A DNA stretch of 64,000 nt from Spongiibacter marinus. GTDB taxonomy: Bacteria; Pseudomonadota; Gammaproteobacteria; Pseudomonadales; Spongiibacteraceae. Location of the stretch: positions 124,001 through 188,000 of the forward strand of contig NZ_JAFBBD010000007.1 of the NCBI RefSeq assembly GCF_016906995.1, written 5' to 3'. The notes under the pieces were generated by a model. That model worked only from the letters and a program-made list of their open reading frames with translations. It made no database searches and was not told where the DNA came from. Shown in pieces: positions 1-64,000 of this stretch (its first letter is position 1; every line of letters begins with the position of its first letter). The translations under genes and the position numbers were made by a program.

Positions 1-1369
1 GCTCGTAGGTTGTGCCAAACCACGGTATGCCGAAATTTACCGGGCCGCGCTGAGAGCTGAAGTACAGCCGGCTGCCGTCGGCGGTAAATGCCGGGCCCGT
101 CAGCTCGCTTTTACCGCCGGGGACTTGAAGCAAGATCTTCGCATTGGCATTGGGGACCATTACCATCAAGCGCATCGCATCGCCATCTTCGGCGACGATA
201 ACGTCGCCGGCGGGGCTGACAACCAGGTTGTCGACATCGTCATAGGGGGTTTCGTCAACGGCGGTGAGCTGTTCGTTGTCGAATACCACTTCGATAAGAT
301 CGTTGTCGATATCCAAGGCATATACCCGGTTGTCGCCTTTACAGGCAAAGAACACCACCGCCCGCAGGGGGTGGCTACTGCCCGCGACGGTGCGGCCGTC
401 GGTAAAGCTTTGTATCCATATTCCCTCTCCGCCTTTGAAGACGGTTCCCGGTGCACCGGCGCCGGTTGATGCAATGTCGGCGCGAACGTCAGCCTGGGGG
501 CGTTCGGGCGATTGGACTTCCACCCATTTCACTTTGTGCAGCTGTCGCGCCTCGCTGAGTGCGTCCTGATAACCGCCATTTTCGAAGCCCTCGATTTCCA
601 GCACTTCCAGCAGGCCGTTATTCAAGTTGAGTCCCTGCCGCCCATTCATCGATGGGGCATCTCCCAAGGCGGTGTAGCGGTAGAGCCGACCATCGCCGGC
701 ATCCTCGGTGAGATACACGGTGCGAGTGGGCATGTCTACGGCCACTGCCTCATGGTTGAAAATTCCCAGCGCTGGCCGAGCCACGGCGCTGTCTGCATCG
801 CCAAAGGGGTCGCATTCGTACACCAGGCCATCCCGGACTTCCTCGCAGGACAACCAGGTTTGCCAGGGGGTAGCGCCGCCTGCGCAGTTGTTGCGGGTAT
901 CTTTAAGAATGCGGTAGTTGTCGGTAATGCTGCCGTTGGCATCAAAACGCAGAGCACCCACTCCGCCAGGTGTGGATTCACTGTTGGATACGTAAACCCA
1001 GCCGCCGTCGTCGCTTTGGAACACCGCCCCGCCATCGGGGTTGCTGTGCCAGAGCGTGAAGTTGAGTGATGGCGAGAAGCCGGCGCGGGCCACGCGGCGT
1101 ATGGAGAAGCCTTCGGGAATCAATATGCCGTCAACGTCAGAGGTGAATAAGTCGCCGATATTGGCTAGCGGGCCGGGTGACAGCGGCAGCTCGGTTGCCG
1201 GGGGAACGGGCGGTTGTGGTGGCTGGGGTGTGTCGCCGTTATCTGGCGTGGTGTTGCTTGTGCTGCGACTCGAGCCGCCACCACATGCGGCGAGGCCAGC
1301 GGCGGCGGCACCGAGAAACATTGCGCGCAGCACGTCGCGGCGGCTCTTGATAAGGGGTGGCTGTGTCAC
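1..1369 (-). CDS. phoX: PhoX-type (DUF839) alkaline phosphatase, 3' end cut by window edge
   Basis: This is the coding strand of a secreted phosphatase that would release phosphate from phosphoesters outside the cytoplasm. I translated it by hand; 456 codons are visible with no stop before the left edge. The GTG start at 1369 follows GGAG seven bases upstream. The N-terminus carries a twin-arginine signal (KSRRDVLRAMFLG) followed by a lipobox-like LAAC and a Gly/Ser/Pro-rich linker. The body has PhoX-like segments: WLSCEE, a FNHEAVAVD stretch, GGEGIW, DNLVVSPAGDVIVAEDG and, close to the end, FTADGSRLYFSSQRGP. The protein is probably almost complete, since that last motif lies near the C-terminus in the family. 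It belongs to the compact PhoX-like type. Upstream there is a PHO box, which independently supports the call. A related DUF839 protein without phosphatase activity is possible. Confidence 0.88.
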   Translation of the reverse strand, partial: MTQPPLIKSRRDVLRAMFLGAAAAGLAACGGGSSRSTSNTTPDNGDTPQPPQPPVPPATELPLSPGPLANIGDLFTSDVDGILIPEGFSIRRVARAGFSPSLNFTLWHSNPDGGAVFQSDDGGWVYVSNSESTPGGVGALRFDANGSITDNYRILKDTRNNCAGGATPWQTWLSCEEVRDGLVYECDPFGDADSAVARPALGIFNHEAVAVDMPTRTVYLTEDAGDGRLYRYTALGDAPSMNGRQGLNLNNGLLEVLEIEGFENGGYQDALSEARQLHKVKWVEVQSPERPQADVRADIASTGAGAPGTVFKGGEGIWIQSFTDGRTVAGSSHPLRAVVFFACKGDNRVYALDIDNDLIEVVFDNEQLTAVDETPYDDVDNLVVSPAGDVIVAEDGDAMRLMVMVPNANAKILLQVPGGKSELTGPAFTADGSRLYFSSQRGPVNFGIPWFGTTYE

Positions 1370-1456
1370 CTGTCTACTCCTTTTACTGGCCCGTCTGCGT
1401 GGGGGCAGCAGGCCTTAGGCAAAGATTCACTAGGCCGCGAAAGGTAGAGCAAAACT

Positions 1457-1474
1457 GTGGCAGTTTAATGACAC
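1457..1474 (-). promoter_or_regulatory. PHO box (PhoB binding site) upstream of phoX
   Basis: Read on the minus strand the 18 bases are GTGTCATTAAACTGCCAC. The known PhoB site is two 7-bp CTGTCAT-like repeats separated by 4 A/T bases; here both repeats match with one or two differences and the spacer is TAAA. Ten bases downstream is TACCTT, a plausible -10 hexamer, which is the usual spacing for a PhoB-activated promoter lacking a -35. The site ends about 90 bases before the phoX GTG. The rest of the 1370-1596 gap shows nothing else I can name. Confidence 0.75.
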
Positions 1475-1596
1475 GGAGGGCGCGTTTGTGTCGCAGATAA
1501 CGGCGTAGGTACTTTGCAGAAGGCGTGACAGGGTGGGGCTATCGACGGGGCGGCTGAAGGGCCAATACCACCCTGCAGCCGCCGTGCTCGCTTGGA

Positions 1597-2262
1597 CTAG
1601 TGGTCGCCAAACAGAAAATTGCGAATCAGCTCTTTGCCGCCCTCGGTCGCAAAGGATTCGGGGTGAAACTGGATGCCATGGATAGGGTGTTCGCGGTGCT
1701 GAACCCCCATAATTTCGAACTCACCGCCGCGCCGCACCTGGCTGGGGTCGCTAAAGGCATTGGGCGGGATGTCGCCGGCTAGCGCAGTGACTTGCAGGCA
1801 ATCGGGTAGAGATTCTGCCTCGGCGATCAGCGAGTGGTAGCGCATGACTTCCAGCTGGTCCGGGACATTGGCAAACATGCCTTGGTCATTGTGGGTGATC
1901 GGGCTGATTTTGCCATGCATGGGCAGTGGCGCCTTGACCACATTGCCGCCGAATACGTGGACGATGCCCTGCATGCCTAAGCAGACGCCGAGTAGCGGAG
2001 TGTGCTTGCCGAGCTCGGCGATCACCTGTGAACACACGCCAAAGTAGTGTTCGTCATCCGGCGAGCCCGGGCCGGGTGAAACGATAATGCGGTCGGCGTT
2101 GAGCTGGTGGATCTCATCCAAACTTAATTCGTCGTTGCGTTTAACGACAATACGAAAGTCGTCGAGCCGCCCGCGGCTTTTTTCGCTGCTCAATATCTCG
2201 CCAATATATTGGTAGAGGTTGTAGGTGAAGGAGTCGTAGTTATCAATGATGAGGACTTTCAC
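1597..2262 (-). CDS. Second anthranilate synthase/ADC synthase component II (glutamine amidotransferase)
   Basis: A class I glutamine amidotransferase of 221 residues that would feed ammonia to the adjacent chorismate enzyme. It opens with [16 protein letters not shown] and has the GPGSP oxyanion segment, the nucleophile in GVCLGMQ, MHGK, and the catalytic His-Glu in IQFHPES. The start is a GTG (2262-2260) that overlaps the TGA of the upstream trpE-like gene, so the two are translationally coupled. Compared with the trpG at 4085 it is longer, with an insertion near residues 25-35 (SSEKSRGRLDD) and another near 165-180. It is therefore a distinct paralogue and not a recent duplicate. Partner and context say anthranilate synthase, but aminodeoxychorismate synthase (PabA-like) cannot be excluded. 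Confidence 0.85.
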   Translation of the reverse strand: MKVLIIDNYDSFTYNLYQYIGEILSSEKSRGRLDDFRIVVKRNDELSLDEIHQLNADRIIVSPGPGSPDDEHYFGVCSQVIAELGKHTPLLGVCLGMQGIVHVFGGNVVKAPLPMHGKISPITHNDQGMFANVPDQLEVMRYHSLIAEAESLPDCLQVTALAGDIPPNAFSDPSQVRRGGEFEIMGVQHREHPIHGIQFHPESFATEGGKELIRNFLFGDH

Positions 2263-3662
2263 GATTCGCCTCCTTCGCGGTCATCGACCATAAACTTATC
2301 CAGGACCTTTTTGGTGCCGGCGAACTTGCGCCGAATTTCCTCGTATTCATCGTCGGGGTTGGAGTCGTACACATTGCCGCCGCAGGTTTGCACATAGGCT
2401 TCTTCGCCATTGGCGAATACCGTTCGAATGGGGATGGCAAAGGTGCAGTCCCCGTTGAATGAAAAGTGGCCGACCGCGCCGCCATAGGGGCCGCGTCCGT
2501 CGCCTTCCAGTTCGTTGATGATCCGCATGGCCTCAATTTTGGGGGCGCCGGTTAGCGTTCCCGCCGGGAAGTTGCTGGGCAGGGCCGAGAACATGTCTTC
2601 GCCCTCGGCGATAATGCCGACAATTTCGCTGGAAATATGCTGCACATGGCTGAAGCGTTTAATGTCCATCAGGCTGCGCACCTTCACCGTGCCAAACTGG
2701 GCCACACGACCAATATCATTGCGATGCAGGTCGACAATCATATTGTGCTCGGCGATTTCTTTGGGGTCGTTGAGCAGTGCGCGGGCCAGTGCGGTATCTT
2801 CTTGTGGGTCGGCGCCGCGCCGGGTGGTGCCCGCCAGCGGGAAGGTTTCCATCTCGCCTTGGCGCAATCTAAACAACAACTCGGGACTGGCACCGATCAG
2901 TTTTTGCTCGCCAAATTTTACGTAGTACATCTGCGGCGAGGGGTTAATCTCACGCATTTCCTCGTAGATATTGATGGTGTCACCTTCGAGGCGAAAGCGC
3001 TTTTTAAAACCGACTTCCGTCTGGAAAATTTTGCCGTCGATAATGTCCTGCTTCACTTTCATGACGGCGGCGCGGTGATCGTCGCGGCTCATGGTTTCGC
3101 CGCAGGAATATATTTTTAAGGGGCCGTTTGCGACATCGTCTTCGGCGAGCAGGGCTTCAACATCGTCCAGGCGGCTGTCGTGGTAGTAAAAATAAATGAG
3201 TTCCCCGGTCATCTTGTCGAGGATCAAGCCATCTTTAAAGAGCCCAAATCGAAAGGCATCAAACAGCTCACTACTCTGGATGCTGAGGCTGGGCTCGAAG
3301 TAATTCATCGCGTCGTAGCCGAGATAGCCAGTGAGGCCTCCGGCGTATTTTCGAGAAATAATGTCCTGCGGGACGATTTCCCGGAGCAGGGAATAGGGAT
3401 TGTCGCTGTGGTAATCGGCCTTGCTGCCGTCGCGCTCCTCAATAGTGAGCGTGTTGCCGTTGGCGTAGAGCAGCTGCTCGGGGTCGAAGCCGATAATGGA
3501 GTGGCGGGCCATATGGCTGTCCTCGCCGAGCGACTCCAGATAGAAGCAGTTGTCGTAGCGCTTCTCGATTTTCTTAAACAGTTTAAAAAAATCGCAGTCG
3601 GCGCTAATGGTAATGTAATGCGGCTTGCGGGGCAGGCGCAGTCGAGGGGGTAGTTGGCTCAT
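2259..3662 (-). CDS. TrpE-like chorismate-binding enzyme, second copy linked to trpR
   Basis: A chorismate-utilising enzyme of 467 residues, most likely the large subunit of an anthranilate synthase. Near residue 44 it has FYLES, the counterpart of the LLES motif used for tryptophan feedback in TrpE. It also has IGASPELLFR, LAGTTRRG, AEHNMIVDLHRND, FPAGTLTGAPK and EEIRRKF; the acidic residues of the third and fifth of these correspond to Mg ligands. Oddly, the usual QAGAG(I/V)V.DS region reads QTCGGNVYDS, and the canonical G(D/N).D before the IRT motif reads GDCTFAIPIRT. I chose the ATG at 3662, 13 bases after the trpR stop, because the upstream in-frame codons lie inside trpR and look unrelated to the family. 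It could instead be PabB-like, but the LES motif and trpR linkage favour anthranilate. Confidence 0.8.
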   Translation of the reverse strand: MSQLPPRLRLPRKPHYITISADCDFFKLFKKIEKRYDNCFYLESLGEDSHMARHSIIGFDPEQLLYANGNTLTIEERDGSKADYHSDNPYSLLREIVPQDIISRKYAGGLTGYLGYDAMNYFEPSLSIQSSELFDAFRFGLFKDGLILDKMTGELIYFYYHDSRLDDVEALLAEDDVANGPLKIYSCGETMSRDDHRAAVMKVKQDIIDGKIFQTEVGFKKRFRLEGDTINIYEEMREINPSPQMYYVKFGEQKLIGASPELLFRLRQGEMETFPLAGTTRRGADPQEDTALARALLNDPKEIAEHNMIVDLHRNDIGRVAQFGTVKVRSLMDIKRFSHVQHISSEIVGIIAEGEDMFSALPSNFPAGTLTGAPKIEAMRIINELEGDGRGPYGGAVGHFSFNGDCTFAIPIRTVFANGEEAYVQTCGGNVYDSNPDDEYEEIRRKFAGTKKVLDKFMVDDREGGES

Positions 3663-3675
3663 AGGATGTCGGTGC

Positions 3676-3942
3676 TTAGCCTCGGGAGTGTCGTTTGCGG
3701 GCGCGTGAGCCACGGGTGACGGTGGCAATGCCAACACCCAGTTGCTCGGCGATTTGGCGCTGAGGTATTCCGGCATCGAGCAGCTTGAAAATTTGTAGCC
3801 GCTTGCTTACCTCGCTGAACTCCGACGGTGTGAGCAGATCGTTTAAGCGCTGATCTAACTCACTTTCGGATGTTGCGGCAAAGAGGTGTTCCAGCAGTTC
3901 CTGCCGATGACGGTCATCTTGTGTCTTGCGCGTCGTATTCAT
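3676..3942 (-). CDS. trpR: Trp operon repressor TrpR
   Basis: An 88-residue repressor of the TrpR superfamily. Its core (LLTPSEFSEVSKRLQIFKLL, then IPQRQIAEQLGVGIATVTRGS) matches the helix-turn-helix of the E. coli protein, including the QR, G.GIATxTRGS signature that contacts the operator. It is shorter at the N-terminus than E. coli TrpR. It is first in a three-gene operon with the trpE-like and trpG-like genes. No Shine-Dalgarno sequence is visible before the ATG; the bases immediately upstream are the predicted TrpR operator, which suggests autoregulation and a leaderless or nearly leaderless transcript. Confidence 0.88.
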   Translation of the reverse strand: MNTTRKTQDDRHRQELLEHLFAATSESELDQRLNDLLTPSEFSEVSKRLQIFKLLDAGIPQRQIAEQLGVGIATVTRGSRARKRHSRG

Positions 3943-3960
3943 GTACTAGTACACTATCAC
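3943..3960. promoter_or_regulatory. TrpR operator abutting the trpR start codon
   Basis: The 18 bases GTACTAGTACACTATCAC match the enteric TrpR operator consensus GTACTAGTTAACTAGTAC at 14 of 18 positions, with one half-site perfect. The site touches the trpR ATG on the minus strand and overlaps the predicted -10 of that promoter. Repression of the trpR-trpE-trpG unit by tryptophan is the straightforward reading. The trpGDC start is about 125 bp away on the other strand, so control of that operon is less certain. Confidence 0.72.
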
Positions 3961-3978
3961 AAAATGCTGGTGGGTCAA
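3951..3978 (-). promoter_or_regulatory. Predicted sigma-70 promoter of trpR operon
   Basis: On the minus strand TTGACC (3978-3973, five of six to consensus) is followed after 16 bases by TAGTGT (3956-3951); GATAGT two bases earlier is an alternative -10 with a shorter spacer. Either choice puts transcription start within a few bases of the trpR ATG at 3942. Confidence 0.5.
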
Positions 3979-4015
3979 AGCATTCGGCCTAGGTGTTTTA
4001 GATAGCGGCCTTGCG

Positions 4016-4021
4016 TACAAT
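4016..4021 (+). promoter_or_regulatory. Possible -10 element of trpGDC
   Basis: TACAAT matches the -10 consensus at five of six positions and lies about 64 bases before the trpG GTG. No good -35 hexamer is present at the expected distance, so this is a weak call. I found no tryptophan-rich leader peptide or attenuator hairpin between here and trpG. Confidence 0.35.
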
Positions 4022-4084
4022 GCCCTGCTCGGTGGGCCCTGCCTATTGCCAATCACGAACTGTTTGAGGTGCGCTGCTGTTGTG

Positions 4085-4666
4085 GTGTTAATGATCGACA
4101 ACTACGATTCCTTCACCTACAACTTGGTGCAATATCTCAGCGAGTTGGGAGCTGAGGTGGCAGTGTATCGCAATGATGAGTTGAGCATTGAACGCCTGGC
4201 GGAAATGTCGCCGAGTCATCTGGTGATTTCTCCCGGGCCGTGTACGCCGAATGAGGCGGGCATTTCGATGGCGGCGATCAAACACTTTTCCGGCAGGTGT
4301 CCGGTGTTGGGTGTCTGCCTTGGGCACCAGAGCATCGCCCAGGTATTTGGTGCCAAGGTGGTGCGTGCGCGACAAGTCATGCACGGCAAAACCTCTGCGG
4401 TTTACCACCGCAGTGAAGGGGTTTTCGCAGGCCTGAACATGCCGTTAGTTGCGACGCGATATCACTCTTTGGTGGTCGAAAAGCACAGCTTGCCCAGTTG
4501 TCTGGAGATGACCGCGTGGACCGAGGACGGGCAGGGGAATGTCGACGAAATTATGGGTTTGCGGCACCGCAGTATGGATGTTGAAGGGGTGCAGTTTCAC
4601 CCGGAGGCCATCCTGAGTGCACAGGGGCGTGAACTTTTGAACAATTTTTTGGAGCGCAAGGCATGA
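4085..4666 (+). CDS. trpG: Anthranilate synthase component II TrpG
   Basis: The canonical glutamine amidotransferase subunit of anthranilate synthase, 193 residues, delivering ammonia from glutamine to TrpE. It shows [16 protein letters not shown] at the N-terminus, [11 protein letters not shown], the nucleophile in [11 protein letters not shown], and the His-Glu of VQFHPEA near the C-terminus. The GTG at 4085 gives the usual [10 protein letters not shown] start; an earlier in-frame TTG at 4046 would add an unlikely tail. The stop overlaps the trpD ATG. As in pseudomonads the operon is trpGDC without trpE, so the canonical trpE is presumably elsewhere or the divergent trpE-like gene serves both. 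Confidence 0.93.
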
Positions 4667-5712
4667 GTGAGAAAATGGACATTAAGGCGGCACTGGCGAG
4701 AGTGGTTAAACAGCTTGATTTGACCACAGATGAGATGGCCGATGTGATGCGCGCCGTGATGACCGGGCAGTGCAGCGATGCGCAGATTGGCGCCTTCCTG
4801 ATGGGCTTGCGAATGAAAAGCGAAAGCCTCGACGAAATAGAAGGTGCTGCGCGGGTGATGCGCGAACTGGCGACGCCAGTCGATATCGAGGGAGTCGAGC
4901 ACGCGGTCGATATTGTTGGCACCGGCGGTGACGGCGCCAACTTGTTCAACGTGTCGTCAGCCAGTAGTTTTGTGGTAGCTGCTGCCGGGGCGCATGTGGC
5001 TAAGCACGGTAACCGCTCTGTGTCGTCAAACAGTGGCAGTGCCGACCTGCTGGAGAAAGCGGGTATTGTGCTTGATCTGACACCCGAACAGGTCGCGCGC
5101 TGCATACGCGAGGTGGGTGTTGGCTTTATGTTTGCCGTGAACCACCACAGCGCGATGCGACACGCCATTGGCCCGCGCAAGGAACTGGCCCAGCGCACGA
5201 TTTTTAATATTCTTGGCCCACTGACCAACCCGGCTGGGGTTAAGCGCCTGCTGCTGGGTGTGTTTAGTGCCGACTTGTGTCGCCCGCTAGCCGAGGTGAT
5301 GGGGCGCTTGGGTGCTGAGCACGTAATGGTGGTGCACTCAGGCGACGGCTTGGATGAGATCAGTTTGGCAACATCAACGCAGGTGGCGGAGCTGAAAAAC
5401 GGTGAGATTCGCGAATACCGTCTACAGCCGGAAGATGCGGGTATTGAAAGCCAGAGCTTGATTGGTCTTGATGTGGACGACAGTGAAGCGTCGTTGGCAT
5501 TGATCCGCAATGCGCTGGGCAAGCGGGATTCTGCCGCTGCAGAAAAAGCCGCGGATATGATCGCGCTAAATGCGGGGGCGGCGCTGTATGTCGCCGGTGT
5601 TACCGGCGATTTGAAGGCGGGAGTGGCCCTCGCTGAAGATGTGATTCACGGCGGTCGTGCGCTGGAAAAAATGCAAGAGCTAGCGGCCTTCACACAGGGT
5701 ATGACGCAATGA
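4663..5712 (+). CDS. trpD: Anthranilate phosphoribosyltransferase
   Basis: The 349-residue enzyme joins anthranilate to PRPP in the second step of tryptophan synthesis. The glycine-rich PRPP loop [14 protein letters not shown] (near residue 83), [18 protein letters not shown], and the conserved [10 protein letters not shown] segment are all present, as is the DGLDEISL metal-binding motif. Start and stop each overlap the neighbouring gene by four bases (ATGA), indicating a tightly coupled operon with trpG and trpC. Confidence 0.96.
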
Positions 5713-6506
5713 CAACACCAACGGTTTTGAACCGTATCATTGATCGAAAATTTGAAGAAGTGGCCGAGCGCAGTGCGCGGCGCCCCATCGCCCAGCTGCA
5801 AGCGGAGATAGCCAGTGCATCGCAGCCACGAGGTTTTGTTGCCGCCATGGAGGCTAAGTTAGCGGCGGGTCAATCGGCGGTTATCGCAGAGATCAAAAAA
5901 GCGTCGCCCTCCAAAGGCGTGATCCGCGAAGACTTCCATCCCGCGGAGATTGCTCGAAGCTATGAACAAGGCGGCGCTGCCTGTTTGTCGGTGCTGACCG
6001 ATGCCGATTTTTTTCAAGGTAGCGAGGCATATTTACAGCAGGCGCGTGAGGCTTGTTCGCTGCCGGTGATCCGTAAGGATTTTATTGTCGACCCTTATCA
6101 GGTTTACGAAGCGCGGGCGATTGCAGCTGATTGTATTTTGTTAATAGCAGCCGCATTGGACGATGCGCAGCTAGCGCAGCTCAATGCCCTGGCCCACGAG
6201 TTGGGAATGGATGTGTTGATTGAGGTACACAACGCCGAGGAGCTTCAGCGTATTTTGCCGCTCGGCAATCGCTTGGTCGGCATCAATAACCGCAACCTAC
6301 ACAATTTTGAGACCAGCTTGGACAGTACCTTCTCGCTGCTGGCACAAATTGACGAGAACCGTATTGTGGTTACCGAGAGCGGTATTCACAGCGCTGACGA
6401 CGTTGCGGCAATGCGCCAGCACAACGTCGATGCCTTTCTCGTTGGCGAGGCCTTTATGCGCGCGGCAGAGCCCGGGGAAAAATTAGCAGAGCTGTTTGCT
6501 AAATAG
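5709..6506 (+). CDS. trpC: Indole-3-glycerol-phosphate synthase
   Basis: A 265-residue TIM-barrel enzyme that decarboxylates and closes the ring of carboxyphenylamino-deoxyribulose phosphate. Catalytic and phosphate-binding signatures include [48 protein letters not shown] and VTESGI. It is the monofunctional form, not fused to TrpF. It is last in trpGDC and converges on the vfr-like gene with only 33 bases between them. Confidence 0.96.
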
Positions 6507-6539
6507 GGTGCTACGGGTCGGGGTGCTGGCAGCCGCTGC

Positions 6540-7178
6540 TCAGCGGGTGCCGTACACCACCATCGTTTTGCCTTTTACGTGGACCAGACCCTGTTCTTCC
6601 AGGGTTTTGAGTACGCGACCAACCATCTCGCGGGAGCAGCCAACAATCCTGCCGATTTCCTGACGGGTAATTTTGATCTGCATACCATCCGGGTGGGTCA
6701 TAGCGTCTGGCTGTTTGCATAGGTCGAGAAGTGTTCGCGCGACGCGGCCGGTAACATCTAAAAAGGCCAGGTCGCCAACTTTGCGCGTGGTGAGGCGTAA
6801 GCGTTTTGCCATTTGCTTGCCGAGGGCCAGCAGGATATCCGGGTATTGGTCCTGGAGTTCGCGAAACTTGCTGTAGCTAATCTCGGCAATCTCACAGTCG
6901 GTTCGGCTTTTTACCCAGGCGCTACGAGTCGGCGGGATGTCTTCGTCGAATACGCCCATTTCACCAAAGAAGTCGCCCTTGTTTAAGTAGGCGACAATCA
7001 TTTCACGGCCGTCGTCGTCTTCGATAATCACCGTCACCGAGCCGTCGATAATATAGTAGAGCGCGTCGCTGTCGTCTCCAGCGTAGATTAGCGTGCTCTT
7101 GCTAGGGTGTCGGCGCCGATGGCAGTGCGCGAGGAAGTCGTCGAGATTTGGGATGTCGGGTTTCGGTGCCTGGAACAC
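6540..7178 (-). CDS. vfr: cAMP receptor protein Vfr/Crp
   Basis: A 212-residue global regulator with an N-terminal cyclic-nucleotide domain and a C-terminal winged helix. The phosphate-binding cassette is conserved ([12 protein letters not shown], then [12 protein letters not shown]), as is the dimer-helix Thr ([10 protein letters not shown], where the second position is Thr instead of the E. coli Ser). The recognition helix region [22 protein letters not shown] and the ending VVYGTR are essentially those of Crp. The start is GTG with GAGAG upstream. The Vfr name follows the pseudomonad-like background; function as a cAMP-dependent activator is inferred from family. Confidence 0.92.
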
Positions 7179-7323
7179 GGGCCACTCTCTTTTTTAGTTT
7201 GGTTATGGGCAAAGCGCTGTTTCATTCGTGTGTATTAGTATGCCGCGCTTTGCCGGCAATGGCGAGCCTGGATGCAGGTGCTGTGATAAGCTTAGCGGAT
7301 TGACAAATTCTATCGGGGTAATG

Positions 7324-7746
7324 ATGAAAGCAACGGTAAAGTGGGTTGACGGTGCAATGTTTTTAGGTGAATCCGGAAGCGGCCACAGCGTGGTTATGGA
7401 TGGTCCGGAAGACCACGGCGGCCGTAATATGGGCGTTCGGCCTATGGAAATGTTGCTGTTGGGCATGGGTGGCTGCGCCTCATTCGATGTGATGAGTATG
7501 CTGAAGAAGTCACGCCAGCAGGTGAAAGATTGCCGGTGCGAGCTGGTGGCCGAACGTGTTGATGCGGTCCCCGCCGTCTTTGAAACAATACGCCTTCACT
7601 TTGTTGTTACCGGCACTGCCTTGAAGGAGAGCCACGTGAAGCGCGCGGTTGAGCTGTCGGCTGAAAAATACTGTTCGGCGTCCATTATGATGGAAAAGGC
7701 CGGCGTGGTGATCGAGCATAGTCACGAGATTATTGAAGCGGAGTAG
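7324..7746 (+). CDS. OsmC family protein, YhfA type
   Basis: A 140-residue OsmC-fold protein of the YhfA branch, starting MKATVKWVDGAMFLGES. Two cysteines typical of the family are present, in MGGCASFDVM and SAEKYCSAS, which in OsmC/Ohr form the thiol peroxidase pair. The role of YhfA itself is not settled. I prefer the ATG at 7324 over the adjacent one at 7321 because GGGG sits five bases upstream and the protein aligns with YhfA from there. It is divergent from the crp/vfr-like gene, an arrangement I also recall from enterics. The next gene follows after five bases and may be cotranscribed. Confidence 0.85.
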   Translation: MKATVKWVDGAMFLGESGSGHSVVMDGPEDHGGRNMGVRPMEMLLLGMGGCASFDVMSMLKKSRQQVKDCRCELVAERVDAVPAVFETIRLHFVVTGTALKESHVKRAVELSAEKYCSASIMMEKAGVVIEHSHEIIEAE

Positions 7747-7751
7747 GATAT

Positions 7752-8153
7752 ATGCAGCGCCCCAATCCCCATGCGGGCATGCGCCACCTGGCGTTATTTG
7801 TAGAAAAGCTGGAAGAGACCGTACAGTTTTATACTGACCTGCTGGGTATGGCGGTCGAGTGGCAGCCCGACGAGGATAATTACTACCTTTGCTCGGGTTG
7901 CGACAACCTGGCCATTCACCGTTATCACGGTGCTGAGCGGCCGGCCGCGGGCCAGCGTTTAGACCACTTGGGTTTTATCGTTAGGGAAGCCGACGATGTC
8001 GATGCCTGGCACGAGTTCCTTGTTGCGAATGGCGTTAGCATTAAAGCCGCACCAAGAACCCACCGCGATGGTGCGCGTAGCTTCTATTGCCTCGATCCAG
8101 ATGGCAATCTTGTACAGATCATTCACCACCCACCTATCGCCAGCGCTGTCTAG
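7752..8153 (+). CDS. VOC (glyoxalase/dioxygenase-fold) protein
   Basis: A single-module VOC protein of 133 residues. It has the expected betaalphabetabetabeta pattern: MRHLALFVEKLEETVQFYTDLLGMAVEW, LDHLGFIV, and at the end FYCLDPDGNLVQIIHH. The metal-binding His/Glu pattern is only partly recognisable, with the histidine of MRHLAL and that of LDHLGF as candidates. The specific reaction cannot be told. It follows the YhfA gene closely and converges on coq7. Confidence 0.75.
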   Translation: MQRPNPHAGMRHLALFVEKLEETVQFYTDLLGMAVEWQPDEDNYYLCSGCDNLAIHRYHGAERPAAGQRLDHLGFIVREADDVDAWHEFLVANGVSIKAAPRTHRDGARSFYCLDPDGNLVQIIHHPPIASAV

Positions 8154-8171
8154 TCGCTGGCTGGCACGCCT

Positions 8172-8807
8172 CTACACGTAGTAAGTCGTTCGGGTCATGA
8201 CTTTTGAGAGAAGGGTCATGGCCTTCTTAACCGGCTTTGGAAAAACGGCGCCGCCGGCTTCTATCGCTGCGGTGGAGTGGGCCGCTTCGTCCTCCAGCAT
8301 TTGTTCCAAAATGGCTCGCGATTTTTCATCGTCGTTGGGCAGGGAGTCCAGGTGGCTGCGCAGGTGCTCGCATACCTGATCTTCAGTGGCAGCAACAAAC
8401 CCCAGGCTGATTTTGTCGCTGATCGCCCCCGCCGTCGCGCCGATGGCAAAGGAGCCGGCATAGAACAGGGGGTTGAGCAGGCTGGTGTGGCTACCCAGCT
8501 CCTTTAGGCGTTGCTCACACCACACCAGATGATCAATTTCCTCGTCGGCGGCGTGGCTCATGGCTTGTTTAATATCGGGGCGCTTGGCCGTCAGCGCCTG
8601 CCCCTGGTACAAGGCCTGGGCGCACACTTCGCCGGTGTGGTTGATGCGCATGAGGCCCGCTGTGTGCCGGGCGTCCTGATGCTGGCTGTCGCGGCGGCCG
8701 CTGGCGGGGTTTTCGCGTTGCGGTGTGGCACTGCCGCGAACCAGGGTTTTTAGGCTGCGGTCTGCGCCAATCAGCAGTCGATCCAAGGCGGAAAAGCTTC
8801 TGGTCAT
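8172..8807 (-). CDS. coq7: 2-polyprenyl-3-methyl-6-methoxy-1,4-benzoquinol hydroxylase Coq7
   Basis: A 211-residue di-iron hydroxylase of the ferritin-like Coq7 family that acts late in ubiquinone synthesis at the membrane. The carboxylate ligands are visible in order: [36 protein letters not shown] and LEDEAAHS. The glycine-rich amphipathic segment [16 protein letters not shown] is typical of the membrane-docking surface. The ATG at 8807 has GGAGG seven bases upstream; in-frame codons further upstream are unlikely to be used. Confidence 0.95.
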
Positions 8808-8842
8808 CGTATCCTCCAATCTCGCCTTATTGTACGGCAAAC

Positions 8843-11626
8843 TCAGTCTTTCTGATGCTGGTAGCCCGTCCAGCGCTGTATCGACTCGGCCAGCTCCCAC
8901 AGGCGGATCGGTTTCACCAAGTGAAGATCCATGCCGGCGTTGAGGTAGCTGTCGCGCTGCTCGTCCAGGGCGTTTGCCGTCAGCCCGAAAATCGGTGTGC
9001 GCTCGCGCTCCTCTTCCTGTTCAAATTGCCGAATTTGGCGCGCCGCTTCAATGCCGTCCATCACCGGCATTTCGACATCGAGTATAACTAAGTCGTAGTG
9101 GTCGCGAATAAAAAAGTTCAGGGCTTGCTGGCCGTTTTCCGCATGTTGAACGGTGATACCCAGGCTTTTGAGCATGCGCGACAGCACCAGCGCGTTACTG
9201 GGGTTGTCCTCGGCGATCAGGCAGCGCAGAGAATGATAATTCAAGGCGTCGCTGCTGTATTGATCTATGTCGTGACCGCGCTCGGCAACACGCGATTCGC
9301 CCAATAGTGCGCTGCGCAGGGCAATATTGCCCAGCGGTTTACTCAGTACCCGTTGCACCCCTGCCGCTTGCAGCTCTTCCCGGCGATACGAAATATTCGC
9401 GTGGGCAAGTAGCAGCACGCTGGGTTGATGGTCGGCGTTGGCAAATTCTTCTTTTACCCGGCGTGCCAGCAGCAGGCCGTTATCGCTTTGTCGGTGGTCG
9501 ATCAATACAAAATCGACGGGGGCATTGATCAGGCGTTGGTTGCGCATGATGGCCAGCGCGGCCTGCTCATTGGTGGCGGAGAAGACACCCATCCCCCAGG
9601 GCGAGCATTGTTTATTGACCACCTCGCAAAAGGTGCGGTTGCTGTCCACCACCAGAAGGCGTTTATTGTTCAGCAGGTCGGTTGCTTCGGGGCTTGGCAG
9701 CTTATTGCTGATCACTCCCAGTTGCAGTGTCATACACAGGGTGTGTACGTCGCGACTGGCGCTACTACGCAAGCTAATTTGCCCGCCCATGAGGCTGACG
9801 AGACGAGCGATAATGGCAAATCGCGTGCTCATTGCGCTGTCTTTTTTATCAACCTTGGGGCGTTGAAGCGCCTGCCGTTCATCGCCGGTGAAATTGCTGC
9901 CACGGTGGGACACTTCCACCTGAAGGTGGCCGGGGCGAGGGGAGGCCGGGCTAATTTTTAACAGGATAAAGCCGCCCTCGGCGTGTTCGAAGGCGCTGTT
10001 TAGGCTGTGAATAAGCAATTGGCGCAGTCGCGACAGGTCCCCAAGCAGCTGCATTGGCAGGGTGTTTGATAAATCGCTGATCAACTCCAGGTCGCGTTCT
10101 GCAGCCATGTTTCGGAAACTGGACAGGGCGTCGCTGACCAATTCAGGCAGTGCGATGAGCTGGCTGTTGAGGTCGATATCGCTGTCGCTAAATCGCGCGG
10201 CTTGCCCCGCCTCTTCGAGCAGCTGCAGTAACTCATGGCTGGAGCGTTGCAGGCTGCGCAAATAGTCTTCCTGGCTGGCGGTCAGTTGGGTCTCTTGAAG
10301 CAGTTCTGTCACGCCCAGCATTGCGCTGATGGGGGTGCGGATATCGTGAGTGATGCGCGCCAGCACTTCGCTTTTCGCGCGGTTTACCTCATCGACCACG
10401 GCGATGCGCTGAGCATCCTCGTGCTGCATACGCCAGCGCTTGCGGCTGCGGGTAATCAGCAGTGTGGCGTGAGCGAGAGCAACGATCACAGCGGCCAGCG
10501 AGAGTAAGGCATTCATGTCGTAGATATCGAGAACGCCAAGCAAGTAGCTGAGCTGGGCCAACAGATAAATGACCAGGGTGAGGCTTTTACCCAGAAGGTA
10601 AAACAACAGGAGCCGGCTGTAGCTGACAAAGTAGCCATTCAAGCCCGCAAACAGCGTAGACGCGGCGGTGAGTGGCACCAAAATGCTCAACAGAGTGCCG
10701 CTGTAATGGGCGTCGGTGATAATACTGAACGGCAGCGCTGCGACGAGCAGGAAAAGGATTCCGCGCAAGATGTTTGGCCAATGGCCTGGGCGCTGCTTGG
10801 GGTACACGGGGAATCCTAGCGCAAAGATCACTTCGGTCAGCAAGATGCCGATCGCTGAAATGATCATAATTGGGCTGTCCCAGGGGGGCAGCATACCGCG
10901 GGGTTGGCCAAGGTAGCCCCAGGCCATCAGCTGTGAGCCCATCACCAAGACGCCAAATATGCACAGATTGGCAAATAGCGGTTCCCGGTATATCAGGAAG
11001 GCAACCAGACAGTAGATGCTGACGGTACTGAGTACGCCAAGCAGAAAGAAATTTCCAATATCGCGTTGGCTGCTTTCTGAAATAAACGCGATATCGCTAA
11101 AGAGTTTGGCAGACACTCGGATATCGGCGTGCTTGTCGATGCGCACATAAATATTGGTAGCGCTGCCGGCGGGCAGGTTTAAGCGGTAGATTCGCTGGGG
11201 TCGCAGCATATCTTGCGGAGGGAAAACCGTGGCTCGCTCTTCGGCGGGCGTGCCGCTGCGATGGGCGTAGACGGTTACCTCGCCCAAATGCGCCGGGCGC
11301 AATTCCAGTATGCGGCGCAGGGTTTCGTTGTGGGTGTTGCGAAAGCGAAACAGCAGCCAGTAGGTTTGGGTGCTGCCATCGAGCATTAAATCGCCATTTT
11401 CAAGTGGCCGAAAGCTGCGCTGAAAGGTCGGCTGAAGCAGGTCGTCGATAGACAACTGACCGCTGCGATCCTCGTATATTTCGCCGGATTGACTGATGTC
11501 GACCCGCGCCACGGCCGGATCCAGGATGACGGCGGCGTGGCCAATGTGGCTTGTGGCAAGAAACAGTAGCAGGCTGCTGAGCAGCAGCCTCAAATCAAGG
11601 CGTATCGCGATGGGCATCCTGCACAT
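8843..11626 (-). CDS. retS: RetS-like hybrid sensor histidine kinase
   Basis: A 927-residue inner-membrane sensor. It has a signal-anchor-like start, a periplasmic 7TMR-DISM extracellular domain (roughly residues 30-175), seven transmembrane helices (about 185-390), a dimerisation/phosphoacceptor helix with His about 427 ([11 protein letters not shown]), a kinase-like ATPase domain and two receiver domains. The first receiver has [10 protein letters not shown] and LSKPLG, the second the canonical [12 protein letters not shown] and VKPIRL. The ATPase domain is degenerate: where GxGLGLA would stand there is [10 protein letters not shown]. RetS of P. aeruginosa controls GacS/Rsm signalling by binding GacS, has the same architecture and sits beside purD as here. 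The start at 11626 is chosen by position after the purD stop; no strong ribosome site is visible. Confidence 0.83.
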
Positions 11627-11639
11627 AGTCAAGTGACCG

Positions 11640-12917
11640 CTATTCCCTAGCGATGGCGCGATAGGCGATATCACTGCGGAAGAAAACACCTTGCCAGTCG
11701 ATCTGTTTGGCGACGTCGTAGGCCAGTGCCTGGGCTTCGCTTACGCTATTGCCCATGGCGGTAGCGCACAGTACTCGCCCACCGTTGGTTGTCAGCTTGT
11801 CGCCGTCTAATTGCGTGCCGGCGTGGAAGACCTTGGTGCTGGCGGTTTCTGCGGGGATACCGGTAATTTCATCGCCCTTGTTGTAGCTGCCGGGGTAGCC
11901 GCCGGCGGCGAGTACAACACCAACCGCAGGGCGTGGGTCCCATTGCGCCTCAGCGTTGGCCAGCGTGCCAGCAAGCGCCGCCTGACACAGAGCGACTAGG
12001 TCAGACTGCAAGCGCAGCATAATGGGTTGTGTTTCCGGGTCGCCAAAGCGGCAGTTGTATTCAATAACTTTTGGTTCACCCTCGGGGCTGATCATCAAGC
12101 CGGCATACAGAAAGCCCGTGTAGCGGTTGCCTTCTTCTGCCATGCCGCGAACGGTTGGCATAATAACCTGTTCCATAATGCGCTGATGAACGTCTGGCGT
12201 TACCACTGGCGCGGGTGAGTAAGCGCCCATGCCACCGGTGTTGGGGCCGGTGTCGCCATCGCCAACACGCTTGTGATCCTGACTGGTTGCCATCGGCAAA
12301 ACGTCTTCACCGTCGACCATCACGATGAAGCTGGCTTCTTCGCCGACTAAGAACTCTTCAATCACTACGCGGCAGCCGGCGTCGCCGAATGCATTGCCGG
12401 ACAGCATGTCGCGCACGGCGTCTTCAGCTTGTTCCAGTGTTTCTGCAACAATAACGCCTTTGCCCGCTGCCAGACCGTCGGCCTTGACGACAATCGGTGC
12501 GCCCTGTTCTCGAAGGTAGGCAAGCGCTGGCTCGAGTTCGGTGAAGTTGCCATAGGCCGCAGTGGGGATGTTGTGTCGGGCAAGGAAGTCCTTGGTAAAG
12601 GCTTTGGAGCCTTCCAGTTGTGCCGCGCCCTGGCTGGGGCCAAAGCAGGGCAGGCCGCGTTTGGCGAAGAAATCCACCACGCCGTCTACCAGTGGCGCTT
12701 CGGGGCCAACGATGGTCAGCGCGATATCGTTGCTCTCGGCAAAGTTTGCCAGTGCCTCGAAATCGCCTGCGCCTATCTCAACATTTTCTATGCCCGTATC
12801 CAGCGCAGTGCCGGCGTTGCCTGGTGCGACATAAACGGTTTCAACATTGGCAGACTGGGCCGCCTTCCAAGCCAGAGCGTGCTCACGGCCACCGGAGCCA
12901 ATAATCAATACGTTCAT
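11640..12917 (-). CDS. purD: Phosphoribosylamine-glycine ligase
   Basis: A 425-residue ATP-grasp ligase making glycinamide ribonucleotide. It starts MNVLIIGSGGREHALAWK and has the ATP-grasp segments VVKADGLAAGKGVIVAE, the substrate loop with TGPNTGGMGAYSPAP, and EYNCRFGDPETQ. The length is normal. It lies 151 bases after purH on the same strand, with a strong hairpin in between, and the retS-like gene follows within 14 bases. Confidence 0.96.
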   Translation of the reverse strand: MNVLIIGSGGREHALAWKAAQSANVETVYVAPGNAGTALDTGIENVEIGAGDFEALANFAESNDIALTIVGPEAPLVDGVVDFFAKRGLPCFGPSQGAAQLEGSKAFTKDFLARHNIPTAAYGNFTELEPALAYLREQGAPIVVKADGLAAGKGVIVAETLEQAEDAVRDMLSGNAFGDAGCRVVIEEFLVGEEASFIVMVDGEDVLPMATSQDHKRVGDGDTGPNTGGMGAYSPAPVVTPDVHQRIMEQVIMPTVRGMAEEGNRYTGFLYAGLMISPEGEPKVIEYNCRFGDPETQPIMLRLQSDLVALCQAALAGTLANAEAQWDPRPAVGVVLAAGGYPGSYNKGDEITGIPAETASTKVFHAGTQLDGDKLTTNGGRVLCATAMGNSVSEAQALAYDVAKQIDWQGVFFRSDIAYRAIARE

Positions 12918-13032
12918 TTCAACTGCGTCCTATTTCTACGGCCATCACGGCTGCGTGATTTAGCTAAACGGCCTTGACTCATGTTGCTTCAAGGCCGAAG
13001 AAATTATCTTTTTTCTATCGATTCGGTGCTGG

Positions 13033-13060
13033 CGTCGCCGGCAGATAGCTGCCGGCGACG
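13033..13060 (-). other. Strong hairpin between purH and purD
   Basis: A perfect 12-bp inverted repeat (CGTCGCCGGCAG / CTGCCGGCGACG) with the 4-base loop ATAG lies nine bases after the purH stop. No T-run follows on the minus strand, so it is unlikely to be an efficient intrinsic terminator. It could be an RNA stabiliser or processing element that makes purH and purD levels differ. Confidence 0.7.
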
Positions 13061-13068
13061 TTTCGGCG

Positions 13069-14649
13069 TTAGTGGCGGAAATGGCGCATGCCAGTGAATA
13101 CCATTGCCATGTTGTGCTCGTCGGCGGCGGCAATGACTTCTTCGTCACGAATTGAACCGCCTGGCTGAATGATGCAGCTAATGCCAACTTTCGCCGCATT
13201 GTCGATGCCATCGCGGAAGGGGAAGAAGGCGTCGGATGCCATCACGGCTCCCTCAACTTGCAGGCCCGCGTGCTCGGCCTTAATAGCGGCGATGCGCGCG
13301 GAGTTCACGCGGCTCATCTGCCCGGCGCCGACACCGATCGTCTGGCGATTTTTGGCGTAGACAATCGCGTTCGACTTAACGAATTTGGCGACTTTCCAGG
13401 CGAAGATCAAATCGTTGATCTCGTCTTCACTGGGCTGGCGCTTGCTCACTACTTTCAGCTCACCGGCAGTAATCATGCCGAGGTCGCGGTCTTGCACCAG
13501 CAGGCCGCCGTTGACGCGTTTATAGTCAAAGGCAGCTTGTGGGCTATCCCACTCTCCGCAGCTCAGCAGGCGCACGTTTTTCTTGGCGGCTACAACGGCG
13601 CGCGCGTCTTCGCTGACGCTTGGGGCGATAATCACTTCCACAAACTGGCGGTCGCAAATGGCTTGCGCCGTTGCGGCATCGAGCTCGCGGTTGAAGGCGA
13701 TAATACCGCCAAAGGCCGATTCAGGGTCGGTGGCGAAGGCCAGGTCATAGGCTTCACCGATCCCGTTGAGCGACACCGAGACACCACAGGGATTGGCGTG
13801 TTTAACAATCACGCAGGCGGGCTTGGTAAAGCTCTTCACACACTCAAGTGCTGCATCGGTGTCGGCAATATTGTTGTATGACAGCTCCTTGCCCTGCAGC
13901 TGCGTTGCGGTGGCAATGCAGGCTTCGCTGGGGTGGCGCTCAACATAAAACGCTGAGTCTTGATGGGGGTTTTCGCCGTAGCGCATTTCCTGGGCTTTAA
14001 CGAATTGGCTGTTAAAGGTACGCGGGAATTTGTCGCTGCCGCCGGGAACGAGTCTGCCGAAGTAATTGGCGATGGCGCCGTCGTACGATGCCGTGTGCTC
14101 GTAGGCTTTGATGGCGAGGTCGAAACGGGTGCTGTGCAGGGTTGCACCGTCGTTGGCACGCATTTCCTCGATAATGGCGTCGTAGTCGCCGGCGTTTACC
14201 ACAATGGCAACGTCGCGGTGGTTCTTGGCCGCTGCGCGAACCATGGTCGGGCCGCCGATATCGATATTCTCGATCGCATCTTCCAAGCTGCAATCTGGCT
14301 TGGCAACGGTGGCCTCAAAGGGGTAGAGGTTAACAACTACCATATCGATAGCGTCAATGCCGTGCTCGCTCATGACAGCATCATCGGTGCCGCGGCGGCC
14401 GAGAATACCGCCGTGAACTTTCGGGTGGAGGGTTTTCACCCGGCCATCCATCATTTCAGGAAAGCCCGTGTAGTCCGCAACTTCCGTCACGCTAATGCCG
14501 TTGTCTTGCAGTAGGCGGTAGGTGCCTCCGGTGGACAGGAGTTCTACCCCCATCTCGGTAAGCTGGCGGCCAAAATCGACGATGCCAGATTTGTCGGATA
14601 CGCTGATTAGCGCGCGTTTAACGGGGCGTGAAGTCGTCTCGGTAGTCAT
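13069..14649 (-). CDS. purH: Bifunctional AICAR transformylase/IMP cyclohydrolase
   Basis: A 526-residue bifunctional enzyme for the last two steps of IMP synthesis. The N-terminal cyclohydrolase domain includes [11 protein letters not shown] and [10 protein letters not shown], with [16 protein letters not shown]. The C-terminal transformylase has [30 protein letters not shown] and, near the end, [12 protein letters not shown] and FTGMRHFRH. Length and motifs are fully normal. It is preceded by fis with 33 bases between them on the same strand. Confidence 0.96.
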
Positions 14650-14682
14650 CCGGGCGGTGTTCCTCTGGGTGCGATGGCGGGT

Positions 14683-14982
14683 TTATAGCAGGTCGTATTG
14701 TTTCAGTTTTTTGCGCAGCGTACCGCGGTTGAGACCGAGCATTTGCGAAGCGCGGGTTTGATTGTTGCGGGTGTACTTCATCACCTCTTCGAGCAGTGGC
14801 GCTTCAATCTCAGACAACACCATGTTGTAGACGTCGCTGACATCCTGGCCGTCGAGGTTTGAGAAGTAATTGTTCAGGGCGATAGCGACACTGTCGCGCA
14901 GAGTTTTGGCTTGCGAAATATCATCGGCCGGAGCGGTGCTGACTGGGCTGCTCTCGGCAGCGCTTAATGGGCTGAGGTTCAT
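14683..14982 (-). CDS. fis: DNA-binding protein Fis
   Basis: A 99-residue nucleoid protein. Its C-terminal half ([35 protein letters not shown]) is the classic Fis helix-turn-helix. The N-terminus resembles the beta-hairpin region but is divergent, as in pseudomonads. The start overlaps the dusB stop by four bases, which is the conserved dusB-fis operon of gammaproteobacteria. Fis would bend DNA at rRNA promoters and many other sites. Confidence 0.95.
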
Positions 14983-15968
14983 GCTGCTGCATCCTGTAAT
15001 TTGTCGCTGTGCTGTTCAAAAAAGCTCTGTACAGCATCTAGTTGTGCACTCGCGTCTTCCAAGCGGTTGAAGTGGCGCCTGAAATCCACGTTATTAAAGT
15101 CCTGCAAATACCACGCGCAGTGTTTGCGTGCGATGCGCAGGCCCTGATGTTCACCGTAAAAGTGATGTAATGCTTTGATATGCGAGAGCATGACCTCGCG
15201 CATTTCTGCAGTTTGAACGGGGGTGTATTCGCCCCCTTCCAATGCTGCATTGATCTCCCGGAACAGCCAGGGTTTACCCTGAACAGCGCGCCCCAGCATG
15301 ACACCGTCGGCGCCGGTGTGCTGCAGGACCGCGAGTGCCTTTTCAGGGCTGTCGATATCGCCATTGGCCAGTACTGGCATTGATACGGCCTGCTTGATCG
15401 CCGCTATCGTGTCGTACTCGGCACTGCCATTGAAGCGGCAGGCGCGCGTGCGGCCGTGTACGGCCAGTGCAGCAATGCCGCAGTCTTCTGCCAGGCGGGC
15501 TATATCAACGCCGTTGCGTTGCTCGGGTGACCAGCCAGTGCGAATCTTCAACGTTACCGGCACCGAGACGGCGGCGGTGACCTGGCGAAGAATCGCCTCG
15601 ACAAGTTCGGGTTCACGTAGCAGGGCGGACCCCGCCGCGCGTTTGCAAACTTTCTTTGCCGGGCAACCCATATTGATATCGATAATATGGGCGCCATCGT
15701 CTGCACAGCGACGTGCGGCGTCGGCCATCATGGCCGGCTCGGCGCCGGCAATTTGTACCGAGCGCAGAGCATCGTCGTCCTTAGCGAGGCGCAGGTGGCT
15801 TTTGCGTGTGTGCCACAAGTCGCTATTGCTAATCAGCATTTCCGATACGGTCAAGCCAGCGCCAAACTGCAGACACAGTTGCCGGAAGGGGAGGTCGGTA
15901 ATGCCCGCCATCGGCGCCAAAACAGCGCGGGCGGGGAGCTTGTGAGGACCAATCCGGATCATCGCCAT
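14979..15968 (-). CDS. dusB: tRNA-dihydrouridine synthase B
   Basis: A 329-residue FMN-dependent reductase that makes dihydrouridine in tRNA. Motifs are [16 protein letters not shown], the catalytic Cys in [31 protein letters not shown] and NGDID. It is the first gene of the dusB-fis pair. Its promoter probably lies in the 15969-16073 gap. Confidence 0.95.
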
Positions 15969-16073
15969 GCCCCGTTAAAGGAGAGACCGTGGGAAAACAG
16001 GGCCGCTATTCTACTCGCTAGATTTTGCTTTCGGTAGTCTTGCGCTCAGAAAATAACCAGTGTAACGACCCCG

Positions 16074-16937
16074 CTAAGGTCGACTGAAAAGGCGGAGTTC
16101 GTAGTTGACCGCATCGGCCGCCGGGGCGGCGATTTCCAAGGCGATATGCACAGGCTGGCCGCTATCGAGTTGGGACAGGGCGTTTAGCTCACCGGCCAGG
16201 TACTCGCTTGGATAGAACAGGCGGCTGGCTAACTCAATACCGTGAATATTACTGAAACGCAGTTGTAGCAGGGGGAAGTCGCGCGCGCCATCGGCCTTGT
16301 TGAGCAAAATGGCATCTACCTTGAGGGCATCGGCAACGTCGGGATGGGGGCGAACTAGGAGCTTCTGGCTAATAATGTCGCTACTTGGTTGTGGCCCCGG
16401 TGGAGCTTGATTCGGCAGGCAGGTCAGCGACAGCTGCGCGCACTGGGATAACGCAAACGCTTTAATCTCTGGCGGCAGGTTTGGGTGGCTGAGTAAGTCG
16501 CCCCTCTGCCAGTACGCCCACTGAGCCAGTAGGGCTATCAGCGCCAGGCTATTTACCAGTAGCCAGGGCCAGCGACGTCGCGCTCGCGGTTGATGAAATT
16601 CAAAGCCGTGGTCGTTGGTGGACAAGCCTTCTAGCAGCTCGGGGCCGAGCTTTTTATCGCAGCCAGCGGCGCCGGTTTCCTCCGAATCGTTTGAGTCCGG
16701 TTCCGGTGAATCCTGTGCGGGTGTTGTGTTGGTCGTCGGCGCCACTAGCGCGTCAAAGGCCTCGCGCTGAGCGGGGGTGAGCTGCTCGGTGGCATTGAAC
16801 ACGTGCTGGCAGACGCCGCAGCGAAGCAGGCCATCGGCGATGGCAAGGTCGGAAAATTGACAGCGAAAGCGGGTGTCGCAGGCTGGGCAACACACGCTGT
16901 CGAGCAAGTTGTTGTTTGCGTTATGGGCGTCTGGCAT
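16074..16937 (-). CDS. DUF3426 zinc-ribbon membrane protein
   Basis: A 287-residue protein of unknown function. It begins with an MJ0042-type zinc ribbon: CCPACDTRF followed about 20 residues later by CGVCQHVF. An acidic low-complexity stretch (about residues 65-100) precedes a single transmembrane helix near residues 122-142 (WPWLLVNSLALIALLAQWAY) and a DUF3426 domain with SQKLLVRPHPDV and LRLFSRP. A gene of this type is found between prmA and dus in pseudomonads, so the position is conserved. I infer a periplasmic C-terminal domain with the zinc ribbon in the cytoplasm. Confidence 0.8.
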   Translation of the reverse strand: MPDAHNANNNLLDSVCCPACDTRFRCQFSDLAIADGLLRCGVCQHVFNATEQLTPAQREAFDALVAPTTNTTPAQDSPEPDSNDSEETGAAGCDKKLGPELLEGLSTNDHGFEFHQPRARRRWPWLLVNSLALIALLAQWAYWQRGDLLSHPNLPPEIKAFALSQCAQLSLTCLPNQAPPGPQPSSDIISQKLLVRPHPDVADALKVDAILLNKADGARDFPLLQLRFSNIHGIELASRLFYPSEYLAGELNALSQLDSGQPVHIALEIAAPAADAVNYELRLFSRP

Positions 16938-17011
16938 GTCGGTTGTGCCGGGGCTGGGCAGTCCTCACTGCAATTCGTGGAGCAGAGTATAGGGGCTGTC
17001 TTTAGTCGATG

Positions 17012-17905
17012 CTACTTGGCCGACTCGCTGTTGCGCTGGCCGCTGATACGCAGCCATTCTTCCCGCTGCTCGCTAGCCAGGCCGACAAACCAACGTTGGT
17101 AGCACTGCTTAATCGTGTCGCCTTGGCTGTCCAGTATGCCCGACAGGCAAATAGGCGCGCCTGGATCCAGGCAGGCGGAGAGGGTCGGCGCCAACTCCAT
17201 CAGCGGTCCGGCTAGAATGTTGGCGAGCAACACGTCGCCGTGAAGGCCAGGTGGAACCTCCTCGGGGAGGTAACAAGCCAGCTTGTCGCTGTCGATATTA
17301 TTGCGCTTGGCATTTTCGCTGGTGGCCTGCAGCGCTTGTGGGTCGGTGTCGACGGCAATCAGTTTTTCTGCGCCCAATAGCAAGGCCGCAATCCCGAGAA
17401 TGCCCGAGCCACAGCCGTAGTCGATGACGGTCTTGCCGGTCAGCGGTTGGCTGTCTAGCCAGTTTAGGCACAGCCAGGTCGTCGGGTGGGTGCCGGTTCC
17501 GAAAGCCAGGCCGGGGTCCAGCAGCAGATTTACTGCCGTTGGGTCAACGGGCTCGCGCCAACTTGGGCAAATCCAAAGCTGCTTGCCGCATTGCAGTGGT
17601 TGGTAGCTGTCCATCCACTCGCGAATCCAGTCTCGGTCTTCAAGAATCTCGATGCGATGCTTGGGTAGCTCGCCCACCAGAGCGTTCAACTGTGCGAGGA
17701 CCGTGACCATGTCTGTGTCGGCCTGGAACATGCCGGTGACGCGGGTGTGCTGCCAGATTGGGGTGTGACCGATGGGGGGCTCAAAAAGCGGTTGATCGGC
17801 ATTGTCTTCAAGGGTCACCGATGCGGCGCCGCAGTCCAGTAGGGCATCCTCAAGGGCAGAGGCGGAGTCGGGGTTGGCGTCGAGGCGAATCTGTAGCCAG
17901 CTCAT
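17012..17905 (-). CDS. prmA: Ribosomal protein L11 methyltransferase
   Basis: A 297-residue SAM-dependent methyltransferase that trimethylates L11. The N-terminal L11-binding domain begins MSWLQIRLDA, and the Rossmann domain has FGTGTHPTTWLCL, DYGCGSGILGIAAL and LLANILAGPL, all typical of PrmA. The ATG at 17905 fits the family start; an earlier in-frame codon would add six residues. A terminator separates it from accC, so it should have its own promoter. Confidence 0.95.
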   Translation of the reverse strand: MSWLQIRLDANPDSASALEDALLDCGAASVTLEDNADQPLFEPPIGHTPIWQHTRVTGMFQADTDMVTVLAQLNALVGELPKHRIEILEDRDWIREWMDSYQPLQCGKQLWICPSWREPVDPTAVNLLLDPGLAFGTGTHPTTWLCLNWLDSQPLTGKTVIDYGCGSGILGIAALLLGAEKLIAVDTDPQALQATSENAKRNNIDSDKLACYLPEEVPPGLHGDVLLANILAGPLMELAPTLSACLDPGAPICLSGILDSQGDTIKQCYQRWFVGLASEQREEWLRISGQRNSESAK

Positions 17906-17920
17906 GTCAGGTCTCGGTAG

Positions 17921-17953
17921 CAAAAAATAAAAAAAGGGGCCTGTTGGCCCCTT
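17921..17953 (-). terminator. Intrinsic terminator after accC
   Basis: The stem AAGGGGCC/GGCCCCTT with loop AACA (minus-strand sense) is followed by a long T-rich tract. It lies about 28 bases past the accC stop and immediately before the prmA start, so it would end the aroQ-accB-accC message. Confidence 0.85.
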
Positions 17954-17980
17954 GTCGGTGTCAATGAAAACCGGAGTAAA

Positions 17981-19321
17981 TCAGATTTTCAGTTTCTTTT
18001 CGAGATAGTGGATGCTGACGCCGCCCTTGGCAAAGGCATTGTCGCGCACCAAATCGCGGTGCAATTCGGTGTTGGTGCGAATGCCGTCTACGACCAGCTC
18101 GTCCAGCGCGGTGCGCATGCGGCTTAACGCCGACTCGCGGTCGTCGCCCCAGGTGATGATCTTGGCGATCATCGAATCGTAGTGGGGAGGCACGGTATAG
18201 CCGCTGTAGAGATGGGAGTCGACGCGCACACCAAGACCGCCGGGTGCGTGGAAGTGCTTGATGTTACCCGGGCAGGGCATAAAGGTTTTTGGATCTTCGG
18301 CGTTGATTCGGCACTCGAAAGCATGGCCGCTAACCACGATGTCTTCCTGGCGAAGGCTCAGGGGCTCACCGCCGGCGATCTTGAGTTGCTCCTTGATCAG
18401 ATCGACGCCGGTGACCATTTCGCTAACCGGGTGCTCAACCTGAATACGGGTGTTCATTTCAATGAAGAAGAACTGGCCGTCTTCGTAGAGAAACTCAAAG
18501 GTGCCTGCGCCGCGATAGTTGAGGGTTTTGCAGGCCTCAACACAAGACATTGCCACTTCGTTGCGCACGTCATCGGGAATACCCGGGGCGGGAGCTTCTT
18601 CCAGCACCTTCTGGTGGCGGCGCTGCAAAGAGCAGTCGCGATCCCCGAGGTGAATGGCATTGCCCTGGCCATCGGCGAGTACCTGAATCTCCACGTGCCG
18701 TGGATTCTCCAGGAATTTCTCGATGTATACGGTATCGTCACCAAAGGCCGCCTTGGCTTCCGACTGAGTAACATATACCGCGTTAAGCAGAGCGGCTTCA
18801 CTGTGCACCACTCGCATGCCGCGCCCGCCACCACCGGCAGCCGCTTTGATAATTACCGGGTAGCCAATTTTGCGGGCGATGCTCAGGGTGCGGTCATTGT
18901 CCTGCGTAATGGGGCCGTCGGAGCCCGGCACCGTGGGCACGCCGGCTTTTTTCATGGCCTGAATGGCCGACACTTTGTCGCCCATCATGCGAATGACGTC
19001 GGCAGTCGGGCCGATAAAGGTAAAGCCGCTGTTCTCAACCTGTTCGGCAAAGTCGGCATTTTCAGCAAGGAAGCCGTAGCCGGGGTGAATGGCGACGGCG
19101 TCGGTGATTTCTGCTGCGCTGATAATGGCAGGAATATTCAAGTAGCTGGCGGGTGAGGGGGCTGGTCCAATGCAAACCGACTCGTCGGCGAGGCGAACGT
19201 GCATCAGGTCGCGGTCGGCGATGGAGTGCACGGCCACGGTTTTTATTCCCAGCTCCTTGCAGGCGCGCAAAATGCGCAGCGCGATTTCGCCACGGTTGGC
19301 GATAACGACTTTTTTAAGCAT
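17981..19321 (-). CDS. accC: Biotin carboxylase subunit of acetyl-CoA carboxylase
   Basis: A 446-residue ATP-grasp enzyme that carboxylates the biotin on AccB in the first step of fatty acid synthesis. It begins [17 protein letters not shown] and has [11 protein letters not shown], the glycine-rich ATP loop [14 protein letters not shown], the [11 protein letters not shown] segment and [18 protein letters not shown]. Length equals E. coli AccC. It is the last gene of aroQ-accB-accC and is distinct from the fused carboxylase/carrier subunit at 54376. Confidence 0.97.
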
Positions 19322-19365
19322 GTGCTGTCCTCTGTGCAGTGATCGTGTGTGCGTGAATGGTGTGC

Positions 19366-19833
19366 TTACACGATGGTGATCAGAGGCTGGTCAAACTCCA
19401 CGGGTTGCGCGTCGTCCAGCAAAATAGCTTCTACCACACCGGATTTGTCGGCTTCGATTTGGTTCATCATTTTCATTGCTTCGACAATGCAAACGACATC
19501 GCCGGCTTTAACGTGCTGACCGACTTCAACAAAAGCGGGAGAGCCCGGTGACGGCGAGCGGTAAAAAGTGCCGACCATGGGCGACTTAATAACGTGGCCG
19601 TTAATTTTTGGCTCGGCCTCGGCGGCCGGTGCAGGCGCTGCTGCGGGAGCGGGGGCTGGTGCGGCAGGCGCCGCTGCCGGTACCGCCTGGCTCACGTACT
19701 GCGGCGCCGCCATCTGCACGCTACCACTGTTGCGGCTGATGCGTACCGATTCTTCGCCTTCCTTGATTTCCAGCTCGTCGATGTTGGATTCTTCGAGCAG
19801 TTCAATCAGCTTTTTTACTTTCCTGATGTCCAT
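19366..19833 (-). CDS. accB: Biotin carboxyl carrier protein
   Basis: A 155-residue carrier. The N-terminus [19 protein letters not shown] and ESVRISR match AccB; a middle Ala/Pro-rich hinge follows. The biotinyl domain ends with [13 protein letters not shown], whose central Lys takes biotin, and the AccB-specific thumb [13 protein letters not shown] is present. The ATG at 19833 gives the family start; a GTG six bases upstream is an alternative. Confidence 0.96.
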
Positions 19834-19866
19834 AGTCACTCTCTTTTTTTAATGTGTTGTGAAGGG

Positions 19867-20307
19867 CTAGTCCTGCAGTTGTGACAGTGCGGCCTGCAGT
19901 GCCAGCAGGTAACCCTGTGGCCCCAGACCGCAAATCACCCCGCGGGCAATATCTGAAAAATAGGAGTGCTGGCGAAAGGGTTCACGGGCGTGAACGTTCG
20001 ACAGGTGCACTTCGATAAACGGAATGTCGACACCTAACAGTGCGTCGCGCAGGGCCACGCTGCTGTGGGTGAAGGCTGCCGGATTGAAAATAATAAAATT
20101 AATGCCTTCGGGCCGAGCCTGGTGAATTCGGTCGATCAGCTCTACTTCGGCATTGCTCTGTAAGCATTGGAGGTGATGGCCCGCGGCGCTGGCAGCGTCT
20201 TGCAGCTGCTGATTGATGTCCTCGAGGCTGTGGTGGCCGTAGACCTCGGGCTCTCTGGTGCCAAGTAAATTGAGGTTAGGGCCGTGCAGCACGAGTATCG
20301 ATGCCAT
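19867..20307 (-). CDS. aroQ: Type II 3-dehydroquinate dehydratase
   Basis: A 146-residue dodecameric dehydroquinase of the shikimate pathway. Motifs are [17 protein letters not shown] with the catalytic Arg and Tyr, [20 protein letters not shown] with the catalytic His, and [18 protein letters not shown]. It is the first gene of the unit ending in accC, an arrangement common in gammaproteobacteria. The promoter should lie in 20308-20448. Confidence 0.96.
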
Positions 20308-20448
20308 GTTTCACCGGGGTTTGCTAGAGAAATTTCGCGTAGTTTGCCGCAATTGAAAATGCGAGTCCAACGAATTTGATGAATTTTTTAAGATGGCCGC
20401 AAGTTTCCCGCAAGATTGCAGACAATGGCAGGTTTTTCCCCGAAGTAA

Positions 20449-20476
20449 GTGTTTTCAGTGCTAACACTGAAAACAC
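20449..20476 (-). terminator. Hairpin after dsbD, probable terminator
   Basis: A perfect 12-bp inverted repeat (GTGTTTTCAGTG / CACTGAAAACAC) with a 4-base loop starts five bases beyond the dsbD stop. The tract after it on the minus strand (TTACTTCG) is not strongly T-rich, so termination may be partial. It also shields the aroQ promoter region. Confidence 0.55.
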
Positions 20477-20480
20477 GCCT

Positions 20481-22172
20481 TTAAGGACGCAAAATGGCCA
20501 TTACTGTGTCTTTGTTGAGAATCTGTGGCAAGACCTGCGGCGGCTGGCTGAGATCGGCGGGGTAGTAGATGTACAGCGGGATGCCATTGCGTTGGAAATC
20601 GGCCAACAGCTCGGTAATCACAGGGTCGTAGCGGGTCCAGTCGGCAACCACATAGCTCACGTTGGCGCGCTCGAATGCGTCGCGGATGTCATCGGTATTG
20701 AGAACCAACGCCTCATTGGCCGCGCAAGTGATACACCAGTCGGCGGTAACATCGAGGAAAACATTGCGGCCTGATTCACGCAGGCTTTGGATTTGGCTGC
20801 GGTCGAAACCGGTTTGGCTGCTTGCGGGGGCTGGGCGTTGCAGGCCGCTGTGAAGCAGCAGTGGGATGGCCAGTGCGGTGATGGCTGCCAGCGCTTTCCC
20901 GCGTTTACCCAGGGGCCACAGCCAGATACCAAAGCCCAGCAGTAGCCAGGTAATCAGCGTGGCTGCCATGGCATCGGCGCCGTTCTGACGGCCTACCACC
21001 CACGCCAGCCAAATGGCTGTGGCCAGCAAGGGAAAGGCCATGAACTGGCGCAGATGTAACATCCAGTCGCCGGGCTTGGGTAGCAGCTTTAGCCATTGCG
21101 GAAAGAGGGTTAATAGCAATACTGGCGCTGCCATACCGGCCCCCAGGCTCGCGAACACCAGCAGCGCGACGCCGGGTGGTTGGCTGGCGGCGTAGCCGAT
21201 AGCGCTGCCCATAAAGGGCGCGGTACAGGGGCTGGCAACCAGTGTGGCGAGCACGCCGGTGAAGAAGCTGCCGCGATAGCCGGGTTCGCGGCTGATGTCG
21301 GCGCCGACATTCATCCATTTGCCGCCCAATTCAAAGAGTCCGAGCAGGTTGAGTGACAGCACAAAAAAGAGGCTGGCCAGCAGCGAAACAAATAGCGGGG
21401 ACTGCAGTTGAAAGCCCCAGCCAATTGCTTGTCCGGCGTTTTGAAGTGTGATTAATAGTGCGGCGACCAGTACAAAACTCAGTACCACACCGGCGCTGTA
21501 GATGAGGCCGTGACTGGCCGGGCTGCCCTGGTGAGCATTACTGAAACTGAGCACCTTTAATCCGAGTACTGGGAATACACAGGGCATCAGGTTGAGGATC
21601 GCGCCGCCAATAGCGGCAAGGATCAGGGTGATCAGCAGGCCGCGGTTCTCGGCAGGTGCAGTGAGGGCGGCGGGCGTAGACGCCGCTGTATCAACTTCAG
21701 TGAACACGCCCTGGGCATCGCTGCTGAAGGTTTGGCTGCGGGGTGGGTAGCACAGGCCTGCGTCAGCGCAGCCCTGAGAGACCACCGTGAGTTGGAGGTT
21801 GGCGGTGTCGGCGACGTCCAGCTGCAGTGTTGTGCCGTGATAGTAGACTTCGGTTTTACCAAAATACGGATCGTCTTTGACCTTGCCTGGTGAAAACTCT
21901 ACCGTGGCATCGACGGGCTGGCCCTGGCGACTGAGGCTTACGGAAAAACGCTCGCGGTAAAGATAGTAGCCCTCGGCGATTCGCCAATCGATGCGAAGCC
22001 CGCCGTCACTGCTAACACTGGCTTTGTAGGCTTGTTCTACCGGTAAAAACTGCGCGCCTTGAGCAAAGCCGTTCGCACTAAAGTCGGTATTGCTGGCGGG
22101 GCTGAAGGGATCGCTGGCGTAGCTAAAGAAGCTGGCACTGACTATACAAAACAGTAATAAAAACCGGTTCAT
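20481..22172 (-). CDS. dsbD: Thiol:disulfide interchange protein DsbD
   Basis: A 563-residue inner-membrane reductant carrier that brings electrons from thioredoxin to periplasmic thiols. It has a signal peptide, an N-terminal immunoglobulin-like domain with QGCADAGLCYPP (the redox Cys pair), about eight transmembrane helices including MPCVFPVLGLK and ASPCTAPFMGSA, whose cysteines form the membrane pair, and a C-terminal thioredoxin domain with DWCITCAAN. All six expected cysteines are present. In this genome it is adjacent to a divergent copper-chaperone operon. Confidence 0.94.
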   Translation of the reverse strand: MNRFLLLFCIVSASFFSYASDPFSPASNTDFSANGFAQGAQFLPVEQAYKASVSSDGGLRIDWRIAEGYYLYRERFSVSLSRQGQPVDATVEFSPGKVKDDPYFGKTEVYYHGTTLQLDVADTANLQLTVVSQGCADAGLCYPPRSQTFSSDAQGVFTEVDTAASTPAALTAPAENRGLLITLILAAIGGAILNLMPCVFPVLGLKVLSFSNAHQGSPASHGLIYSAGVVLSFVLVAALLITLQNAGQAIGWGFQLQSPLFVSLLASLFFVLSLNLLGLFELGGKWMNVGADISREPGYRGSFFTGVLATLVASPCTAPFMGSAIGYAASQPPGVALLVFASLGAGMAAPVLLLTLFPQWLKLLPKPGDWMLHLRQFMAFPLLATAIWLAWVVGRQNGADAMAATLITWLLLGFGIWLWPLGKRGKALAAITALAIPLLLHSGLQRPAPASSQTGFDRSQIQSLRESGRNVFLDVTADWCITCAANEALVLNTDDIRDAFERANVSYVVADWTRYDPVITELLADFQRNGIPLYIYYPADLSQPPQVLPQILNKDTVMAILRP

Positions 22173-22306
22173 AAATACTATCGCTGCAAAGTGGCGTTAT
22201 CATAGGGCGCAATACGCGGCGTTGCCTCTCGGCGTAAGCCTCCGACGGCGCCCATGGTAAGTCAGATCGAGGGTGCTGTCTTGCACCGCGAAACCTGGAG
22301 AACGTT

Positions 22307-22765
22307 ATGACCCGCAAATGGCTGCTTTTACTCACCGCAATTTTGCCCTTTAGTGCAGCGGCTGTTGAGCTGCGCGATCCGGTGGTGCGCGGCTTGCCAC
22401 CGGGGCAAAAAAACACCGCGGCGTTTTTTTCGGTTACCAATCCGTCGTCGCAAACAGTGACGCTGCGGGCCGGAACCAGTGACGTTGCCGGCCGCGTGGA
22501 AATTCACAGCAACTCGCAGCGTAACGGTATGATGGCGATGCGCAAAGAAGACAGTGTGGCGATTGCGCCGGGGCAAACACTGGACTTTGTGCCCGGTGGT
22601 TACCATTTAATGTTGATTAATTTGAAGCAGCCGCTGCGCCATGGCGAGCGGGTGCATTTCAGTTTACTGATTGATGGCGATGTCGTGCAGGTGGAAGCGC
22701 CGGTGCGCAGCGTACTGAACGAGCCTGCATCGGGGCATCACCATCATCATGGAGGAGCGCACTAA
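22307..22765 (+). CDS. Periplasmic copper chaperone PCu(A)C with His-rich tail
   Basis: A 152-residue exported protein with a signal peptide (MTRKWLLLLTAILPFSAAA). The Cu(I) site is recognisable: EIHSN, then about ten residues later the methionines of NGMMAMRK, then GGYHLML. The C-terminus is a short metal-binding tail, SGHHHHHGGAH, which could bind Cu(II). The family delivers copper to the CuA centre of cytochrome oxidase. The stop overlaps the next start by one base (TAATG). DsbD, which can keep copper-site cysteines reduced, is divergent to it. Confidence 0.9.
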   Translation: MTRKWLLLLTAILPFSAAAVELRDPVVRGLPPGQKNTAAFFSVTNPSSQTVTLRAGTSDVAGRVEIHSNSQRNGMMAMRKEDSVAIAPGQTLDFVPGGYHLMLINLKQPLRHGERVHFSLLIDGDVVQVEAPVRSVLNEPASGHHHHHGGAH

Positions 22766-23802
22766 TGTTAAAACAGCGTTTAAGCGACGGTTATTTTGCT
22801 GCCAAGGAGGCGCTGCAGGACTGGCTTGGCAACCGCAATGTCGCGCGTTTGGCCGGTATTGTCGGCCTCGTTTATGTTCTTTTGGTAACCGGTTTCGGTA
22901 TGTATTGGAGCCTGACGCCGGATCATCCGCCCCTGCAATACGACCGTGACAATGGCAGTCGCGCGGTGGTTGGCACCGCGACCACCTCTGCGCTGATTGA
23001 CGTTGCTGAAATATTGCTCGACAAGCCCGGCGGTTTCCTCAGCAACGACATTACTCCCCCGGGCGTGCTGATGGACAATATGCCCGCATGGGAATACGGC
23101 GTGTTGATGCAGGTGCGCGACCTGAGTCGAGCCATGCGAGAAAGTTACAGCCGTTCGCAGTCCCAGTCTCAGGAAGACCCCGATCTTGCGAAGGCGGAGC
23201 CGCGTTTTAATTTTTCCTCGAACAGTTGGGCGGTACCGGCTTCCGAATCGGAGTACCGCCAGGGCATTCGCTACCTCAAGGCCTACCGCAGCCGCCTCAG
23301 TGATGTCGACCAGCCCCAGGCACAATTCTATGCGCGCGCCGATAACCTGCGTTACTGGCTTGCCGTGGTTGAGTCGCGCTTGGGCAGCCTCTCACAGCGA
23401 CTCAGCGCCAGCGTCGGGCGTCCGCGGGTTAACACCGACCTGGCAAATGATCCCAGCGCGCGCCAGTCTACGCCGTCGGCCTCTGAGCAGCGGGTGAAAA
23501 CGCCGTGGCTGCAGATCGACAATGTGTTCTTTGAGTCGCGGGGCAGTGCATGGGCGCTGATTCATTTTTTGAAAGCGGCCGAACAAGACTTTGCCGATGT
23601 GCTGGAAAATAAAAATGCGACCGTCAGCTTGCGACAAATTATTCGTGAGCTGGAGGGAACTCAACAATTGTTGTTCAGCCCAATGGTGTTGAATGGCAGT
23701 GGTTTCGGCCTATTGGCGAATCACTCTTTGGTAATGGCGTCGTACATTTCTCGCGCCAACGCTGCCATTATTGATTTACGCGATCTGTTAGCTCAAGGAT
23801 AA
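22765..23802 (+). CDS. DUF2333 family membrane protein
   Basis: A 345-residue protein of unknown function. One transmembrane helix near residues 29-50 (LAGIVGLVYVLLVTGFGMYW) is followed by a long, mostly helical periplasmic-side domain containing DKPGGFLSNDITPPG and MPAWEYGVLMQVRDLSRAMRESYSRSQSQS, which I recognise as DUF2333. It is coupled to the copper chaperone by a one-base overlap and followed three bases later by the lipoprotein gene, so the three form one operon. Confidence 0.82.
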   Translation: MLKQRLSDGYFAAKEALQDWLGNRNVARLAGIVGLVYVLLVTGFGMYWSLTPDHPPLQYDRDNGSRAVVGTATTSALIDVAEILLDKPGGFLSNDITPPGVLMDNMPAWEYGVLMQVRDLSRAMRESYSRSQSQSQEDPDLAKAEPRFNFSSNSWAVPASESEYRQGIRYLKAYRSRLSDVDQPQAQFYARADNLRYWLAVVESRLGSLSQRLSASVGRPRVNTDLANDPSARQSTPSASEQRVKTPWLQIDNVFFESRGSAWALIHFLKAAEQDFADVLENKNATVSLRQIIRELEGTQQLLFSPMVLNGSGFGLLANHSLVMASYISRANAAIIDLRDLLAQG

Positions 23803-23805
23803 GTC

Positions 23806-24399
23806 ATGGTTCTTTCTCGTGCAGTAGTAAACGCATCGACGGTGCTCGCCGTTTTGGTATTGGCCGCGTGTGCGCAAAGTCCGCAAAAAATTACCGTTGC
23901 GCCCAGCTTTGAGCAGGCGCCGGAGCAGCAGCTTGCCCAGGGCCAGCCAGTACATGTACGCGTGAGCGATGGACGCAGCAATAAGGTTCTTGGCAGCCGC
24001 GGCGGTGCCTACCGGGAGACGGCGTTGATCACCCTGGAAAACAGCCTGTCGCTGGCTGTGCAGCCGGTGTTAAAGGCGCGAATGAAGGCGCTGGGTTTTG
24101 AAGTCGATAGCCTGAGTGCCGACACCGTCGACCTGCATATTGTGTTTGAGTCGCTGGTTTACAACCACCCAGAGCAGGAAGGGGTTGGGCACGACATGGA
24201 TATGTTGGCGGTGGTAAAGGCCGAGGCAACGCGCAGTGACAGCCGTTACGAGGGGCGTTACCGGGTAAAACGCAAGGAGAAGTTTTTCAATGCTCCCAGC
24301 GAGCCCCACAATGAAGAACTGGTGAACAGCCTGGTGGTTGATGTGCTGGAAAGCATGCTTGCCGACCCGCAGTTGCAGAGTTTTCTGCTTGGCAAATGA
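23806..24399 (+). CDS. YajG-type lipoprotein
   Basis: A 197-residue putative outer-membrane lipoprotein. It has a signal sequence ending in VLAACAQ, where the Cys would be lipidated. The mature part has VRVSDGR and a long alternating region like YajG of E. coli, whose function is unknown. It ends the copper-chaperone/DUF2333 operon just before a strong terminator. Confidence 0.75.
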   Translation: MVLSRAVVNASTVLAVLVLAACAQSPQKITVAPSFEQAPEQQLAQGQPVHVRVSDGRSNKVLGSRGGAYRETALITLENSLSLAVQPVLKARMKALGFEVDSLSADTVDLHIVFESLVYNHPEQEGVGHDMDMLAVVKAEATRSDSRYEGRYRVKRKEKFFNAPSEPHNEELVNSLVVDVLESMLADPQLQSFLLGK

Positions 24400-24414
24400 T
24401 TGCCGGGAAACAAT

Positions 24415-24443
24415 AAAAAAAGGCGCCGCGAGGCGCCTTTTTT
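24415..24443. terminator. Bidirectional intrinsic terminator
   Basis: The stem GGCGCC/GGCGCC with loop GCGA is flanked by an A-run on the left and a T-run on the right, so it works for the plus-strand lipoprotein operon and for the minus-strand PfkB gene that ends at 24445. Confidence 0.9.
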
Positions 24444-24444
24444 G

Positions 24445-25446
24445 TTACTGGCCAAGTACTTCTTGGCGCAGCTCAACGTGCTTGGGGCCAGGCAGGCGAG
24501 GGCCGTAGTCAGACACCACCTCCGCTGCGGCGCGACTGGCAAGTTTACCGGCCGCTTCAGCGCTGTGGCCGTGGCTGATAGCGTAGAGGAAGGCGCCTGC
24601 GAACATATCACCGGCGCCGTTGGTATCTACCGCGTTGACCTTGCAGGGCGCGATGGAGTGCAGCTGCTCGCCATCAAAAACCAATGCACCCTTGGCACCC
24701 AGGGTGATGGCAAATTGTTTGGCAACCTGCTTGATTGCGCTGACCGCGTCATCCAGTGATTCGCTACCGGCCCACTGCAAGGCCTCGGCTTCGTTACAGA
24801 AAAGCAGGTCGACGCCGTCGCCGAGCATGTCGCTGAGGCCGTCGCGGAAAAACTCCACCATGCCCGGGTCAGAGAAACTCAGCGCCGTTTTAACGCCGTT
24901 TTGTTCTGCAACCTGACGGCCGCGAATTGCCGCCGCGCGCCCTGAGTCAGAGGTAACCAGGTAGCCTTCCATGTAGTAGTAGGCAGAGTCGGCAAGGGCG
25001 GCTTCGTTGAGCTCTTTGACCGAGAGCTCAGCGCTAATGCCCAAGTGGGTATTCATGCTGCGCTCGGCATCCGGGCTGATCAATACCAGGCATTTTCCGG
25101 TAATACCGCCATCGCGCTCGGCGTCGAAACCTGAATCAACGCCGGCGTCGCGTATATCGTTTAGGAAGAAGTCGCCGTGACTGTCGGCGGCGACCTTGCA
25201 GGAATAGTAGCCCTTGGCACCAAAGTAGGCAGCGGCAACAACCGAGTTGCAGCCCGAGCCACCGCTGGCCTGGCGAGAGTGAACCAGGTGGCCTTCAAGC
25301 TTGTCCAACAATTCCTGTTGGCGGGCCTCATCGACCAGTGTCATCAAGCCTTTTTCAACGCCCATTTCAGTGAGTTCACTGTCTTGGACTTGAATTTCCG
25401 TGTCGACCAATGCCGCGCCGATGCCGTAAACGTGATATTTTTTCAT
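24445..25446 (-). CDS. PfkB-family sugar/nucleoside kinase (adenosine kinase-like)
   Basis: A 333-residue ribokinase-fold kinase. The first signature appears as QASGGSGCNSVVAAAYFGAKGYYSCKV and the catalytic second signature as VDTNGAGDMFAGAFLYA, with the base Asp. The sequence is of the type often annotated adenosine kinase in gammaproteobacteria; substrate identity is inference. The ATG at 25446 (MKKYHVYGIG) is used; an in-frame TTG four codons upstream is unlikely. Confidence 0.82.
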   Translation of the reverse strand: MKKYHVYGIGAALVDTEIQVQDSELTEMGVEKGLMTLVDEARQQELLDKLEGHLVHSRQASGGSGCNSVVAAAYFGAKGYYSCKVAADSHGDFFLNDIRDAGVDSGFDAERDGGITGKCLVLISPDAERSMNTHLGISAELSVKELNEAALADSAYYYMEGYLVTSDSGRAAAIRGRQVAEQNGVKTALSFSDPGMVEFFRDGLSDMLGDGVDLLFCNEAEALQWAGSESLDDAVSAIKQVAKQFAITLGAKGALVFDGEQLHSIAPCKVNAVDTNGAGDMFAGAFLYAISHGHSAEAAGKLASRAAAEVVSDYGPRLPGPKHVELRQEVLGQ

Positions 25447-25525
25447 CTTATTTGCCAATAACTTGCAGTAAAGTGCGAGCTATTATCCGCGCCCACGTGG
25501 GATTTGCAATTCAACGAGAGTTTTC

Positions 25526-27823
25526 ATGCCCAAGAAAAATAACCATCGGCGCCGCTTTCGGCTACCTCGCCCCACCAGCTGGCGAGGGCTGTTTGTCAAA
25601 CTGGCAATCGCCGGACTGGTTCCGCTGCTTGTCTTCTTTGCCTATTGCGACGCCAAGGTGCGCGGCGCCTTCGACCCTCAGCGCTATGACCAGCCGGCAA
25701 AGGTATATGCCCGGCCCCTGGTGTTGGCATCCGGCGCGGTGCTTACCAGTTACGAGCTGGAAGAAGAGCTGCGAAATTTAGGCTACCGCCAGCTGCGCCT
25801 GGTGAATGAGCCCGGCAGCTATTTGCGTCAAGGCGACATGTTTACGATTTACCTGCGGCCTTTCGATTTTGCCGATGGTCATCGCAAAGCGAAAAAAATC
25901 ACCGTGGAAATGGCGGCGACTACGGTACGCGTCGTGCGCAACGCGCTGGGCGAGCGTATTGCTGAAGAACAGCTGGACCCAACGGTTATCGGTGGCGTCT
26001 ATCCCGGGCGTCACGAAGACCGCCTGATGCTGTCTCTGGACGAGGTGCCGGAGATGTTGGTGGAAACCCTGTTACAGGTGGAAGACCGGCATTTCTATTC
26101 CCACTTTGGCTTGTCGCCGCGCAGTATTGCCCGCGCCCTGGTTGTGAATATTAAAGCCGGGCGCACGGTACAGGGCGGCAGCACCCTGACGCAGCAGCTG
26201 GTGAAAAACACCCTGCTCACCAATGAGCGAAGCCTGTGGCGTAAATTCAAAGAAGCGGCGATGTCATTGCTCACCGAGCTGCACTACAGCAAGGACCGCA
26301 TTCTTGAAGCCTACATCAATGAGGTCTATCTCGGGCAAGAGGGCAATCGCGCGATTCATGGTTTTGGCCTCGCGGCCAGGCATTATTTTAACCGCCCCCT
26401 GCAAGAGCTGGATCTCGCCCAGGTCTCGATGCTGGTAGGGCTGGTGAAAGGCCCTTCCTATTACGACCCCTGGCGTCATCCGCAGCGCGCCACGTCGCGC
26501 CGTAACACCGTATTGGCCGAGCTGGCCGAAGAGGGTTGGCTGAACGCCGAGCAACTTGAAGCGTGGAAAAAAGAACCGCTGAGTCTCTCTAAAAGTTCAG
26601 CGCTGGCCGGTGTGTACCCCGCCTATGTCGACTTGGTTCGGCGTCAGCTGAGCCGTGACTACGCGCGTCAGGATTTACAGAAAAATGGCCTGCGGATCTT
26701 TACGCCCTTCGACCCGCTGTTGCAGCGCCGCGCTGAAGCGGCAACCGCCAAGGCGCTCTCGCAATTGGCTGAACGCAAGAAAGATCTGCAAGTCGCGATG
26801 GTGGTGACCGCTGTTGATAGTGGTGATGTGGTGGCAGTGATCGGCGGCCGACAACCTCGCTATGCCGGGTTTAATCGCGCTCTTGATGCACTGCGACCGA
26901 TAGGCTCGCTAGCGAAGCCGGCGGTCTACTTAACCGCGTTAAACCAGCCTGATAAATATACCTTGTTAACCAAGTTACGCGACGAGCCACTGAGTGTTCC
27001 CAATGCCGATGGCACGCTGTGGCGACCGTCGAATTACGGTCGCAAAGCGCACGGCATGGTGCCCTTACACAAGGCCTTGTCGCACTCTTACAATCTGGCA
27101 ACAGCAAACTTGGGCCTGGACCTGGGTTTGAGTGATGTTATGGATATGTTTCAGCGCCTGGGTGTACACCGGCCACTGCTGGAGGTGCCGTCCATGCTGC
27201 TGGGCGCGGCTGAGTTGGCTCCGATTGAGGTGGCCGCGATGTATCAAACCATTGCCGCCGATGGACGCTATACGCCGTTACGTACGATCTACGCCGTGTC
27301 CGATGCCAAGGGCAAACCGCTGGCGCGCTACCCTCAGCAGCCCCAACAGGTGATCGACGCCGCGCCGGTGCACTTGCTGCAATACGCCATGCTGGAAACG
27401 GTGCGAGAGGGAACTGGTAAGTCGGTTTACCGGGTTCTTCCCAAAGACTACCGCGTGGCCGGCAAAACCGGCACGAGTAACGACACGCGCGACAGCTGGT
27501 TTGCCGGATTTGCCGGTGACTATCTGGCGGTTGTGTGGATGGGGCTGGATAACAATGCGTCAACCGGGCTGACCGGCGCCAGTGGCGCCCTGCGTGTGTG
27601 GCGGCAATTTATGGCCGAGGCCAGCACGGAGCAAATGCCCTTCGCTCAGCGTAGCAATATGGAGTACCTATGGGTGGATGCCGAGTCGGGCCTGCGCACG
27701 CAATCGTGGTGCGAGAACGCCCGCTATGTGCCGTTCATCAAAGGCAGTGAGCCACGGCAAAGTGGCGGCTGCGCACCCGACGGCGAGAAGATGTGGAATT
27801 GGTTTAAGGGTATCTTTGATTGA
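25526..27823 (+). CDS. mrcB: Bifunctional penicillin-binding protein 1b
   Basis: A 765-residue peptidoglycan synthase. A basic N-terminus and one transmembrane helix (about 24-43) are followed by a UB2H domain (about 60-140), the glycosyltransferase GT51 domain with EDRHFYSHFGLSPRSIARAL and GGSTLTQQLVKN, and the transpeptidase with SLAK (RPIGSLAKPAVYL), SYN and KTGTSND. The UB2H domain distinguishes PBP1b from PBP1a and is the docking site for lipoprotein activators. It ends three bases before the convergent ModF-like gene. Confidence 0.94.
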   Translation: MPKKNNHRRRFRLPRPTSWRGLFVKLAIAGLVPLLVFFAYCDAKVRGAFDPQRYDQPAKVYARPLVLASGAVLTSYELEEELRNLGYRQLRLVNEPGSYLRQGDMFTIYLRPFDFADGHRKAKKITVEMAATTVRVVRNALGERIAEEQLDPTVIGGVYPGRHEDRLMLSLDEVPEMLVETLLQVEDRHFYSHFGLSPRSIARALVVNIKAGRTVQGGSTLTQQLVKNTLLTNERSLWRKFKEAAMSLLTELHYSKDRILEAYINEVYLGQEGNRAIHGFGLAARHYFNRPLQELDLAQVSMLVGLVKGPSYYDPWRHPQRATSRRNTVLAELAEEGWLNAEQLEAWKKEPLSLSKSSALAGVYPAYVDLVRRQLSRDYARQDLQKNGLRIFTPFDPLLQRRAEAATAKALSQLAERKKDLQVAMVVTAVDSGDVVAVIGGRQPRYAGFNRALDALRPIGSLAKPAVYLTALNQPDKYTLLTKLRDEPLSVPNADGTLWRPSNYGRKAHGMVPLHKALSHSYNLATANLGLDLGLSDVMDMFQRLGVHRPLLEVPSMLLGAAELAPIEVAAMYQTIAADGRYTPLRTIYAVSDAKGKPLARYPQQPQQVIDAAPVHLLQYAMLETVREGTGKSVYRVLPKDYRVAGKTGTSNDTRDSWFAGFAGDYLAVVWMGLDNNASTGLTGASGALRVWRQFMAEASTEQMPFAQRSNMEYLWVDAESGLRTQSWCENARYVPFIKGSEPRQSGGCAPDGEKMWNWFKGIFD

Positions 27824-27826
27824 TAT

Positions 27827-29281
27827 TCAGCGTTCGCGAATAACCGCGGTGTAGCCACCCACCTCGGCGGCTTGCAACATCAAGTGTTGATTGATGCAGG
27901 CCGGAATCTCCTCTTCCCGGTGGCTGACAAACAAGATGCGAGTCTGGCTGTGCTCGGCGATGTAATCGACGGCGCCAAGCAGGCGGGCTTTTTGTTCTTC
28001 GTCTAAGCCGATGCAGGGTTCGTCCAAAATCAAGATGCGGGGCGATTTAACCATTGCCCGGGCCAAAAGAATCATGCGCTGCTGGCCAAAGGAAAGGCGT
28101 TCAAAGCGCTGCTCGGCAAAGTCGCTGAGTTCTAGTGCGGCGAGCCACTCGCGCAAGCATTGCTGCTGCGAGGGACTGGGTTGGTCGTAAAGACCGACAG
28201 AGTCGAAGAAGCCGGAAGCGATAACATCGCTGGCCTTTACCCGTTTGAGGGAGTTCAATTGCATGCTGGTATTGAGCAGGCCAAATTGCGCCTTAATATC
28301 CCATAGGCTTTCGCCGCTGCCGCGGGTCTTGCCAAACAGGCGAATATTCTGGCCATAGGCCTTGTCGTTTTCACCGCAGAGCAACCCGAGTAGGGTCGAC
28401 TTTCCCGCGCCGTTGGGGCCGCTTATCCAGCAATGGTGGTGTGGCATAAAGCGCCAGTTGATGTCGCTTAGCACCGGCGTACCGCGAAAATTCACATCGA
28501 CATGTTGCAGCTCGAAAAGCGCTTCATCTTCGGGCCAGGGCGCAATCTCTGCCAGTGGCAGCGCGCGGCTGAAATGTTGGCGCGGTGCAAACCTGCTTCT
28601 CGCCTCAGCGGGTGAGCAGTGGCCGGTAATGCTGCCCTGAGACATGGTCTGTACCTCGTCGATGCCGTCGGGAATGTCTGTGGCGCTTTTGGTGAGCAGC
28701 AGTACCGGGGTCGGTGAGGCGACCAGCTCGTCAAGTAACTGGCGAATATCCGCCTGCGCCTGAGCGTCCAGCCCTTCTAGCGGGTTGTCGATAATCAGCG
28801 CGGCGGGCTTTGCCAGCAAGGCGCGGGCAAGTAAGGTTTTTCTGCTCTCGCCGGTGGAAATAAAACGTATTCCCCGGTCGAGGATGTGCTCGATGCGCAG
28901 GCGTTGGCACAGCTGATCAAAGTTCTCGTCGGCAACCCCGCCCTGCAAAATGGCGTCGCGCACGCGGGTGCCAACATCAAAGGCATCTGCGCGGGTTTCA
29001 CTATCGTCAAAGCGGCGGTCGTGCTCCATCAGCTGGCGGTGTTGGTCGAAGGAGATATGTGCAATATCCCCTGGCCCTATATGCTCGCCGTAGCTGCATT
29101 GGCCGCGGTTGGGGCGCAGCGTATCGGTAATAAGCTGCGCGAGGGTGGTTTTGCCAGAGCCATTGCTGCCGAGAATGGCGAGGTGTTTTCCCTTGGGCCA
29201 GCACCAGTTGAAGTCATCCAGAACTGGCTCGAGTTGGTGAGCAAAGCGGACGTTGTTGAGGCAAACAAGGTTGTCAGACAT
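27827..29281 (-). CDS. ModF-like double ABC ATPase
   Basis: A 484-residue soluble protein with two ABC ATPase domains and no membrane segment. The first has Walker A GSNGSGKTT, the signature FISTGESRKTLLARALL and IIDNPLEGLD; the second has GPNGAGKSTLLGLL, LSFGQQRMILLARAMV and ILDEPCIGLDEE. The ISTGE.RKT signature is that of ModF/PhrA of E. coli, whose link to molybdate uptake or repair is not proved. The ATG at 29281 is preferred over one three codons earlier. No molybdate transporter genes lie nearby. Confidence 0.82.
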   Translation of the reverse strand: MSDNLVCLNNVRFAHQLEPVLDDFNWCWPKGKHLAILGSNGSGKTTLAQLITDTLRPNRGQCSYGEHIGPGDIAHISFDQHRQLMEHDRRFDDSETRADAFDVGTRVRDAILQGGVADENFDQLCQRLRIEHILDRGIRFISTGESRKTLLARALLAKPAALIIDNPLEGLDAQAQADIRQLLDELVASPTPVLLLTKSATDIPDGIDEVQTMSQGSITGHCSPAEARSRFAPRQHFSRALPLAEIAPWPEDEALFELQHVDVNFRGTPVLSDINWRFMPHHHCWISGPNGAGKSTLLGLLCGENDKAYGQNIRLFGKTRGSGESLWDIKAQFGLLNTSMQLNSLKRVKASDVIASGFFDSVGLYDQPSPSQQQCLREWLAALELSDFAEQRFERLSFGQQRMILLARAMVKSPRILILDEPCIGLDEEQKARLLGAVDYIAEHSQTRILFVSHREEEIPACINQHLMLQAAEVGGYTAVIRER

Positions 29282-29351
29282 GGGCAGCAAGCGACTTTCA
29301 GACTACAGACAGCGGACAGCGACTATACCATAGTCGCTGTCCGGCAAGGCG

Positions 29352-30227
29352 CTAGCAGCTCGGGCATTTTCCGGGGCTGAGGTCGTAAAAATCAATAATG
29401 GTTTGCCAGGCTTGGTCGGCGTTGTCGACAACGCTGATCATATTGACGTCGTCGGGGCTGATCACCCCCTCGTCGCGGAGAAACTCCAGATTAATCGCGT
29501 GCTGCCAAAACTCGTGTCCCACCAGAATAATGGGTACATCTCTGGACTTGCCGGTTTGTATTAATGTCAGCGCTTCGAACAGCTCGTCGAGGGTACCGAA
29601 GCCACCGGGAAATACCACCACGGCTTTGGCGCGCATCATAAAGTGCATTTTGCGTATGCCGAAGTAGTGGAAGCGGAAACAAAACTCGGGGCTGATGTAG
29701 GCGTTGGGATGCTGTTCGTGGGGAAGGACGATATTCAGCCCTAGCGATCGACCGCCAGCGTCACTGGCGCCGCGATTACTGGCTTCCATAATGCCGGGGC
29801 CGCCACCGGTGACGATATGCAGCTGTTCCGCGCTCGGGCAATTCAGCGAATGTTCGGTAACCAGTTTGGCAAAGCGCTGCGCCTGTTCGTAATAGCGGCT
29901 GTTGCGTTGGTTGCGCTTGGCGGCGCGAATGGCTGCGGGGTCGCCACTGGCTTCGGCGGCTGCAAGGTTTTGCTTGGCGTCTTCGGGTGAAGGGAAGCGC
30001 GCACTGCCAAATACCGCAATGGTGGATTCGATGCCGTGTTGGCGCAGAATCATTTCCGGTTTTTGCAGTTCGAGATGAAAGCGCACGCCGCGCAGCTCTT
30101 CACTGAGTAGAAAATCCTGGTCGGTGAACGCGAGCTTATAGGCCGGCGGATGGTCCGTTTCGCTGTAATCAAGCTCTTCCCGTGCTGAAGGAAAATTGGC
30201 ATCGTGCAGGCGGTGTTTGTCGGACAT
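29352..30227 (-). CDS. LOG family nucleotide-cleaving protein
   Basis: A 291-residue LOG/lysine-decarboxylase-like protein. It contains GGGPGIMEASNRGA and the family signature PGGFGTLDELFEALTLIQ, which in LOG proteins form the active site for cleaving nucleotide monophosphates to the base and ribose phosphate. It has an N-terminal extension of about 80 residues before the Rossmann core (IAVFGSARF). The ATG at 30227 has GGAAG upstream. Relation to PpnN is possible but the length is shorter. Confidence 0.8.
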   Translation of the reverse strand: MSDKHRLHDANFPSAREELDYSETDHPPAYKLAFTDQDFLLSEELRGVRFHLELQKPEMILRQHGIESTIAVFGSARFPSPEDAKQNLAAAEASGDPAAIRAAKRNQRNSRYYEQAQRFAKLVTEHSLNCPSAEQLHIVTGGGPGIMEASNRGASDAGGRSLGLNIVLPHEQHPNAYISPEFCFRFHYFGIRKMHFMMRAKAVVVFPGGFGTLDELFEALTLIQTGKSRDVPIILVGHEFWQHAINLEFLRDEGVISPDDVNMISVVDNADQAWQTIIDFYDLSPGKCPSC

Positions 30228-30406
30228 ATTGCGCTTCCTGTCGTCCTCGTGAGGCGAAATTGCCACACTTTCATATTGAGTATACGTCAGCCGACATAGA
30301 ATGGACGGTAGGAGCGGAGTGATTTACCACGGTATGATAGTGTCTTGCGACGTATCGCTGCCGCGCACGGGTCGCACCACCGAGTTGTAAACAATGGAAC
30401 GATGGA

Positions 30407-31978
30407 ATGATTGAGCCCCTACTACTGGCGCTGGCATTTTTGGCTGGTTTGGTTTTTCGCCGGATGGATATGCCGCCGTTGCTGGGCTTTCTGGTTGCGG
30501 GCTTTCTCGCCGGGGCATTGGAGCTGGGAGACCCGGATGTCGTAAAGCTGATGGCCGATATCGGGGTGGTGCTGCTGCTGTTCACCATTGGCCTGAAACT
30601 GAAATTGCGCGAACTATTGGCCCCGCAAATATGGGCGAGCGCCAGTTTGCACGCTCTGCTAGTGGTTCCGTTAACCACTGTGGTGCTGCTCAGCCTGCAT
30701 TACTTGCTGCCCCATTATTCAGCACTGCCGAGTCAAACGGCATGGATTCTTGCTTTCGCACTGTCGTTTTCGAGCACGGTCTTTGCAGTAAAGATTTTTG
30801 AACAGCGCGGTGAGGGCGCGGCCCTGCATGCGCAGATCGCAGTGGGCATCCTGATCGTTCAGGATCTGATGGCGGTGGCGTTCCTGTTATTTTCTGCCGA
30901 CCATCCGCCCAGTATTTGGGCGCTTGCGCTGCTGGCATTGCCGCTGTTGCGCCGGCCTCTGCTGAGTTTGTTGAACTGGGCGGGGCACGGTGAGCTGCTG
31001 GTGCTCTACGGTTTGTCGATGGCACTGGCAGGGGCGTGGTTGTTTGAGACGCTGCATTTAAAGGCCGGTTTGGGCGCGCTGCTGTTTGGCATACTGCTGG
31101 CGAATAGCGACAAGAGTGTTGAGCTGTATAAGAGCCTGGTAAGTCTTAAAGACATTTTCCTCACGGCGTTTTTCCTCAGCATCGGCTATTACGGGCTACC
31201 GTCTTGGGACATGGCACTGATCGCGATGCTGCTGGCGGCGCTGGTGTTGATCCGCCCCTTTCTCTATTTCGGCTTGCTACTGTTGTTTCGGCTTAGAGCC
31301 CGCACGGGCTTGTTGGCCGGCCTGTCGCTGAGTAGCTATAGCGAGTTTGGCCTGATTGTTGCTGCCTTGGCGGTACAGGAGAATATGCTGGAGCCGCAGT
31401 GGTTGACGATTTTGGCAATGGCGATGGCGCTGTCTCTCTTTATTGCCTCGTCGTTAAACCGTCGCGCCGGTGACCTATACAGCCGCTTTGGCGAATTGTT
31501 GCAACGTTATGAGCGCCGCTGCTTGTTGCCGTCTGAGCGTCCGGCTGACTTGGGCGACGCCGATATATTGATTCTGGGCATGGGGCGTATCGGCAGCGGC
31601 GCCTACGATTATCTGGGACGCCACTATCCGGGGCGGATCGTGGGTGTGGAAGAAAGTGCCGACAAAGCCCAGCAAATGCGTGGTGAGGGCCTGCGCTGTG
31701 TCGCGGGAGATGCCAGCGATCGCGACTTTTTGGAGCGATCCGCATTGGCGCGCCGCCAGGTAATTTTAGTGTGTTTGAGCAACCACAGTGAAAACGTTCA
31801 GGTTGTGAAAATGCTGCAAAGCCTTGGCTATACCGGGAGAATTGCGGCGATTTCTCGCTTCCCGGATCAGCAGCGGGAGCTGCAAGCGATGGGCTGCATT
31901 AGCTTCAATTTGTATGCCGAGGCGGGTTATGGCTTTGCCGAGCGGGTATTGGAAGAGTTAGAGATTGCCACGCGCTAA
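30407..31978 (+). CDS. Kef-type CPA2 monovalent cation:proton antiporter
   Basis: A 523-residue membrane protein with about twelve hydrophobic segments in the first 370 residues, followed by a TrkA-N/RCK nucleotide-binding domain starting ADILILGMGRIGSGAYDYLG. Motifs of the CPA2 family include FRRMDMPPLLGFLVAGF near the N-terminus and LSFSSTVFAVKIFEQRGE. It would exchange K+ or Na+ for protons under control of a bound nucleotide. There is no separate KefF/KefG-type regulator beside it. Confidence 0.88.
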   Translation: MIEPLLLALAFLAGLVFRRMDMPPLLGFLVAGFLAGALELGDPDVVKLMADIGVVLLLFTIGLKLKLRELLAPQIWASASLHALLVVPLTTVVLLSLHYLLPHYSALPSQTAWILAFALSFSSTVFAVKIFEQRGEGAALHAQIAVGILIVQDLMAVAFLLFSADHPPSIWALALLALPLLRRPLLSLLNWAGHGELLVLYGLSMALAGAWLFETLHLKAGLGALLFGILLANSDKSVELYKSLVSLKDIFLTAFFLSIGYYGLPSWDMALIAMLLAALVLIRPFLYFGLLLLFRLRARTGLLAGLSLSSYSEFGLIVAALAVQENMLEPQWLTILAMAMALSLFIASSLNRRAGDLYSRFGELLQRYERRCLLPSERPADLGDADILILGMGRIGSGAYDYLGRHYPGRIVGVEESADKAQQMRGEGLRCVAGDASDRDFLERSALARRQVILVCLSNHSENVQVVKMLQSLGYTGRIAAISRFPDQQRELQAMGCISFNLYAEAGYGFAERVLEELEIATR

Positions 31979-32016
31979 CACGCGGCGGCGAGTGAGCAGG
32001 GAGCGAATTTCAACGG

Positions 32017-33330
32017 ATGGACAGTCACAAACCTTGGTTGCGTGCTGAAATTGCGCAGTGGTTGCGCGATGGCCTCATCGACGACCAACAGGCAGCGCAG
32101 CTATACGCTCGCTATCCGCTAGCGCCTCAGCAGGCGCCGCGGGCGTGGGGTAAGCTGATCTTTGCAGCAATTGGCGCGGTGGTGTTTGGCTTGGGCGTGA
32201 TTTTGCTGTTTGCCTATAACTGGGAGGCCATGCACCGCCATACCAAACTGTCTGCGGTGGCCGGCGGCTTTGCCATCAGTCATCTGCTGGCATGGTGGTG
32301 GCGCCAAGACCCTCGTCTGGCAGAGGTGTTTCATTTGTTGGGCACCATGCTGTTTGGCGGCGCATTGTGGCTGATCGCTCAGATTTACCACGTCGACGTA
32401 AACTACCCTGAGGGCTTTATGCTGTGGTCTGCTGCCGCGGTGGCAATGGCTTGGGTATTGCCCTCTACGGCGCACGGAATACTTGCCTGCCTATTGATTT
32501 GTGGCTGGACGGCGATGCAAGTGTTTGCCTTTGAGCGGCCACACCTGCCGGGCACGGCAGCCCTGTTGCTGGGGCTGTTGCCGCTGGCTTGGTGGCAGCG
32601 CTCTACATTGCTGTTGCGTGTGGTGTTGGTTTTGCTACCCGTTAGCCTGTTGTTCAATAGTTGGATTTTCGACAGCGATATCGTCCTGTTACACGCAGTA
32701 TTCATTGCCGCGATCTACTTATGGGCAGAGCGTTTGGCCCCGGTACTTCAATGGCGAGAGAGCGTTCCCGCGCTGCATCAGACAGGCCTGTTGTTGTGGT
32801 GGGCTTGCCTGTTATTGCTGAGCATTCAAGACGTTAGCTGGGCCTTTTCGGTCGGCCATCGCAGCGGCGATGCGCTGTTGGGGCTCGCCCCGGCGCAGTT
32901 GATCAGCGCCAGCATGCTACTGGTGATTGTGGTCTTTGCGGGGCTTTGCTTTGGCCGTTCGTCGCTGCGCCCGCGCAGCGGGCCACAATGGCTTGAGTTG
33001 GCGTGCCTGGCGTTGCCGCTGCTGGTGCTGTGCGCGAGCTATAATGTTTACCCAATGCCTGTGGCGGTGCAGTTCTCGGCCAATATCGCCTTGCTGGCAT
33101 ATGCCCTATTGTTTATCTATCGCGGCAGCGAATACCTGATGAAAGGCAGCCTGTCGGCAGGTGGCGGGCTGTTAACGCTATTACTGCTGCTGCGTTTCAA
33201 CGACTTGTTTCACAGCTTGCTCGCCAGGGCTTCGCTCTTTTTACTGCTCGGCACCCTGCTTATTTTGGCTGGGCTACGATTCTCCCGCCAGCAAGAGCGT
33301 CAGAAGTTGGGGGTGAGCCATGCGCGCTAG
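32017..33330 (+). CDS. DUF2157 multi-pass membrane protein
   Basis: A 437-residue protein with about twelve hydrophobic segments and an N-terminal cytoplasmic stretch (LRAEIAQWLRDGLIDDQQAAQLYARY) typical of DUF2157. The function is unknown. Its last 11 bases overlap the next gene, a GDYXXLXY protein, and the two families are often adjacent, so they probably act together at the membrane. Confidence 0.85.
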   Translation: MDSHKPWLRAEIAQWLRDGLIDDQQAAQLYARYPLAPQQAPRAWGKLIFAAIGAVVFGLGVILLFAYNWEAMHRHTKLSAVAGGFAISHLLAWWWRQDPRLAEVFHLLGTMLFGGALWLIAQIYHVDVNYPEGFMLWSAAAVAMAWVLPSTAHGILACLLICGWTAMQVFAFERPHLPGTAALLLGLLPLAWWQRSTLLLRVVLVLLPVSLLFNSWIFDSDIVLLHAVFIAAIYLWAERLAPVLQWRESVPALHQTGLLLWWACLLLLSIQDVSWAFSVGHRSGDALLGLAPAQLISASMLLVIVVFAGLCFGRSSLRPRSGPQWLELACLALPLLVLCASYNVYPMPVAVQFSANIALLAYALLFIYRGSEYLMKGSLSAGGGLLTLLLLLRFNDLFHSLLARASLFLLLGTLLILAGLRFSRQQERQKLGVSHAR

Positions 33331-34267
33331 TTGGTTAGGCATTGCGATTCTCGCGCAATTCGCGCTGTTGGCGTGGCAGACCTATGGCTGGGAAAACCTT
33401 TTGCAAAACGGCAAGGGCGTCTTTCTTCGCAGCATGCCGGTCGACCCGCGCGACCCGATGCGCGGCGATTATCTGCGCTTGAATTACGCCGCGAATAATC
33501 TACCCAGTCATCTGTATCGCGGGCCTGCGCCCTTGTCTAGCCTGAAGCGCGGCGACAGTGTTTACACGGCCTTGGAATCGGTGGGCGGCGTGGCGGCGGT
33601 AACATCGGTAAATAGCGCGCCGCCGTCGTCAGGCCTGTTCATCAAGGGACGTCTGACGTGGTCGCCGCAGGGTGAAAGACTCGGTATAGCCTATGGCCTG
33701 GGGCAGCTTTATCGTCAGCAAGGCCGCGCTCTGGAGATGGAGCTAATGCAAGGCGGCGAGGAGGGTGTGCCTCGCAGTCTTGATATTGAACTAGCTGTCG
33801 ACGACCGCGGCCGAGCACTAATTCGCGGGTATCGCTGGGCCGACTTGGGCGTGGCCGTTACGGTGGTTAATGGCGATACGCCAGTGCTAGAGGTACGTAT
33901 TCGCAACTATGCAGACGACACCGCGTATCTCTCCAGTGACGCTCAGCACTGTGCTTTTGATATTGTGTATAGCGACCCCCAGCCGCAGTCATTAGCGTTT
34001 GCCCCTTCACTTTGCGACGCCTTGGAAGTGTCGTCGCGACAGGCAATTGCGGCGGGACAAGAGGCTCTGCTGCGCATTGATTTGTCGGCTGAGCGCTGGA
34101 CCGTGTTGGGGAATGACGGAGTGGCACGGCCGCTCTGGCACCAGAGGCCGCTGCCGAGTCTGCGCCTGGTATACCAAGCGCGGCATAGCGATGCTGACGT
34201 CGGGCAGGCGCAGCTTTGGTCGCAGCCGTTTAACTTGCCGCGCTCATCTGGCTCCGGGCAGGAATAA
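33320..34267 (+). CDS. GDYXXLXY domain protein
   Basis: A 315-residue protein with an N-terminal transmembrane helix (LGIAILAQFALLAWQTYGW) and the defining motif in VDPRDPMRGDYLRLNY near residue 50. The remainder is a soluble, beta-rich region probably in the periplasm. The function is unknown. It is coupled to DUF2157 by overlap and followed directly by a terminator. Confidence 0.85.
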   Translation: MRASWLGIAILAQFALLAWQTYGWENLLQNGKGVFLRSMPVDPRDPMRGDYLRLNYAANNLPSHLYRGPAPLSSLKRGDSVYTALESVGGVAAVTSVNSAPPSSGLFIKGRLTWSPQGERLGIAYGLGQLYRQQGRALEMELMQGGEEGVPRSLDIELAVDDRGRALIRGYRWADLGVAVTVVNGDTPVLEVRIRNYADDTAYLSSDAQHCAFDIVYSDPQPQSLAFAPSLCDALEVSSRQAIAAGQEALLRIDLSAERWTVLGNDGVARPLWHQRPLPSLRLVYQARHSDADVGQAQLWSQPFNLPRSSGSGQE

Positions 34268-34294
34268 AAAAAGCGCCCTAAGGCGCTTTTTTTA
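34264..34294. terminator. Bidirectional intrinsic terminator
   Basis: The stem AAAGCGCC/GGCGCTTT with loop CTAA has A-runs before and T-runs after. It starts at the stop codon of the GDYXXLXY gene and can also serve the desaturase on the minus strand, which ends at 34315. Confidence 0.88.
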
Positions 34295-34314
34295 CATCAA
34301 CAGTAGTGAGGCGA

Positions 34315-35532
34315 TTATGCCATCTGTGTGTTGAGCATTTGCAGGCGCTTGCGCTGCATTTTCAATGTGTATTCCAACTCTTTAAATCGGCTGCGCAATG
34401 TTGCGTGCTCCCAGGCCTCCGCCAGATTGTGCTGAAGCTGTTCCTTGTGCTCAGTAAGGTTTTGCTGCAGCGCTGATTTTTGCGCGGCAAGTGAAGCGCG
34501 CTTGGCATCCATCCACTGCTGGCTAACGGTATTCCAATCGGCCAGTGTCTTGCGGAATTGCTGATACTCCTGCTCGAGAAATTCGCGCAGGTGGGGGGCA
34601 TCGGCAGTGCGGTTAAGCAGGGCCTGCTCGGTGCGCTTGAACTGCATAGTCAGCACGGCGCGCTGAATTTTAAAGTCGGGTACTTTTCTCAGGTCCCAGG
34701 TCAGGCCCACCCACGACGCCGACTTGATCAGCCACTTTGTGGGGTCGTACTGCCACCAGCGAATGCCATTGCGGTAGTCGTTCTGAAAAATGTGGTGGTA
34801 GTTGTGGTAGCCCTCGCCGTAGGTAAAGAGCGCCAGCAGGTCATTGTCGCGGGCGGTGTTTTCATCGGTGTAGGGGCGTCGGCCCCAGTAGTGGGCCAGG
34901 GAGTTGATGAAGAAGGTAGTGTGATGGCTAACCACCAAACGCAGCACGCCGGCCAGCAGGATGTGCTCGAGCATATTGCCTGTGATAACGCCCAGCGCCA
35001 GTGCTGGCAGGAAGTTCATAATGATCACCAGCGCCAGATAGTTACGGTGCTGCCACATGACAATTTTGTCGCGCTGCAAATCGCGGGCATTGGAAAAATC
35101 TTCTGCGCTGGCGGGGTAGTCGCGCAGCATCCAGCCGATATGCGAGAACCACAGGCCGCGCTTGGCCGAGTAGGGGTCGTGCTCTACATCGTCAACATGG
35201 CGGTGGTGGCGGCGGTGGCCGCTCGCCCAAATAAGAATGCTGTTTTGTGTGGCGGCAGCGCCAAATAGTGCGAAGAACAGCTTCAGGCTCCAGTGGGCTT
35301 TGTAAGCGTTGTGCGCCCACAGACGGTGATAGCCAGCAGTAATAGACATGCCGTTCGCGCCCAATACCAATACAAAGCCGATCCAGCCCGCTGCCGTGAA
35401 GCCGTGAGTCAGGCCGTACCAGGGCACGCCGATCGCAGCGATCAGGAATGTCACGCTGAATAAAATGGTTTGCAGCCAGAGCAGGGGCGGTTTGCTATCG
35501 TTCTGCTGTGTCTGGGAGATTTCTTCAGGCAT
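34315..35532 (-). CDS. Membrane fatty acid desaturase with C-terminal coiled-coil extension
   Basis: A 405-residue di-iron desaturase of the delta-9 acyl-CoA/lipid type. The three histidine boxes are HRLWAH, HRRHH and HNYHH, separated by hydrophobic segments, as in stearoyl-CoA desaturase and bacterial DesA/DesB. After residue about 290 there is a charged, helical, Gln/Lys/Glu-rich tail of some 115 residues predicted as coiled coil, with no histidine box. The ATG at 35532 follows GGTG; an upstream TTG is unlikely. It is monocistronic by context. Confidence 0.88.
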   Translation of the reverse strand: MPEEISQTQQNDSKPPLLWLQTILFSVTFLIAAIGVPWYGLTHGFTAAGWIGFVLVLGANGMSITAGYHRLWAHNAYKAHWSLKLFFALFGAAATQNSILIWASGHRRHHRHVDDVEHDPYSAKRGLWFSHIGWMLRDYPASAEDFSNARDLQRDKIVMWQHRNYLALVIIMNFLPALALGVITGNMLEHILLAGVLRLVVSHHTTFFINSLAHYWGRRPYTDENTARDNDLLALFTYGEGYHNYHHIFQNDYRNGIRWWQYDPTKWLIKSASWVGLTWDLRKVPDFKIQRAVLTMQFKRTEQALLNRTADAPHLREFLEQEYQQFRKTLADWNTVSQQWMDAKRASLAAQKSALQQNLTEHKEQLQHNLAEAWEHATLRSRFKELEYTLKMQRKRLQMLNTQMA

Positions 35533-35739
35533 GCGGTCACCGTTAAACGAAAGTAAAGACAAAATGGCACGGGCGTTTTTTTCAGCGGATCAGTGTACCC
35601 AATGCCAGGAAGCAATGACAGTTACAAACAGATGACATTGGGTCATTCTAGGCTATAGTCTGGCGAGAGCCTGGTTGAGTGCCAATACGGGCTTTACTCA
35701 ATGAATACTGTGGATAATGCAGGCGCGAAGGGAGAGGTT

Positions 35740-36747
35740 GTGACAGTTACAGTCGGGATTGTTGGAGCGGGCAGTATCGGTTGTTACGTCGGTGGTGCGC
35801 TGCAGATGGGCGGCGCAGAGGTTCACCTGTTAGCGCGCCCGCGCATGGTGGATGAGCTGAAGGAGCACGGATTAACGATTAGCGACTTCAGAGGCCTGCA
35901 TCATCACTGCCCCCCACAGAGCTTGCATGTGCATACCGATGTGGCGGCGATGGCGGGATTGGACTGTTTGATTGTGACGGTGAAGTCGGCGGATACCGAT
36001 ACCGTGGCCGCGCAGCTGGCACCCCACGTGGGCGCCGATACGGTGGTGATTAGCCTGCAAAATGGCATCGATAATGCGCCGCGCTTGTCAGCTGCTCTGC
36101 CCCAGTGCTGGGTATTGCCCGGCATGATCGCGTTTAATGTGCTGCAGCGCGGGCAGGGAGTCTTTCACGCGGGAACCGATGGCGCAATTATGGTTGAGCG
36201 CAGCGCGCGTATTGGCCCTATCGATACGCTGTTTGCCGCCAGTGCCACCCCCTTTGAGTGGCATAGCGATATGCGCTCGGTGCAGTGGTCAAAGCTGTTG
36301 CTGAACCTCAATAACCCGATTAATGCGCTGTCGGGCTTGCCACTAAAAGAAGAGTTGTCTCAGCGGCATTACCGGCGCTGTTTGGCGCGCTTGCAGCGCG
36401 AGGCGCTGGCCGCAATTCGCCAGGCAGATATTCCTATGCAACGCCTGACGGCGGTGCCGCCGCGCTGGCTGCCACGCGTTTTGGATACCCCCGATTGGCT
36501 GTTTACCAAAATTGCCCAGCCGATGCTGGCGATGGACCCGCTGGCTCGCTCGTCGATGTGGGAAGATTTGGAGCGCGGGCGGCGCACAGAAATTGATTGG
36601 CTCAACGGTGAGGTTGTGAGACTGGCTGCGCAGCAGGGCACGCAGGCGTCGGCCAATAGCCGGGTACTCGACTTGGTAAAAAAAGCAGAGCAGGGGGGGC
36701 GCCGAGACTACAGTGGTGAGGAATTGTGGGCTTTACTCAGCGATTAA
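35740..36747 (+). CDS. Ketopantoate reductase family protein
   Basis: A 335-residue NAD(P)-dependent reductase of the PanE/ApbA family. The Rossmann start is VGIVGAGSIGCYVGGAL, with SLQNGIDN and the conserved WSKLLLNLNNPINALSG containing the catalytic Lys. It may reduce 2-dehydropantoate, but many relatives have other substrates. The GTG at 35740 has GGAG five bases upstream and gives the typical start; the ATG at 35701 is in frame and would add 13 residues. Confidence 0.8.
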   Translation: MTVTVGIVGAGSIGCYVGGALQMGGAEVHLLARPRMVDELKEHGLTISDFRGLHHHCPPQSLHVHTDVAAMAGLDCLIVTVKSADTDTVAAQLAPHVGADTVVISLQNGIDNAPRLSAALPQCWVLPGMIAFNVLQRGQGVFHAGTDGAIMVERSARIGPIDTLFAASATPFEWHSDMRSVQWSKLLLNLNNPINALSGLPLKEELSQRHYRRCLARLQREALAAIRQADIPMQRLTAVPPRWLPRVLDTPDWLFTKIAQPMLAMDPLARSSMWEDLERGRRTEIDWLNGEVVRLAAQQGTQASANSRVLDLVKKAEQGGRRDYSGEELWALLSD

Positions 36748-36762
36748 GTTGTCGGCCCACCA

Positions 36763-37503
36763 CTACTGCGCGCTGATTCGAGTTGGTTCGACCGGTGACG
36801 TTACGCGGCGTTGACCGCCGGGGTAGCTCACTACCATGCGCCCACCCATAATGCGGTAGGTAAACTGCTCTCGCCATTCGCCGCGGTCATCGGCAAATAG
36901 AATCTTGCCATTTTCCGCCTTCCAGCGGTGACTCTCGGCGTGGCTGCAAGGGTCTTGGTAGCTGGAGGCGCGTCGGCTATCTATCATTCTCGTCGCCTCA
37001 CAGGCGGTGCCGTCGGCGCGAAAGTGAATGCTCCACTGCTCGCCCATGTAGGGGTTGTCGATGCTGCCGCCGAGCTTCGTGTCACTGCTCCAGGTACCAA
37101 TAAGCGCGTCGTCCACGGCGGCCAGTTGGTCATTGGCCGACAGGGTATAGCGCTCGCCGTCCAGTGTGAGTGCCACACTGTCCTGGCCGATGCGGGTTAG
37201 GCTGAAGGGTTTTTCTTCTGCCATCGCGCTGGCGCGCAGCGGTTTATAGCTACCGGTAATGACCGTGCCGTTTACGCTGCCCAACAGGATATAGCGGTTG
37301 AGGGCATCGCCCATCTGCAACTTGGCGCTGATCATTGACGGGAAGCTACGCCCCGAATCGATGTGGAGCATCCAGGTTTGTCCGTCGACGTCTGAACTAT
37401 AGCGCTTCCGAAAGCCCTCCGTGCTCGCCGACGCACACAGCGGCGAGAGCAACAGGCTCAGCAGTCCAAGGTGGGTAAGCACTGCGGGAATTGTCCGTTT
37501 CAT
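36763..37503 (-). CDS. Exported protein of unknown function
   Basis: A 246-residue protein with a clear signal peptide (MKRTIPAVLTHLGLLSLLLS, cleavage near CASA). I do not recognise the family. The mature part is beta-rich, with two cysteines (GTACEATR and DPCSHAES) that may form a disulfide, and a repeated lipocalin-like feel: LIGTWSSD followed by GEQWSIHFRADGTA and MVVSYPGGQRR. Such GTW...F..DGT patterns occur in small beta-barrel ligand binders, but this is inference. It converges on the ketopantoate reductase gene. Confidence 0.7.
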   Translation of the reverse strand: MKRTIPAVLTHLGLLSLLLSPLCASASTEGFRKRYSSDVDGQTWMLHIDSGRSFPSMISAKLQMGDALNRYILLGSVNGTVITGSYKPLRASAMAEEKPFSLTRIGQDSVALTLDGERYTLSANDQLAAVDDALIGTWSSDTKLGGSIDNPYMGEQWSIHFRADGTACEATRMIDSRRASSYQDPCSHAESHRWKAENGKILFADDRGEWREQFTYRIMGGRMVVSYPGGQRRVTSPVEPTRISAQ

Positions 37504-37604
37504 TTGTCCCCCTAATAATTATTAAACGTCGGGGCAATTCGCATAGCACACTTTATAGCATTTGCGCCACAAAGCCGAGTCCCATTTTGGGGCGGCAATG
37601 TGTT

Positions 37605-37632
37605 GTGCGATCAGAGTGATGTGCGATCAGAG
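37605..37632. repeat. 12-bp tandem duplication at the end of cobB
   Basis: GTGCGATCAGAG occurs at 37605-37616 and again at 37621-37632, separated by TGAT. The second copy contains the cobB stop codon. This looks like a small replication-slippage duplication; no function is evident. Confidence 0.8.
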
Positions 37633-38928
37633 CTCGGGCTTACCGGACAACCAGTCACAAATTTTTTGTGGCTCAGAGGAAAAATACCAGTGTACAAAAC
37701 TGGCGATAGTGCGTTTTTCACGCAAGATCAATTCGCCTTTGCGACCGTCTGAATAGGCGCTGCGCGGCAGCTCGTCAGCATTGCTGGGCTCGTCGATAAT
37801 ACTGGCGTAATGAAAGCTGTGGCCGCGCAAACGGGTGCCGGGCAGAGACTGATAGCCTAAACCAGCCAGCCGTTCATTCACCTTGGCGCGCAGTGGAAAT
37901 ATCCCGCACAGTGGCGCGCATCGCTCGTCGTGGCTGAGACTTTCGAGCAAATAGAGCATGCCGCCGCACTCGGCCATACAGGGTTTGTCGGCCTCAATGT
38001 GCTGGCGAATGGCGCTGATCATTGCGTGGTTGTTGGCTAGGGTCTCCAGGTGTAGCTCGGGGTAGCCGCCGGGCAGGTAGAGGGCGTCGCAGTCCGGTAA
38101 CTGGGTATCTGAGAGGGGCGAAAAATAGTGAACAGTGGCGCCCTCGCGCTGCAAAAAGTCCATGTTGGCGTGGTAGATAAAGCTAAATACCGCATCTTTG
38201 GCCACCGCGATGCGCATACCTTGCAGTCGCGGGCCCTCGTGCTGAACATCCGGTTGAGTCAGGCTGTCTTCTTCAATGCGCAGTTTTCCCCAGGGCAGCG
38301 ATTGCGCGATCTCCGTCAACTGCTCGGCCATTGCTGTGGCGGCATGTTGTGCAGCGCTGCGATCTTCTGCGCCGATGCCCAGATGGCGCTCGTGGACGGC
38401 CAGCGCTTTGTCGCGTTTGATACTGCCGAGCATAGTCAGCGGCGGGCGTACGCTTTCTGCCAGAAGTGAGGCGTGGCGGTCGCTGCCTACTTTGTTGGCG
38501 ATTACCGCCGCAACGTTTACATCAGGATCGTAATTTGCCAGACCATACATCAGGGCGCCAAAGGTCTGCGCCATGGCGCTGGCATCGGCGACGATACACA
38601 CCGGAATTCGGTAATCCCGCGCCAAGCGTGCGACGCTGTGTTCACCATCAAACAGCCCCATTACGCCTTCGATAATTATGTCGTCCACTTCATTTTGAGC
38701 GCGGCAAAGTTCTGCGGCAATCTCTCTTTCGCCGAGCATCCAGTAGTCCAGCTGGCGCACTTCAAGTCCGGTGGCGGCCTCGATAAATTGCGGGTCCAGG
38801 TAGTCTGGCCCCATTTTATAGACGCGGATACGCCGGTTACCGCCGCCAAGTGCTTTGGCTAGCCCTGCGGTGACAAGGGTTTTCCCGTGGCCGCTGCCCG
38901 GGGATGCAAGGATAATAATTCTGCTCAT
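37627..38928 (-). CDS. cobB: Cobyrinate a,c-diamide synthase
   Basis: A 433-residue amidotransferase that amidates carboxylates a and c of cobyrinate with glutamine and ATP. The N-terminal ATPase has the P-loop SPGSGHGKTLV, and the C-terminal class I amidotransferase has PGGYPELH, the nucleophile in MAECGGMLYL, and a C-terminal His in SFVHWYF. The length is normal for CobB/CbiA. No other cobalamin gene and no obvious cobalamin riboswitch lies in the window, so it is an orphan here, perhaps for corrinoid salvage or with the pathway elsewhere. Confidence 0.9.
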   Translation of the reverse strand: MSRIIILASPGSGHGKTLVTAGLAKALGGGNRRIRVYKMGPDYLDPQFIEAATGLEVRQLDYWMLGEREIAAELCRAQNEVDDIIIEGVMGLFDGEHSVARLARDYRIPVCIVADASAMAQTFGALMYGLANYDPDVNVAAVIANKVGSDRHASLLAESVRPPLTMLGSIKRDKALAVHERHLGIGAEDRSAAQHAATAMAEQLTEIAQSLPWGKLRIEEDSLTQPDVQHEGPRLQGMRIAVAKDAVFSFIYHANMDFLQREGATVHYFSPLSDTQLPDCDALYLPGGYPELHLETLANNHAMISAIRQHIEADKPCMAECGGMLYLLESLSHDERCAPLCGIFPLRAKVNERLAGLGYQSLPGTRLRGHSFHYASIIDEPSNADELPRSAYSDGRKGELILREKRTIASFVHWYFSSEPQKICDWLSGKPEL

Positions 38929-39021
38929 TGCGCGTTACTCAATGTTCAGCGCACCAGGCGCTGGAAAATTTAACGCCGCACTGTAGCAGAAATGTGTGAA
39001 GGAATGTCGAGTGTGGAAGCG

Positions 39022-39264
39022 CTAACGCATTAGCATAAGGGCGAGCCAGGGGCTTAGATTAAAAAAGATATAGAACACTTTAAATAGCATTAACCCTTGT
39101 GCGTACAGCAGTTGCAAGCGCGCAGCAGGGATGTTCAATACGCGACTTTGCAGGCGCAAAATCGCGGTGGGACATTGCAGTGCCACGGCACTGCTAATCA
39201 GTAGTAGGCCGCCATTGATCAAGCAACAGTAGTAGAGGATGGCTTCTAACTGAAGTAGCGTCAT
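39022..39264 (-). CDS. Small membrane protein, DUF6868 type
   Basis: An 80-residue protein with two hydrophobic helices (about 10-30 and 58-78). The segment LQSRVLNIPAARLQLLYAQG followed by a hydrophobic stretch ending in PWLALMLM matches my memory of the DUF6868 family; the function is unknown. GGGAGG lies seven bases before the ATG, so it is a real gene. It follows the Mpo1-like gene by 15 bases and is probably cotranscribed. Confidence 0.7.
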   Translation of the reverse strand: MTLLQLEAILYYCCLINGGLLLISSAVALQCPTAILRLQSRVLNIPAARLQLLYAQGLMLFKVFYIFFNLSPWLALMLMR

Positions 39265-39279
39265 GGCGGCCTCCCTTGC

Positions 39280-39600
39280 TTAAAGCGCCAGCTTGCCGGT
39301 TAACAGGTCTTTTGCCATGACCCAGTCGCCAATAAAGCTATACAGCGGGTGCTGAAAGGTGGCCGGTTTGTTTTTTTCAAAGAAGAAATGCCCCACCCAG
39401 GCAAAGCCGTAGCCGACAACAGGCAGCAGCCACAGCAAGGCATATTGCGCGGTGCTCACGCTAAATGCCAGCAGTGCCAGTACTAACAGGCTGCCGATCA
39501 AGTGCAGGCGTCGGCAAGTGCGATTCTCATGCTCCGCCAAGTAGTAGGGATAGAACTCTGCAAAGCTGCTGAAATGGCGTTTTTCACTGGTGTTTTCCAT
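39280..39600 (-). CDS. DUF962/Mpo1-like membrane protein
   Basis: A 106-residue protein with F.EFYPYYLAEHENRTCRRLHLIGS at its N-terminus and GYGFAWVGHFFFEKNKPATF, including the conserved histidines of the DUF962 family. The yeast relative Mpo1 is an Fe(II) dioxygenase acting on 2-hydroxy fatty acids, so a lipid oxidation role is possible. It has at least two hydrophobic helices. AGGAGG precedes the ATG at 39600, and it overlaps no stop but begins within 11 bases of the aldolase stop, so the two form an operon. Confidence 0.82.
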   Translation of the reverse strand: MENTSEKRHFSSFAEFYPYYLAEHENRTCRRLHLIGSLLVLALLAFSVSTAQYALLWLLPVVGYGFAWVGHFFFEKNKPATFQHPLYSFIGDWVMAKDLLTGKLAL

Positions 39601-39610
39601 GCGGTCCTCC

Positions 39611-40366
39611 TCAGGCGTCATAGCCGGGGTTTTGGCGATTCAAGCGGCGCAGCAATCCCGGCCAAGCCAGGTCGCCGAACAGGCCTTTGGTAACGATGCG
39701 CGCGGCTTCTTTAACGCCATCGACAATCTCTGGCTGCACCGGCGTTAGCTCGCGGCTGCCAGCCAAGGCGCGTACCTGGATCATACAAGTTGCTTCGAAG
39801 ATGTACATGGCTAAAAACGCATCGGCGGGTGTCATGCCCACGGTGAGTAGCCCGTGATTGCGCAGCATTAAAAAGGTGTTGTCGGAGAGGTCAGCGACAA
39901 GGCGCGGCTTTTCTTCTTCGTTTAAGGCGATACCCTCGTAGTCGTGGTAGCCCAATGATGCCAGTACCAGGGTTGCTTGCTGGGAAATGGGCAGCACACC
40001 TTCAGCTTGGGCAGAGACGGCGACGCCGTTGATGGAGTGGGTATGCATCACGCAGTGGGCATCGTCGCGGGCGGCGTGAACGGCGCTGTGAATGGTGAAA
40101 CCAGCGGGATTGACGGGATAGGGCGACTCCATGACTTTCTCGCCATTCTGGTCGACTTTCACCAACGAGGACGCGGTGACCTCCTCGAACATCATGCCGT
40201 AGGGGTTGATCAAAAAGTGGTTGTCGGCACCGGGCACGCGGGCGGAAATATGGGTGAAAACCAGGTCGTCCCAACCGAATAATGCGACCAGACGGTAGGC
40301 GGCGGCAAGGTCGACACGCAATTGCCACTCTTCGGCGGACACCTGTGATTTAATCTCTGCTGTCAT
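39611..40366 (-). CDS. Class II aldolase/adducin family protein
   Basis: A 251-residue class II aldolase fold protein. Zinc ligands are recognisable as HTHS (CVMHTHSINGVAVSA) and LRNHGLLTVG, with FTHISARVPG near the N-terminus. The substrate cannot be told; close relatives are often called fuculose aldolase-like. It leads an operon with the DUF962 and DUF6868 genes and is divergent from a Crp/Fnr regulator, which may control it. Confidence 0.85.
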   Translation of the reverse strand: MTAEIKSQVSAEEWQLRVDLAAAYRLVALFGWDDLVFTHISARVPGADNHFLINPYGMMFEEVTASSLVKVDQNGEKVMESPYPVNPAGFTIHSAVHAARDDAHCVMHTHSINGVAVSAQAEGVLPISQQATLVLASLGYHDYEGIALNEEEKPRLVADLSDNTFLMLRNHGLLTVGMTPADAFLAMYIFEATCMIQVRALAGSRELTPVQPEIVDGVKEAARIVTKGLFGDLAWPGLLRRLNRQNPGYDA

Positions 40367-40439
40367 GGTTGAGCTCCTGTTTACTATTATGATTCAGTCT
40401 CAGTTTGCCCGACGAGGTGGCATGGCAACTGTCACGAAA

Positions 40440-40456
40440 TTGACAATTGGCCAATT
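40440..40456. promoter_or_regulatory. Palindrome and -35-like box between aldolase and Crp/Fnr genes
   Basis: A perfect TTGACA at 40440-40445 runs into AATTGGCCAATT (40445-40456), a 12-bp perfect palindrome. It lies 33 bases before the regulator GTG. It does not match the FNR (TTGAT-N4-ATCAA) or CRP consensus, and no good -10 is found at normal spacing. It could be an operator for the regulator. Confidence 0.4.
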
Positions 40457-40488
40457 ATTCTCATTAGCCTGAGTGTAGCGGAGGAAGG

Positions 40489-41184
40489 GTGGTCGACAAG
40501 CGCGATATTCTGCGGGGTAACCCGATAATGGTCGGTTTGCCTGCGGAGTTGGTGGAAATCCTGCTGTCGCAGTGCAAGATCCGGCGGCTGAAGGATGGCG
40601 AGTTTCTGTACGAGCAGGGCGAAGCCGGCGAGGCGATGTACGGCGTTCTGGAAGGGCGAATCCGCCTGAGTAATAGCAGCCCCGATGGCCGAGAATTGCT
40701 GGTGATGTTGGCGGAACGCGGCGATTGGATTGGCGAAGTATCGTTATTTGATGGCGAGCCGCGCAGCCAGGATGCCTATGCCCTGGGCGATACGCAGGTG
40801 CTGGTGGTAGCCAGGCATCAGCTCGATACGCTGCTGGATGCCCAGCCGAGGTTGTACCGTTATTTTCTTCTTATGCTGTGCCGAAAATTGCGCCTTGCTC
40901 TGTCCTATGTCGAGTCTGCGGCGCTGTACTCTCTGTCGTCCCGGTTGGCGCAGCGACTGTTGGACCTGCAGCAGTACTACGGCAGCGAGGAGGGGGACGA
41001 TATCAATATGCACCTTCCTCAGGAAGACTTAGCGAAAATGCTGGCGGTGTCTCGTCAGGCGGTGAGCCGGGAATTGAAGCGCCTGGAGAAGGCCGGATTG
41101 ATTGCCCTGTCTTACGGTAAGTTGCGAGTGCTTGATCGCGAGGGCCTGCGCGCTGAGGCGCAGGCGGAGAGCGCGGGGCAATAA
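40489..41184 (+). CDS. Crp/Fnr family transcriptional regulator
   Basis: A 231-residue regulator with an N-terminal cyclic-nucleotide-like sensor domain (GEFLYEQGEAGEAMYGVLEGRIRL, WIGEVSLFDGEPRSQDAYAL) and a C-terminal winged helix with LPQEDLAKMLAVSRQAVSRELKRLEKAGLI. It lacks the N-terminal cysteine cluster of FNR, so it is not an obvious iron-sulfur sensor. The arginine-serine of the cAMP pocket is in PRSQDAYAL. GTG start with GGAGG upstream. It is divergent from the aldolase operon. Confidence 0.87.
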   Translation: MVDKRDILRGNPIMVGLPAELVEILLSQCKIRRLKDGEFLYEQGEAGEAMYGVLEGRIRLSNSSPDGRELLVMLAERGDWIGEVSLFDGEPRSQDAYALGDTQVLVVARHQLDTLLDAQPRLYRYFLLMLCRKLRLALSYVESAALYSLSSRLAQRLLDLQQYYGSEEGDDINMHLPQEDLAKMLAVSRQAVSRELKRLEKAGLIALSYGKLRVLDREGLRAEAQAESAGQ

Positions 41185-41201
41185 TTGCCCCGCAGAGATT
41201 T

Positions 41202-41921
41202 TTAGAAGCTGTAGACCAGGGTCACTGCCGTTTGCTTGTCCATGTGCACGTTGCTGTTGGGCACGACTTCGTTGTATTCCATGGTGTAGCTGATTTTTAA
41301 ACCGAAGCCGCCGATAATCTTGGTCTTCAGCGCGGTAACGGATTTGCTTACCGTGTTTTTGTCGCCGCTTTCTACTGACAGGCTTTGCTCGAATGTCGCG
41401 GTTTCGGACACTTTGGCTTTCAGGTCGGTAGACAGGCGCAAAATGGCTTCTTCCGTTTTACCGTCGCCTTCGGCACTGCCGGTGTCGAATTCGCTAATAC
41501 GGAAACCCGGGCCGACTTCAGCGTCCCATACCACGCGGTCATTTTTCAACAGACGGCGACCGTAGCCACCGGCGACAGTGGCTTGATACACGTAGCCGCT
41601 AAAGCGATCTTTGTCGACCGACACGTAGCCGAAGCTGTAATTGAAGTCACTGATATCGTAAGACAGGCGGTCGGAGATAAAGTACTGCTCTTCCGAACGT
41701 ACACCTTCTACTTCGCTGTTTTGGGCGTTGGCTTTCACCACATTGGTCCACAGGCCGCTTTTGCGGCTGGCTGTGCCTTTGGCCAGCAGGCTGGTCTCGT
41801 TGCTGTTGCCATCGGTTTGATAGTAACCAAACTCAACATCCCCTTCCCATGTTGGCGTTTCATCTGCCTGGGCAGCATTTGCGCAGAGAAGGCTCAATAC
41901 TATGCTTACGGGAACTCTCAT
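41202..41921 (-). CDS. DUF481 outer-membrane beta-barrel protein
   Basis: A 239-residue protein with a signal peptide (ending ANAAQA) and an alternating beta pattern typical of DUF481, including TWEGDVEFGYYQTDGNSNETSLLAKG. The C-terminal residue is Phe after Ser (VTLVYSF), the usual signal for outer-membrane insertion. The function is unknown, possibly salt-stress related as for YdiY. It converges on the Crp/Fnr gene. Confidence 0.88.
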   Translation of the reverse strand: MRVPVSIVLSLLCANAAQADETPTWEGDVEFGYYQTDGNSNETSLLAKGTASRKSGLWTNVVKANAQNSEVEGVRSEEQYFISDRLSYDISDFNYSFGYVSVDKDRFSGYVYQATVAGGYGRRLLKNDRVVWDAEVGPGFRISEFDTGSAEGDGKTEEAILRLSTDLKAKVSETATFEQSLSVESGDKNTVSKSVTALKTKIIGGFGLKISYTMEYNEVVPNSNVHMDKQTAVTLVYSF

Positions 41922-41990
41922 CGATTTTCCTTGTGTCTATCGTGCGGGAATTTAGCGTGTGCATGGTAATCAGACCTGCGTTCAGGTCAA

Positions 41991-42020
41991 CTAAAAAGGG
42001 CAGCTAATGCTGCCCTTTCT
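41991..42020. terminator. Intrinsic terminator after mscS
   Basis: The stem AAAGGGCAGC/GCTGCCCTTT with loop TAAT (ATTA on the minus strand) is followed on the minus strand by TTTTTAG. It lies 22 bases past the mscS stop. Confidence 0.85.
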
Positions 42021-42041
42021 CTGGTATTCCTACCGTTTGCC

Positions 42042-42857
42042 TCAGTCTTCCTTGTGAAAGTGAACATCCATTTGCGGGTAGGGAATACCGATACCGGCTT
42101 CGTCGAAAGCGAGTTTAATTTTTTCGGTGAGGTCCCAGTATGTTGGCCAGTAGTCCTCGGTTTTTACCCAGGGGCGACAGATCAGGTCAACGGACGACGC
42201 CCCAAGGGCAGCAACTGCGATGCGCGGAGCGGGGTCTTTCAGTATGCGCTCATCGGCGTTGACCAGTCGTTCGAGCGTTTCCTTAGCGAGCTTAATGTCG
42301 GCATCATAGGAAATACCCACCAGCAGATCGACACGGCGACGGGGCTTCACACTGTAGTTGGTGATTGCACCGGACATGACCTGAGAGTTGGGGATCACGA
42401 TGCGCTTGTTATCACCGGTCACCAAAATCGTCGAAAACAAGCTTATGTCTTCCACAGTGCCAGAACAGCCACCGGCGTCTACCCAGTCTCCCACCCGGCA
42501 GGGGCGGAAAGCGATTAATAACACCCCCGCGGCAAAGTTTGCCAGCGAGCCCTGTAGGGCTAAGCCAACGGCCAAGCCGGCGGCACCCAGAGCGGCGATC
42601 ACCGATGCGGTTTGTATGCCAGCGTGCGCCAGAGCGGGAATCAGGGCGACAGCAAAGATGATAAAAAATACTAATTTGCTGATGAAGGCATTCAAGGTTG
42701 GGTCGAAATTGCGCTTCTCTAATCCGGATCGTGTGAAGCCAGAGAACAGTTTCGCCATCCAGTAGCCGACCAATACAATCGCCAGCGCGCCCGCCGCGCG
42801 AATGCCCACATCGATTGCCTCGGGGCCGTACTGTTCCAATAATGCTTGTGGATCCAT
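42042..42857 (-). CDS. mscS: Small-conductance mechanosensitive channel MscS
   Basis: A 271-residue channel of the basic MscS type. Three transmembrane helices are followed by the pore-lining helix GAAGLAVGLALQGSLANFAAG and the beta domain with FRPCRVGDWVDAGGCSGTVEDISLFSTILVTGDNKRIVIPNS. It would open under hypo-osmotic stress to release solutes. Length matches the E. coli protein closely. Confidence 0.95.
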   Translation of the reverse strand: MDPQALLEQYGPEAIDVGIRAAGALAIVLVGYWMAKLFSGFTRSGLEKRNFDPTLNAFISKLVFFIIFAVALIPALAHAGIQTASVIAALGAAGLAVGLALQGSLANFAAGVLLIAFRPCRVGDWVDAGGCSGTVEDISLFSTILVTGDNKRIVIPNSQVMSGAITNYSVKPRRRVDLLVGISYDADIKLAKETLERLVNADERILKDPAPRIAVAALGASSVDLICRPWVKTEDYWPTYWDLTEKIKLAFDEAGIGIPYPQMDVHFHKED

Positions 42858-42967
42858 GAAAACCTCGTTGTGAATAGAATTAAACGCTGATTATAGACAC
42901 GATGTGCTCCCCGCCATCAAGTGGGGGAAGCCCCTACGTATTCTAGTGAATATTGGATCAGTGGCTG

Positions 42968-43738
42968 CTAAAAAGGCCAGGTGGTCGATTCCGCGCCACC
43001 GTCAACTTCAATGATCTTTCCTGTTACCCAGCGTGCCGCTGGCGACGCCAGGTAAACGGCAGCGGCAGCAATATCCCGAGGCTCGCCCAGGCACTGCATT
43101 GGCGTTAGCGCCGACATTTTTTCGCGGGTATTCTCGTCGAGAAATTGTTTCAGCGCGTCGGTCATTATGGTGCCGGGGGAAATGCCGTTTACCCTGATTT
43201 TCGGCGCGAAATCGGCAGCCAATAAGCGCGTGAGTTGCGTCAATGCCGCTTTTGCTGTCCCGTAGCTGCTAAAGCCCTTTTGGGCGTAGCGTGCCGATGC
43301 CGACGTGATATTGATGATATTGCCGCGGCTTGTTTCAAGCGCGGGCTGGGCGAGCCGGCAGAGGTTAAATGCACTGGTGACGTTGAAGTCGAAATCACGA
43401 TTAAAGGTTTTGGCGTCGGTTTTCAGCGGGTCGTTCGGCCAGGCGCCGCCGGCATTGTTCACAACTATATCCAGGCGGCCAAATTCATTAACGGCGGTGT
43501 TTACAAGCGCTTGTAATTGCTCTTCCTGCGCAACATCGCATACCTGAGCAAGGGCGTTGCCGCCAGCGGCTTTGCAGCTTGCCACGGTCTTTTCCAAATC
43601 CTCCAGTGTGCGCGCAGCGCAAATAACGGTCGCCCCGGCCTGTGCAAAGTGTTCGGCAATGCCGCGGCCAATACCCCGGCCTGCGCCAGTCACAATGGCC
43701 ACTTGTCCTGAAAGAGAAAATAGTGCGTCGAGAGACAT
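42968..43738 (-). CDS. SDR family oxidoreductase
   Basis: A 256-residue short-chain dehydrogenase. The cofactor motif is TGAGRGIGRGIA, the structural motif NNAG, and the active site has Ser (INITSASA) with YGTAK. ISPGTIMTD and the C-terminal VDGGAES follow. The substrate is unknown. It is divergent from the Fur-controlled gene, so the shared intergenic region may also carry its promoter. Confidence 0.88.
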   Translation of the reverse strand: MSLDALFSLSGQVAIVTGAGRGIGRGIAEHFAQAGATVICAARTLEDLEKTVASCKAAGGNALAQVCDVAQEEQLQALVNTAVNEFGRLDIVVNNAGGAWPNDPLKTDAKTFNRDFDFNVTSAFNLCRLAQPALETSRGNIINITSASARYAQKGFSSYGTAKAALTQLTRLLAADFAPKIRVNGISPGTIMTDALKQFLDENTREKMSALTPMQCLGEPRDIAAAAVYLASPAARWVTGKIIEVDGGAESTTWPF

Positions 43739-43855
43739 CTGAAGTTCCTATTATTGTTGGCCTTAGCGGCGAAATTTATGCACAGCATTACTGTTCTTCG
43801 GTTGATGGGCAATGCGCTGGCAAAACGCGGCAGGCCGCGGTTTGTATTTTTGGAC

Positions 43856-43884
43856 TTGAATTTACAAATGATAATCATTATCGT
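43856..43884 (+). promoter_or_regulatory. Predicted promoter under the Fur box
   Basis: TTGAAT (43856-43861) and TATCGT (43879-43884), separated by 17 bases, each match consensus at four of six positions. The Fur box lies across this promoter. Confidence 0.55.
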
Positions 43885-43888
43885 TTGT
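43864..43888. promoter_or_regulatory. Fur box
   Basis: The core GATAATCATTATC (43870-43882) is a perfect palindrome, and the flanks extend it to 25 bp with one mismatch (ACAAAT on the left, GTTTGT on the right). Compared with the classic 19-bp Fur consensus GATAATGATAATCATTATC it matches at 16 of 19. It covers the spacer and -10 of the promoter for the gene at 43926, so iron-replete repression is expected. Confidence 0.9.
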
Positions 43889-43925
43889 AGGTATTGCCAG
43901 ATTTGCTTTAGTCCAGGAGATAATG

Positions 43926-44402
43926 ATGAGCATACGATTTCTATGTGAGAGCCACCGCCAGCAGTTGCAGCGCAGCGAGGCGGTGGCCAGCCAGCGTTGG
44001 GAAGAGTGGATGGAAGCCGGCAGAGAGGCCTACGCGCAGCGAGACTGGGTACCGGCGCTACGGTATTTGGGGTGCTGTTTTGAGCTGAGTGAATTGATGT
44101 TGTCGGGCGAGCGCGAGTTGGCGCTTGAGGACGTCGATCGGCATATGCTGTCGGGCCATTACCTGTCGGAGTGTTTTGCTCGCTGTGGCGATCCCTCGCT
44201 GCAGCAACACTGTTTACTTGCGGTCCATCATCGTCTGCTGCAAGCCTTGCGCAACGGTTTAGGGCGGCGCCTGCCGCTGTACAAAAATGTTGAGATCTCT
44301 CTACAAATGCTTGAACGCTTTTACCGTGAAGGGGGGCGTATGGATGAGTTGGCTCACTGTCAGCGGGAGAGTCGTCGGCTACTGCGCAGCTGTTACCACT
44401 AG
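43926..44402 (+). CDS. Unrecognised Fur-regulated cysteine-rich protein
   Basis: A 158-residue cytoplasmic protein that I do not recognise. No signal peptide or membrane segment is present. It is predicted to be mostly helical, with a possible TPR-like pattern near residues 20-60 (WEEWMEAGREAYAQRDWVPALRYL). It contains eight cysteines, including an adjacent pair (LGCCFELSE), ECFARC and HC pairs, and several histidines, which might bind metal. The ATG at 43926 is best spaced from AGGAG at 43915; an ATG three bases earlier is an alternative. The strong Fur box upstream links it to iron limitation. DUF4404 follows after 57 bases. Confidence 0.75.
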   Translation: MSIRFLCESHRQQLQRSEAVASQRWEEWMEAGREAYAQRDWVPALRYLGCCFELSELMLSGERELALEDVDRHMLSGHYLSECFARCGDPSLQQHCLLAVHHRLLQALRNGLGRRLPLYKNVEISLQMLERFYREGGRMDELAHCQRESRRLLRSCYH

Positions 44403-44459
44403 CTAGGCGTGACGTTCGGCTCTTGCTATGCTGTAAGCCTGAAATACAGGAGTACGGTC

Positions 44460-44726
44460 ATGGACCCAAAACATGTTCACGAGCAGCTTAACCGCCTGCA
44501 AAGTGAGATTGATGATTTACCGGTAGAGAGCGGCGAACGGGCTAAATTGCACGCGCTGGTTGAAGATATCGACCGCGAGCTGGGCAGCGGCCCTGAGTTA
44601 GTGCTGGAAGACACTGGCTTGCAAGAGCGCCTTGATGAAATGGTGTCGAGCTTTGAGGTTGACCACCCAACGATCTCAGGCTTACTAAAAGATATTATGG
44701 TTAAGCTCGCCAGCATTGGCGTGTAA
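44460..44726 (+). CDS. DUF4404 family protein
   Basis: An 88-residue, highly charged, helical protein. MDPKHVHEQLNRLQSEIDDL and the region FEVDHPTISGLLKDIMVKLASIGV match DUF4404, whose function is unknown. AGGAG lies nine bases before the ATG at 44460; longer in-frame extension has no ribosome site. It may be cotranscribed with the Fur-regulated gene. Confidence 0.78.
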   Translation: MDPKHVHEQLNRLQSEIDDLPVESGERAKLHALVEDIDRELGSGPELVLEDTGLQERLDEMVSSFEVDHPTISGLLKDIMVKLASIGV

Positions 44727-44742
44727 GCGTTTTGCTTAAATT

Positions 44743-44774
44743 CGGGGTGTGCCAGCTCGACTGGCAATGCCCCG
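44743..44774 (+). other. Hairpin after DUF4404
   Basis: CGGGG-TG-TGCCAG pairs with CTGGCA-ATG-CCCCG around the 5-base loop CTCGA. No T-run follows, so it is not a clear intrinsic terminator. The remaining bases to 44939 show no gene I can support. Confidence 0.5.
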
Positions 44775-44939
44775 CTGTTACTTCTTAAGCGTTTTTATCC
44801 CCCGTCACTACCTCTTCGCCACTGTCTTGTCGCCATTGCCTTGCTCCCTGACTTTTCCGGCTTCGTTCCTGCTGGTATTCCTGCGCCCGCTGCGCTAGCT
44901 TGATTGACTCTGCTAAAAGCAATAACAAACGAGGTTGAT

Positions 44940-45965
44940 ATGTCTCTGCCTGACTCTTTGGTATCCCGCCTGCGCTTGCCCGTTGTGGCGGCGCCGATGT
45001 TTCTCGCTTCGGGCCCAGAACTGGTAATCGAAACCTGCAAGGCCGGGGTTGTTGGCTCCTTCCCAGCGTTGAACCAACGCAGCAGCGAGGGCTTAGAGGC
45101 TTGGCTTAAAGAAATTCAGTCAGCTCTTGCCGATTTCGAGCGCAGTTCGGGGCGCGAGGCGGCGCCCTATGCAGTGAACTTAATTGTGCACGCCAGTAAT
45201 CCGCGGCTGGAGGCTGATTTGGCACTTTGCGTGCAGTACCAGGTGCCGATTGTCATCACATCACTGGGGGCTGCCGCGCAAGTGATTGACGCGGTTCACA
45301 GCTATGGTGGTCTGGTGTTTCACGATGTGATTAACGCTCGTCATGCTCGAAAAGCGGCGGCAGCTGGTGTCGACGGCTTGATCGCCGTTGCGGCAGGAGC
45401 CGGCGGCCACGCGGGCAGTACGAGTCCGTTTGCGCTGGTGGCTGAAATCCGCCAGTTCTTCGATAAGACGCTACTGCTTGCGGGCGCCATGTCGTCGGGC
45501 TCGGATATCGCGGCGGCTCAGATGATGGGCGCCGATCTCGCTTATATGGGCACCCGTTTTATTTGCACACAGGAGTGTCAGGTCGACAGTGATTACAAGC
45601 AAATGGTGATGGACTGCCGTGCAGAAGATATTGTGTATACGCCGAATATTTCCGGTGTGAACGCGAATTTTATGCGCCCCAGTATCGTTGCCGCTGGCCT
45701 GGACCCCGATAATTTGGCTCCAAAAAAAGGCATCGACTTCGGGGCTGAGTTGACGGTGGATGGCGACCAGCAGCGTGCAGAAAAAGCCAGCGGAGCGTGG
45801 AAGGCCATTTGGTCCGCCGGGCAAGGGGCGGGCAGCATTGATAATTGCCCCGGTGTTGCCGAACTTGTCGATCGCTTAGCCGAGGAATACCTGCAGGCGC
45901 AGCAGCGCGGCAACCAAGCTTTCCAGATATTTGAGACGCAGTGGGGACAGGCCAGTGTCAGATAA
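44940..45965 (+). CDS. Nitronate monooxygenase-like FMN protein
   Basis: A 341-residue TIM-barrel flavoprotein of the nitronate monooxygenase/2-nitropropane dioxygenase family. LPVVAAPMFLASGPELVIETCKAG opens the barrel; GLIAVAAGAGGHAG supplies the FMN phosphate loop and LAGAMSSGSDIAAAQMMGADLAYMGTRF the second. The catalytic His candidate is in AGGHAG. Many members are enoyl reductases, so the reaction is uncertain. ATG at 44940 with GAGG upstream. The next gene overlaps the end by 11 bases. Confidence 0.85.
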   Translation: MSLPDSLVSRLRLPVVAAPMFLASGPELVIETCKAGVVGSFPALNQRSSEGLEAWLKEIQSALADFERSSGREAAPYAVNLIVHASNPRLEADLALCVQYQVPIVITSLGAAAQVIDAVHSYGGLVFHDVINARHARKAAAAGVDGLIAVAAGAGGHAGSTSPFALVAEIRQFFDKTLLLAGAMSSGSDIAAAQMMGADLAYMGTRFICTQECQVDSDYKQMVMDCRAEDIVYTPNISGVNANFMRPSIVAAGLDPDNLAPKKGIDFGAELTVDGDQQRAEKASGAWKAIWSAGQGAGSIDNCPGVAELVDRLAEEYLQAQQRGNQAFQIFETQWGQASVR

Positions 45966-46368
45966 TCGTTACAGTATTGATCCACGGGCGGCTGAATTAG
46001 CTGAGCTGCTGGCGCGAATCCCCAGTGACGAGCCGATTGTTATGCTTAATTTACTGCGTTTTCACGATCGCGCGCAGTATGCCGATGGCGACCGAGGACT
46101 TACCGGCCGGGAGGCTTATCAACGCTACAGCGAATTAATTGTGCCCTTTCTCAGTGCCGTCGACGGACAAGCCCAGTGGTTGGCGACGGCCCATGCGCCG
46201 CTCATAGCGCCACCCGGTGAGGACTGGCACAAGGTAATGCTAGTGCGTTACCCCAGCATAGGGCACTTCGTAACGATGCTGCGCAACCCGGACTATCAGG
46301 CAATCACCGAGCACCGCACAGCAGCGCTTATCGATTCGCGTCTTATTGCCTGTACAGAAGACAAATAA
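45955..46368 (+). CDS. DUF1330-like small protein
   Basis: A 137-residue protein with EPIVMLNLLRFHDRAQYADG and GREAYQRYS, the pattern of DUF1330-like dimeric alpha-beta barrels, which sometimes act as small-molecule monooxygenases or isomerases. A GTG at 45955 overlaps the end of the flavoprotein gene, so the two are coupled. The MFS transporter follows 39 bases later. The role is not known. Confidence 0.72.
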   Translation: MSDNRYSIDPRAAELAELLARIPSDEPIVMLNLLRFHDRAQYADGDRGLTGREAYQRYSELIVPFLSAVDGQAQWLATAHAPLIAPPGEDWHKVMLVRYPSIGHFVTMLRNPDYQAITEHRTAALIDSRLIACTEDK

Positions 46369-46407
46369 ACACTCATACCAGCCTCAAAAAATAACAAGGA
46401 TGGCGGC

Positions 46408-47685
46408 ATGAACTCTCAGCACTATCGCAGCGATGGGCGCGCCTATTACGCCCTATTTATTTTAACCATTGTTTATAGCTTCAACTTTATTGATCGCCAG
46501 CTGCTGGCGATTTTGCAGGAGTCGATCAAGGCTGAATTACTGCTGAGCGATACCCAGCTGGGGCTGTTAACAGGCTTTGCCTTTGCGCTGTTCTATGTCA
46601 CGGCAGGGATTCCCATTGCCCGCTGGGCCGATGCGGGAAACCGCAGAAATATTGTCGCCCTGGCGGTGTTTATCTGGAGCTTTATGACGGCCATCAGTGG
46701 CTTAGTCCAGAATTACCTGCAATTGTTAATGGCGCGAATTGGTGTTGGCGTTGGCGAGGCCGGTGGCAGCCCACCATCGCATTCGATGATTTCTGATATG
46801 TTCCCGGCGGAGCGCCGCGCTTCGGCGCTGGGTTTCTATTCCACGGGCGTCAGCATTGGCATCTTGTTCGGTTTTTTAATGGGCGGCTGGCTGAATGAAT
46901 TTTTTGGTTGGCGGGTAGCGTTTTTTGTCGTGGGTGTGCCGGGTGTTCTGCTGGCAGTAGTGGTGCGCTATACCCTGCGCGAACCGCGTCGCGGTTTGTC
47001 CGAGAATCGCGATGACAACCCCGAACCCGTTGCCGTTAAAGAAGTGGTGGCGCTGCTGTGGTCGCGGCGCAGTTTTCGGCATATGGCCTGGGCTGGTGCC
47101 CTGAGCGCCTTTGCCGGTTATTCGGTCGCCAATTGGTCGGCGTCTTTTATTATTCGTAGTTACGGCATGAGCACCGGGGAGCTGGGTACGTGGCTGGCGC
47201 TCATTATTGGTATTGGTGGTGCGGTCGGGGTGTTCGGTGGCGGTTTGCTGGCCGATAAACTCGCCTCTAAAGACACGCGTTGGTACGTGTTGTTGCCGGC
47301 ATTGGCCGGTGTGATTTCACTGCCTTTTGCCGCCGGGGTTTACTTGGTCGACAATGTCTATGCCTCGCTGTTGTTAATGATTATTCCCGCCATACAGTCC
47401 AATGTGTTTTTAGGAAATACGCTGGCGGTTAGTCATTCACTTGTAGGCTTGCGTATGCGGGCGATGGCCTCGGCCATCCTGTTTTTTATCTTCAATTTGG
47501 TGGGCTTGGGTGCCGGGCCCTGGTCTGTCGGCCTGCTCAGTGACCTATTGGCACCGCAATTTGGCGATGAGTCGCTGCGCTATGCCATGCTGGCACTGGT
47601 GCCATTGATGGTGAGTTTATCGGCGTTGCACTTTTATCTGAGCAGCCGCCACCTGAAGCGCGACCTCGCAGCCGCCCCGCCGTGA
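46408..47685 (+). CDS. MFS transporter, Spinster-like
   Basis: A 425-residue major facilitator with twelve predicted helices. The N-terminus AYYALFILTIVYSFNFIDRQLLAIL and the ARIGVGVGEAGGSPPSHSMISDMFP segment in helices 4-5 are typical of the Spinster-type branch, common in marine bacteria that use hydrophobic carbon sources. IARWADAGNRR is the helix 2-3 loop motif. It follows the flavoprotein and DUF1330 genes and probably imports or exports their substrate. Confidence 0.85.
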   Translation: MNSQHYRSDGRAYYALFILTIVYSFNFIDRQLLAILQESIKAELLLSDTQLGLLTGFAFALFYVTAGIPIARWADAGNRRNIVALAVFIWSFMTAISGLVQNYLQLLMARIGVGVGEAGGSPPSHSMISDMFPAERRASALGFYSTGVSIGILFGFLMGGWLNEFFGWRVAFFVVGVPGVLLAVVVRYTLREPRRGLSENRDDNPEPVAVKEVVALLWSRRSFRHMAWAGALSAFAGYSVANWSASFIIRSYGMSTGELGTWLALIIGIGGAVGVFGGGLLADKLASKDTRWYVLLPALAGVISLPFAAGVYLVDNVYASLLLMIIPAIQSNVFLGNTLAVSHSLVGLRMRAMASAILFFIFNLVGLGAGPWSVGLLSDLLAPQFGDESLRYAMLALVPLMVSLSALHFYLSSRHLKRDLAAAPP

Positions 47686-47746
47686 GTCTGGCCGGTACCG
47701 TCATCGTCGGCATTCACGTACACTTTGCGAGCATGTATTTGAAGAC

Positions 47747-48760
47747 GTGGCGATGAATACGATCGACCCCAATTGGACCGTTAACAGCACCAGTATTCGC
47801 AGTATTGCCCAGGCGATTGCCGCACTGGGTGGCGACAGTGAAGCGCTGCTGAGATCGGTCGGTATCCTGCCGGAAGCCCTTAGTGACGCCGAGGCTCGAC
47901 ACCCTGTGTCGGCGATGCATCGCTTGTATGAGCTTGCCGCTCAGCACTGCGGCGAAGATATTGGCCTCTACACCGGCCGTGTGGACTATATCAGTCGTCT
48001 GAATATGCAGCTCTACACCTGTGGCGTGTGCGAAACCTTCCGCGACTACTTGAATCTGATGCCCAGCGTGCTGCATTTTGCTGGTGATATCGGCGAGGTT
48101 CGCATTCGCCGCGAAGATGAACGCCTGCGCTTGGATTGGCTGCCCCTGTGGGAGGCATCGGCTCGCTGGCGGTATCAAAGTGACTGTCTGCTGACCACCT
48201 CTGCAGCTATTGTGCGCTCGCTGTGTGTGCGGCCAATTCCCGTGTTGCGCGCCCACTTTAGTTACCCAAAGCCCGCTAATACCGACTTGCTGGAAAGCAT
48301 TTTTGGCTGCGACCTGCATTTTTCCCAGCCGCGTAGTTCTCTGTATTTCGATGTGGCGAGCCTCGACTATCGCCTTGTTCAGTTGGACTCGGAATGGAGT
48401 ATGTCGATCCGGCAATCTACCCAGCATTTATTCGGCGAAGGTGAGCCTGATCCGGTATTGCGCTCGCTGCGCAACACCTTGATAAAAATGCTGCCAGCGG
48501 GTGGGGTGACTATCGATAAAACAGCCGCCGCGCAGAATATATCCCGGCGCACTTTGCAGCGGCGACTGGCCGACAGCGGGACCCAGTTTGGCCAAGTGCT
48601 GCAAGAGCTGCGCAGTGAATTGGCATTGCAGTATCTCAGTGATGAGCGCTTGAGTATTACCGATATCGCGCTGCTGCTGGGCTATGCCGACCACGGCAGT
48701 TTTTCCAGCGCCTTCAAAGCGTGGTTCGGCAAGTCGCCGCGAGAACATCGCCGTAAATAA
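47747..48760 (+). CDS. AraC-family regulator with Arabinose_bd (OruR-type) domain
   Basis: A 337-residue regulator. The N-terminal ligand-binding half (SIAQAIAALGGDSEALLRSVGILPEAL, HPVSAMHRLYELAAQHCGEDIGLYTG) is the PF12625-like type seen in OruR/ArgR-type AraC proteins. The C-terminal domain has the two helix-turn-helix motifs, ending with SITDIALLLGYADHGSFSSAFKAWFGKSPREHRR. It lies directly upstream of, and on the same strand as, the Atu-like operon. Start is GTG at 47747 or ATG at 47753. Confidence 0.88.
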   Translation: MAMNTIDPNWTVNSTSIRSIAQAIAALGGDSEALLRSVGILPEALSDAEARHPVSAMHRLYELAAQHCGEDIGLYTGRVDYISRLNMQLYTCGVCETFRDYLNLMPSVLHFAGDIGEVRIRREDERLRLDWLPLWEASARWRYQSDCLLTTSAAIVRSLCVRPIPVLRAHFSYPKPANTDLLESIFGCDLHFSQPRSSLYFDVASLDYRLVQLDSEWSMSIRQSTQHLFGEGEPDPVLRSLRNTLIKMLPAGGVTIDKTAAAQNISRRTLQRRLADSGTQFGQVLQELRSELALQYLSDERLSITDIALLLGYADHGSFSSAFKAWFGKSPREHRRK

Positions 48761-48765
48761 CGCCT

Positions 48766-48800
48766 TCTGGCACCAAATATCTCCTAGTCTGGCACCAAAT
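48766..48800 (+). promoter_or_regulatory. Pair of direct repeats, probable AraC-family operator
   Basis: TCTGGCACCAAAT occurs at 48766-48778 and, identically, at 48788-48800. The period is 22 bp, two helical turns, as expected for one AraC-type protomer on each repeat on the same face of DNA. The second repeat ends where a -35 element would be, the typical position for direct contact with RNA polymerase. The adjacent AraC-family gene is the obvious partner. Confidence 0.78.
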
Positions 48801-48823
48801 CCTAAGCGCGCCCCAACAGAGCT

Positions 48824-48829
48824 TATAGA
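48824..48829 (+). promoter_or_regulatory. -10 element of the Atu-like operon
   Basis: TATAGA matches consensus at five of six positions and lies 23 bases after the second direct repeat. The hexamer in the -35 position (CCTAAG) is poor, which fits a promoter that depends on an activator. Confidence 0.6.
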
Positions 48830-48865
48830 CTGAGTAGGCTAATAATGACTAACTCAGGAGTTCGC

Positions 48866-50041
48866 ATGTCACTGGATTTTGACGGCGCCCGTCTACACAA
48901 CCCCTACCTCAATGCCGAGCACGAAGCATGGCGAGTGCAACTACGTAAATTTGTCGACGCTGAAATCAGCCCGTTTCTCGACGACTGGGAAGAGGCGGGA
49001 AAGATTCCCGATGAATTGTGGGCCAAAGCGGCGGATATCGGTTTGCTCCAGCTCGGCTACCCCGAGGCCTATGGCGGCATTTCCGAGGGTATTGACCAAT
49101 GGCATATCAATATTGCCAACGAAGAGATCACCCGAGCGGGCAGCGCCGGGGGCTTGATCAGTAATTTGCTGGTGCACGGCATTGGCTTACCACCCGTGAC
49201 GAACTGCGGCAGTGATGCGCTGAAAGAAATGGTTGCACCGCGCGTGTTAGCCGGTGAAAAGCGAATTTCACTGGGAATTACCGAGCCTTCCGGTGGCTCG
49301 GATGTTGCCAACATCCAAACGACGGCCAAGCGCGATGGCGATCACTACATTGTGAATGGCAGTAAAACCTTTATCTCCGGAGTCATGGGAGCGGATTGGG
49401 TGAGTACCGCTGTACGCACGGGTGGCGAAGGCGCTGGCGGTGTTTCGATGCTGCTGATTCCCACCGACCTGCCCGGCGTTTCGCGCACTCCCCTGGACCG
49501 CAAGCAGGGGTGGTGGTGTGCCGATACCGGCACCATTTATTTTGACGATGTTCGCGTGCCCGCCGAGTATTTGATCGGGGAAGAAGGGCACGGCTTTCTC
49601 GTCATCATGAGTAACTTCAACCCAGAGCGACTAAGCCTGATTGTCACCATGGAAGCGGCCGCTCGCGCCTGCCTGGAAGATGCCGTGGAGTGGGCGCGCA
49701 ATCGCAAGACCTTCGGCAAACGCCTGGCCGACCACCAAGTGATTCGCCACAAGATTGCTGCGATGAAGCAGCGCATAAATGCCACCCAGTGCTACCTCAA
49801 TTATTTAACCCAAGCCTATATAGAAGGGCGCTGCGACCCGGGTGACCTGGCAATGGCCAAGGTTCAAGCCAGCGAGACCATGGAGTTTTGCGCCCGTGAA
49901 GCCAGCCAAATTTTAGGCGGGGCCTGCTACTTGCGCGGCAACCGCGTTGAACGCTTTTACCGTGAAGTGAGAGTGAACGCGATCGGCGGCGGTTCCGAAG
50001 AAATCATGCGTGAGCTGGCGTCGCGCCAATACCGTTTGTAA
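48866..50041 (+). CDS. Acyl-CoA dehydrogenase (first)
   Basis: A 391-residue FAD-dependent acyl-CoA dehydrogenase. Motifs include SLGITEPSGGSDVANIQTTA, KTFISGVMGADW, FFDD-like YFDDVRVPAEYLIGEEGHGF, and the C-terminal GGGSEEIMRELASRQYRL where the conserved Glu acts as base candidate. It is the first gene of the AraC-controlled operon. The ATG at 48866 has AGGAG upstream. Its substrate is presumably a branched acyl-CoA. Confidence 0.9.
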   Translation: MSLDFDGARLHNPYLNAEHEAWRVQLRKFVDAEISPFLDDWEEAGKIPDELWAKAADIGLLQLGYPEAYGGISEGIDQWHINIANEEITRAGSAGGLISNLLVHGIGLPPVTNCGSDALKEMVAPRVLAGEKRISLGITEPSGGSDVANIQTTAKRDGDHYIVNGSKTFISGVMGADWVSTAVRTGGEGAGGVSMLLIPTDLPGVSRTPLDRKQGWWCADTGTIYFDDVRVPAEYLIGEEGHGFLVIMSNFNPERLSLIVTMEAAARACLEDAVEWARNRKTFGKRLADHQVIRHKIAAMKQRINATQCYLNYLTQAYIEGRCDPGDLAMAKVQASETMEFCAREASQILGGACYLRGNRVERFYREVRVNAIGGGSEEIMRELASRQYRL

Positions 50042-50050
50042 GGAGTTGTT

Positions 50051-50725
50051 ATGAGCAGTGAAAAACCCACGCTGTGGCACTGTTACCCGTCCCGTTCATT
50101 GCGGCCATTGTGGGCGATGGAAGAAATGGGTATCGACTACGAGCTGGTAAACCTGGCCTTTCCGCCGCGCATGTTCCAGCGCGAGTACCTTGAGACTAAC
50201 CCCCTGGGGACGGTGCCTTTCTTCCGGGACGGCGACGTGGAGATGACCGAGTCCTCCGGTATTTGTCTCTATCTCGTTGAACAATACCAGCGCTTTGATT
50301 TCGGTCTGCGCGTTAGCGACCCCGGCTACGGCGATTACCTGAACTGGCTGTTTCACAGTGATGCGACCCTGACCTTCCCGCAGACCATTGTCCTGCGGTA
50401 TTCGCAGCTGGAACCGCCGGAGCGCCGCCTGCCCCAGGCAGTTGAAGATTACAGCAAGTGGTACCTGGCGCGATTAAAGCGCGTGAATAGCCATTTGCTC
50501 GACCGTGAATACCTGTGCGACGACCGCTTCACCATTGCCGATATCGCGGTTGGCTACGCGCTGTATTTGGGCAAGGGGCTGGGGCTGGATGCGTTCTACG
50601 AGCCCCAGGTTACGGCTTACCTCGAGCGCCTGATGGCGCGCCCGGCGTTTCAACGCGCCGAGCCGATGGGCGCGGGGCCAAACAGTTTCGTCCCCACGCC
50701 CTATCCCTTTGAAGGCTGTTTTTAA
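50051..50725 (+). CDS. Glutathione S-transferase-like protein
   Basis: A 224-residue two-domain GST. The thioredoxin-fold half starts TLWHCYPSRSLRPLWAMEEMGIDY, with NPLGTVPFF and the ESSGICLYL glutathione-binding motif; the helical half has DDRFTIADIAVGYALY. A Ser of CYPSRS is the likely catalytic residue. GSTs are unusual in Atu-type operons. It may detoxify a reactive unsaturated intermediate or act as an isomerase. Its ribosome site is AAGGAG, nine bases after the previous stop. Confidence 0.85.
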   Translation: MSSEKPTLWHCYPSRSLRPLWAMEEMGIDYELVNLAFPPRMFQREYLETNPLGTVPFFRDGDVEMTESSGICLYLVEQYQRFDFGLRVSDPGYGDYLNWLFHSDATLTFPQTIVLRYSQLEPPERRLPQAVEDYSKWYLARLKRVNSHLLDREYLCDDRFTIADIAVGYALYLGKGLGLDAFYEPQVTAYLERLMARPAFQRAEPMGAGPNSFVPTPYPFEGCF

Positions 50726-50751
50726 ATAATTTTGCGTAGTTGGAGCGTTTT

Positions 50752-51909
50752 ATGATTTTGACAGAAGAGCATCAAAAGTTGCGCGATACCGTGGCGCAGT
50801 TTGTCGACAAAGAAATAAACCCCCACGCCGATGCCTGGGAAGCGGAGGGGATTTTCCCCGCCCATGAATTGTTTAAAAAAATGGGCGACCTGGGCCTGCT
50901 GGGCATTTCGAAACCGGTGGAATACGGCGGCCTCGGTCTGGATTACAGCTACCAAACGGTATTTTCAGAGGAGCTGGGTAGGATTACGACCGGCGGTGTA
51001 TCGATGGGCATCGGCGTACAAACTGATATGGCAACGCCGGCGCTGGCAAAGTTCGGCAGCGATGAACTGCGTCGCGAATTTCTCACGCCTGCGATAAGCG
51101 GGGACGCGGTGTTCTCCATTGCGGTGAGTGAACCCCATGCCGGTTCCGATGTGGCGGCGATTAAAACCACCGCCCGCAAAGACGGCGACGACTACATTGT
51201 CAATGGCAGCAAAATGTGGATCACCAATTCCACTCAGGCGGATTATCTCTGCCTGCTGGCCAATACCAGCGAGGGTAAGGCGCACAGCAATAAATCGCTG
51301 ATAGTCGTGCCGACTAACACGCCGGGCGTGTCCTTTTCGGAGCGCTTGAACAAGTTGGGCATGCGCTCATCCGATACCGCGCAGGTGTTCTTTGACGATG
51401 TTCGCGTACCCCAGCGCAATCGCATAGGTGAAGAGGGGCAGGGCTTTATCTACCAGATGCTGCAATTCCAGGAAGAGCGCCTGTATGCCGCCGCGGGGCA
51501 ACTCAAGGCCATGGAAGCCTGCATCAACCAAACCATTGACTATGCCCGCGAGCGCGAAATATTTGGTGAGCCACTGCTGAATAATCAAGTGGTTCACTTT
51601 CGCATGGCAGAGTTGCAGTCCGAAGTTGAAGCGCTGCGCGCGCTGACCTATAGCGCGGTGGAGGAATATATCCACGGAAGCGACGTGACCATGAAGGCGT
51701 CAATGGCCAAGCTCAAAGCGGGCCGCCTCGCCAGAGAAGTGACCGATGCCTGCTTACAGTATTGGGGCGGCATGGGCTTTATGTGGGACAACCCCATCTC
51801 TCGCGCCTACCGCGATACGCGGCTCACCTCCATTGGTGGCGGCGCAGACGAGGTGATGCTGGGCATTATCTGTAAATTGATGGGTACCCATCCGGGCCGC
51901 AGAAAGTAG
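50752..51909 (+). CDS. Acyl-CoA dehydrogenase, citronellyl-CoA dehydrogenase (AtuD)-like
   Basis: A 385-residue acyl-CoA dehydrogenase that I recognise as AtuD-like. MILTEEHQKLRDTVAQFVDKEINPH, GGVSMGIGVQTDMATPAL, NKSLIVVPTNTPGVSF and DACLQYWGGMGFMWDNPISRAYRD resemble my memory of citronellyl-CoA dehydrogenase of P. aeruginosa. This enzyme would introduce the double bond that enables carboxylation of the gamma methyl group by the next gene products. The ATG at 50752 has GGAG upstream. Confidence 0.85.
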   Translation: MILTEEHQKLRDTVAQFVDKEINPHADAWEAEGIFPAHELFKKMGDLGLLGISKPVEYGGLGLDYSYQTVFSEELGRITTGGVSMGIGVQTDMATPALAKFGSDELRREFLTPAISGDAVFSIAVSEPHAGSDVAAIKTTARKDGDDYIVNGSKMWITNSTQADYLCLLANTSEGKAHSNKSLIVVPTNTPGVSFSERLNKLGMRSSDTAQVFFDDVRVPQRNRIGEEGQGFIYQMLQFQEERLYAAAGQLKAMEACINQTIDYAREREIFGEPLLNNQVVHFRMAELQSEVEALRALTYSAVEEYIHGSDVTMKASMAKLKAGRLAREVTDACLQYWGGMGFMWDNPISRAYRDTRLTSIGGGADEVMLGIICKLMGTHPGRRK

Positions 51910-51929
51910 GGGGCTAAAAGGACGAGTTT

Positions 51930-53543
51930 ATGGCGATATTAGAGTCTTACATCGATCGACACGCCGATGCTTTTCAGCGTAATGCCAAGGTTATGGGGGC
52001 GGCCGTTGATGAGTTTCGAGACATCGAACAGCGAGTGATTGCCGCAGCTGAGAAAAAAGTACCGCGTTATCGCGAGCGCGGCCTTATGCCGCCGCGCGAG
52101 CGTTTAAGTGCCTTGCTTGATGTGGGTACCCCCTTTCTCGAACTGTCGACCCTCTGCGGCTATATGCAGGAAGAGGATCGCGATGGCAGTGCCGCCGGCG
52201 GAAGCTGCATTACCGGTATCGGTTATGTGGCGGGCGTTCGCTGCATGATTATGGTCGATGATTATCTCACTAAGGGCGGCAGCATTACGCCGCTGGGCAG
52301 TGCCAAGCGTCAGCGGATGATGCGTATCGCGATCGAGAACAAGCTTCCGGTGCTCACCCTGGCGCAAAGTGGCGGCGGTAACCTAAAGCTGCTCGGTGAC
52401 TTTTTCGGGCCGTCCGGTGCTGGCTTTGCCGTGCAGGCAAAACTGTCGGCGATGGGCATTCCGCAAATTACCGTGGTGCACGGCAGTGCAACCGCTGGCG
52501 GCGCCTATCAACCCGGCTTGTCCGACTACGTCATTATGATACGTCGTCAGTCCACCGTATATCTCGCCGGCCCAGCACTGCTTAAAGCGGCAACCGGCGA
52601 AGAGGCCAGCGACGAAGAGATTGGCGGCGCGGAGATGCACGCGGAAGTCGCCGGTACCGCGGACTATCTCGCCGAAAACGACGCCGATGGTATTCGCATT
52701 GCCCGGGAAGTTGCGGGCAAGCTCGACTGGGACAAACGCTTGCAGGCCAGTGCGGAAGTGGCCTATGCCGAGCCGCATTTTGATGCTGAGGAACTGCTCG
52801 GTATTGTGCCCGAAGACCCCAAAACGCCCTACGACGTGCGCGAAATTATTGCGCGCATTGCCGACGATTCAGACTTCCTGGAATTCAAAAGTGCTTTCGA
52901 TGTTGGCACGGTCTGCGGTCATATGGCGATTCAAGGTATTGCCTGTGCAGTGATTGGCAATAACGGCCCGATTACTGCCAAGGGGGCGGCGAAGGCCGGG
53001 CAATTTATTCAGCTTTGCGAGCAGTCCCAAACGCCGATAGTTTTTCTCCATAACACCACCGGCTTTATTGTCGGCACCGAAGCGGAACAGGGCGGGATCA
53101 TCAAGCATGGCTCGAAACTGATTCAGGCGGTCACCAATGCGTCTGTGCCCAAAATCAGTATTGTTGTCGGCGGTTCCTACGGCGCGGGGAACTACGCGAT
53201 GTGCGGCCGCGGTATGGAGCCACGCTTTATGTTCGCATGGCCACGCAGTGTGGTTTCGGTGATGGGGCCGGCCCAGGCGGGCAGCGTGATGCGTCAGGTT
53301 GCCGAGGCGAAAATGCGCCGCGCCGGGCAGGTGAGTGAAGAGATGCTCGATGCGCTGGAGAAAGACACCGTGGATACCATGGCGGCGAAGTCGCACGCCC
53401 TGGCCAATACCGCACGCATGTGGGATGACGGAATTATCGACCCTCGTGATACACGCAGTGTGCTGGGTTTTGTACTCGATATTTGCCGCGACGCCGATGC
53501 CCGTCAGATCACGGCCAACACCTTCGGCATTGGCCGTTTGTAG
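51930..53543 (+). CDS. Acyl-CoA carboxyltransferase beta subunit (geranyl-CoA/3-methylcrotonyl-CoA type)
   Basis: A 537-residue biotin-dependent carboxyltransferase of the LiuB/AtuC family. It has KVPRYRERGLMPPRERLSALLD, the acyl-CoA site AQSGGGNLKLLGDFF, and HGSATAGGAYQPGLSDYVIM. The SGG(A/G)NL region is followed by a shorter stretch than in the 3-methylcrotonyl-CoA carboxylases I recall. With an AtuA-like gene downstream, a geranyl-CoA carboxylase-like activity is more likely than MCC. Its biotin partner is the product encoded at 54376. Confidence 0.85.
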   Translation: MAILESYIDRHADAFQRNAKVMGAAVDEFRDIEQRVIAAAEKKVPRYRERGLMPPRERLSALLDVGTPFLELSTLCGYMQEEDRDGSAAGGSCITGIGYVAGVRCMIMVDDYLTKGGSITPLGSAKRQRMMRIAIENKLPVLTLAQSGGGNLKLLGDFFGPSGAGFAVQAKLSAMGIPQITVVHGSATAGGAYQPGLSDYVIMIRRQSTVYLAGPALLKAATGEEASDEEIGGAEMHAEVAGTADYLAENDADGIRIAREVAGKLDWDKRLQASAEVAYAEPHFDAEELLGIVPEDPKTPYDVREIIARIADDSDFLEFKSAFDVGTVCGHMAIQGIACAVIGNNGPITAKGAAKAGQFIQLCEQSQTPIVFLHNTTGFIVGTEAEQGGIIKHGSKLIQAVTNASVPKISIVVGGSYGAGNYAMCGRGMEPRFMFAWPRSVVSVMGPAQAGSVMRQVAEAKMRRAGQVSEEMLDALEKDTVDTMAAKSHALANTARMWDDGIIDPRDTRSVLGFVLDICRDADARQITANTFGIGRL

Positions 53544-53551
53544 GAGGCAGC

Positions 53552-54379
53552 ATGTTACCCGAATGTAAAGAATTGCTGCTGTCGCTGGACGGCGGCGTAT
53601 TGTCGATCACCCTCAACCGGCCCCATAAGCGCAACGCCATGAACAAAAGGCTTGTCGACGAAATGCGCGCAGTATTCGCCGCCATCGCCGAGCACCGTAG
53701 TGTGCGCGCCGTGGTGTTGCGCGGCGCAGAGGGGAATTTTTGTGCGGGCGGCGATATTGCCGGCATGCACGACGGCGCGGTAGACGAAGCGGGCAAACCC
53801 TTGTCCCCGGATAAGGCAGCCTGGCAGTTTAACCGTAGCTTCGGTCACCTTATCACCGAGGTAAATAAGGCTCCCCAGGTCGTTATCACGATCTTGGAGG
53901 GCGCGGTGTTAGGCGGCGGTTTTGGTCTGGCCTGTGTCTCGGATATTGCGATTGCCAAAGCCGATGCCAAATTTGCCATGCCGGAAACTGGCCTGGGCAT
54001 TGTGCCCGCGCAGATTGCGCCTTTTGTGGTGATGCGGGTGGGGCTGACGCAGGCACGGCGCTTGGCATTAACCGGGCAGCGCATCGACGGCGCTGAAGCG
54101 CAGCGCCTCGGCCTGGTGCATTTCTGTGCGGACAGCAACGACGACGTTGACGCGCAGTTAAACAACCAACTCTCTGCGTTGCGGCGCTGTGCACCGGCAG
54201 CAACTGCGCTTACCAAGTCGCTACTTCTTGATGTCGGCACTACCGCACTTGAACCGCTTTTAGACCACGCTTCAGATCTTTTTGCCCAATGCCTGAATGG
54301 GCCAGAGGGCAAAGAGGGGACGCAGGCATTTATCGAAAAGCGCAAACCCAGCTGGTATTCGGAACGGGGAACAGCATGA
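53552..54379 (+). CDS. Enoyl-CoA hydratase (AtuE-like)
   Basis: A 275-residue crotonase-fold hydratase. It has LNRPHKRNAMNKRLVDEMR, FCAGGDIAGM forming the oxyanion region, and GAVLGGGFGLACVSDIAIA with FAMPETGLGIVP. Candidate catalytic Glu residues are in ILEGAVLGGG and MPETGLG. In Atu/Liu clusters the corresponding enzyme hydrates a glutaconyl-type intermediate. The ATG at 53552 has GGAGG; its stop overlaps the next start. Confidence 0.87.
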   Translation: MLPECKELLLSLDGGVLSITLNRPHKRNAMNKRLVDEMRAVFAAIAEHRSVRAVVLRGAEGNFCAGGDIAGMHDGAVDEAGKPLSPDKAAWQFNRSFGHLITEVNKAPQVVITILEGAVLGGGFGLACVSDIAIAKADAKFAMPETGLGIVPAQIAPFVVMRVGLTQARRLALTGQRIDGAEAQRLGLVHFCADSNDDVDAQLNNQLSALRRCAPAATALTKSLLLDVGTTALEPLLDHASDLFAQCLNGPEGKEGTQAFIEKRKPSWYSERGTA

Positions 54380-56337
54380 CCGCATTGCACAAAATACTGA
54401 TCGCCAACCGCGGCGAAATTGCCGTGAGGGTAATACGCAGCGCTAAACAAATGGGCTATCGCACCGTCGCCGTATTTAGCGATGCCGACGACAATGCCCC
54501 CCATGTTCAGCTTGCTGATGAGGCCGTGAATATCGGTCCGGCGGCTGTGTCGGAGTCGTATTTGCGCGTGGACGCCATTATTGACGCCGCGACAAAAACG
54601 GCAGCAGATGCGATTCACCCAGGCTACGGTTTTCTCTCAGAAAATGCTGACTTTGCCCGCGCGTGTCAGGCGGCGGGTATCACTTTTATCGGTCCATCCA
54701 GCGACGCGATTGAATTGATGGGCAGCAAACGCTTGTCGAAGTTGGCAATGATAGCCGCTGGTGTGCCCTGTGTGCCTGGGTATGAAGGCGACGATCAGAG
54801 CGACGAGCGCTTGGTGGCCGAAGCAGAGCGCATTGGTTTTCCAATTATGGTCAAGGCCTCGGCGGGCGGCGGCGGACGCGGTATGCGGCTGGTTGATCAT
54901 GCGGCTGATTTGCCGGAGCAACTGCGCAGCGCCCGATCAGAGGCTTTGTCAGCCTTCGGCAGTGACGAGCTGATTCTGGAGAAGGCGGTACAGCAGCCGC
55001 GCCATGTCGAGATACAGGTTTTCGCTGACAGCCAGGGCAATGCCATTCATTTAGCCGAGCGCGACTGCTCGGTTCAGCGCCGCCATCAAAAGGTGGTTGA
55101 GGAAGCGCCATCGCCCTTTGTCGATGACGCTTTGCGCCAGCGCATGGGCGATGCCGCCGTTGCGGCGGCCAAGGCCTGCAATTACCGCGGTGCGGGTACG
55201 GTCGAGTTTTTGGTCGATGCTCAGGGCAGTTTCTATTTTTTAGAAATGAACACGCGCCTGCAGGTTGAGCACCCGGTGACGGAAATGGTTACCGGTGTTG
55301 ACTTGGTGGAATGGCAGCTGCGTATTGCCAGTGGCGAGCCACTGCCGATGGCGCAATCCCAGCTCCGCCTCAATGGTCACGCGGTTGAAGTGCGCCTGTA
55401 TGCCGAGGAGCCGCGTCAGCAGTTTATGCCGCAAACCGGCCGCATTGCCCGCTGGCAAGTGCCGCAGGGGCCGGGGCTGCGACTGGATAGTGGGATTAGC
55501 GAAGGGCAGCTTATCGGCGCCCATTATGACCCCATGCTGGCCAAGCTGATTTGCTGGGCGCCGAGCCGTGAAGAGGCACTGCGGCGTTTGGCGTCGATGT
55601 TGCAAGATACGGTATTGCTGGGCATCAATAACAACCTGCAGTTTTTGCAGGCGGTGCTGCGCCATCCGAGTTTTATTGCCGGTGATGCCACCACAGCCTT
55701 TATCGCCGAGCATGGTGAGCAGTGCACACCGCCGCCTGAGCCTGGCACTGCCAGCCTGGCAAGGGCGGCGGCGGTGCTATATGAATGTAATGCCGCAGCG
55801 GCCAAAACAGCGCCTGCCTGGCGGCGCAGCGCCCCGGCAAGCTGCGTTTTCACACTTGCTTGGGAAGGGCAGGAATACCGCATCGAACTGGTTGCGATGG
55901 GTAGGCAACGCGAATTCAGTATTGCCGGTCAGCGCCATACCCTGCAGGTGGCAGCTAGCGATGCCCAATCCTGCGTTATTGAAGAGGATGGCGTGCGGCG
56001 GCGCATCCACTTTGCGCGCAATGGCAAGCAGCTGTTCCTAGATGACGGCAGCGGCCACTTCATTTTCGACGATACCAGCCACGCGGCCGCCAAAGCGGAT
56101 GCGGCCGCCGGCAGCGGCTTGCTGAAAGCGTCTATGGACGGCGCCATTGTGGACGTTGTTGTTGCAGAGGGTGAGCGCGTCAGCCGTGGGCAAACCCTGG
56201 TCGTGTTGGAGGCGATGAAAATGGAGCACCCGCTAAAGGCAGACATGGACGGCACGGTAGCGGCAATCCACTGCCAAGCGGGCGATCAAGTGAAGTCGCG
56301 GCAATTGCTTGTCGAGCTGAATGAGGAGGCGCTATGA
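54376..56337 (+). CDS. Acyl-CoA carboxylase alpha subunit (biotin carboxylase + carrier)
   Basis: A 653-residue protein fusing a biotin carboxylase (residues 1-450: [67 protein letters not shown]) to a middle linker and a C-terminal biotinyl domain (ending with VLEAMKMEHPLKAD, whose Lys receives biotin). It is the AtuF/LiuD type and is separate from the housekeeping accC/accB. Start overlaps the hydratase stop, and its end overlaps the AtuA start, giving full operon coupling. Confidence 0.92.
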   Translation: MTALHKILIANRGEIAVRVIRSAKQMGYRTVAVFSDADDNAPHVQLADEAVNIGPAAVSESYLRVDAIIDAATKTAADAIHPGYGFLSENADFARACQAAGITFIGPSSDAIELMGSKRLSKLAMIAAGVPCVPGYEGDDQSDERLVAEAERIGFPIMVKASAGGGGRGMRLVDHAADLPEQLRSARSEALSAFGSDELILEKAVQQPRHVEIQVFADSQGNAIHLAERDCSVQRRHQKVVEEAPSPFVDDALRQRMGDAAVAAAKACNYRGAGTVEFLVDAQGSFYFLEMNTRLQVEHPVTEMVTGVDLVEWQLRIASGEPLPMAQSQLRLNGHAVEVRLYAEEPRQQFMPQTGRIARWQVPQGPGLRLDSGISEGQLIGAHYDPMLAKLICWAPSREEALRRLASMLQDTVLLGINNNLQFLQAVLRHPSFIAGDATTAFIAEHGEQCTPPPEPGTASLARAAAVLYECNAAAAKTAPAWRRSAPASCVFTLAWEGQEYRIELVAMGRQREFSIAGQRHTLQVAASDAQSCVIEEDGVRRRIHFARNGKQLFLDDGSGHFIFDDTSHAAAKADAAAGSGLLKASMDGAIVDVVVAEGERVSRGQTLVVLEAMKMEHPLKADMDGTVAAIHCQAGDQVKSRQLLVELNEEAL

Positions 56338-58109
56338 GTCGTTCGTCAGTACGTATTGGCTGTGCCTCGGCGTTTTACGGCGACAGCCAGCTTGCGGCGC
56401 GGCAGTTGGTAGACAAAGGCGAGCTGGACTACCTGGTTTTCGACTACCTGGCCGAAGTGACCATGGGGATACTTGCCAAAGCCCGAGCCCGGGATGAACG
56501 GCTGGGTTTTGCCGTGGACTTTGTCACCGTTGCCATGCGCGATGTGATGGCAGACTGCGCTGCCAAACGGATTAAGATTATTGCCAATGCCGGCGGCGTA
56601 AATGTGCCCGGCTGCATTGCCGCCCTACAGTCCTTAGCCCAGGAGCAGGGCCTACAGCTCAATATTGCCGGTGTGTATGGCGATGACTTACTGTCACGCA
56701 GGGAAGAATTTGCCCGCGAGGGCCTGAGCGACATGCAGAGCGGCGCACCGCTGCCCGACAAGCTTGCCAGTATGAATGCCTACCTCGGGGCTCAGCCCAT
56801 TGCCGAGGCGCTGGCCGCCGGCGCCGATATCGTAGTGACCGGTCGCGTGGTGGACAGTGCGGTGGTAATTGCGCCACTGATGCATGAATTCGGCTGGAGC
56901 TGGCAGGACTACGACCGCTTGGCGCAGGCGGCTTTGGCCGGGCACGTACTGGAATGCGGCGCCCAGTGTACCGGCGGTAACTTTACCGACTGGCACCAAG
57001 TGCCGGACTTTTCCACGATGAGCTATCCCATTGCTGAGGTTGCGGCAGAGGGCGATTTCATTGTGACCATTCCACCCGCGACCGGCGGTTTGGTCAACCG
57101 CGCCACTGTCGCTGAGCAGATCCTCTATGAAATTGGTGATCCGGCAAACTACCTGTTGCCGGATGTTGCCTGTGACTTCAGTGATGTGCGCTTGGACGAG
57201 GTCGGCGAAAACCGGCTTAGGGTGAGCAATGCCAAGGGCCGTGCGCCCGGCGATAGCTACAAGGTCTGCGCAACCTGGGTGGACGGTTATCGCTTGATGG
57301 GCAGTGCCTTTATCGGCGGGCTGCGCGCTGCCGAAAAAGCGCGCTGTAGCCTTGACGCTTGGTTACAACGCTGTCGTGGTGTTTTTAAAGAACGCGCTTG
57401 GGAAGACTTTCGCGATGTCAGCATCGAAGTCATTGGAGCCGAGGACACCTATGGCCGTCACGCGCGCGATACGGCTAGCAGGGAGGTGATGGCCAAATAC
57501 GGTTTGCACCACAACAGCCGCGAGGCGCTTACCTTCGCCGCCAACGAGTTCGCCTATCTCGCGACCTCGGCGGCACCGGGCATGAGTGGCTTTGGTGCTG
57601 GCCGAGCCAAGCCCGGCCCATTGATTCGCATTCACTCGTCGCTACTCGCCAAAGACCGTGTTCCCGTCACCGTACAAATGGGCGATCAGCGCTTGAGTGA
57701 GCGCAGCTACCCAACGCCAGGTTCCAGCCCCGCGGTCGGTAGCCGTTACTCATCACTGGCTGTCAGCGAGGGTGTCGACTGCCGCGTGCCGCTCGAGCAA
57801 CTGGCTTACGCGCGCAGCGGCGACAAGGGTAATAACGCGAATATCGGTGTGATTGCGCGCCGCGAGTGTTATTTGCCGTACATCGCCCAAGCCCTGTCGG
57901 AGAGCGCCGTGGCGGAGTACTTCGAGCATCTGCTAGATGGCGATGTACACCGCTTTGATGTGCCGGGTTTCCACGCCTTTAACTTTTTGTTGCGCGACGC
58001 GTTGGGCGGAGGCGGCAGTGCCTCGCTGCGGGTGGATTCGCAGGGCAAAGCGCTGGCGCAAATGCTGCTGTCGATGGACGTGGCAATCCCGCGACACCTG
58101 CTTGATTAA
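56334..58109 (+). CDS. AtuA-like (DUF1446) acyclic terpene utilisation protein
   Basis: A 591-residue protein of the AtuA type. The N-terminal DUF1446 domain starts with VRIGCASAFYGDSQLAARQLV and contains DYLVFDYLAEVTMGILAKAR, GADIVVTGRVVDSAVV, and GHVLECGAQCTGGNFTDW. The C-terminal domain contains LAYARSGDKGNNANIGVIAR. In P. aeruginosa AtuA is required for growth on citronellol, but its exact reaction is not settled. Presence together with carboxylase subunits is the main reason to call this an Atu-like operon. It is the last gene before a 71-base gap. Confidence 0.9.
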   Translation: MSRSSVRIGCASAFYGDSQLAARQLVDKGELDYLVFDYLAEVTMGILAKARARDERLGFAVDFVTVAMRDVMADCAAKRIKIIANAGGVNVPGCIAALQSLAQEQGLQLNIAGVYGDDLLSRREEFAREGLSDMQSGAPLPDKLASMNAYLGAQPIAEALAAGADIVVTGRVVDSAVVIAPLMHEFGWSWQDYDRLAQAALAGHVLECGAQCTGGNFTDWHQVPDFSTMSYPIAEVAAEGDFIVTIPPATGGLVNRATVAEQILYEIGDPANYLLPDVACDFSDVRLDEVGENRLRVSNAKGRAPGDSYKVCATWVDGYRLMGSAFIGGLRAAEKARCSLDAWLQRCRGVFKERAWEDFRDVSIEVIGAEDTYGRHARDTASREVMAKYGLHHNSREALTFAANEFAYLATSAAPGMSGFGAGRAKPGPLIRIHSSLLAKDRVPVTVQMGDQRLSERSYPTPGSSPAVGSRYSSLAVSEGVDCRVPLEQLAYARSGDKGNNANIGVIARRECYLPYIAQALSESAVAEYFEHLLDGDVHRFDVPGFHAFNFLLRDALGGGGSASLRVDSQGKALAQMLLSMDVAIPRHLLD

Positions 58110-58180
58110 TGCCCTAAGGGTTTGAGCGCACCCGCTATCGCGCGTAGTATCCTTGAGCATCATTTCTTCAGGGTTGGCGT

Positions 58181-59011
58181 GTGGTAGAGAGTGCATCGAG
58201 CTTTGGGCGGTTTTTAAAATTTTGGCGCGGTGTGCACCGCCTCAGTCAGGAGCAGCTGGCATTTGAGTTGGGCAGTTCACCGCGCCATATCAGCCGCCTT
58301 GAAAATGGCAGCAGTCGCCCCAGCGAAACGATGGTTTTGGAGATCGCCAAAGCGCTGAAATTGGGGCGGCGCGACCAAAGTCATTTGCTTATTGCGGCGG
58401 GCTTTGCGCCGCGCGACGAGCGTGTCGATTTTAATTCCGCAGAGCTCAAATGGCTGCGCAGCGCCATGACCATGACGCTGCAGGCGCTGGACCCCTATCC
58501 CGCATGTCTGGTGGATAATTCCACTAATATTCTCATGGTGAACCGCAGCTGGCTGGGGTTTTACTCCCGTCTTATGCCCGCTGATGAGTTGCACAATATC
58601 AGCAATTTTTACGACTTTATGTTCAGCTCCCAATCTGCGGAAAATGCCGTGAGCAACTGGGAGGACACACTGTCGGCCATTCTTATGTCGATCCAGCAGT
58701 CGGCGCTATTCAGCAATGACCCGACGGTGAAGGCAACCCTGGATCGGCTGCGCAGTTATCCCTCCGTACCGAGTGACTGGCAGCAGCGCGCCGCGTCGGT
58801 AGAGCCGATGGCGAGCTTTCGCGTGCAGCTGGCGATAGACGGTGTGATGCAGCGATTTTTTAGTGTGAGCACCACCGTGGGGGCACTGGGGCCAACGGCC
58901 TTTGTTTCCGAGCCTCAGTTAACCGTTACCGCGCTTTACCCGGAAGATCGTCAGCTGAATGTGGATGCCTTCGCTGACACCGACCTCAGTCACCCGCTGC
59001 TGTTTTACTAG
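58181..59011 (+). CDS. XRE-family regulator with MmyB-like ligand domain
   Basis: A 276-residue regulator. The N-terminal helix-turn-helix (FGRFLKFWRGVHRLSQEQLAFELGSSPRHISRLENGSSRP) is XRE type; the rest (ALDPYPACLVDNSTNILMVNRSW onwards) is the PAS-like MmyB domain, which in Streptomyces relatives binds fatty acid. It is likely to sense an acyl compound and control the next catabolic genes or itself. The start is GTG at 58181. Confidence 0.88.
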   Translation: MVESASSFGRFLKFWRGVHRLSQEQLAFELGSSPRHISRLENGSSRPSETMVLEIAKALKLGRRDQSHLLIAAGFAPRDERVDFNSAELKWLRSAMTMTLQALDPYPACLVDNSTNILMVNRSWLGFYSRLMPADELHNISNFYDFMFSSQSAENAVSNWEDTLSAILMSIQQSALFSNDPTVKATLDRLRSYPSVPSDWQQRAASVEPMASFRVQLAIDGVMQRFFSVSTTVGALGPTAFVSEPQLTVTALYPEDRQLNVDAFADTDLSHPLLFY

Positions 59012-59029
59012 GTGGCGATGGCGCTGCCT

Positions 59030-59042
59030 GACATCAGATGTC
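59030..59042. promoter_or_regulatory. Inverted repeat, possible XRE operator
   Basis: GACATCAGATGTC is a perfect 13-bp inverted repeat with a 1-base centre, located 66 bases before the next start codon and 19 bases after the XRE gene. XRE repressors often bind such short palindromes. Only one copy was seen, so the call is tentative. Confidence 0.4.
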
Positions 59043-59107
59043 GTGGCTGGCTCTGGGGGTGCTGGGCATACTGCTGTCACAATTCTTTTTCGATATGAGG
59101 TACTACC

Positions 59108-60913
59108 ATGCCTGCTCCGCTACTCAACGAACGCGATCTCGATTTCATGCTGTACGAATTTCTGGACAGCGAGAGCATGTGTGCGCGCGAGCGTTATCGA
59201 GACCACAATCGCGAAAGCTTTGATGCCGCTATTGCCACTGCCAAGCAGGTTGCGGAAAAGTACTTCCTGCCGATTCGCGGCAAGGTCGACCGCAATGAGC
59301 CACGTTTTGAAAATGGCCGTGTGGAAATGCTCCCCGAGATCAAACAGGCGGTCGATGCCGCTACCGAGGCAGGGTTTGTCTCGTCAACGGCTGATTACGA
59401 AGTGGGCGGGATGCAACTGCCCCTGCCCGTGGCCACGGTCGCCAATGCGTATCTTACCGCCGCAGGCAGCACGACCCTGGGGTACTTGAGCTTAACCACC
59501 GCTAACGCCAGTTTGATTGAAGCGCACGGCACGCCGGAGCAGATTGCCAAGTGGGCCGTGCCCCAGCGCAGTGGCCGTTTTGCCGGCACCATGGCGATGA
59601 CGGAGCCGGGAGCGGGCTCCGGCCTGGCTGACCTGATCACCAGTGCTGAACGGGCTGAGGATGGCAGTTACCGCATTACCGGGAATAAGATCTATATCTC
59701 TGGCGGCGATCACGAGCTTAATGAAAATATTGTGCACTTGGTGTTGGCCAGGGTGAAGGGAGCGCCAAAGGGGACCAAAGGCATCTCACTGTTCATTGTG
59801 CCTAAGTTTCTGGTTAACGACGATGGCAGCCTGGGTGAGCAGAACGATGTAGCCTTGGCGGGGCTGTTCCATAAAATGGGCGGTCGTGGGCAAACCTCCA
59901 CATCGCTTAACTTTGGTGAACGTGGTGGCGCCGTTGGCTATTTGGTCGGTGAAGAAAATCGCGGCCTGAGCTATATGTTCCACATGATGAACGAAGCGCG
60001 CATTATGGTCGGCACGGGTGCGGCAACCATCGCGCTAACCGGCTTTCAATACTCACTAAACTATGCCCGCGAGCGCCCGCAGGGCCGCTTGCCATCATGT
60101 AAAGACCCGCTGTCACCGTCGGTTAATATTATTGAACACGCCGACGTACGCCGCATGTTATTGGCCCAGAAGGCCTATGCCGAGGGCGCGTTTGCTCTCT
60201 GTTTGTTTGGTGCACAGCTGGCCGACGACCAGCACACCGCGCCAACCGAAGAGCAGCGCAGTCAGGCTAAATTATTGCTCGATTTCTTGATCCCCATGAT
60301 CAAAACCTGGCCGTCTGAGTACGGCCCTCAGGCCAATAGTTTGGCCATTCAGGTACTCGGTGGCGCGGGCTATATCAATGAACATCCCGTTGAAATGTTT
60401 TACCGAGACAATCGCCTGAACCCCATTCACGAGGGAACAACCGGCATTCAGTCCCTCGACTTGCTGGCGCGGAAGGTGCCCATGCAGGGCATGGCTGGCT
60501 ATCACTACTGTCTGGCGTTAATGCGCGAAACGGTCGCGCAGGCCGGCGCTGTCGCCGGTTTGGAAAAGCAGGCGGAACAGCTGGAAAGTGCGATTAAACG
60601 GCTGACTGATACCACCGAAACCCTGTTGGCAGCCATGGCTGACACCAACATAGACAAGGTATTGGCGAACTCGGTTATGTACCTGAAGCTGTTTGGCCAT
60701 GTGGTTGTGGCCTGGCTGTGGCTGAAGCAGGGGCTTGTTGCTCATCAAGCACTTGCGCAAAGTCAGCACGGTGACGAGCAGAATTTTTATCGTGGCAAGT
60801 TACAGGCGATGCGCTACTTCTTTTCGGTGGAGTTGCCGCACACTGAGCGCTGGTCTGCCTTGCTTATGCAAGGTGAAGACAGTGCCTATGCTATGCGTGA
60901 TGATTGGTTTTAA
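59108..60913 (+). CDS. Large acyl-CoA dehydrogenase (DmdC/FadE5 type)
   Basis: A 601-residue acyl-CoA dehydrogenase of the long type. It has an N-terminal extension with LNERDLDFMLYEFLDSE, the FAD/substrate segments GTMAMTEPGAGSGLADL and KIYISGGDHELNENIVHLVLAR, the catalytic Glu in RLNPIHEGTTGIQSLDLLARKV and an extra C-terminal helical domain of about 130 residues. Such enzymes are often annotated 3-methylmercaptopropionyl-CoA dehydrogenase, but substrate is not evident. It leads a three-gene unit with a MaoC hydratase and an SDR. Confidence 0.9.
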   Translation: MPAPLLNERDLDFMLYEFLDSESMCARERYRDHNRESFDAAIATAKQVAEKYFLPIRGKVDRNEPRFENGRVEMLPEIKQAVDAATEAGFVSSTADYEVGGMQLPLPVATVANAYLTAAGSTTLGYLSLTTANASLIEAHGTPEQIAKWAVPQRSGRFAGTMAMTEPGAGSGLADLITSAERAEDGSYRITGNKIYISGGDHELNENIVHLVLARVKGAPKGTKGISLFIVPKFLVNDDGSLGEQNDVALAGLFHKMGGRGQTSTSLNFGERGGAVGYLVGEENRGLSYMFHMMNEARIMVGTGAATIALTGFQYSLNYARERPQGRLPSCKDPLSPSVNIIEHADVRRMLLAQKAYAEGAFALCLFGAQLADDQHTAPTEEQRSQAKLLLDFLIPMIKTWPSEYGPQANSLAIQVLGGAGYINEHPVEMFYRDNRLNPIHEGTTGIQSLDLLARKVPMQGMAGYHYCLALMRETVAQAGAVAGLEKQAEQLESAIKRLTDTTETLLAAMADTNIDKVLANSVMYLKLFGHVVVAWLWLKQGLVAHQALAQSQHGDEQNFYRGKLQAMRYFFSVELPHTERWSALLMQGEDSAYAMRDDWF

Positions 60914-60937
60914 CAGGCCTAAATAAGGATAAAGAAA

Positions 60938-61399
60938 ATGGCGACAACAGTAGATAGAACGAAGGTGATGGAATACATCGGCCGGGAGACACCGCCGACC
61001 CAGTGGCACACAGTGGATCAAGCGGCCATCAATGAATTTGCCGACTGTACGCTGGACCACCAGTTTATTCATGTTGATCCCGAGCGCGCGAAACAAACGC
61101 CCTTCGGTGGTACGGTTGCCCATGGCTTTTTAAGCTTGTCGATGCTGTCGCATTTCGCAGAAGAGTTTATGGTGATGATCGAGGGTGCCCATATGGGCTT
61201 GAATTACGGTTTTGATAAGGTTCGTTTTATCGCGCCTGTCGCCGTCGATAGCCGCATTCGCGCCCGCGCCAAGTTTATCGACATCACCGAAACCAAGCCG
61301 GGGCAGTTTCGCTTCACCACCCAGGTGACAATAGAGATCGAGGGTCAGGATAAACCCGCTCTCATCGCAGAGTGGTTGACCATGCAATTAGTGGCGTAA
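60938..61399 (+). CDS. MaoC-like enoyl-CoA hydratase
   Basis: A 153-residue hot-dog fold hydratase. The hydratase-2 motif FADCTLDHQFIHVDPERAKQTPFGGTVAHGFLSLSM carries the catalytic Asp and His. It forms R-3-hydroxyacyl-CoA. It follows the acyl-CoA dehydrogenase gene by 24 bases and precedes an SDR by 19, consistent with a step-by-step operon. Confidence 0.9.
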   Translation: MATTVDRTKVMEYIGRETPPTQWHTVDQAAINEFADCTLDHQFIHVDPERAKQTPFGGTVAHGFLSLSMLSHFAEEFMVMIEGAHMGLNYGFDKVRFIAPVAVDSRIRARAKFIDITETKPGQFRFTTQVTIEIEGQDKPALIAEWLTMQLVA

Positions 61400-61418
61400 A
61401 CATAAAAAGGAAATAAAA

Positions 61419-62333
61419 ATGGATGTGAGATTTGATGGCCAGGTAGCCATTGTAACGGGCGCGGGAAATGGCTTGGGGCGTAGTCACGCTCTGGCATTGG
61501 CAGCGCGCGGAGCCAAGGTTGTGGTGAATGACCTGGGCGGCGCCCGCGACGGCAGCGGCGCGTCCTCTGAGGCGGCGCGGGAAGTGGTTGCGACCATAGA
61601 GGCCAATGGCGGAGAGGCCATGGCCCACGGCGCCAATGTTGCGGTAATGGCAGAAGTTGAGGATATGGTCCGCCAGGCAATGGACAAGTGGGGGCGCGTC
61701 GATATTCTGGTAAACAACGCCGGTATTTTGCGCGACAAAACCTTTGCCAAAATGTCTCTGGACGACTTTCGTCTGGTGATGGATGTGCACCTGATGGGCT
61801 CGGTGAATTGCACCAAGGCCGTGTGGGACATTATGCGTGAGCAGGAATATGGCCGCATCGTGATGACCACGTCGTCGTCGGGCATGTACGGTAACTTCGG
61901 CCAGAGTAATTACGGCGCCGCCAAGATGGCGGTACTCGGTTTTATGAATACCCTGGGCCTTGAGGGTGCCAAGAAGAACGTGCGGGTCAATGCGCTGTCA
62001 CCGACGGCGGCAACGCGCATGACCGAAGACTTGCTGCCGAAAGAAGTACTGGATCTACTCACGCCGGAATCGGTAACGGCGGGTGCGCTGGTGCTGTGCC
62101 ATGAATCTGCACCGAATCGCCATATTCTTTGCGCCGGCGCGGGTGGTTATGCGAGCTCGCGAATCTTTGAGACCGATGGCGTATTCTTGGGTGTTGAACA
62201 ACAAACGCCTGAGGCGATCCTTGAAAACTGGGATGCCATTACCAGCGAAGCCGCGCAGCGGCCGCTAGAGGCGGGAAGTAAGCAGACTGAGAAATTCCTC
62301 GCCAAAGCCATGGCGGCGATGTCGGCGGAATAA
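61419..62333 (+). CDS. SDR, probable (R)-3-hydroxyacyl-CoA dehydrogenase
   Basis: A 304-residue short-chain dehydrogenase of the MFE-2/HSD17B4-like type. Signatures are VTGAGNGLGRSHALALAARGA, VVNDLGG, NNAGILRDKTF and the active site SNYGAAK with upstream TTSSSG. Extended length beyond 250 residues and the NDLGGARDG motif are typical of peroxisomal-type 3-hydroxyacyl-CoA dehydrogenases. Paired with the MaoC hydratase it would give one beta-oxidation round; no thiolase is in the window. Confidence 0.88.
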   Translation: MDVRFDGQVAIVTGAGNGLGRSHALALAARGAKVVVNDLGGARDGSGASSEAAREVVATIEANGGEAMAHGANVAVMAEVEDMVRQAMDKWGRVDILVNNAGILRDKTFAKMSLDDFRLVMDVHLMGSVNCTKAVWDIMREQEYGRIVMTTSSSGMYGNFGQSNYGAAKMAVLGFMNTLGLEGAKKNVRVNALSPTAATRMTEDLLPKEVLDLLTPESVTAGALVLCHESAPNRHILCAGAGGYASSRIFETDGVFLGVEQQTPEAILENWDAITSEAAQRPLEAGSKQTEKFLAKAMAAMSAE

Positions 62334-62384
62334 CCGGTCCTGGCTTTGTGGCATAAGTCTCAGCGAGAGGGGCGGTGCGACACA

Positions 62385-62415
62385 AACGGGCCGGCGGAGT
62401 ATCCACCGGCCCGTT
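62385..62415 (+). terminator. Hairpin after SDR, probable terminator
   Basis: AACGGGCCGG pairs with CCGGCCCGTT around an 11-base loop in which GG/CC can also pair. It lies 51 bases after the SDR stop. The following bases (GCTATAAGG) are not T-rich, so efficiency is uncertain. Confidence 0.5.
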
Positions 62416-62440
62416 GCTATAAGGGGTTTCGATGCCGGAC

Positions 62441-63001
62441 TTAGCTATTGGTCACGTCGAGCTTATCGTCCACTTCGGAAACGTGGTCGAAGCTCTTGGC
62501 TATTTCAATGGCTAAGTCGTGTGCGGCCTCGTTTTTCACAGTGCCGCGCAGGGTCACTACACCGCGATGAGTGTCGACATTAATTTTGGTTGCCGCAATA
62601 TCATCGTTGGCGGCAAACTTCATATTGATGGCCGCGGTGGTGCTCAAGTCATTCCACTTGCGGGCAAAGTCATTGCTGGTTTTCTCCAGCTTGCTGCGAT
62701 AGCTCCCTTCAACATGTAAGTTGTTTTCAACCGATGTAACGCCGTCTACATTGCTCGCGAGCTGGCCGGCCAGGTCCTTTTCGATATCACTGCTCACAGT
62801 GCCTTAGAGAGTAACCTTGCCCTGGTCTACATCCGTGTCGATATCAAAGTTATTGAGCTCGCCATTGAGCATAATTGCGGTTTCGACTTTCCCGTCGAGC
62901 CAGGCATCTTTGGTTTTGCCTTGCCAGCTGTCAGCCAGTACGGGAGTGCTTGCCAAAGCGCCCAAGGTGAGGCTGGTGATTAGCGTCTTCTTGATAGTCA
63001 T
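62441..63001 (-). pseudogene. BON-domain periplasmic protein interrupted by an in-frame TAA
   Basis: A single reading frame of 187 codons encodes a signal peptide (MTIKKTLITSLTLGALAST), a first BON domain and a second BON domain (VDTHRGVVTLRGTVKNEAAHDLA). Codon 66 (62806-62804) is TAA, right in the conserved turn of the first BON domain: ...GKVTL-stop-GTVSSDIEKDLA. The frame is identical on both sides and the downstream residues fit the family, so one base change would restore an intact OsmY-like protein (TCA Ser or similar). A GTG at 62797 could restart translation, but without signal peptide. I call a nonsense pseudogene; sequencing error or readthrough are alternatives. Confidence 0.8.
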
Positions 63002-63089
63002 AGTTGACCTCCATTTCGGTTCTAATCAAATACGATGCATGCATCGTCACTGGGTGCGAGTCAAGTGTAATGGACTCGGTTGTGCCGAT

Positions 63090-63290
63090 TTACGACACTT
63101 TTTTCTTTAATTCTTCAAATTGCTGTTTGGCTTCATCGCGGGCCAAACCGTAGCGTTCTTGCAACGCGCCGATAAGGCGTTCACTGCTGCCATCCACGCT
63201 CTCTAGTTCGTCGTCGCTTAATTCAGCCCACTTCTCTTTGATGCGACCTTTCAGTTGTTTCCATTTGCCTTCAGCGATATCTCGGTTCAT
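63090..63290 (-). CDS. CsbD-like stress protein
   Basis: A 66-residue hydrophilic protein with the CsbD signature MNRDIAEGKWKQLKGRIKEKW and a charged helical C-terminus. Members are abundant general-stress proteins of unclear mechanism. It shares strand and neighbourhood with the BON and DUF1328 genes, which often occur together in stress regions. Confidence 0.88.
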   Translation of the reverse strand: MNRDIAEGKWKQLKGRIKEKWAELSDDELESVDGSSERLIGALQERYGLARDEAKQQFEELKKKVS

Positions 63291-63380
63291 AGCGTTCTCC
63301 TTATGTGGTCAAGGTGATGCAGTGAAGAGTTTTGGGCGAATTGCCCGGGGGATTTCTCCCGCTATGTAAGCGTCGCGGCG

Positions 63381-63557
63381 CTACATCTGGGGAGGTTTGC
63401 CGCGCAAGGCGCGTGCAAGAAGGGAGAGAAGCAATAATGCGATAAAGATAAAAAACAGAATTTTAGCGATTCCAGTCGCTGCACCCGCTACACCGCTAAA
63501 GCCCAAGGCGCCGGCGATCAGTGCGATAACGAGAAACATCAATGTCCAACCTAGCAT
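63381..63557 (-). CDS. DUF1328 (YtjA-like) small membrane protein
   Basis: A 58-residue protein found by translating the minus strand by hand. It starts [19 protein letters not shown], continues [20 protein letters not shown] and ends [11 protein letters not shown], the pattern of DUF1328 with two transmembrane helices. GGAGG lies six bases before the ATG. The function is unknown; the family is commonly stress-induced and lies next to CsbD here. Confidence 0.87.
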
Positions 63558-63889
63558 ACTGCCTCCAAGTTGCTTCGTTATTGGATATGACAGCGCTAAG
63601 AAAAACAGTTCAATATTTTTTCTTGGTATGCCTTGTTGGGGCTGAGCTTGCCGATGAAAAACTGAAACAGTGGCTTTTTTTGCGATGTGAACATCGTTGT
63701 ATTAAGTGCGCGAGGACAGCCGCTATTCGCCGCCGCAGGCGCGCTATTTCGCGGCAGGGCATCGCTCTTCATTCCGCGTACATTTGCACCATTTGCAAGG
63801 CGTAAAAAAACCGCATGGCCCATGTATTGAGCAATGCGGTTTGGTGGTTTTACGACGCAGAGTTTACGTGCTGCGAATCGCTACCTATT
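63558..63889. other. 332-base gap without a supported gene
   Basis: Presumably holds the promoter of the DUF1328 gene. It contains a short CGATGT/ACATCG inverted repeat at 63683-63696 and, at the right end, the terminator of the gene at the window edge. Several open frames exist but none has both a ribosome site and recognisable protein character. Confidence 0.5.
63804..63842 (-). terminator. Intrinsic terminator of the right-edge gene
   Basis: On the minus strand AAACCGCAT pairs with ATGCGGTTT around a 17-base loop and is followed by TTTTACG. It lies about 48 bases beyond the stop of the gene cut by the right edge. Confidence 0.7.
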
Positions 63890-64000
63890 TTAGACGTGGA
63901 TACCTTTGAGTACCGCTGCCAAGGCGACCTGTTCTGACGAGGCTTCGGTTTTGCCTTCTTCCCCTTCGCCTTTTGCAGCGGCGGAGTCCGGGAAGGTGCG
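63890..64000 (-). CDS. C-terminal 36 codons of an unidentified protein
   Basis: The frame is open from the right edge to a TAA at 63892-63890. The residues (RTFPDSAAAKGEGEEGK, then TEASSEQVALAAVLKGIHV) show an Ala/Glu/Lys-rich tail and no motif. The terminator just downstream supports that this is the true end of a minus-strand gene. Nothing can be said about function. Confidence 0.5.
   Translation of the reverse strand, partial: RTFPDSAAAKGEGEEGKTEASSEQVALAAVLKGIHV

Follow-up and report, generated by a model that had tools for sequence, protein, structure and literature searches.

A conserved direct repeat before an acyl-CoA dehydrogenase operon as the probable operator of the adjacent AraC/XylS-family regulator

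The repeats recognised by XylS at the Pm promoter of the TOL plasmid follow one another with a 21-bp period and overlap the -35 element. They are described as 15-bp direct repeats in which TGCA is followed, after 6 bp, by GGTA (PMC5481539). Another AraC/XylS-family activator, the 335-aa protein APR1 of Acinetobacter venetianus, is reported to activate almA, a gene of hydrocarbon catabolism, when it binds a hydrophobic ligand (PMC11784139). The acyclic-terpene-utilisation (atu) cluster of Pseudomonas is, in the description given by PMC9973270, under a TetR-type repressor, AtuR, with two 13-bp inverted repeats. Among the papers listed in searches of the literature available without subscription, judged by titles and abstract openings, none deals with control of an atu cluster by an AraC-type regulator.

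The locus described here lies in a window of 64 kb, by which we mean the whole stretch of DNA that was analysed, and resembles the XylS/Pm system in that a catabolic operon is preceded by two head-to-tail repeats, in each of which 6 bp separate a box A from a box B (Table 1). It differs in that the boxes are TGGC and TCCC instead of TGCA and GGTA, the regulator carries a PF12625 N-terminal domain, and the operon concerns acyl-CoA compounds rather than benzoate. With the AtuR system it shares a regulator of an acyclic-terpene-utilisation cluster and AtuC-, AtuF-, AtuE- and AtuA-like genes, whereas here an AraC-type protein would act on direct repeats, the predicted operator. APR1, going by its published description, belongs to the same AraC/XylS family and has a hydrocarbon catabolic target, but that target is a monooxygenase and its ligand an n-alkane; QhpR, GliR, CdpR and VirS are AraC-type proteins that supply the nearest NCBIfam models or solved structures. 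The system is not of a new kind; it is a solid but unremarkable example of a familiar class of gene switch. The best explanation of the repeat, to which we assign a probability of about 0.87, is that it is the operator through which the adjacent AraC/XylS protein would activate the acad1 operon. The site itself, its half-site structure, its conservation, its fixed distance from the -10 hexamer, the scarcity of such sites in the genome and the coupling of the site to this AraC protein are all computed results.

Table 1. Coordinates of the regulator gene, the predicted operator and promoter, and the downstream genes (window positions)
Feature	Position	Strand	Remarks
AraC/XylS-family regulator gene (araC)	47753..48760	+	ATG 47753, upstream GTG 47747; N-terminal PF12625 (Arabinose_bd), C-terminal HTH_18
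Distal half-site TGGCACCAAATATC	48768..48781	+	box A 48768-48771; box B position 48778-48781, weak here (TATC)
Proximal half-site TGGCACCAAATCCT	48790..48803	+	box A 48790-48793, box B 48800-48803
-35 position, TAAGCG	48803..48808	+	17-bp spacer; poor match to TTGACA
Conserved -10, TAGACT	48826..48831	+	36 bp downstream of proximal TGGC; kept across species
acad1, acyl-CoA dehydrogenase	48866..50041	+	first gene of the putative controlled operon; synteny
gst, glutathione-S-transferase-like	50051..50725	+	follows acad1 in 15/15 family loci with an adjacent araC-acad1 pair
acad2, second acyl-CoA dehydrogenase	50752..51909	+	
atuC-like carboxyltransferase	51930..53543	+	best solved match geranyl-CoA carboxylase beta subunit 5ikl, 732 bits
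atuE-like, enoyl-CoA hydratase family	53549..54379	+	
atuF-like biotin carboxylase / biotin carrier subunit	54376..56337	+	best solved match methylcrotonyl-CoA carboxylase alpha 3u9s
atuA, acyclic terpene utilisation family	56334..58109	+	PF07287, 470 bits

A first-pass annotation of this DNA had pointed to identical 13-bp direct repeats 22 bp apart, with an AraC-family gene ending just upstream and a catabolic operon starting just downstream, and both observations hold: TCTGGCACCAAAT occurs in two exact copies, at 48766-48778 and 48788-48800 with starts 22 bp apart, in the 105-bp intergenic region between the end of araC at 48760 and the acad1 ATG at 48866, which also contains an AGGAG at 48856-48860. 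These two copies are the only perfect ones in the window, and the exact repeat has a single occurrence in the window's own 3.57-Mb genome. When up to three mismatches are allowed the window holds 20 matches against 18.9 expected, so that the 13-mer by itself is not enriched. Exact non-overlapping 13-mer direct repeats within 60 bp are found only twice in the window (the other pair starts at 37604/37620). Chance would not be expected to produce such a repeat: none appeared when the window was shuffled 60 times with its dinucleotides preserved, nor in 5000 shuffles of the intergenic region.

The family comparison comprised 21 genomes, 16 of which contain an orthologue of the AraC protein at E <= 1e-30. 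In 15 of these 16 araC stands directly before acad1 on the same strand, the exception being G017, and the direct repeat is present in all 15 intergenic regions so defined, with a start-to-start period of 21 or 22 bp across the family operators. Absence of the repeats from close relatives with the same operon had been named beforehand as an observation that would speak against an operator; on comparison the repeats were present in all 15 adjacent loci and also in G017. An unguided alignment of the 15 regions brought the distal TGGCAC and the proximal TGGC into register in every one of them, in the midst of otherwise poorly alignable DNA. Beyond these genomes, a contig search confirmed only one locus, the near-identical one of Neomelitea salexigens DSM 19753, the AraC protein of which is 99% identical to that of the window; this is the closest record with a name, and NCBI places it in Spongiibacter marinus. 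An acad1-like paralogue within the same genome (G000 C1:309196, 67% identity) has no site (score -5.9, with 58 of 500 shuffles scoring as high), so that genes of this enzyme family do not carry the site as a rule. A loose sequence pattern used alone proved too weak as a search tool, since it matched all 21 genomes, and its reversed control still matched 20 of them.

As judged from the aligned operators, the conserved unit is an asymmetric 14-bp half-site, TGGC-N6-TCCC, repeated with a period of 21-22 bp, so that the operator comprises two direct repeats separated by about two turns of the helix, each divided into two sub-boxes. The 13-mer of the earlier description thus stands as a repeat pair and not as the unit that is kept: the two half-sites of the window genome differ at 3 of 14 positions, and exact copy identity is not the feature retained across species, the stretch over which the copies agree being 13 bp long in G011 as in the window genome, 14 bp in G010, 19 bp in G020 and between 5 and 10 bp in each of the remaining 12 genomes. 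When the half-sites of 21 operators were pooled (42 half-sites), the consensus was TGGCACCAATTCCC. TGGC is invariant in all 42, but the search expressions themselves fixed TGGC; the informative positions are 5 (A 33, G 9), 6 (C 36, T 6) and 9 (A 35) together with the core of box B (position 12, C 39; position 13, C 36), positions 7, 8, 11 and 14 being weaker. Two sub-boxes ten base pairs apart are what would be expected if one AraC-family monomer reads two successive major grooves, and the asymmetry of the half-site likewise fits a monomer with two HTH motifs. A palindromic reading, in which TGGCACCA resembles TGG-N2-CCA, was also considered and the direct-repeat reading preferred, because positions 7 and 8 are less well kept (C 27 and A 27 of 42) than positions 12 and 13 (C 39 and 36); the outer positions of box B, 11 and 14, are with 28 each of 42 no better than 7 and 8.

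The proximal half-site lies next to a poor -35, the first base of which is its own last base, and at a fixed spacing from a -10 hexamer. In 25 promoters, the best TAnnnT hexamer was sought between 28 and 43 bp after the proximal TGGC, and it was found 36 bp away in 17 of them and 37 bp away in the other 8. Three further two-box promoters conform to the same rule (G011, 36 bp; gst of G166, 37 bp; a weak atuA site of G252, 37 bp), such that the hexamer stands at 36 (18 cases) or 37 bp (10 cases) in all 28 two-box promoters measured. The second repeat copy had been said to abut the poor -35 of a TATAGA promoter. The poor -35 beside the proximal half-site is borne out; TATAGA is present at 48824-48829 but is 2 bp out of register with TAGACT, the hexamer conserved across species, which replaces it as the probable -10. 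A consensus scan for sigma-70 promoters found none between 47600 and 49000, where shuffles give 0.8, so that this absence says little alone. A nearly consensus-free -35 adjoining the proximal half-site is the layout of an activator-dependent promoter, from which we infer activation. The proposal that this is an AraC-family activator site gains support from the comparison, the site being kept in 16 of 16 AraC-bearing family genomes and its distance to the -10 fixed.

How closely the site is coupled to the regulator may be seen from a sequence-only operator profile, which was made from 21 operators and run over the 21 family genomes, with 150 first-look candidates scored per genome. The site before acad1 gave the top match in each of the 16 AraC-bearing family genomes, at E values between 2.3e-8 and 4.8e-3, and no other match in these genomes was better than E 0.014; in the five family genomes without an AraC orthologue the best match is at E 0.0356 or worse, or there is none. 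Scores are partly circular where the profile contained the site scored, which applies to 13 of the 16 sites from the family and, among the nine positive genomes of the wider order, to the acad1 sites of eight; the sites outside the profile are those of G011, G004 and G012, which are close to profile members, together with G234, the unlinked acad1 of G283 and gst of G166. In leave-one-out scoring of 25 regions against mononucleotide shuffles, with near-identical relatives left in, only the G000 acad1 paralogue was reached by shuffles (58 of 500).

Among the five family genomes without the AraC orthologue, G014, G015 and G018 gave no acad1 at E <= 1e-120, so that only G001 and G003, the latter 70% complete, are informative negatives. 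Both possess acad1, with no AraC orthologue at E <= 1e-30, and each has one good box before acad1 (TGGCGCAATATCCC and TGGCGTGATATCCC; L065 and L064), 38 bp before a TACACT, with no distal box at a spacing of 21-22 bp. With two-box leave-one-out scores of 16.3 and 14.2, which none of 500 shuffles reached, they fall only slightly short of the weakest accepted site (G166, 17.6). G002, which belongs to the same genus and has the AraC orthologue, has two good boxes; the single boxes of G003 and G001 look as if they were decaying or used by another protein.

Cases in which regulator and target are apart separate the site from mere closeness to araC. In G017, where araC and acad1 are on different contigs, both boxes are still present before acad1 (leave-one-out score 26.6, reached by 0 of 500 shuffles); in G234 the site precedes an acad1 lying about 15 kb from araC; G283 has one acad1 with a site and its closest AraC relative 7 kb off, while another acad1 with a site adjoins an AraC paralogue; and in G166 a site precedes gst, beside an AraC relative. 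G166 and G283 also have one acad1 with a site and no gst or atu gene in the stretch compared. Across the order, 293 genomes were searched and an AraC relative at E <= 1e-50 was found in 28, 10 of them from the family. Of the 18 others, nine (G166, G173, G174, G215, G234, G272, G283, G290 and G295) carry, in front of acad1 or gst, a match to the profile with E <= 0.005, G150 (E 0.024) and G277 (E 0.035) have weak matches without a fitting gene, and G066, G088, G180, G201, G214, G220 and G252 have no match at E <= 0.05 despite the AraC relative. In G252 a smaller search gave a weak operator-like pair (L104 6313-6349, E 0.069) of TGGCGC 21 bp apart, about 80 bp before atuA and with TAAACT 37 bp on, where atuA is divergent from a distant AraC relative (38%); this pair is a possible direct link of the regulator group to Atu genes.

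The regulator has a two-HTH C-terminal domain (HTH_18, E 2.3e-20; HTH_AraC, 4.8e-9; both above cut-off) and a separate N-terminal domain, probably the effector domain, which matches PF12625 with 100 bits and has a predicted VirS-like fold. The nearest NCBIfam models, QhpR and GliR, remain far below their cut-offs (162 of 250 and 132 of 570 bits). In the predicted structure (mean pLDDT 85.4, pTM 0.73) the N-terminal domain superimposes on VirS residues 4-208 with a TM of 0.83 by target and an rmsd of 3.0; CdpR is the top hit by E-value (1.1e-13) of the fold search, with no superposition of the whole (TM 0.42/0.44, rmsd 17). According to its entry title, the VirS N-terminal fragment was solved in complex with a compound. 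The domain also gives weak fold matches to H-NOX chains. The Pfam name 'arabinose-binding' says little on the ligand. The recognition helix, SxRTLQRRL, is invariant in 32 aligned AraC relatives (L003, L018, L080, L085 and L086 left out), an invariance to which we give no weight because the aligned set includes proteins for which no operator was found.

The genes downstream indicate an Atu-type cluster, in that the carboxyltransferase is by a wide margin nearest to 5ikl and AtuA follows. For the AtuC-like protein the next solved matches are a chain labelled propionyl-CoA carboxylase beta (459 bits) and the methylcrotonyl-CoA carboxylase beta 3u9r (453 bits). The cluster accordingly combines a geranyl-CoA carboxylase (GCC) beta-like subunit with AtuA, while the best match of the alpha subunit is that of methylcrotonyl-CoA carboxylase, no GCC alpha being present among the best 60 of its 64 solved matches. 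The second NCBIfam match of the AtuE-like protein, gamma-carboxygeranoyl-CoA hydratase, reaches 168 bits against a cut-off of 426. In six family loci read far enough (the window, G001, G002, G003, G017 and G020) acad2 follows gst; G013 stands apart, having atuC-E-F-A directly after gst. AtuC-like genes at E <= 1e-180 are found in 5 of the 21 family genomes and 4 of the 16 with the AraC orthologue, the other 12 having no close AtuC; in G002 the gene is on another contig, and G014 has one without acad1 or the AraC orthologue. At the level of the order, Atu genes follow acad1 in G173, G272, G174, G290 and G215, and atuC lies behind acad1 in G283. A terpenoid or branched acyl compound as ligand is a reasonable, not compelling guess, which derives from the presence of the AtuC-like carboxylase subunit and AtuA in the operon and is weakened by the 12 of 16 genomes without a close AtuC. 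Further along in the cluster, an MmyB-like XRE regulator gene (PF17765, 58181-59011) precedes acad3-maoC-sdr and may control this second half.

On this basis we infer how the protein binds and activates, that the operon is co-transcribed as a whole, and what kind of inducer is involved, as follows. Two AraC monomers would bind head to tail, one per 14-bp half-site, the two HTH motifs of each reading TGGC and TCCC in successive major grooves, and the 21-22 bp between the half-sites would put both monomers on the same face of the helix. The proximal monomer would then lie against the -35 position of a promoter that has a fair -10 (TAGACT) and apparently no usable -35, and binding of an inducer by the N-terminal domain, perhaps an acyclic terpenoid, a branched-chain acid or the CoA ester of such a compound, would result in recruitment of RNA polymerase. 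The target would be acad1-gst-acad2 plus, in the window genome, the atuC-E-F-A genes behind them.

The operator might instead be bound by some other regulator, such as another AraC paralogue or the MmyB-like XRE protein of the cluster. The XRE gene is found in the cluster of the window, G020 and G001, the last of which retains it with one good box and without an AraC orthologue, and between 7 and 15 AraC matches at E <= 1e-12 were counted in each of the six family genomes probed for them. Nevertheless we consider this improbable, since two-box sites track the AraC orthologue, occurring in 16 of the 16 family genomes with it and in neither of the two acad1-bearing ones without it, and since a tblastn search at E <= 1e-15 gave no XRE homologue in the compared stretches of the operator-bearing G013, G173, G272, G174, G290, G215 and G017 (its acad1 stretch); moreover the half-site is asymmetric, whereas palindromic operators are usual for XRE proteins. 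A slightly smaller chance still is given to the AraC protein acting here as a repressor. The -35 position hardly matches the consensus, the site stops at this position and leaves the -10 uncovered, and the 36-37 bp to the -10 in 28 of 28 promoters are as fixed as for activators contacting the polymerase at -35, all of which tells against repression, even though the site touches the promoter and could physically block the polymerase. AtuR-type control found no counterpart, as AGCAAGCGCTTGG with up to two mismatches has 4 matches in the window against 4.0 expected, none of them by the promoter.

That the pair is a chance or non-regulatory repeat, a local duplication or part of an RNA element, is scarcely credible and, on the comparative evidence, in practice refuted by conservation. 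It might be argued from the existence of just two exact copies and the lack of enrichment of the mismatch pattern in the window; yet 0 of 5000 shuffles reproduce the repeat, the same pair precedes the same promoter in diverged genomes where the intergenic DNA is otherwise poorly alignable, and the site stays fixed to acad1 despite a 619-bp gap (G215) or a 38-bp inverted repeat (G002) after araC. An RNA element or terminator was rejected in view of the lack of an inverted repeat at the site, none of at least 10 being found in 48700-48900; the sole terminator-like match in 47600-49000 is inside araC (48685-48698), with 1.1 expected by chance.

If the repeat is the operator of the adjacent AraC protein, a regulator, a half-site, a promoter geometry and a target become available for a group of PF12625 AraC proteins, one of which would be linked to an Atu-type cluster of the sort described in Pseudomonas as being under the TetR repressor AtuR (PMC9973270). 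The ligand search would be narrowed to a few terpenoid and branched acids, and the regulator/operator pair could possibly serve as a sensor for terpenoid or branched acyl compounds. Tentatively, and at somewhat less than even odds, we suggest that in one group of marine gammaproteobacteria an AraC/XylS activator with a VirS-like N-terminal domain, sensing an acyclic terpenoid or branched acyl compound, replaces AtuR in the control of acyclic-terpene catabolism, acting through what is in essence a single operator per genome, and that in one lineage (f41) this operator may also have come to stand before a P450 gene and another acyl-CoA dehydrogenase. Moderately scoring second sites in f41 genomes occur before a P450 gene in G272 (L149, E 0.008) and before another acyl-CoA dehydrogenase in G290 (L146, E 2.7e-4) and G174 (L153, E 0.033); they are leads only to possible regulon growth. 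Further second sites in G234 (E 0.006), G174 (0.017 and 0.027) and G290 (0.022) were set aside, with no fitting gene at a fitting distance.

Some of the intergenic regions have features of their own. The 38-bp inverted repeat of G002 (L004 2500-2537; AGAGTTGGGGTCAGAGTA / TACTCTGACCCCAACTCT) is perfect, lies between araC and the intact operator and resembles a small inserted element that has left the operator in place. The 619-bp gap between araC and acad1 in G215 (L071 882-1500) contains many tandem CAGGGTGACAGGTTAAGTATGTT-like units, the operator being fixed to acad1. Elsewhere in the window, the second exact 13-bp direct repeat, TGTGCGATCAGAG (37604-37632, 16 bp start to start), occupies a gap between two minus-strand ORFs and is possibly upstream of the ORF at 36763-37503.
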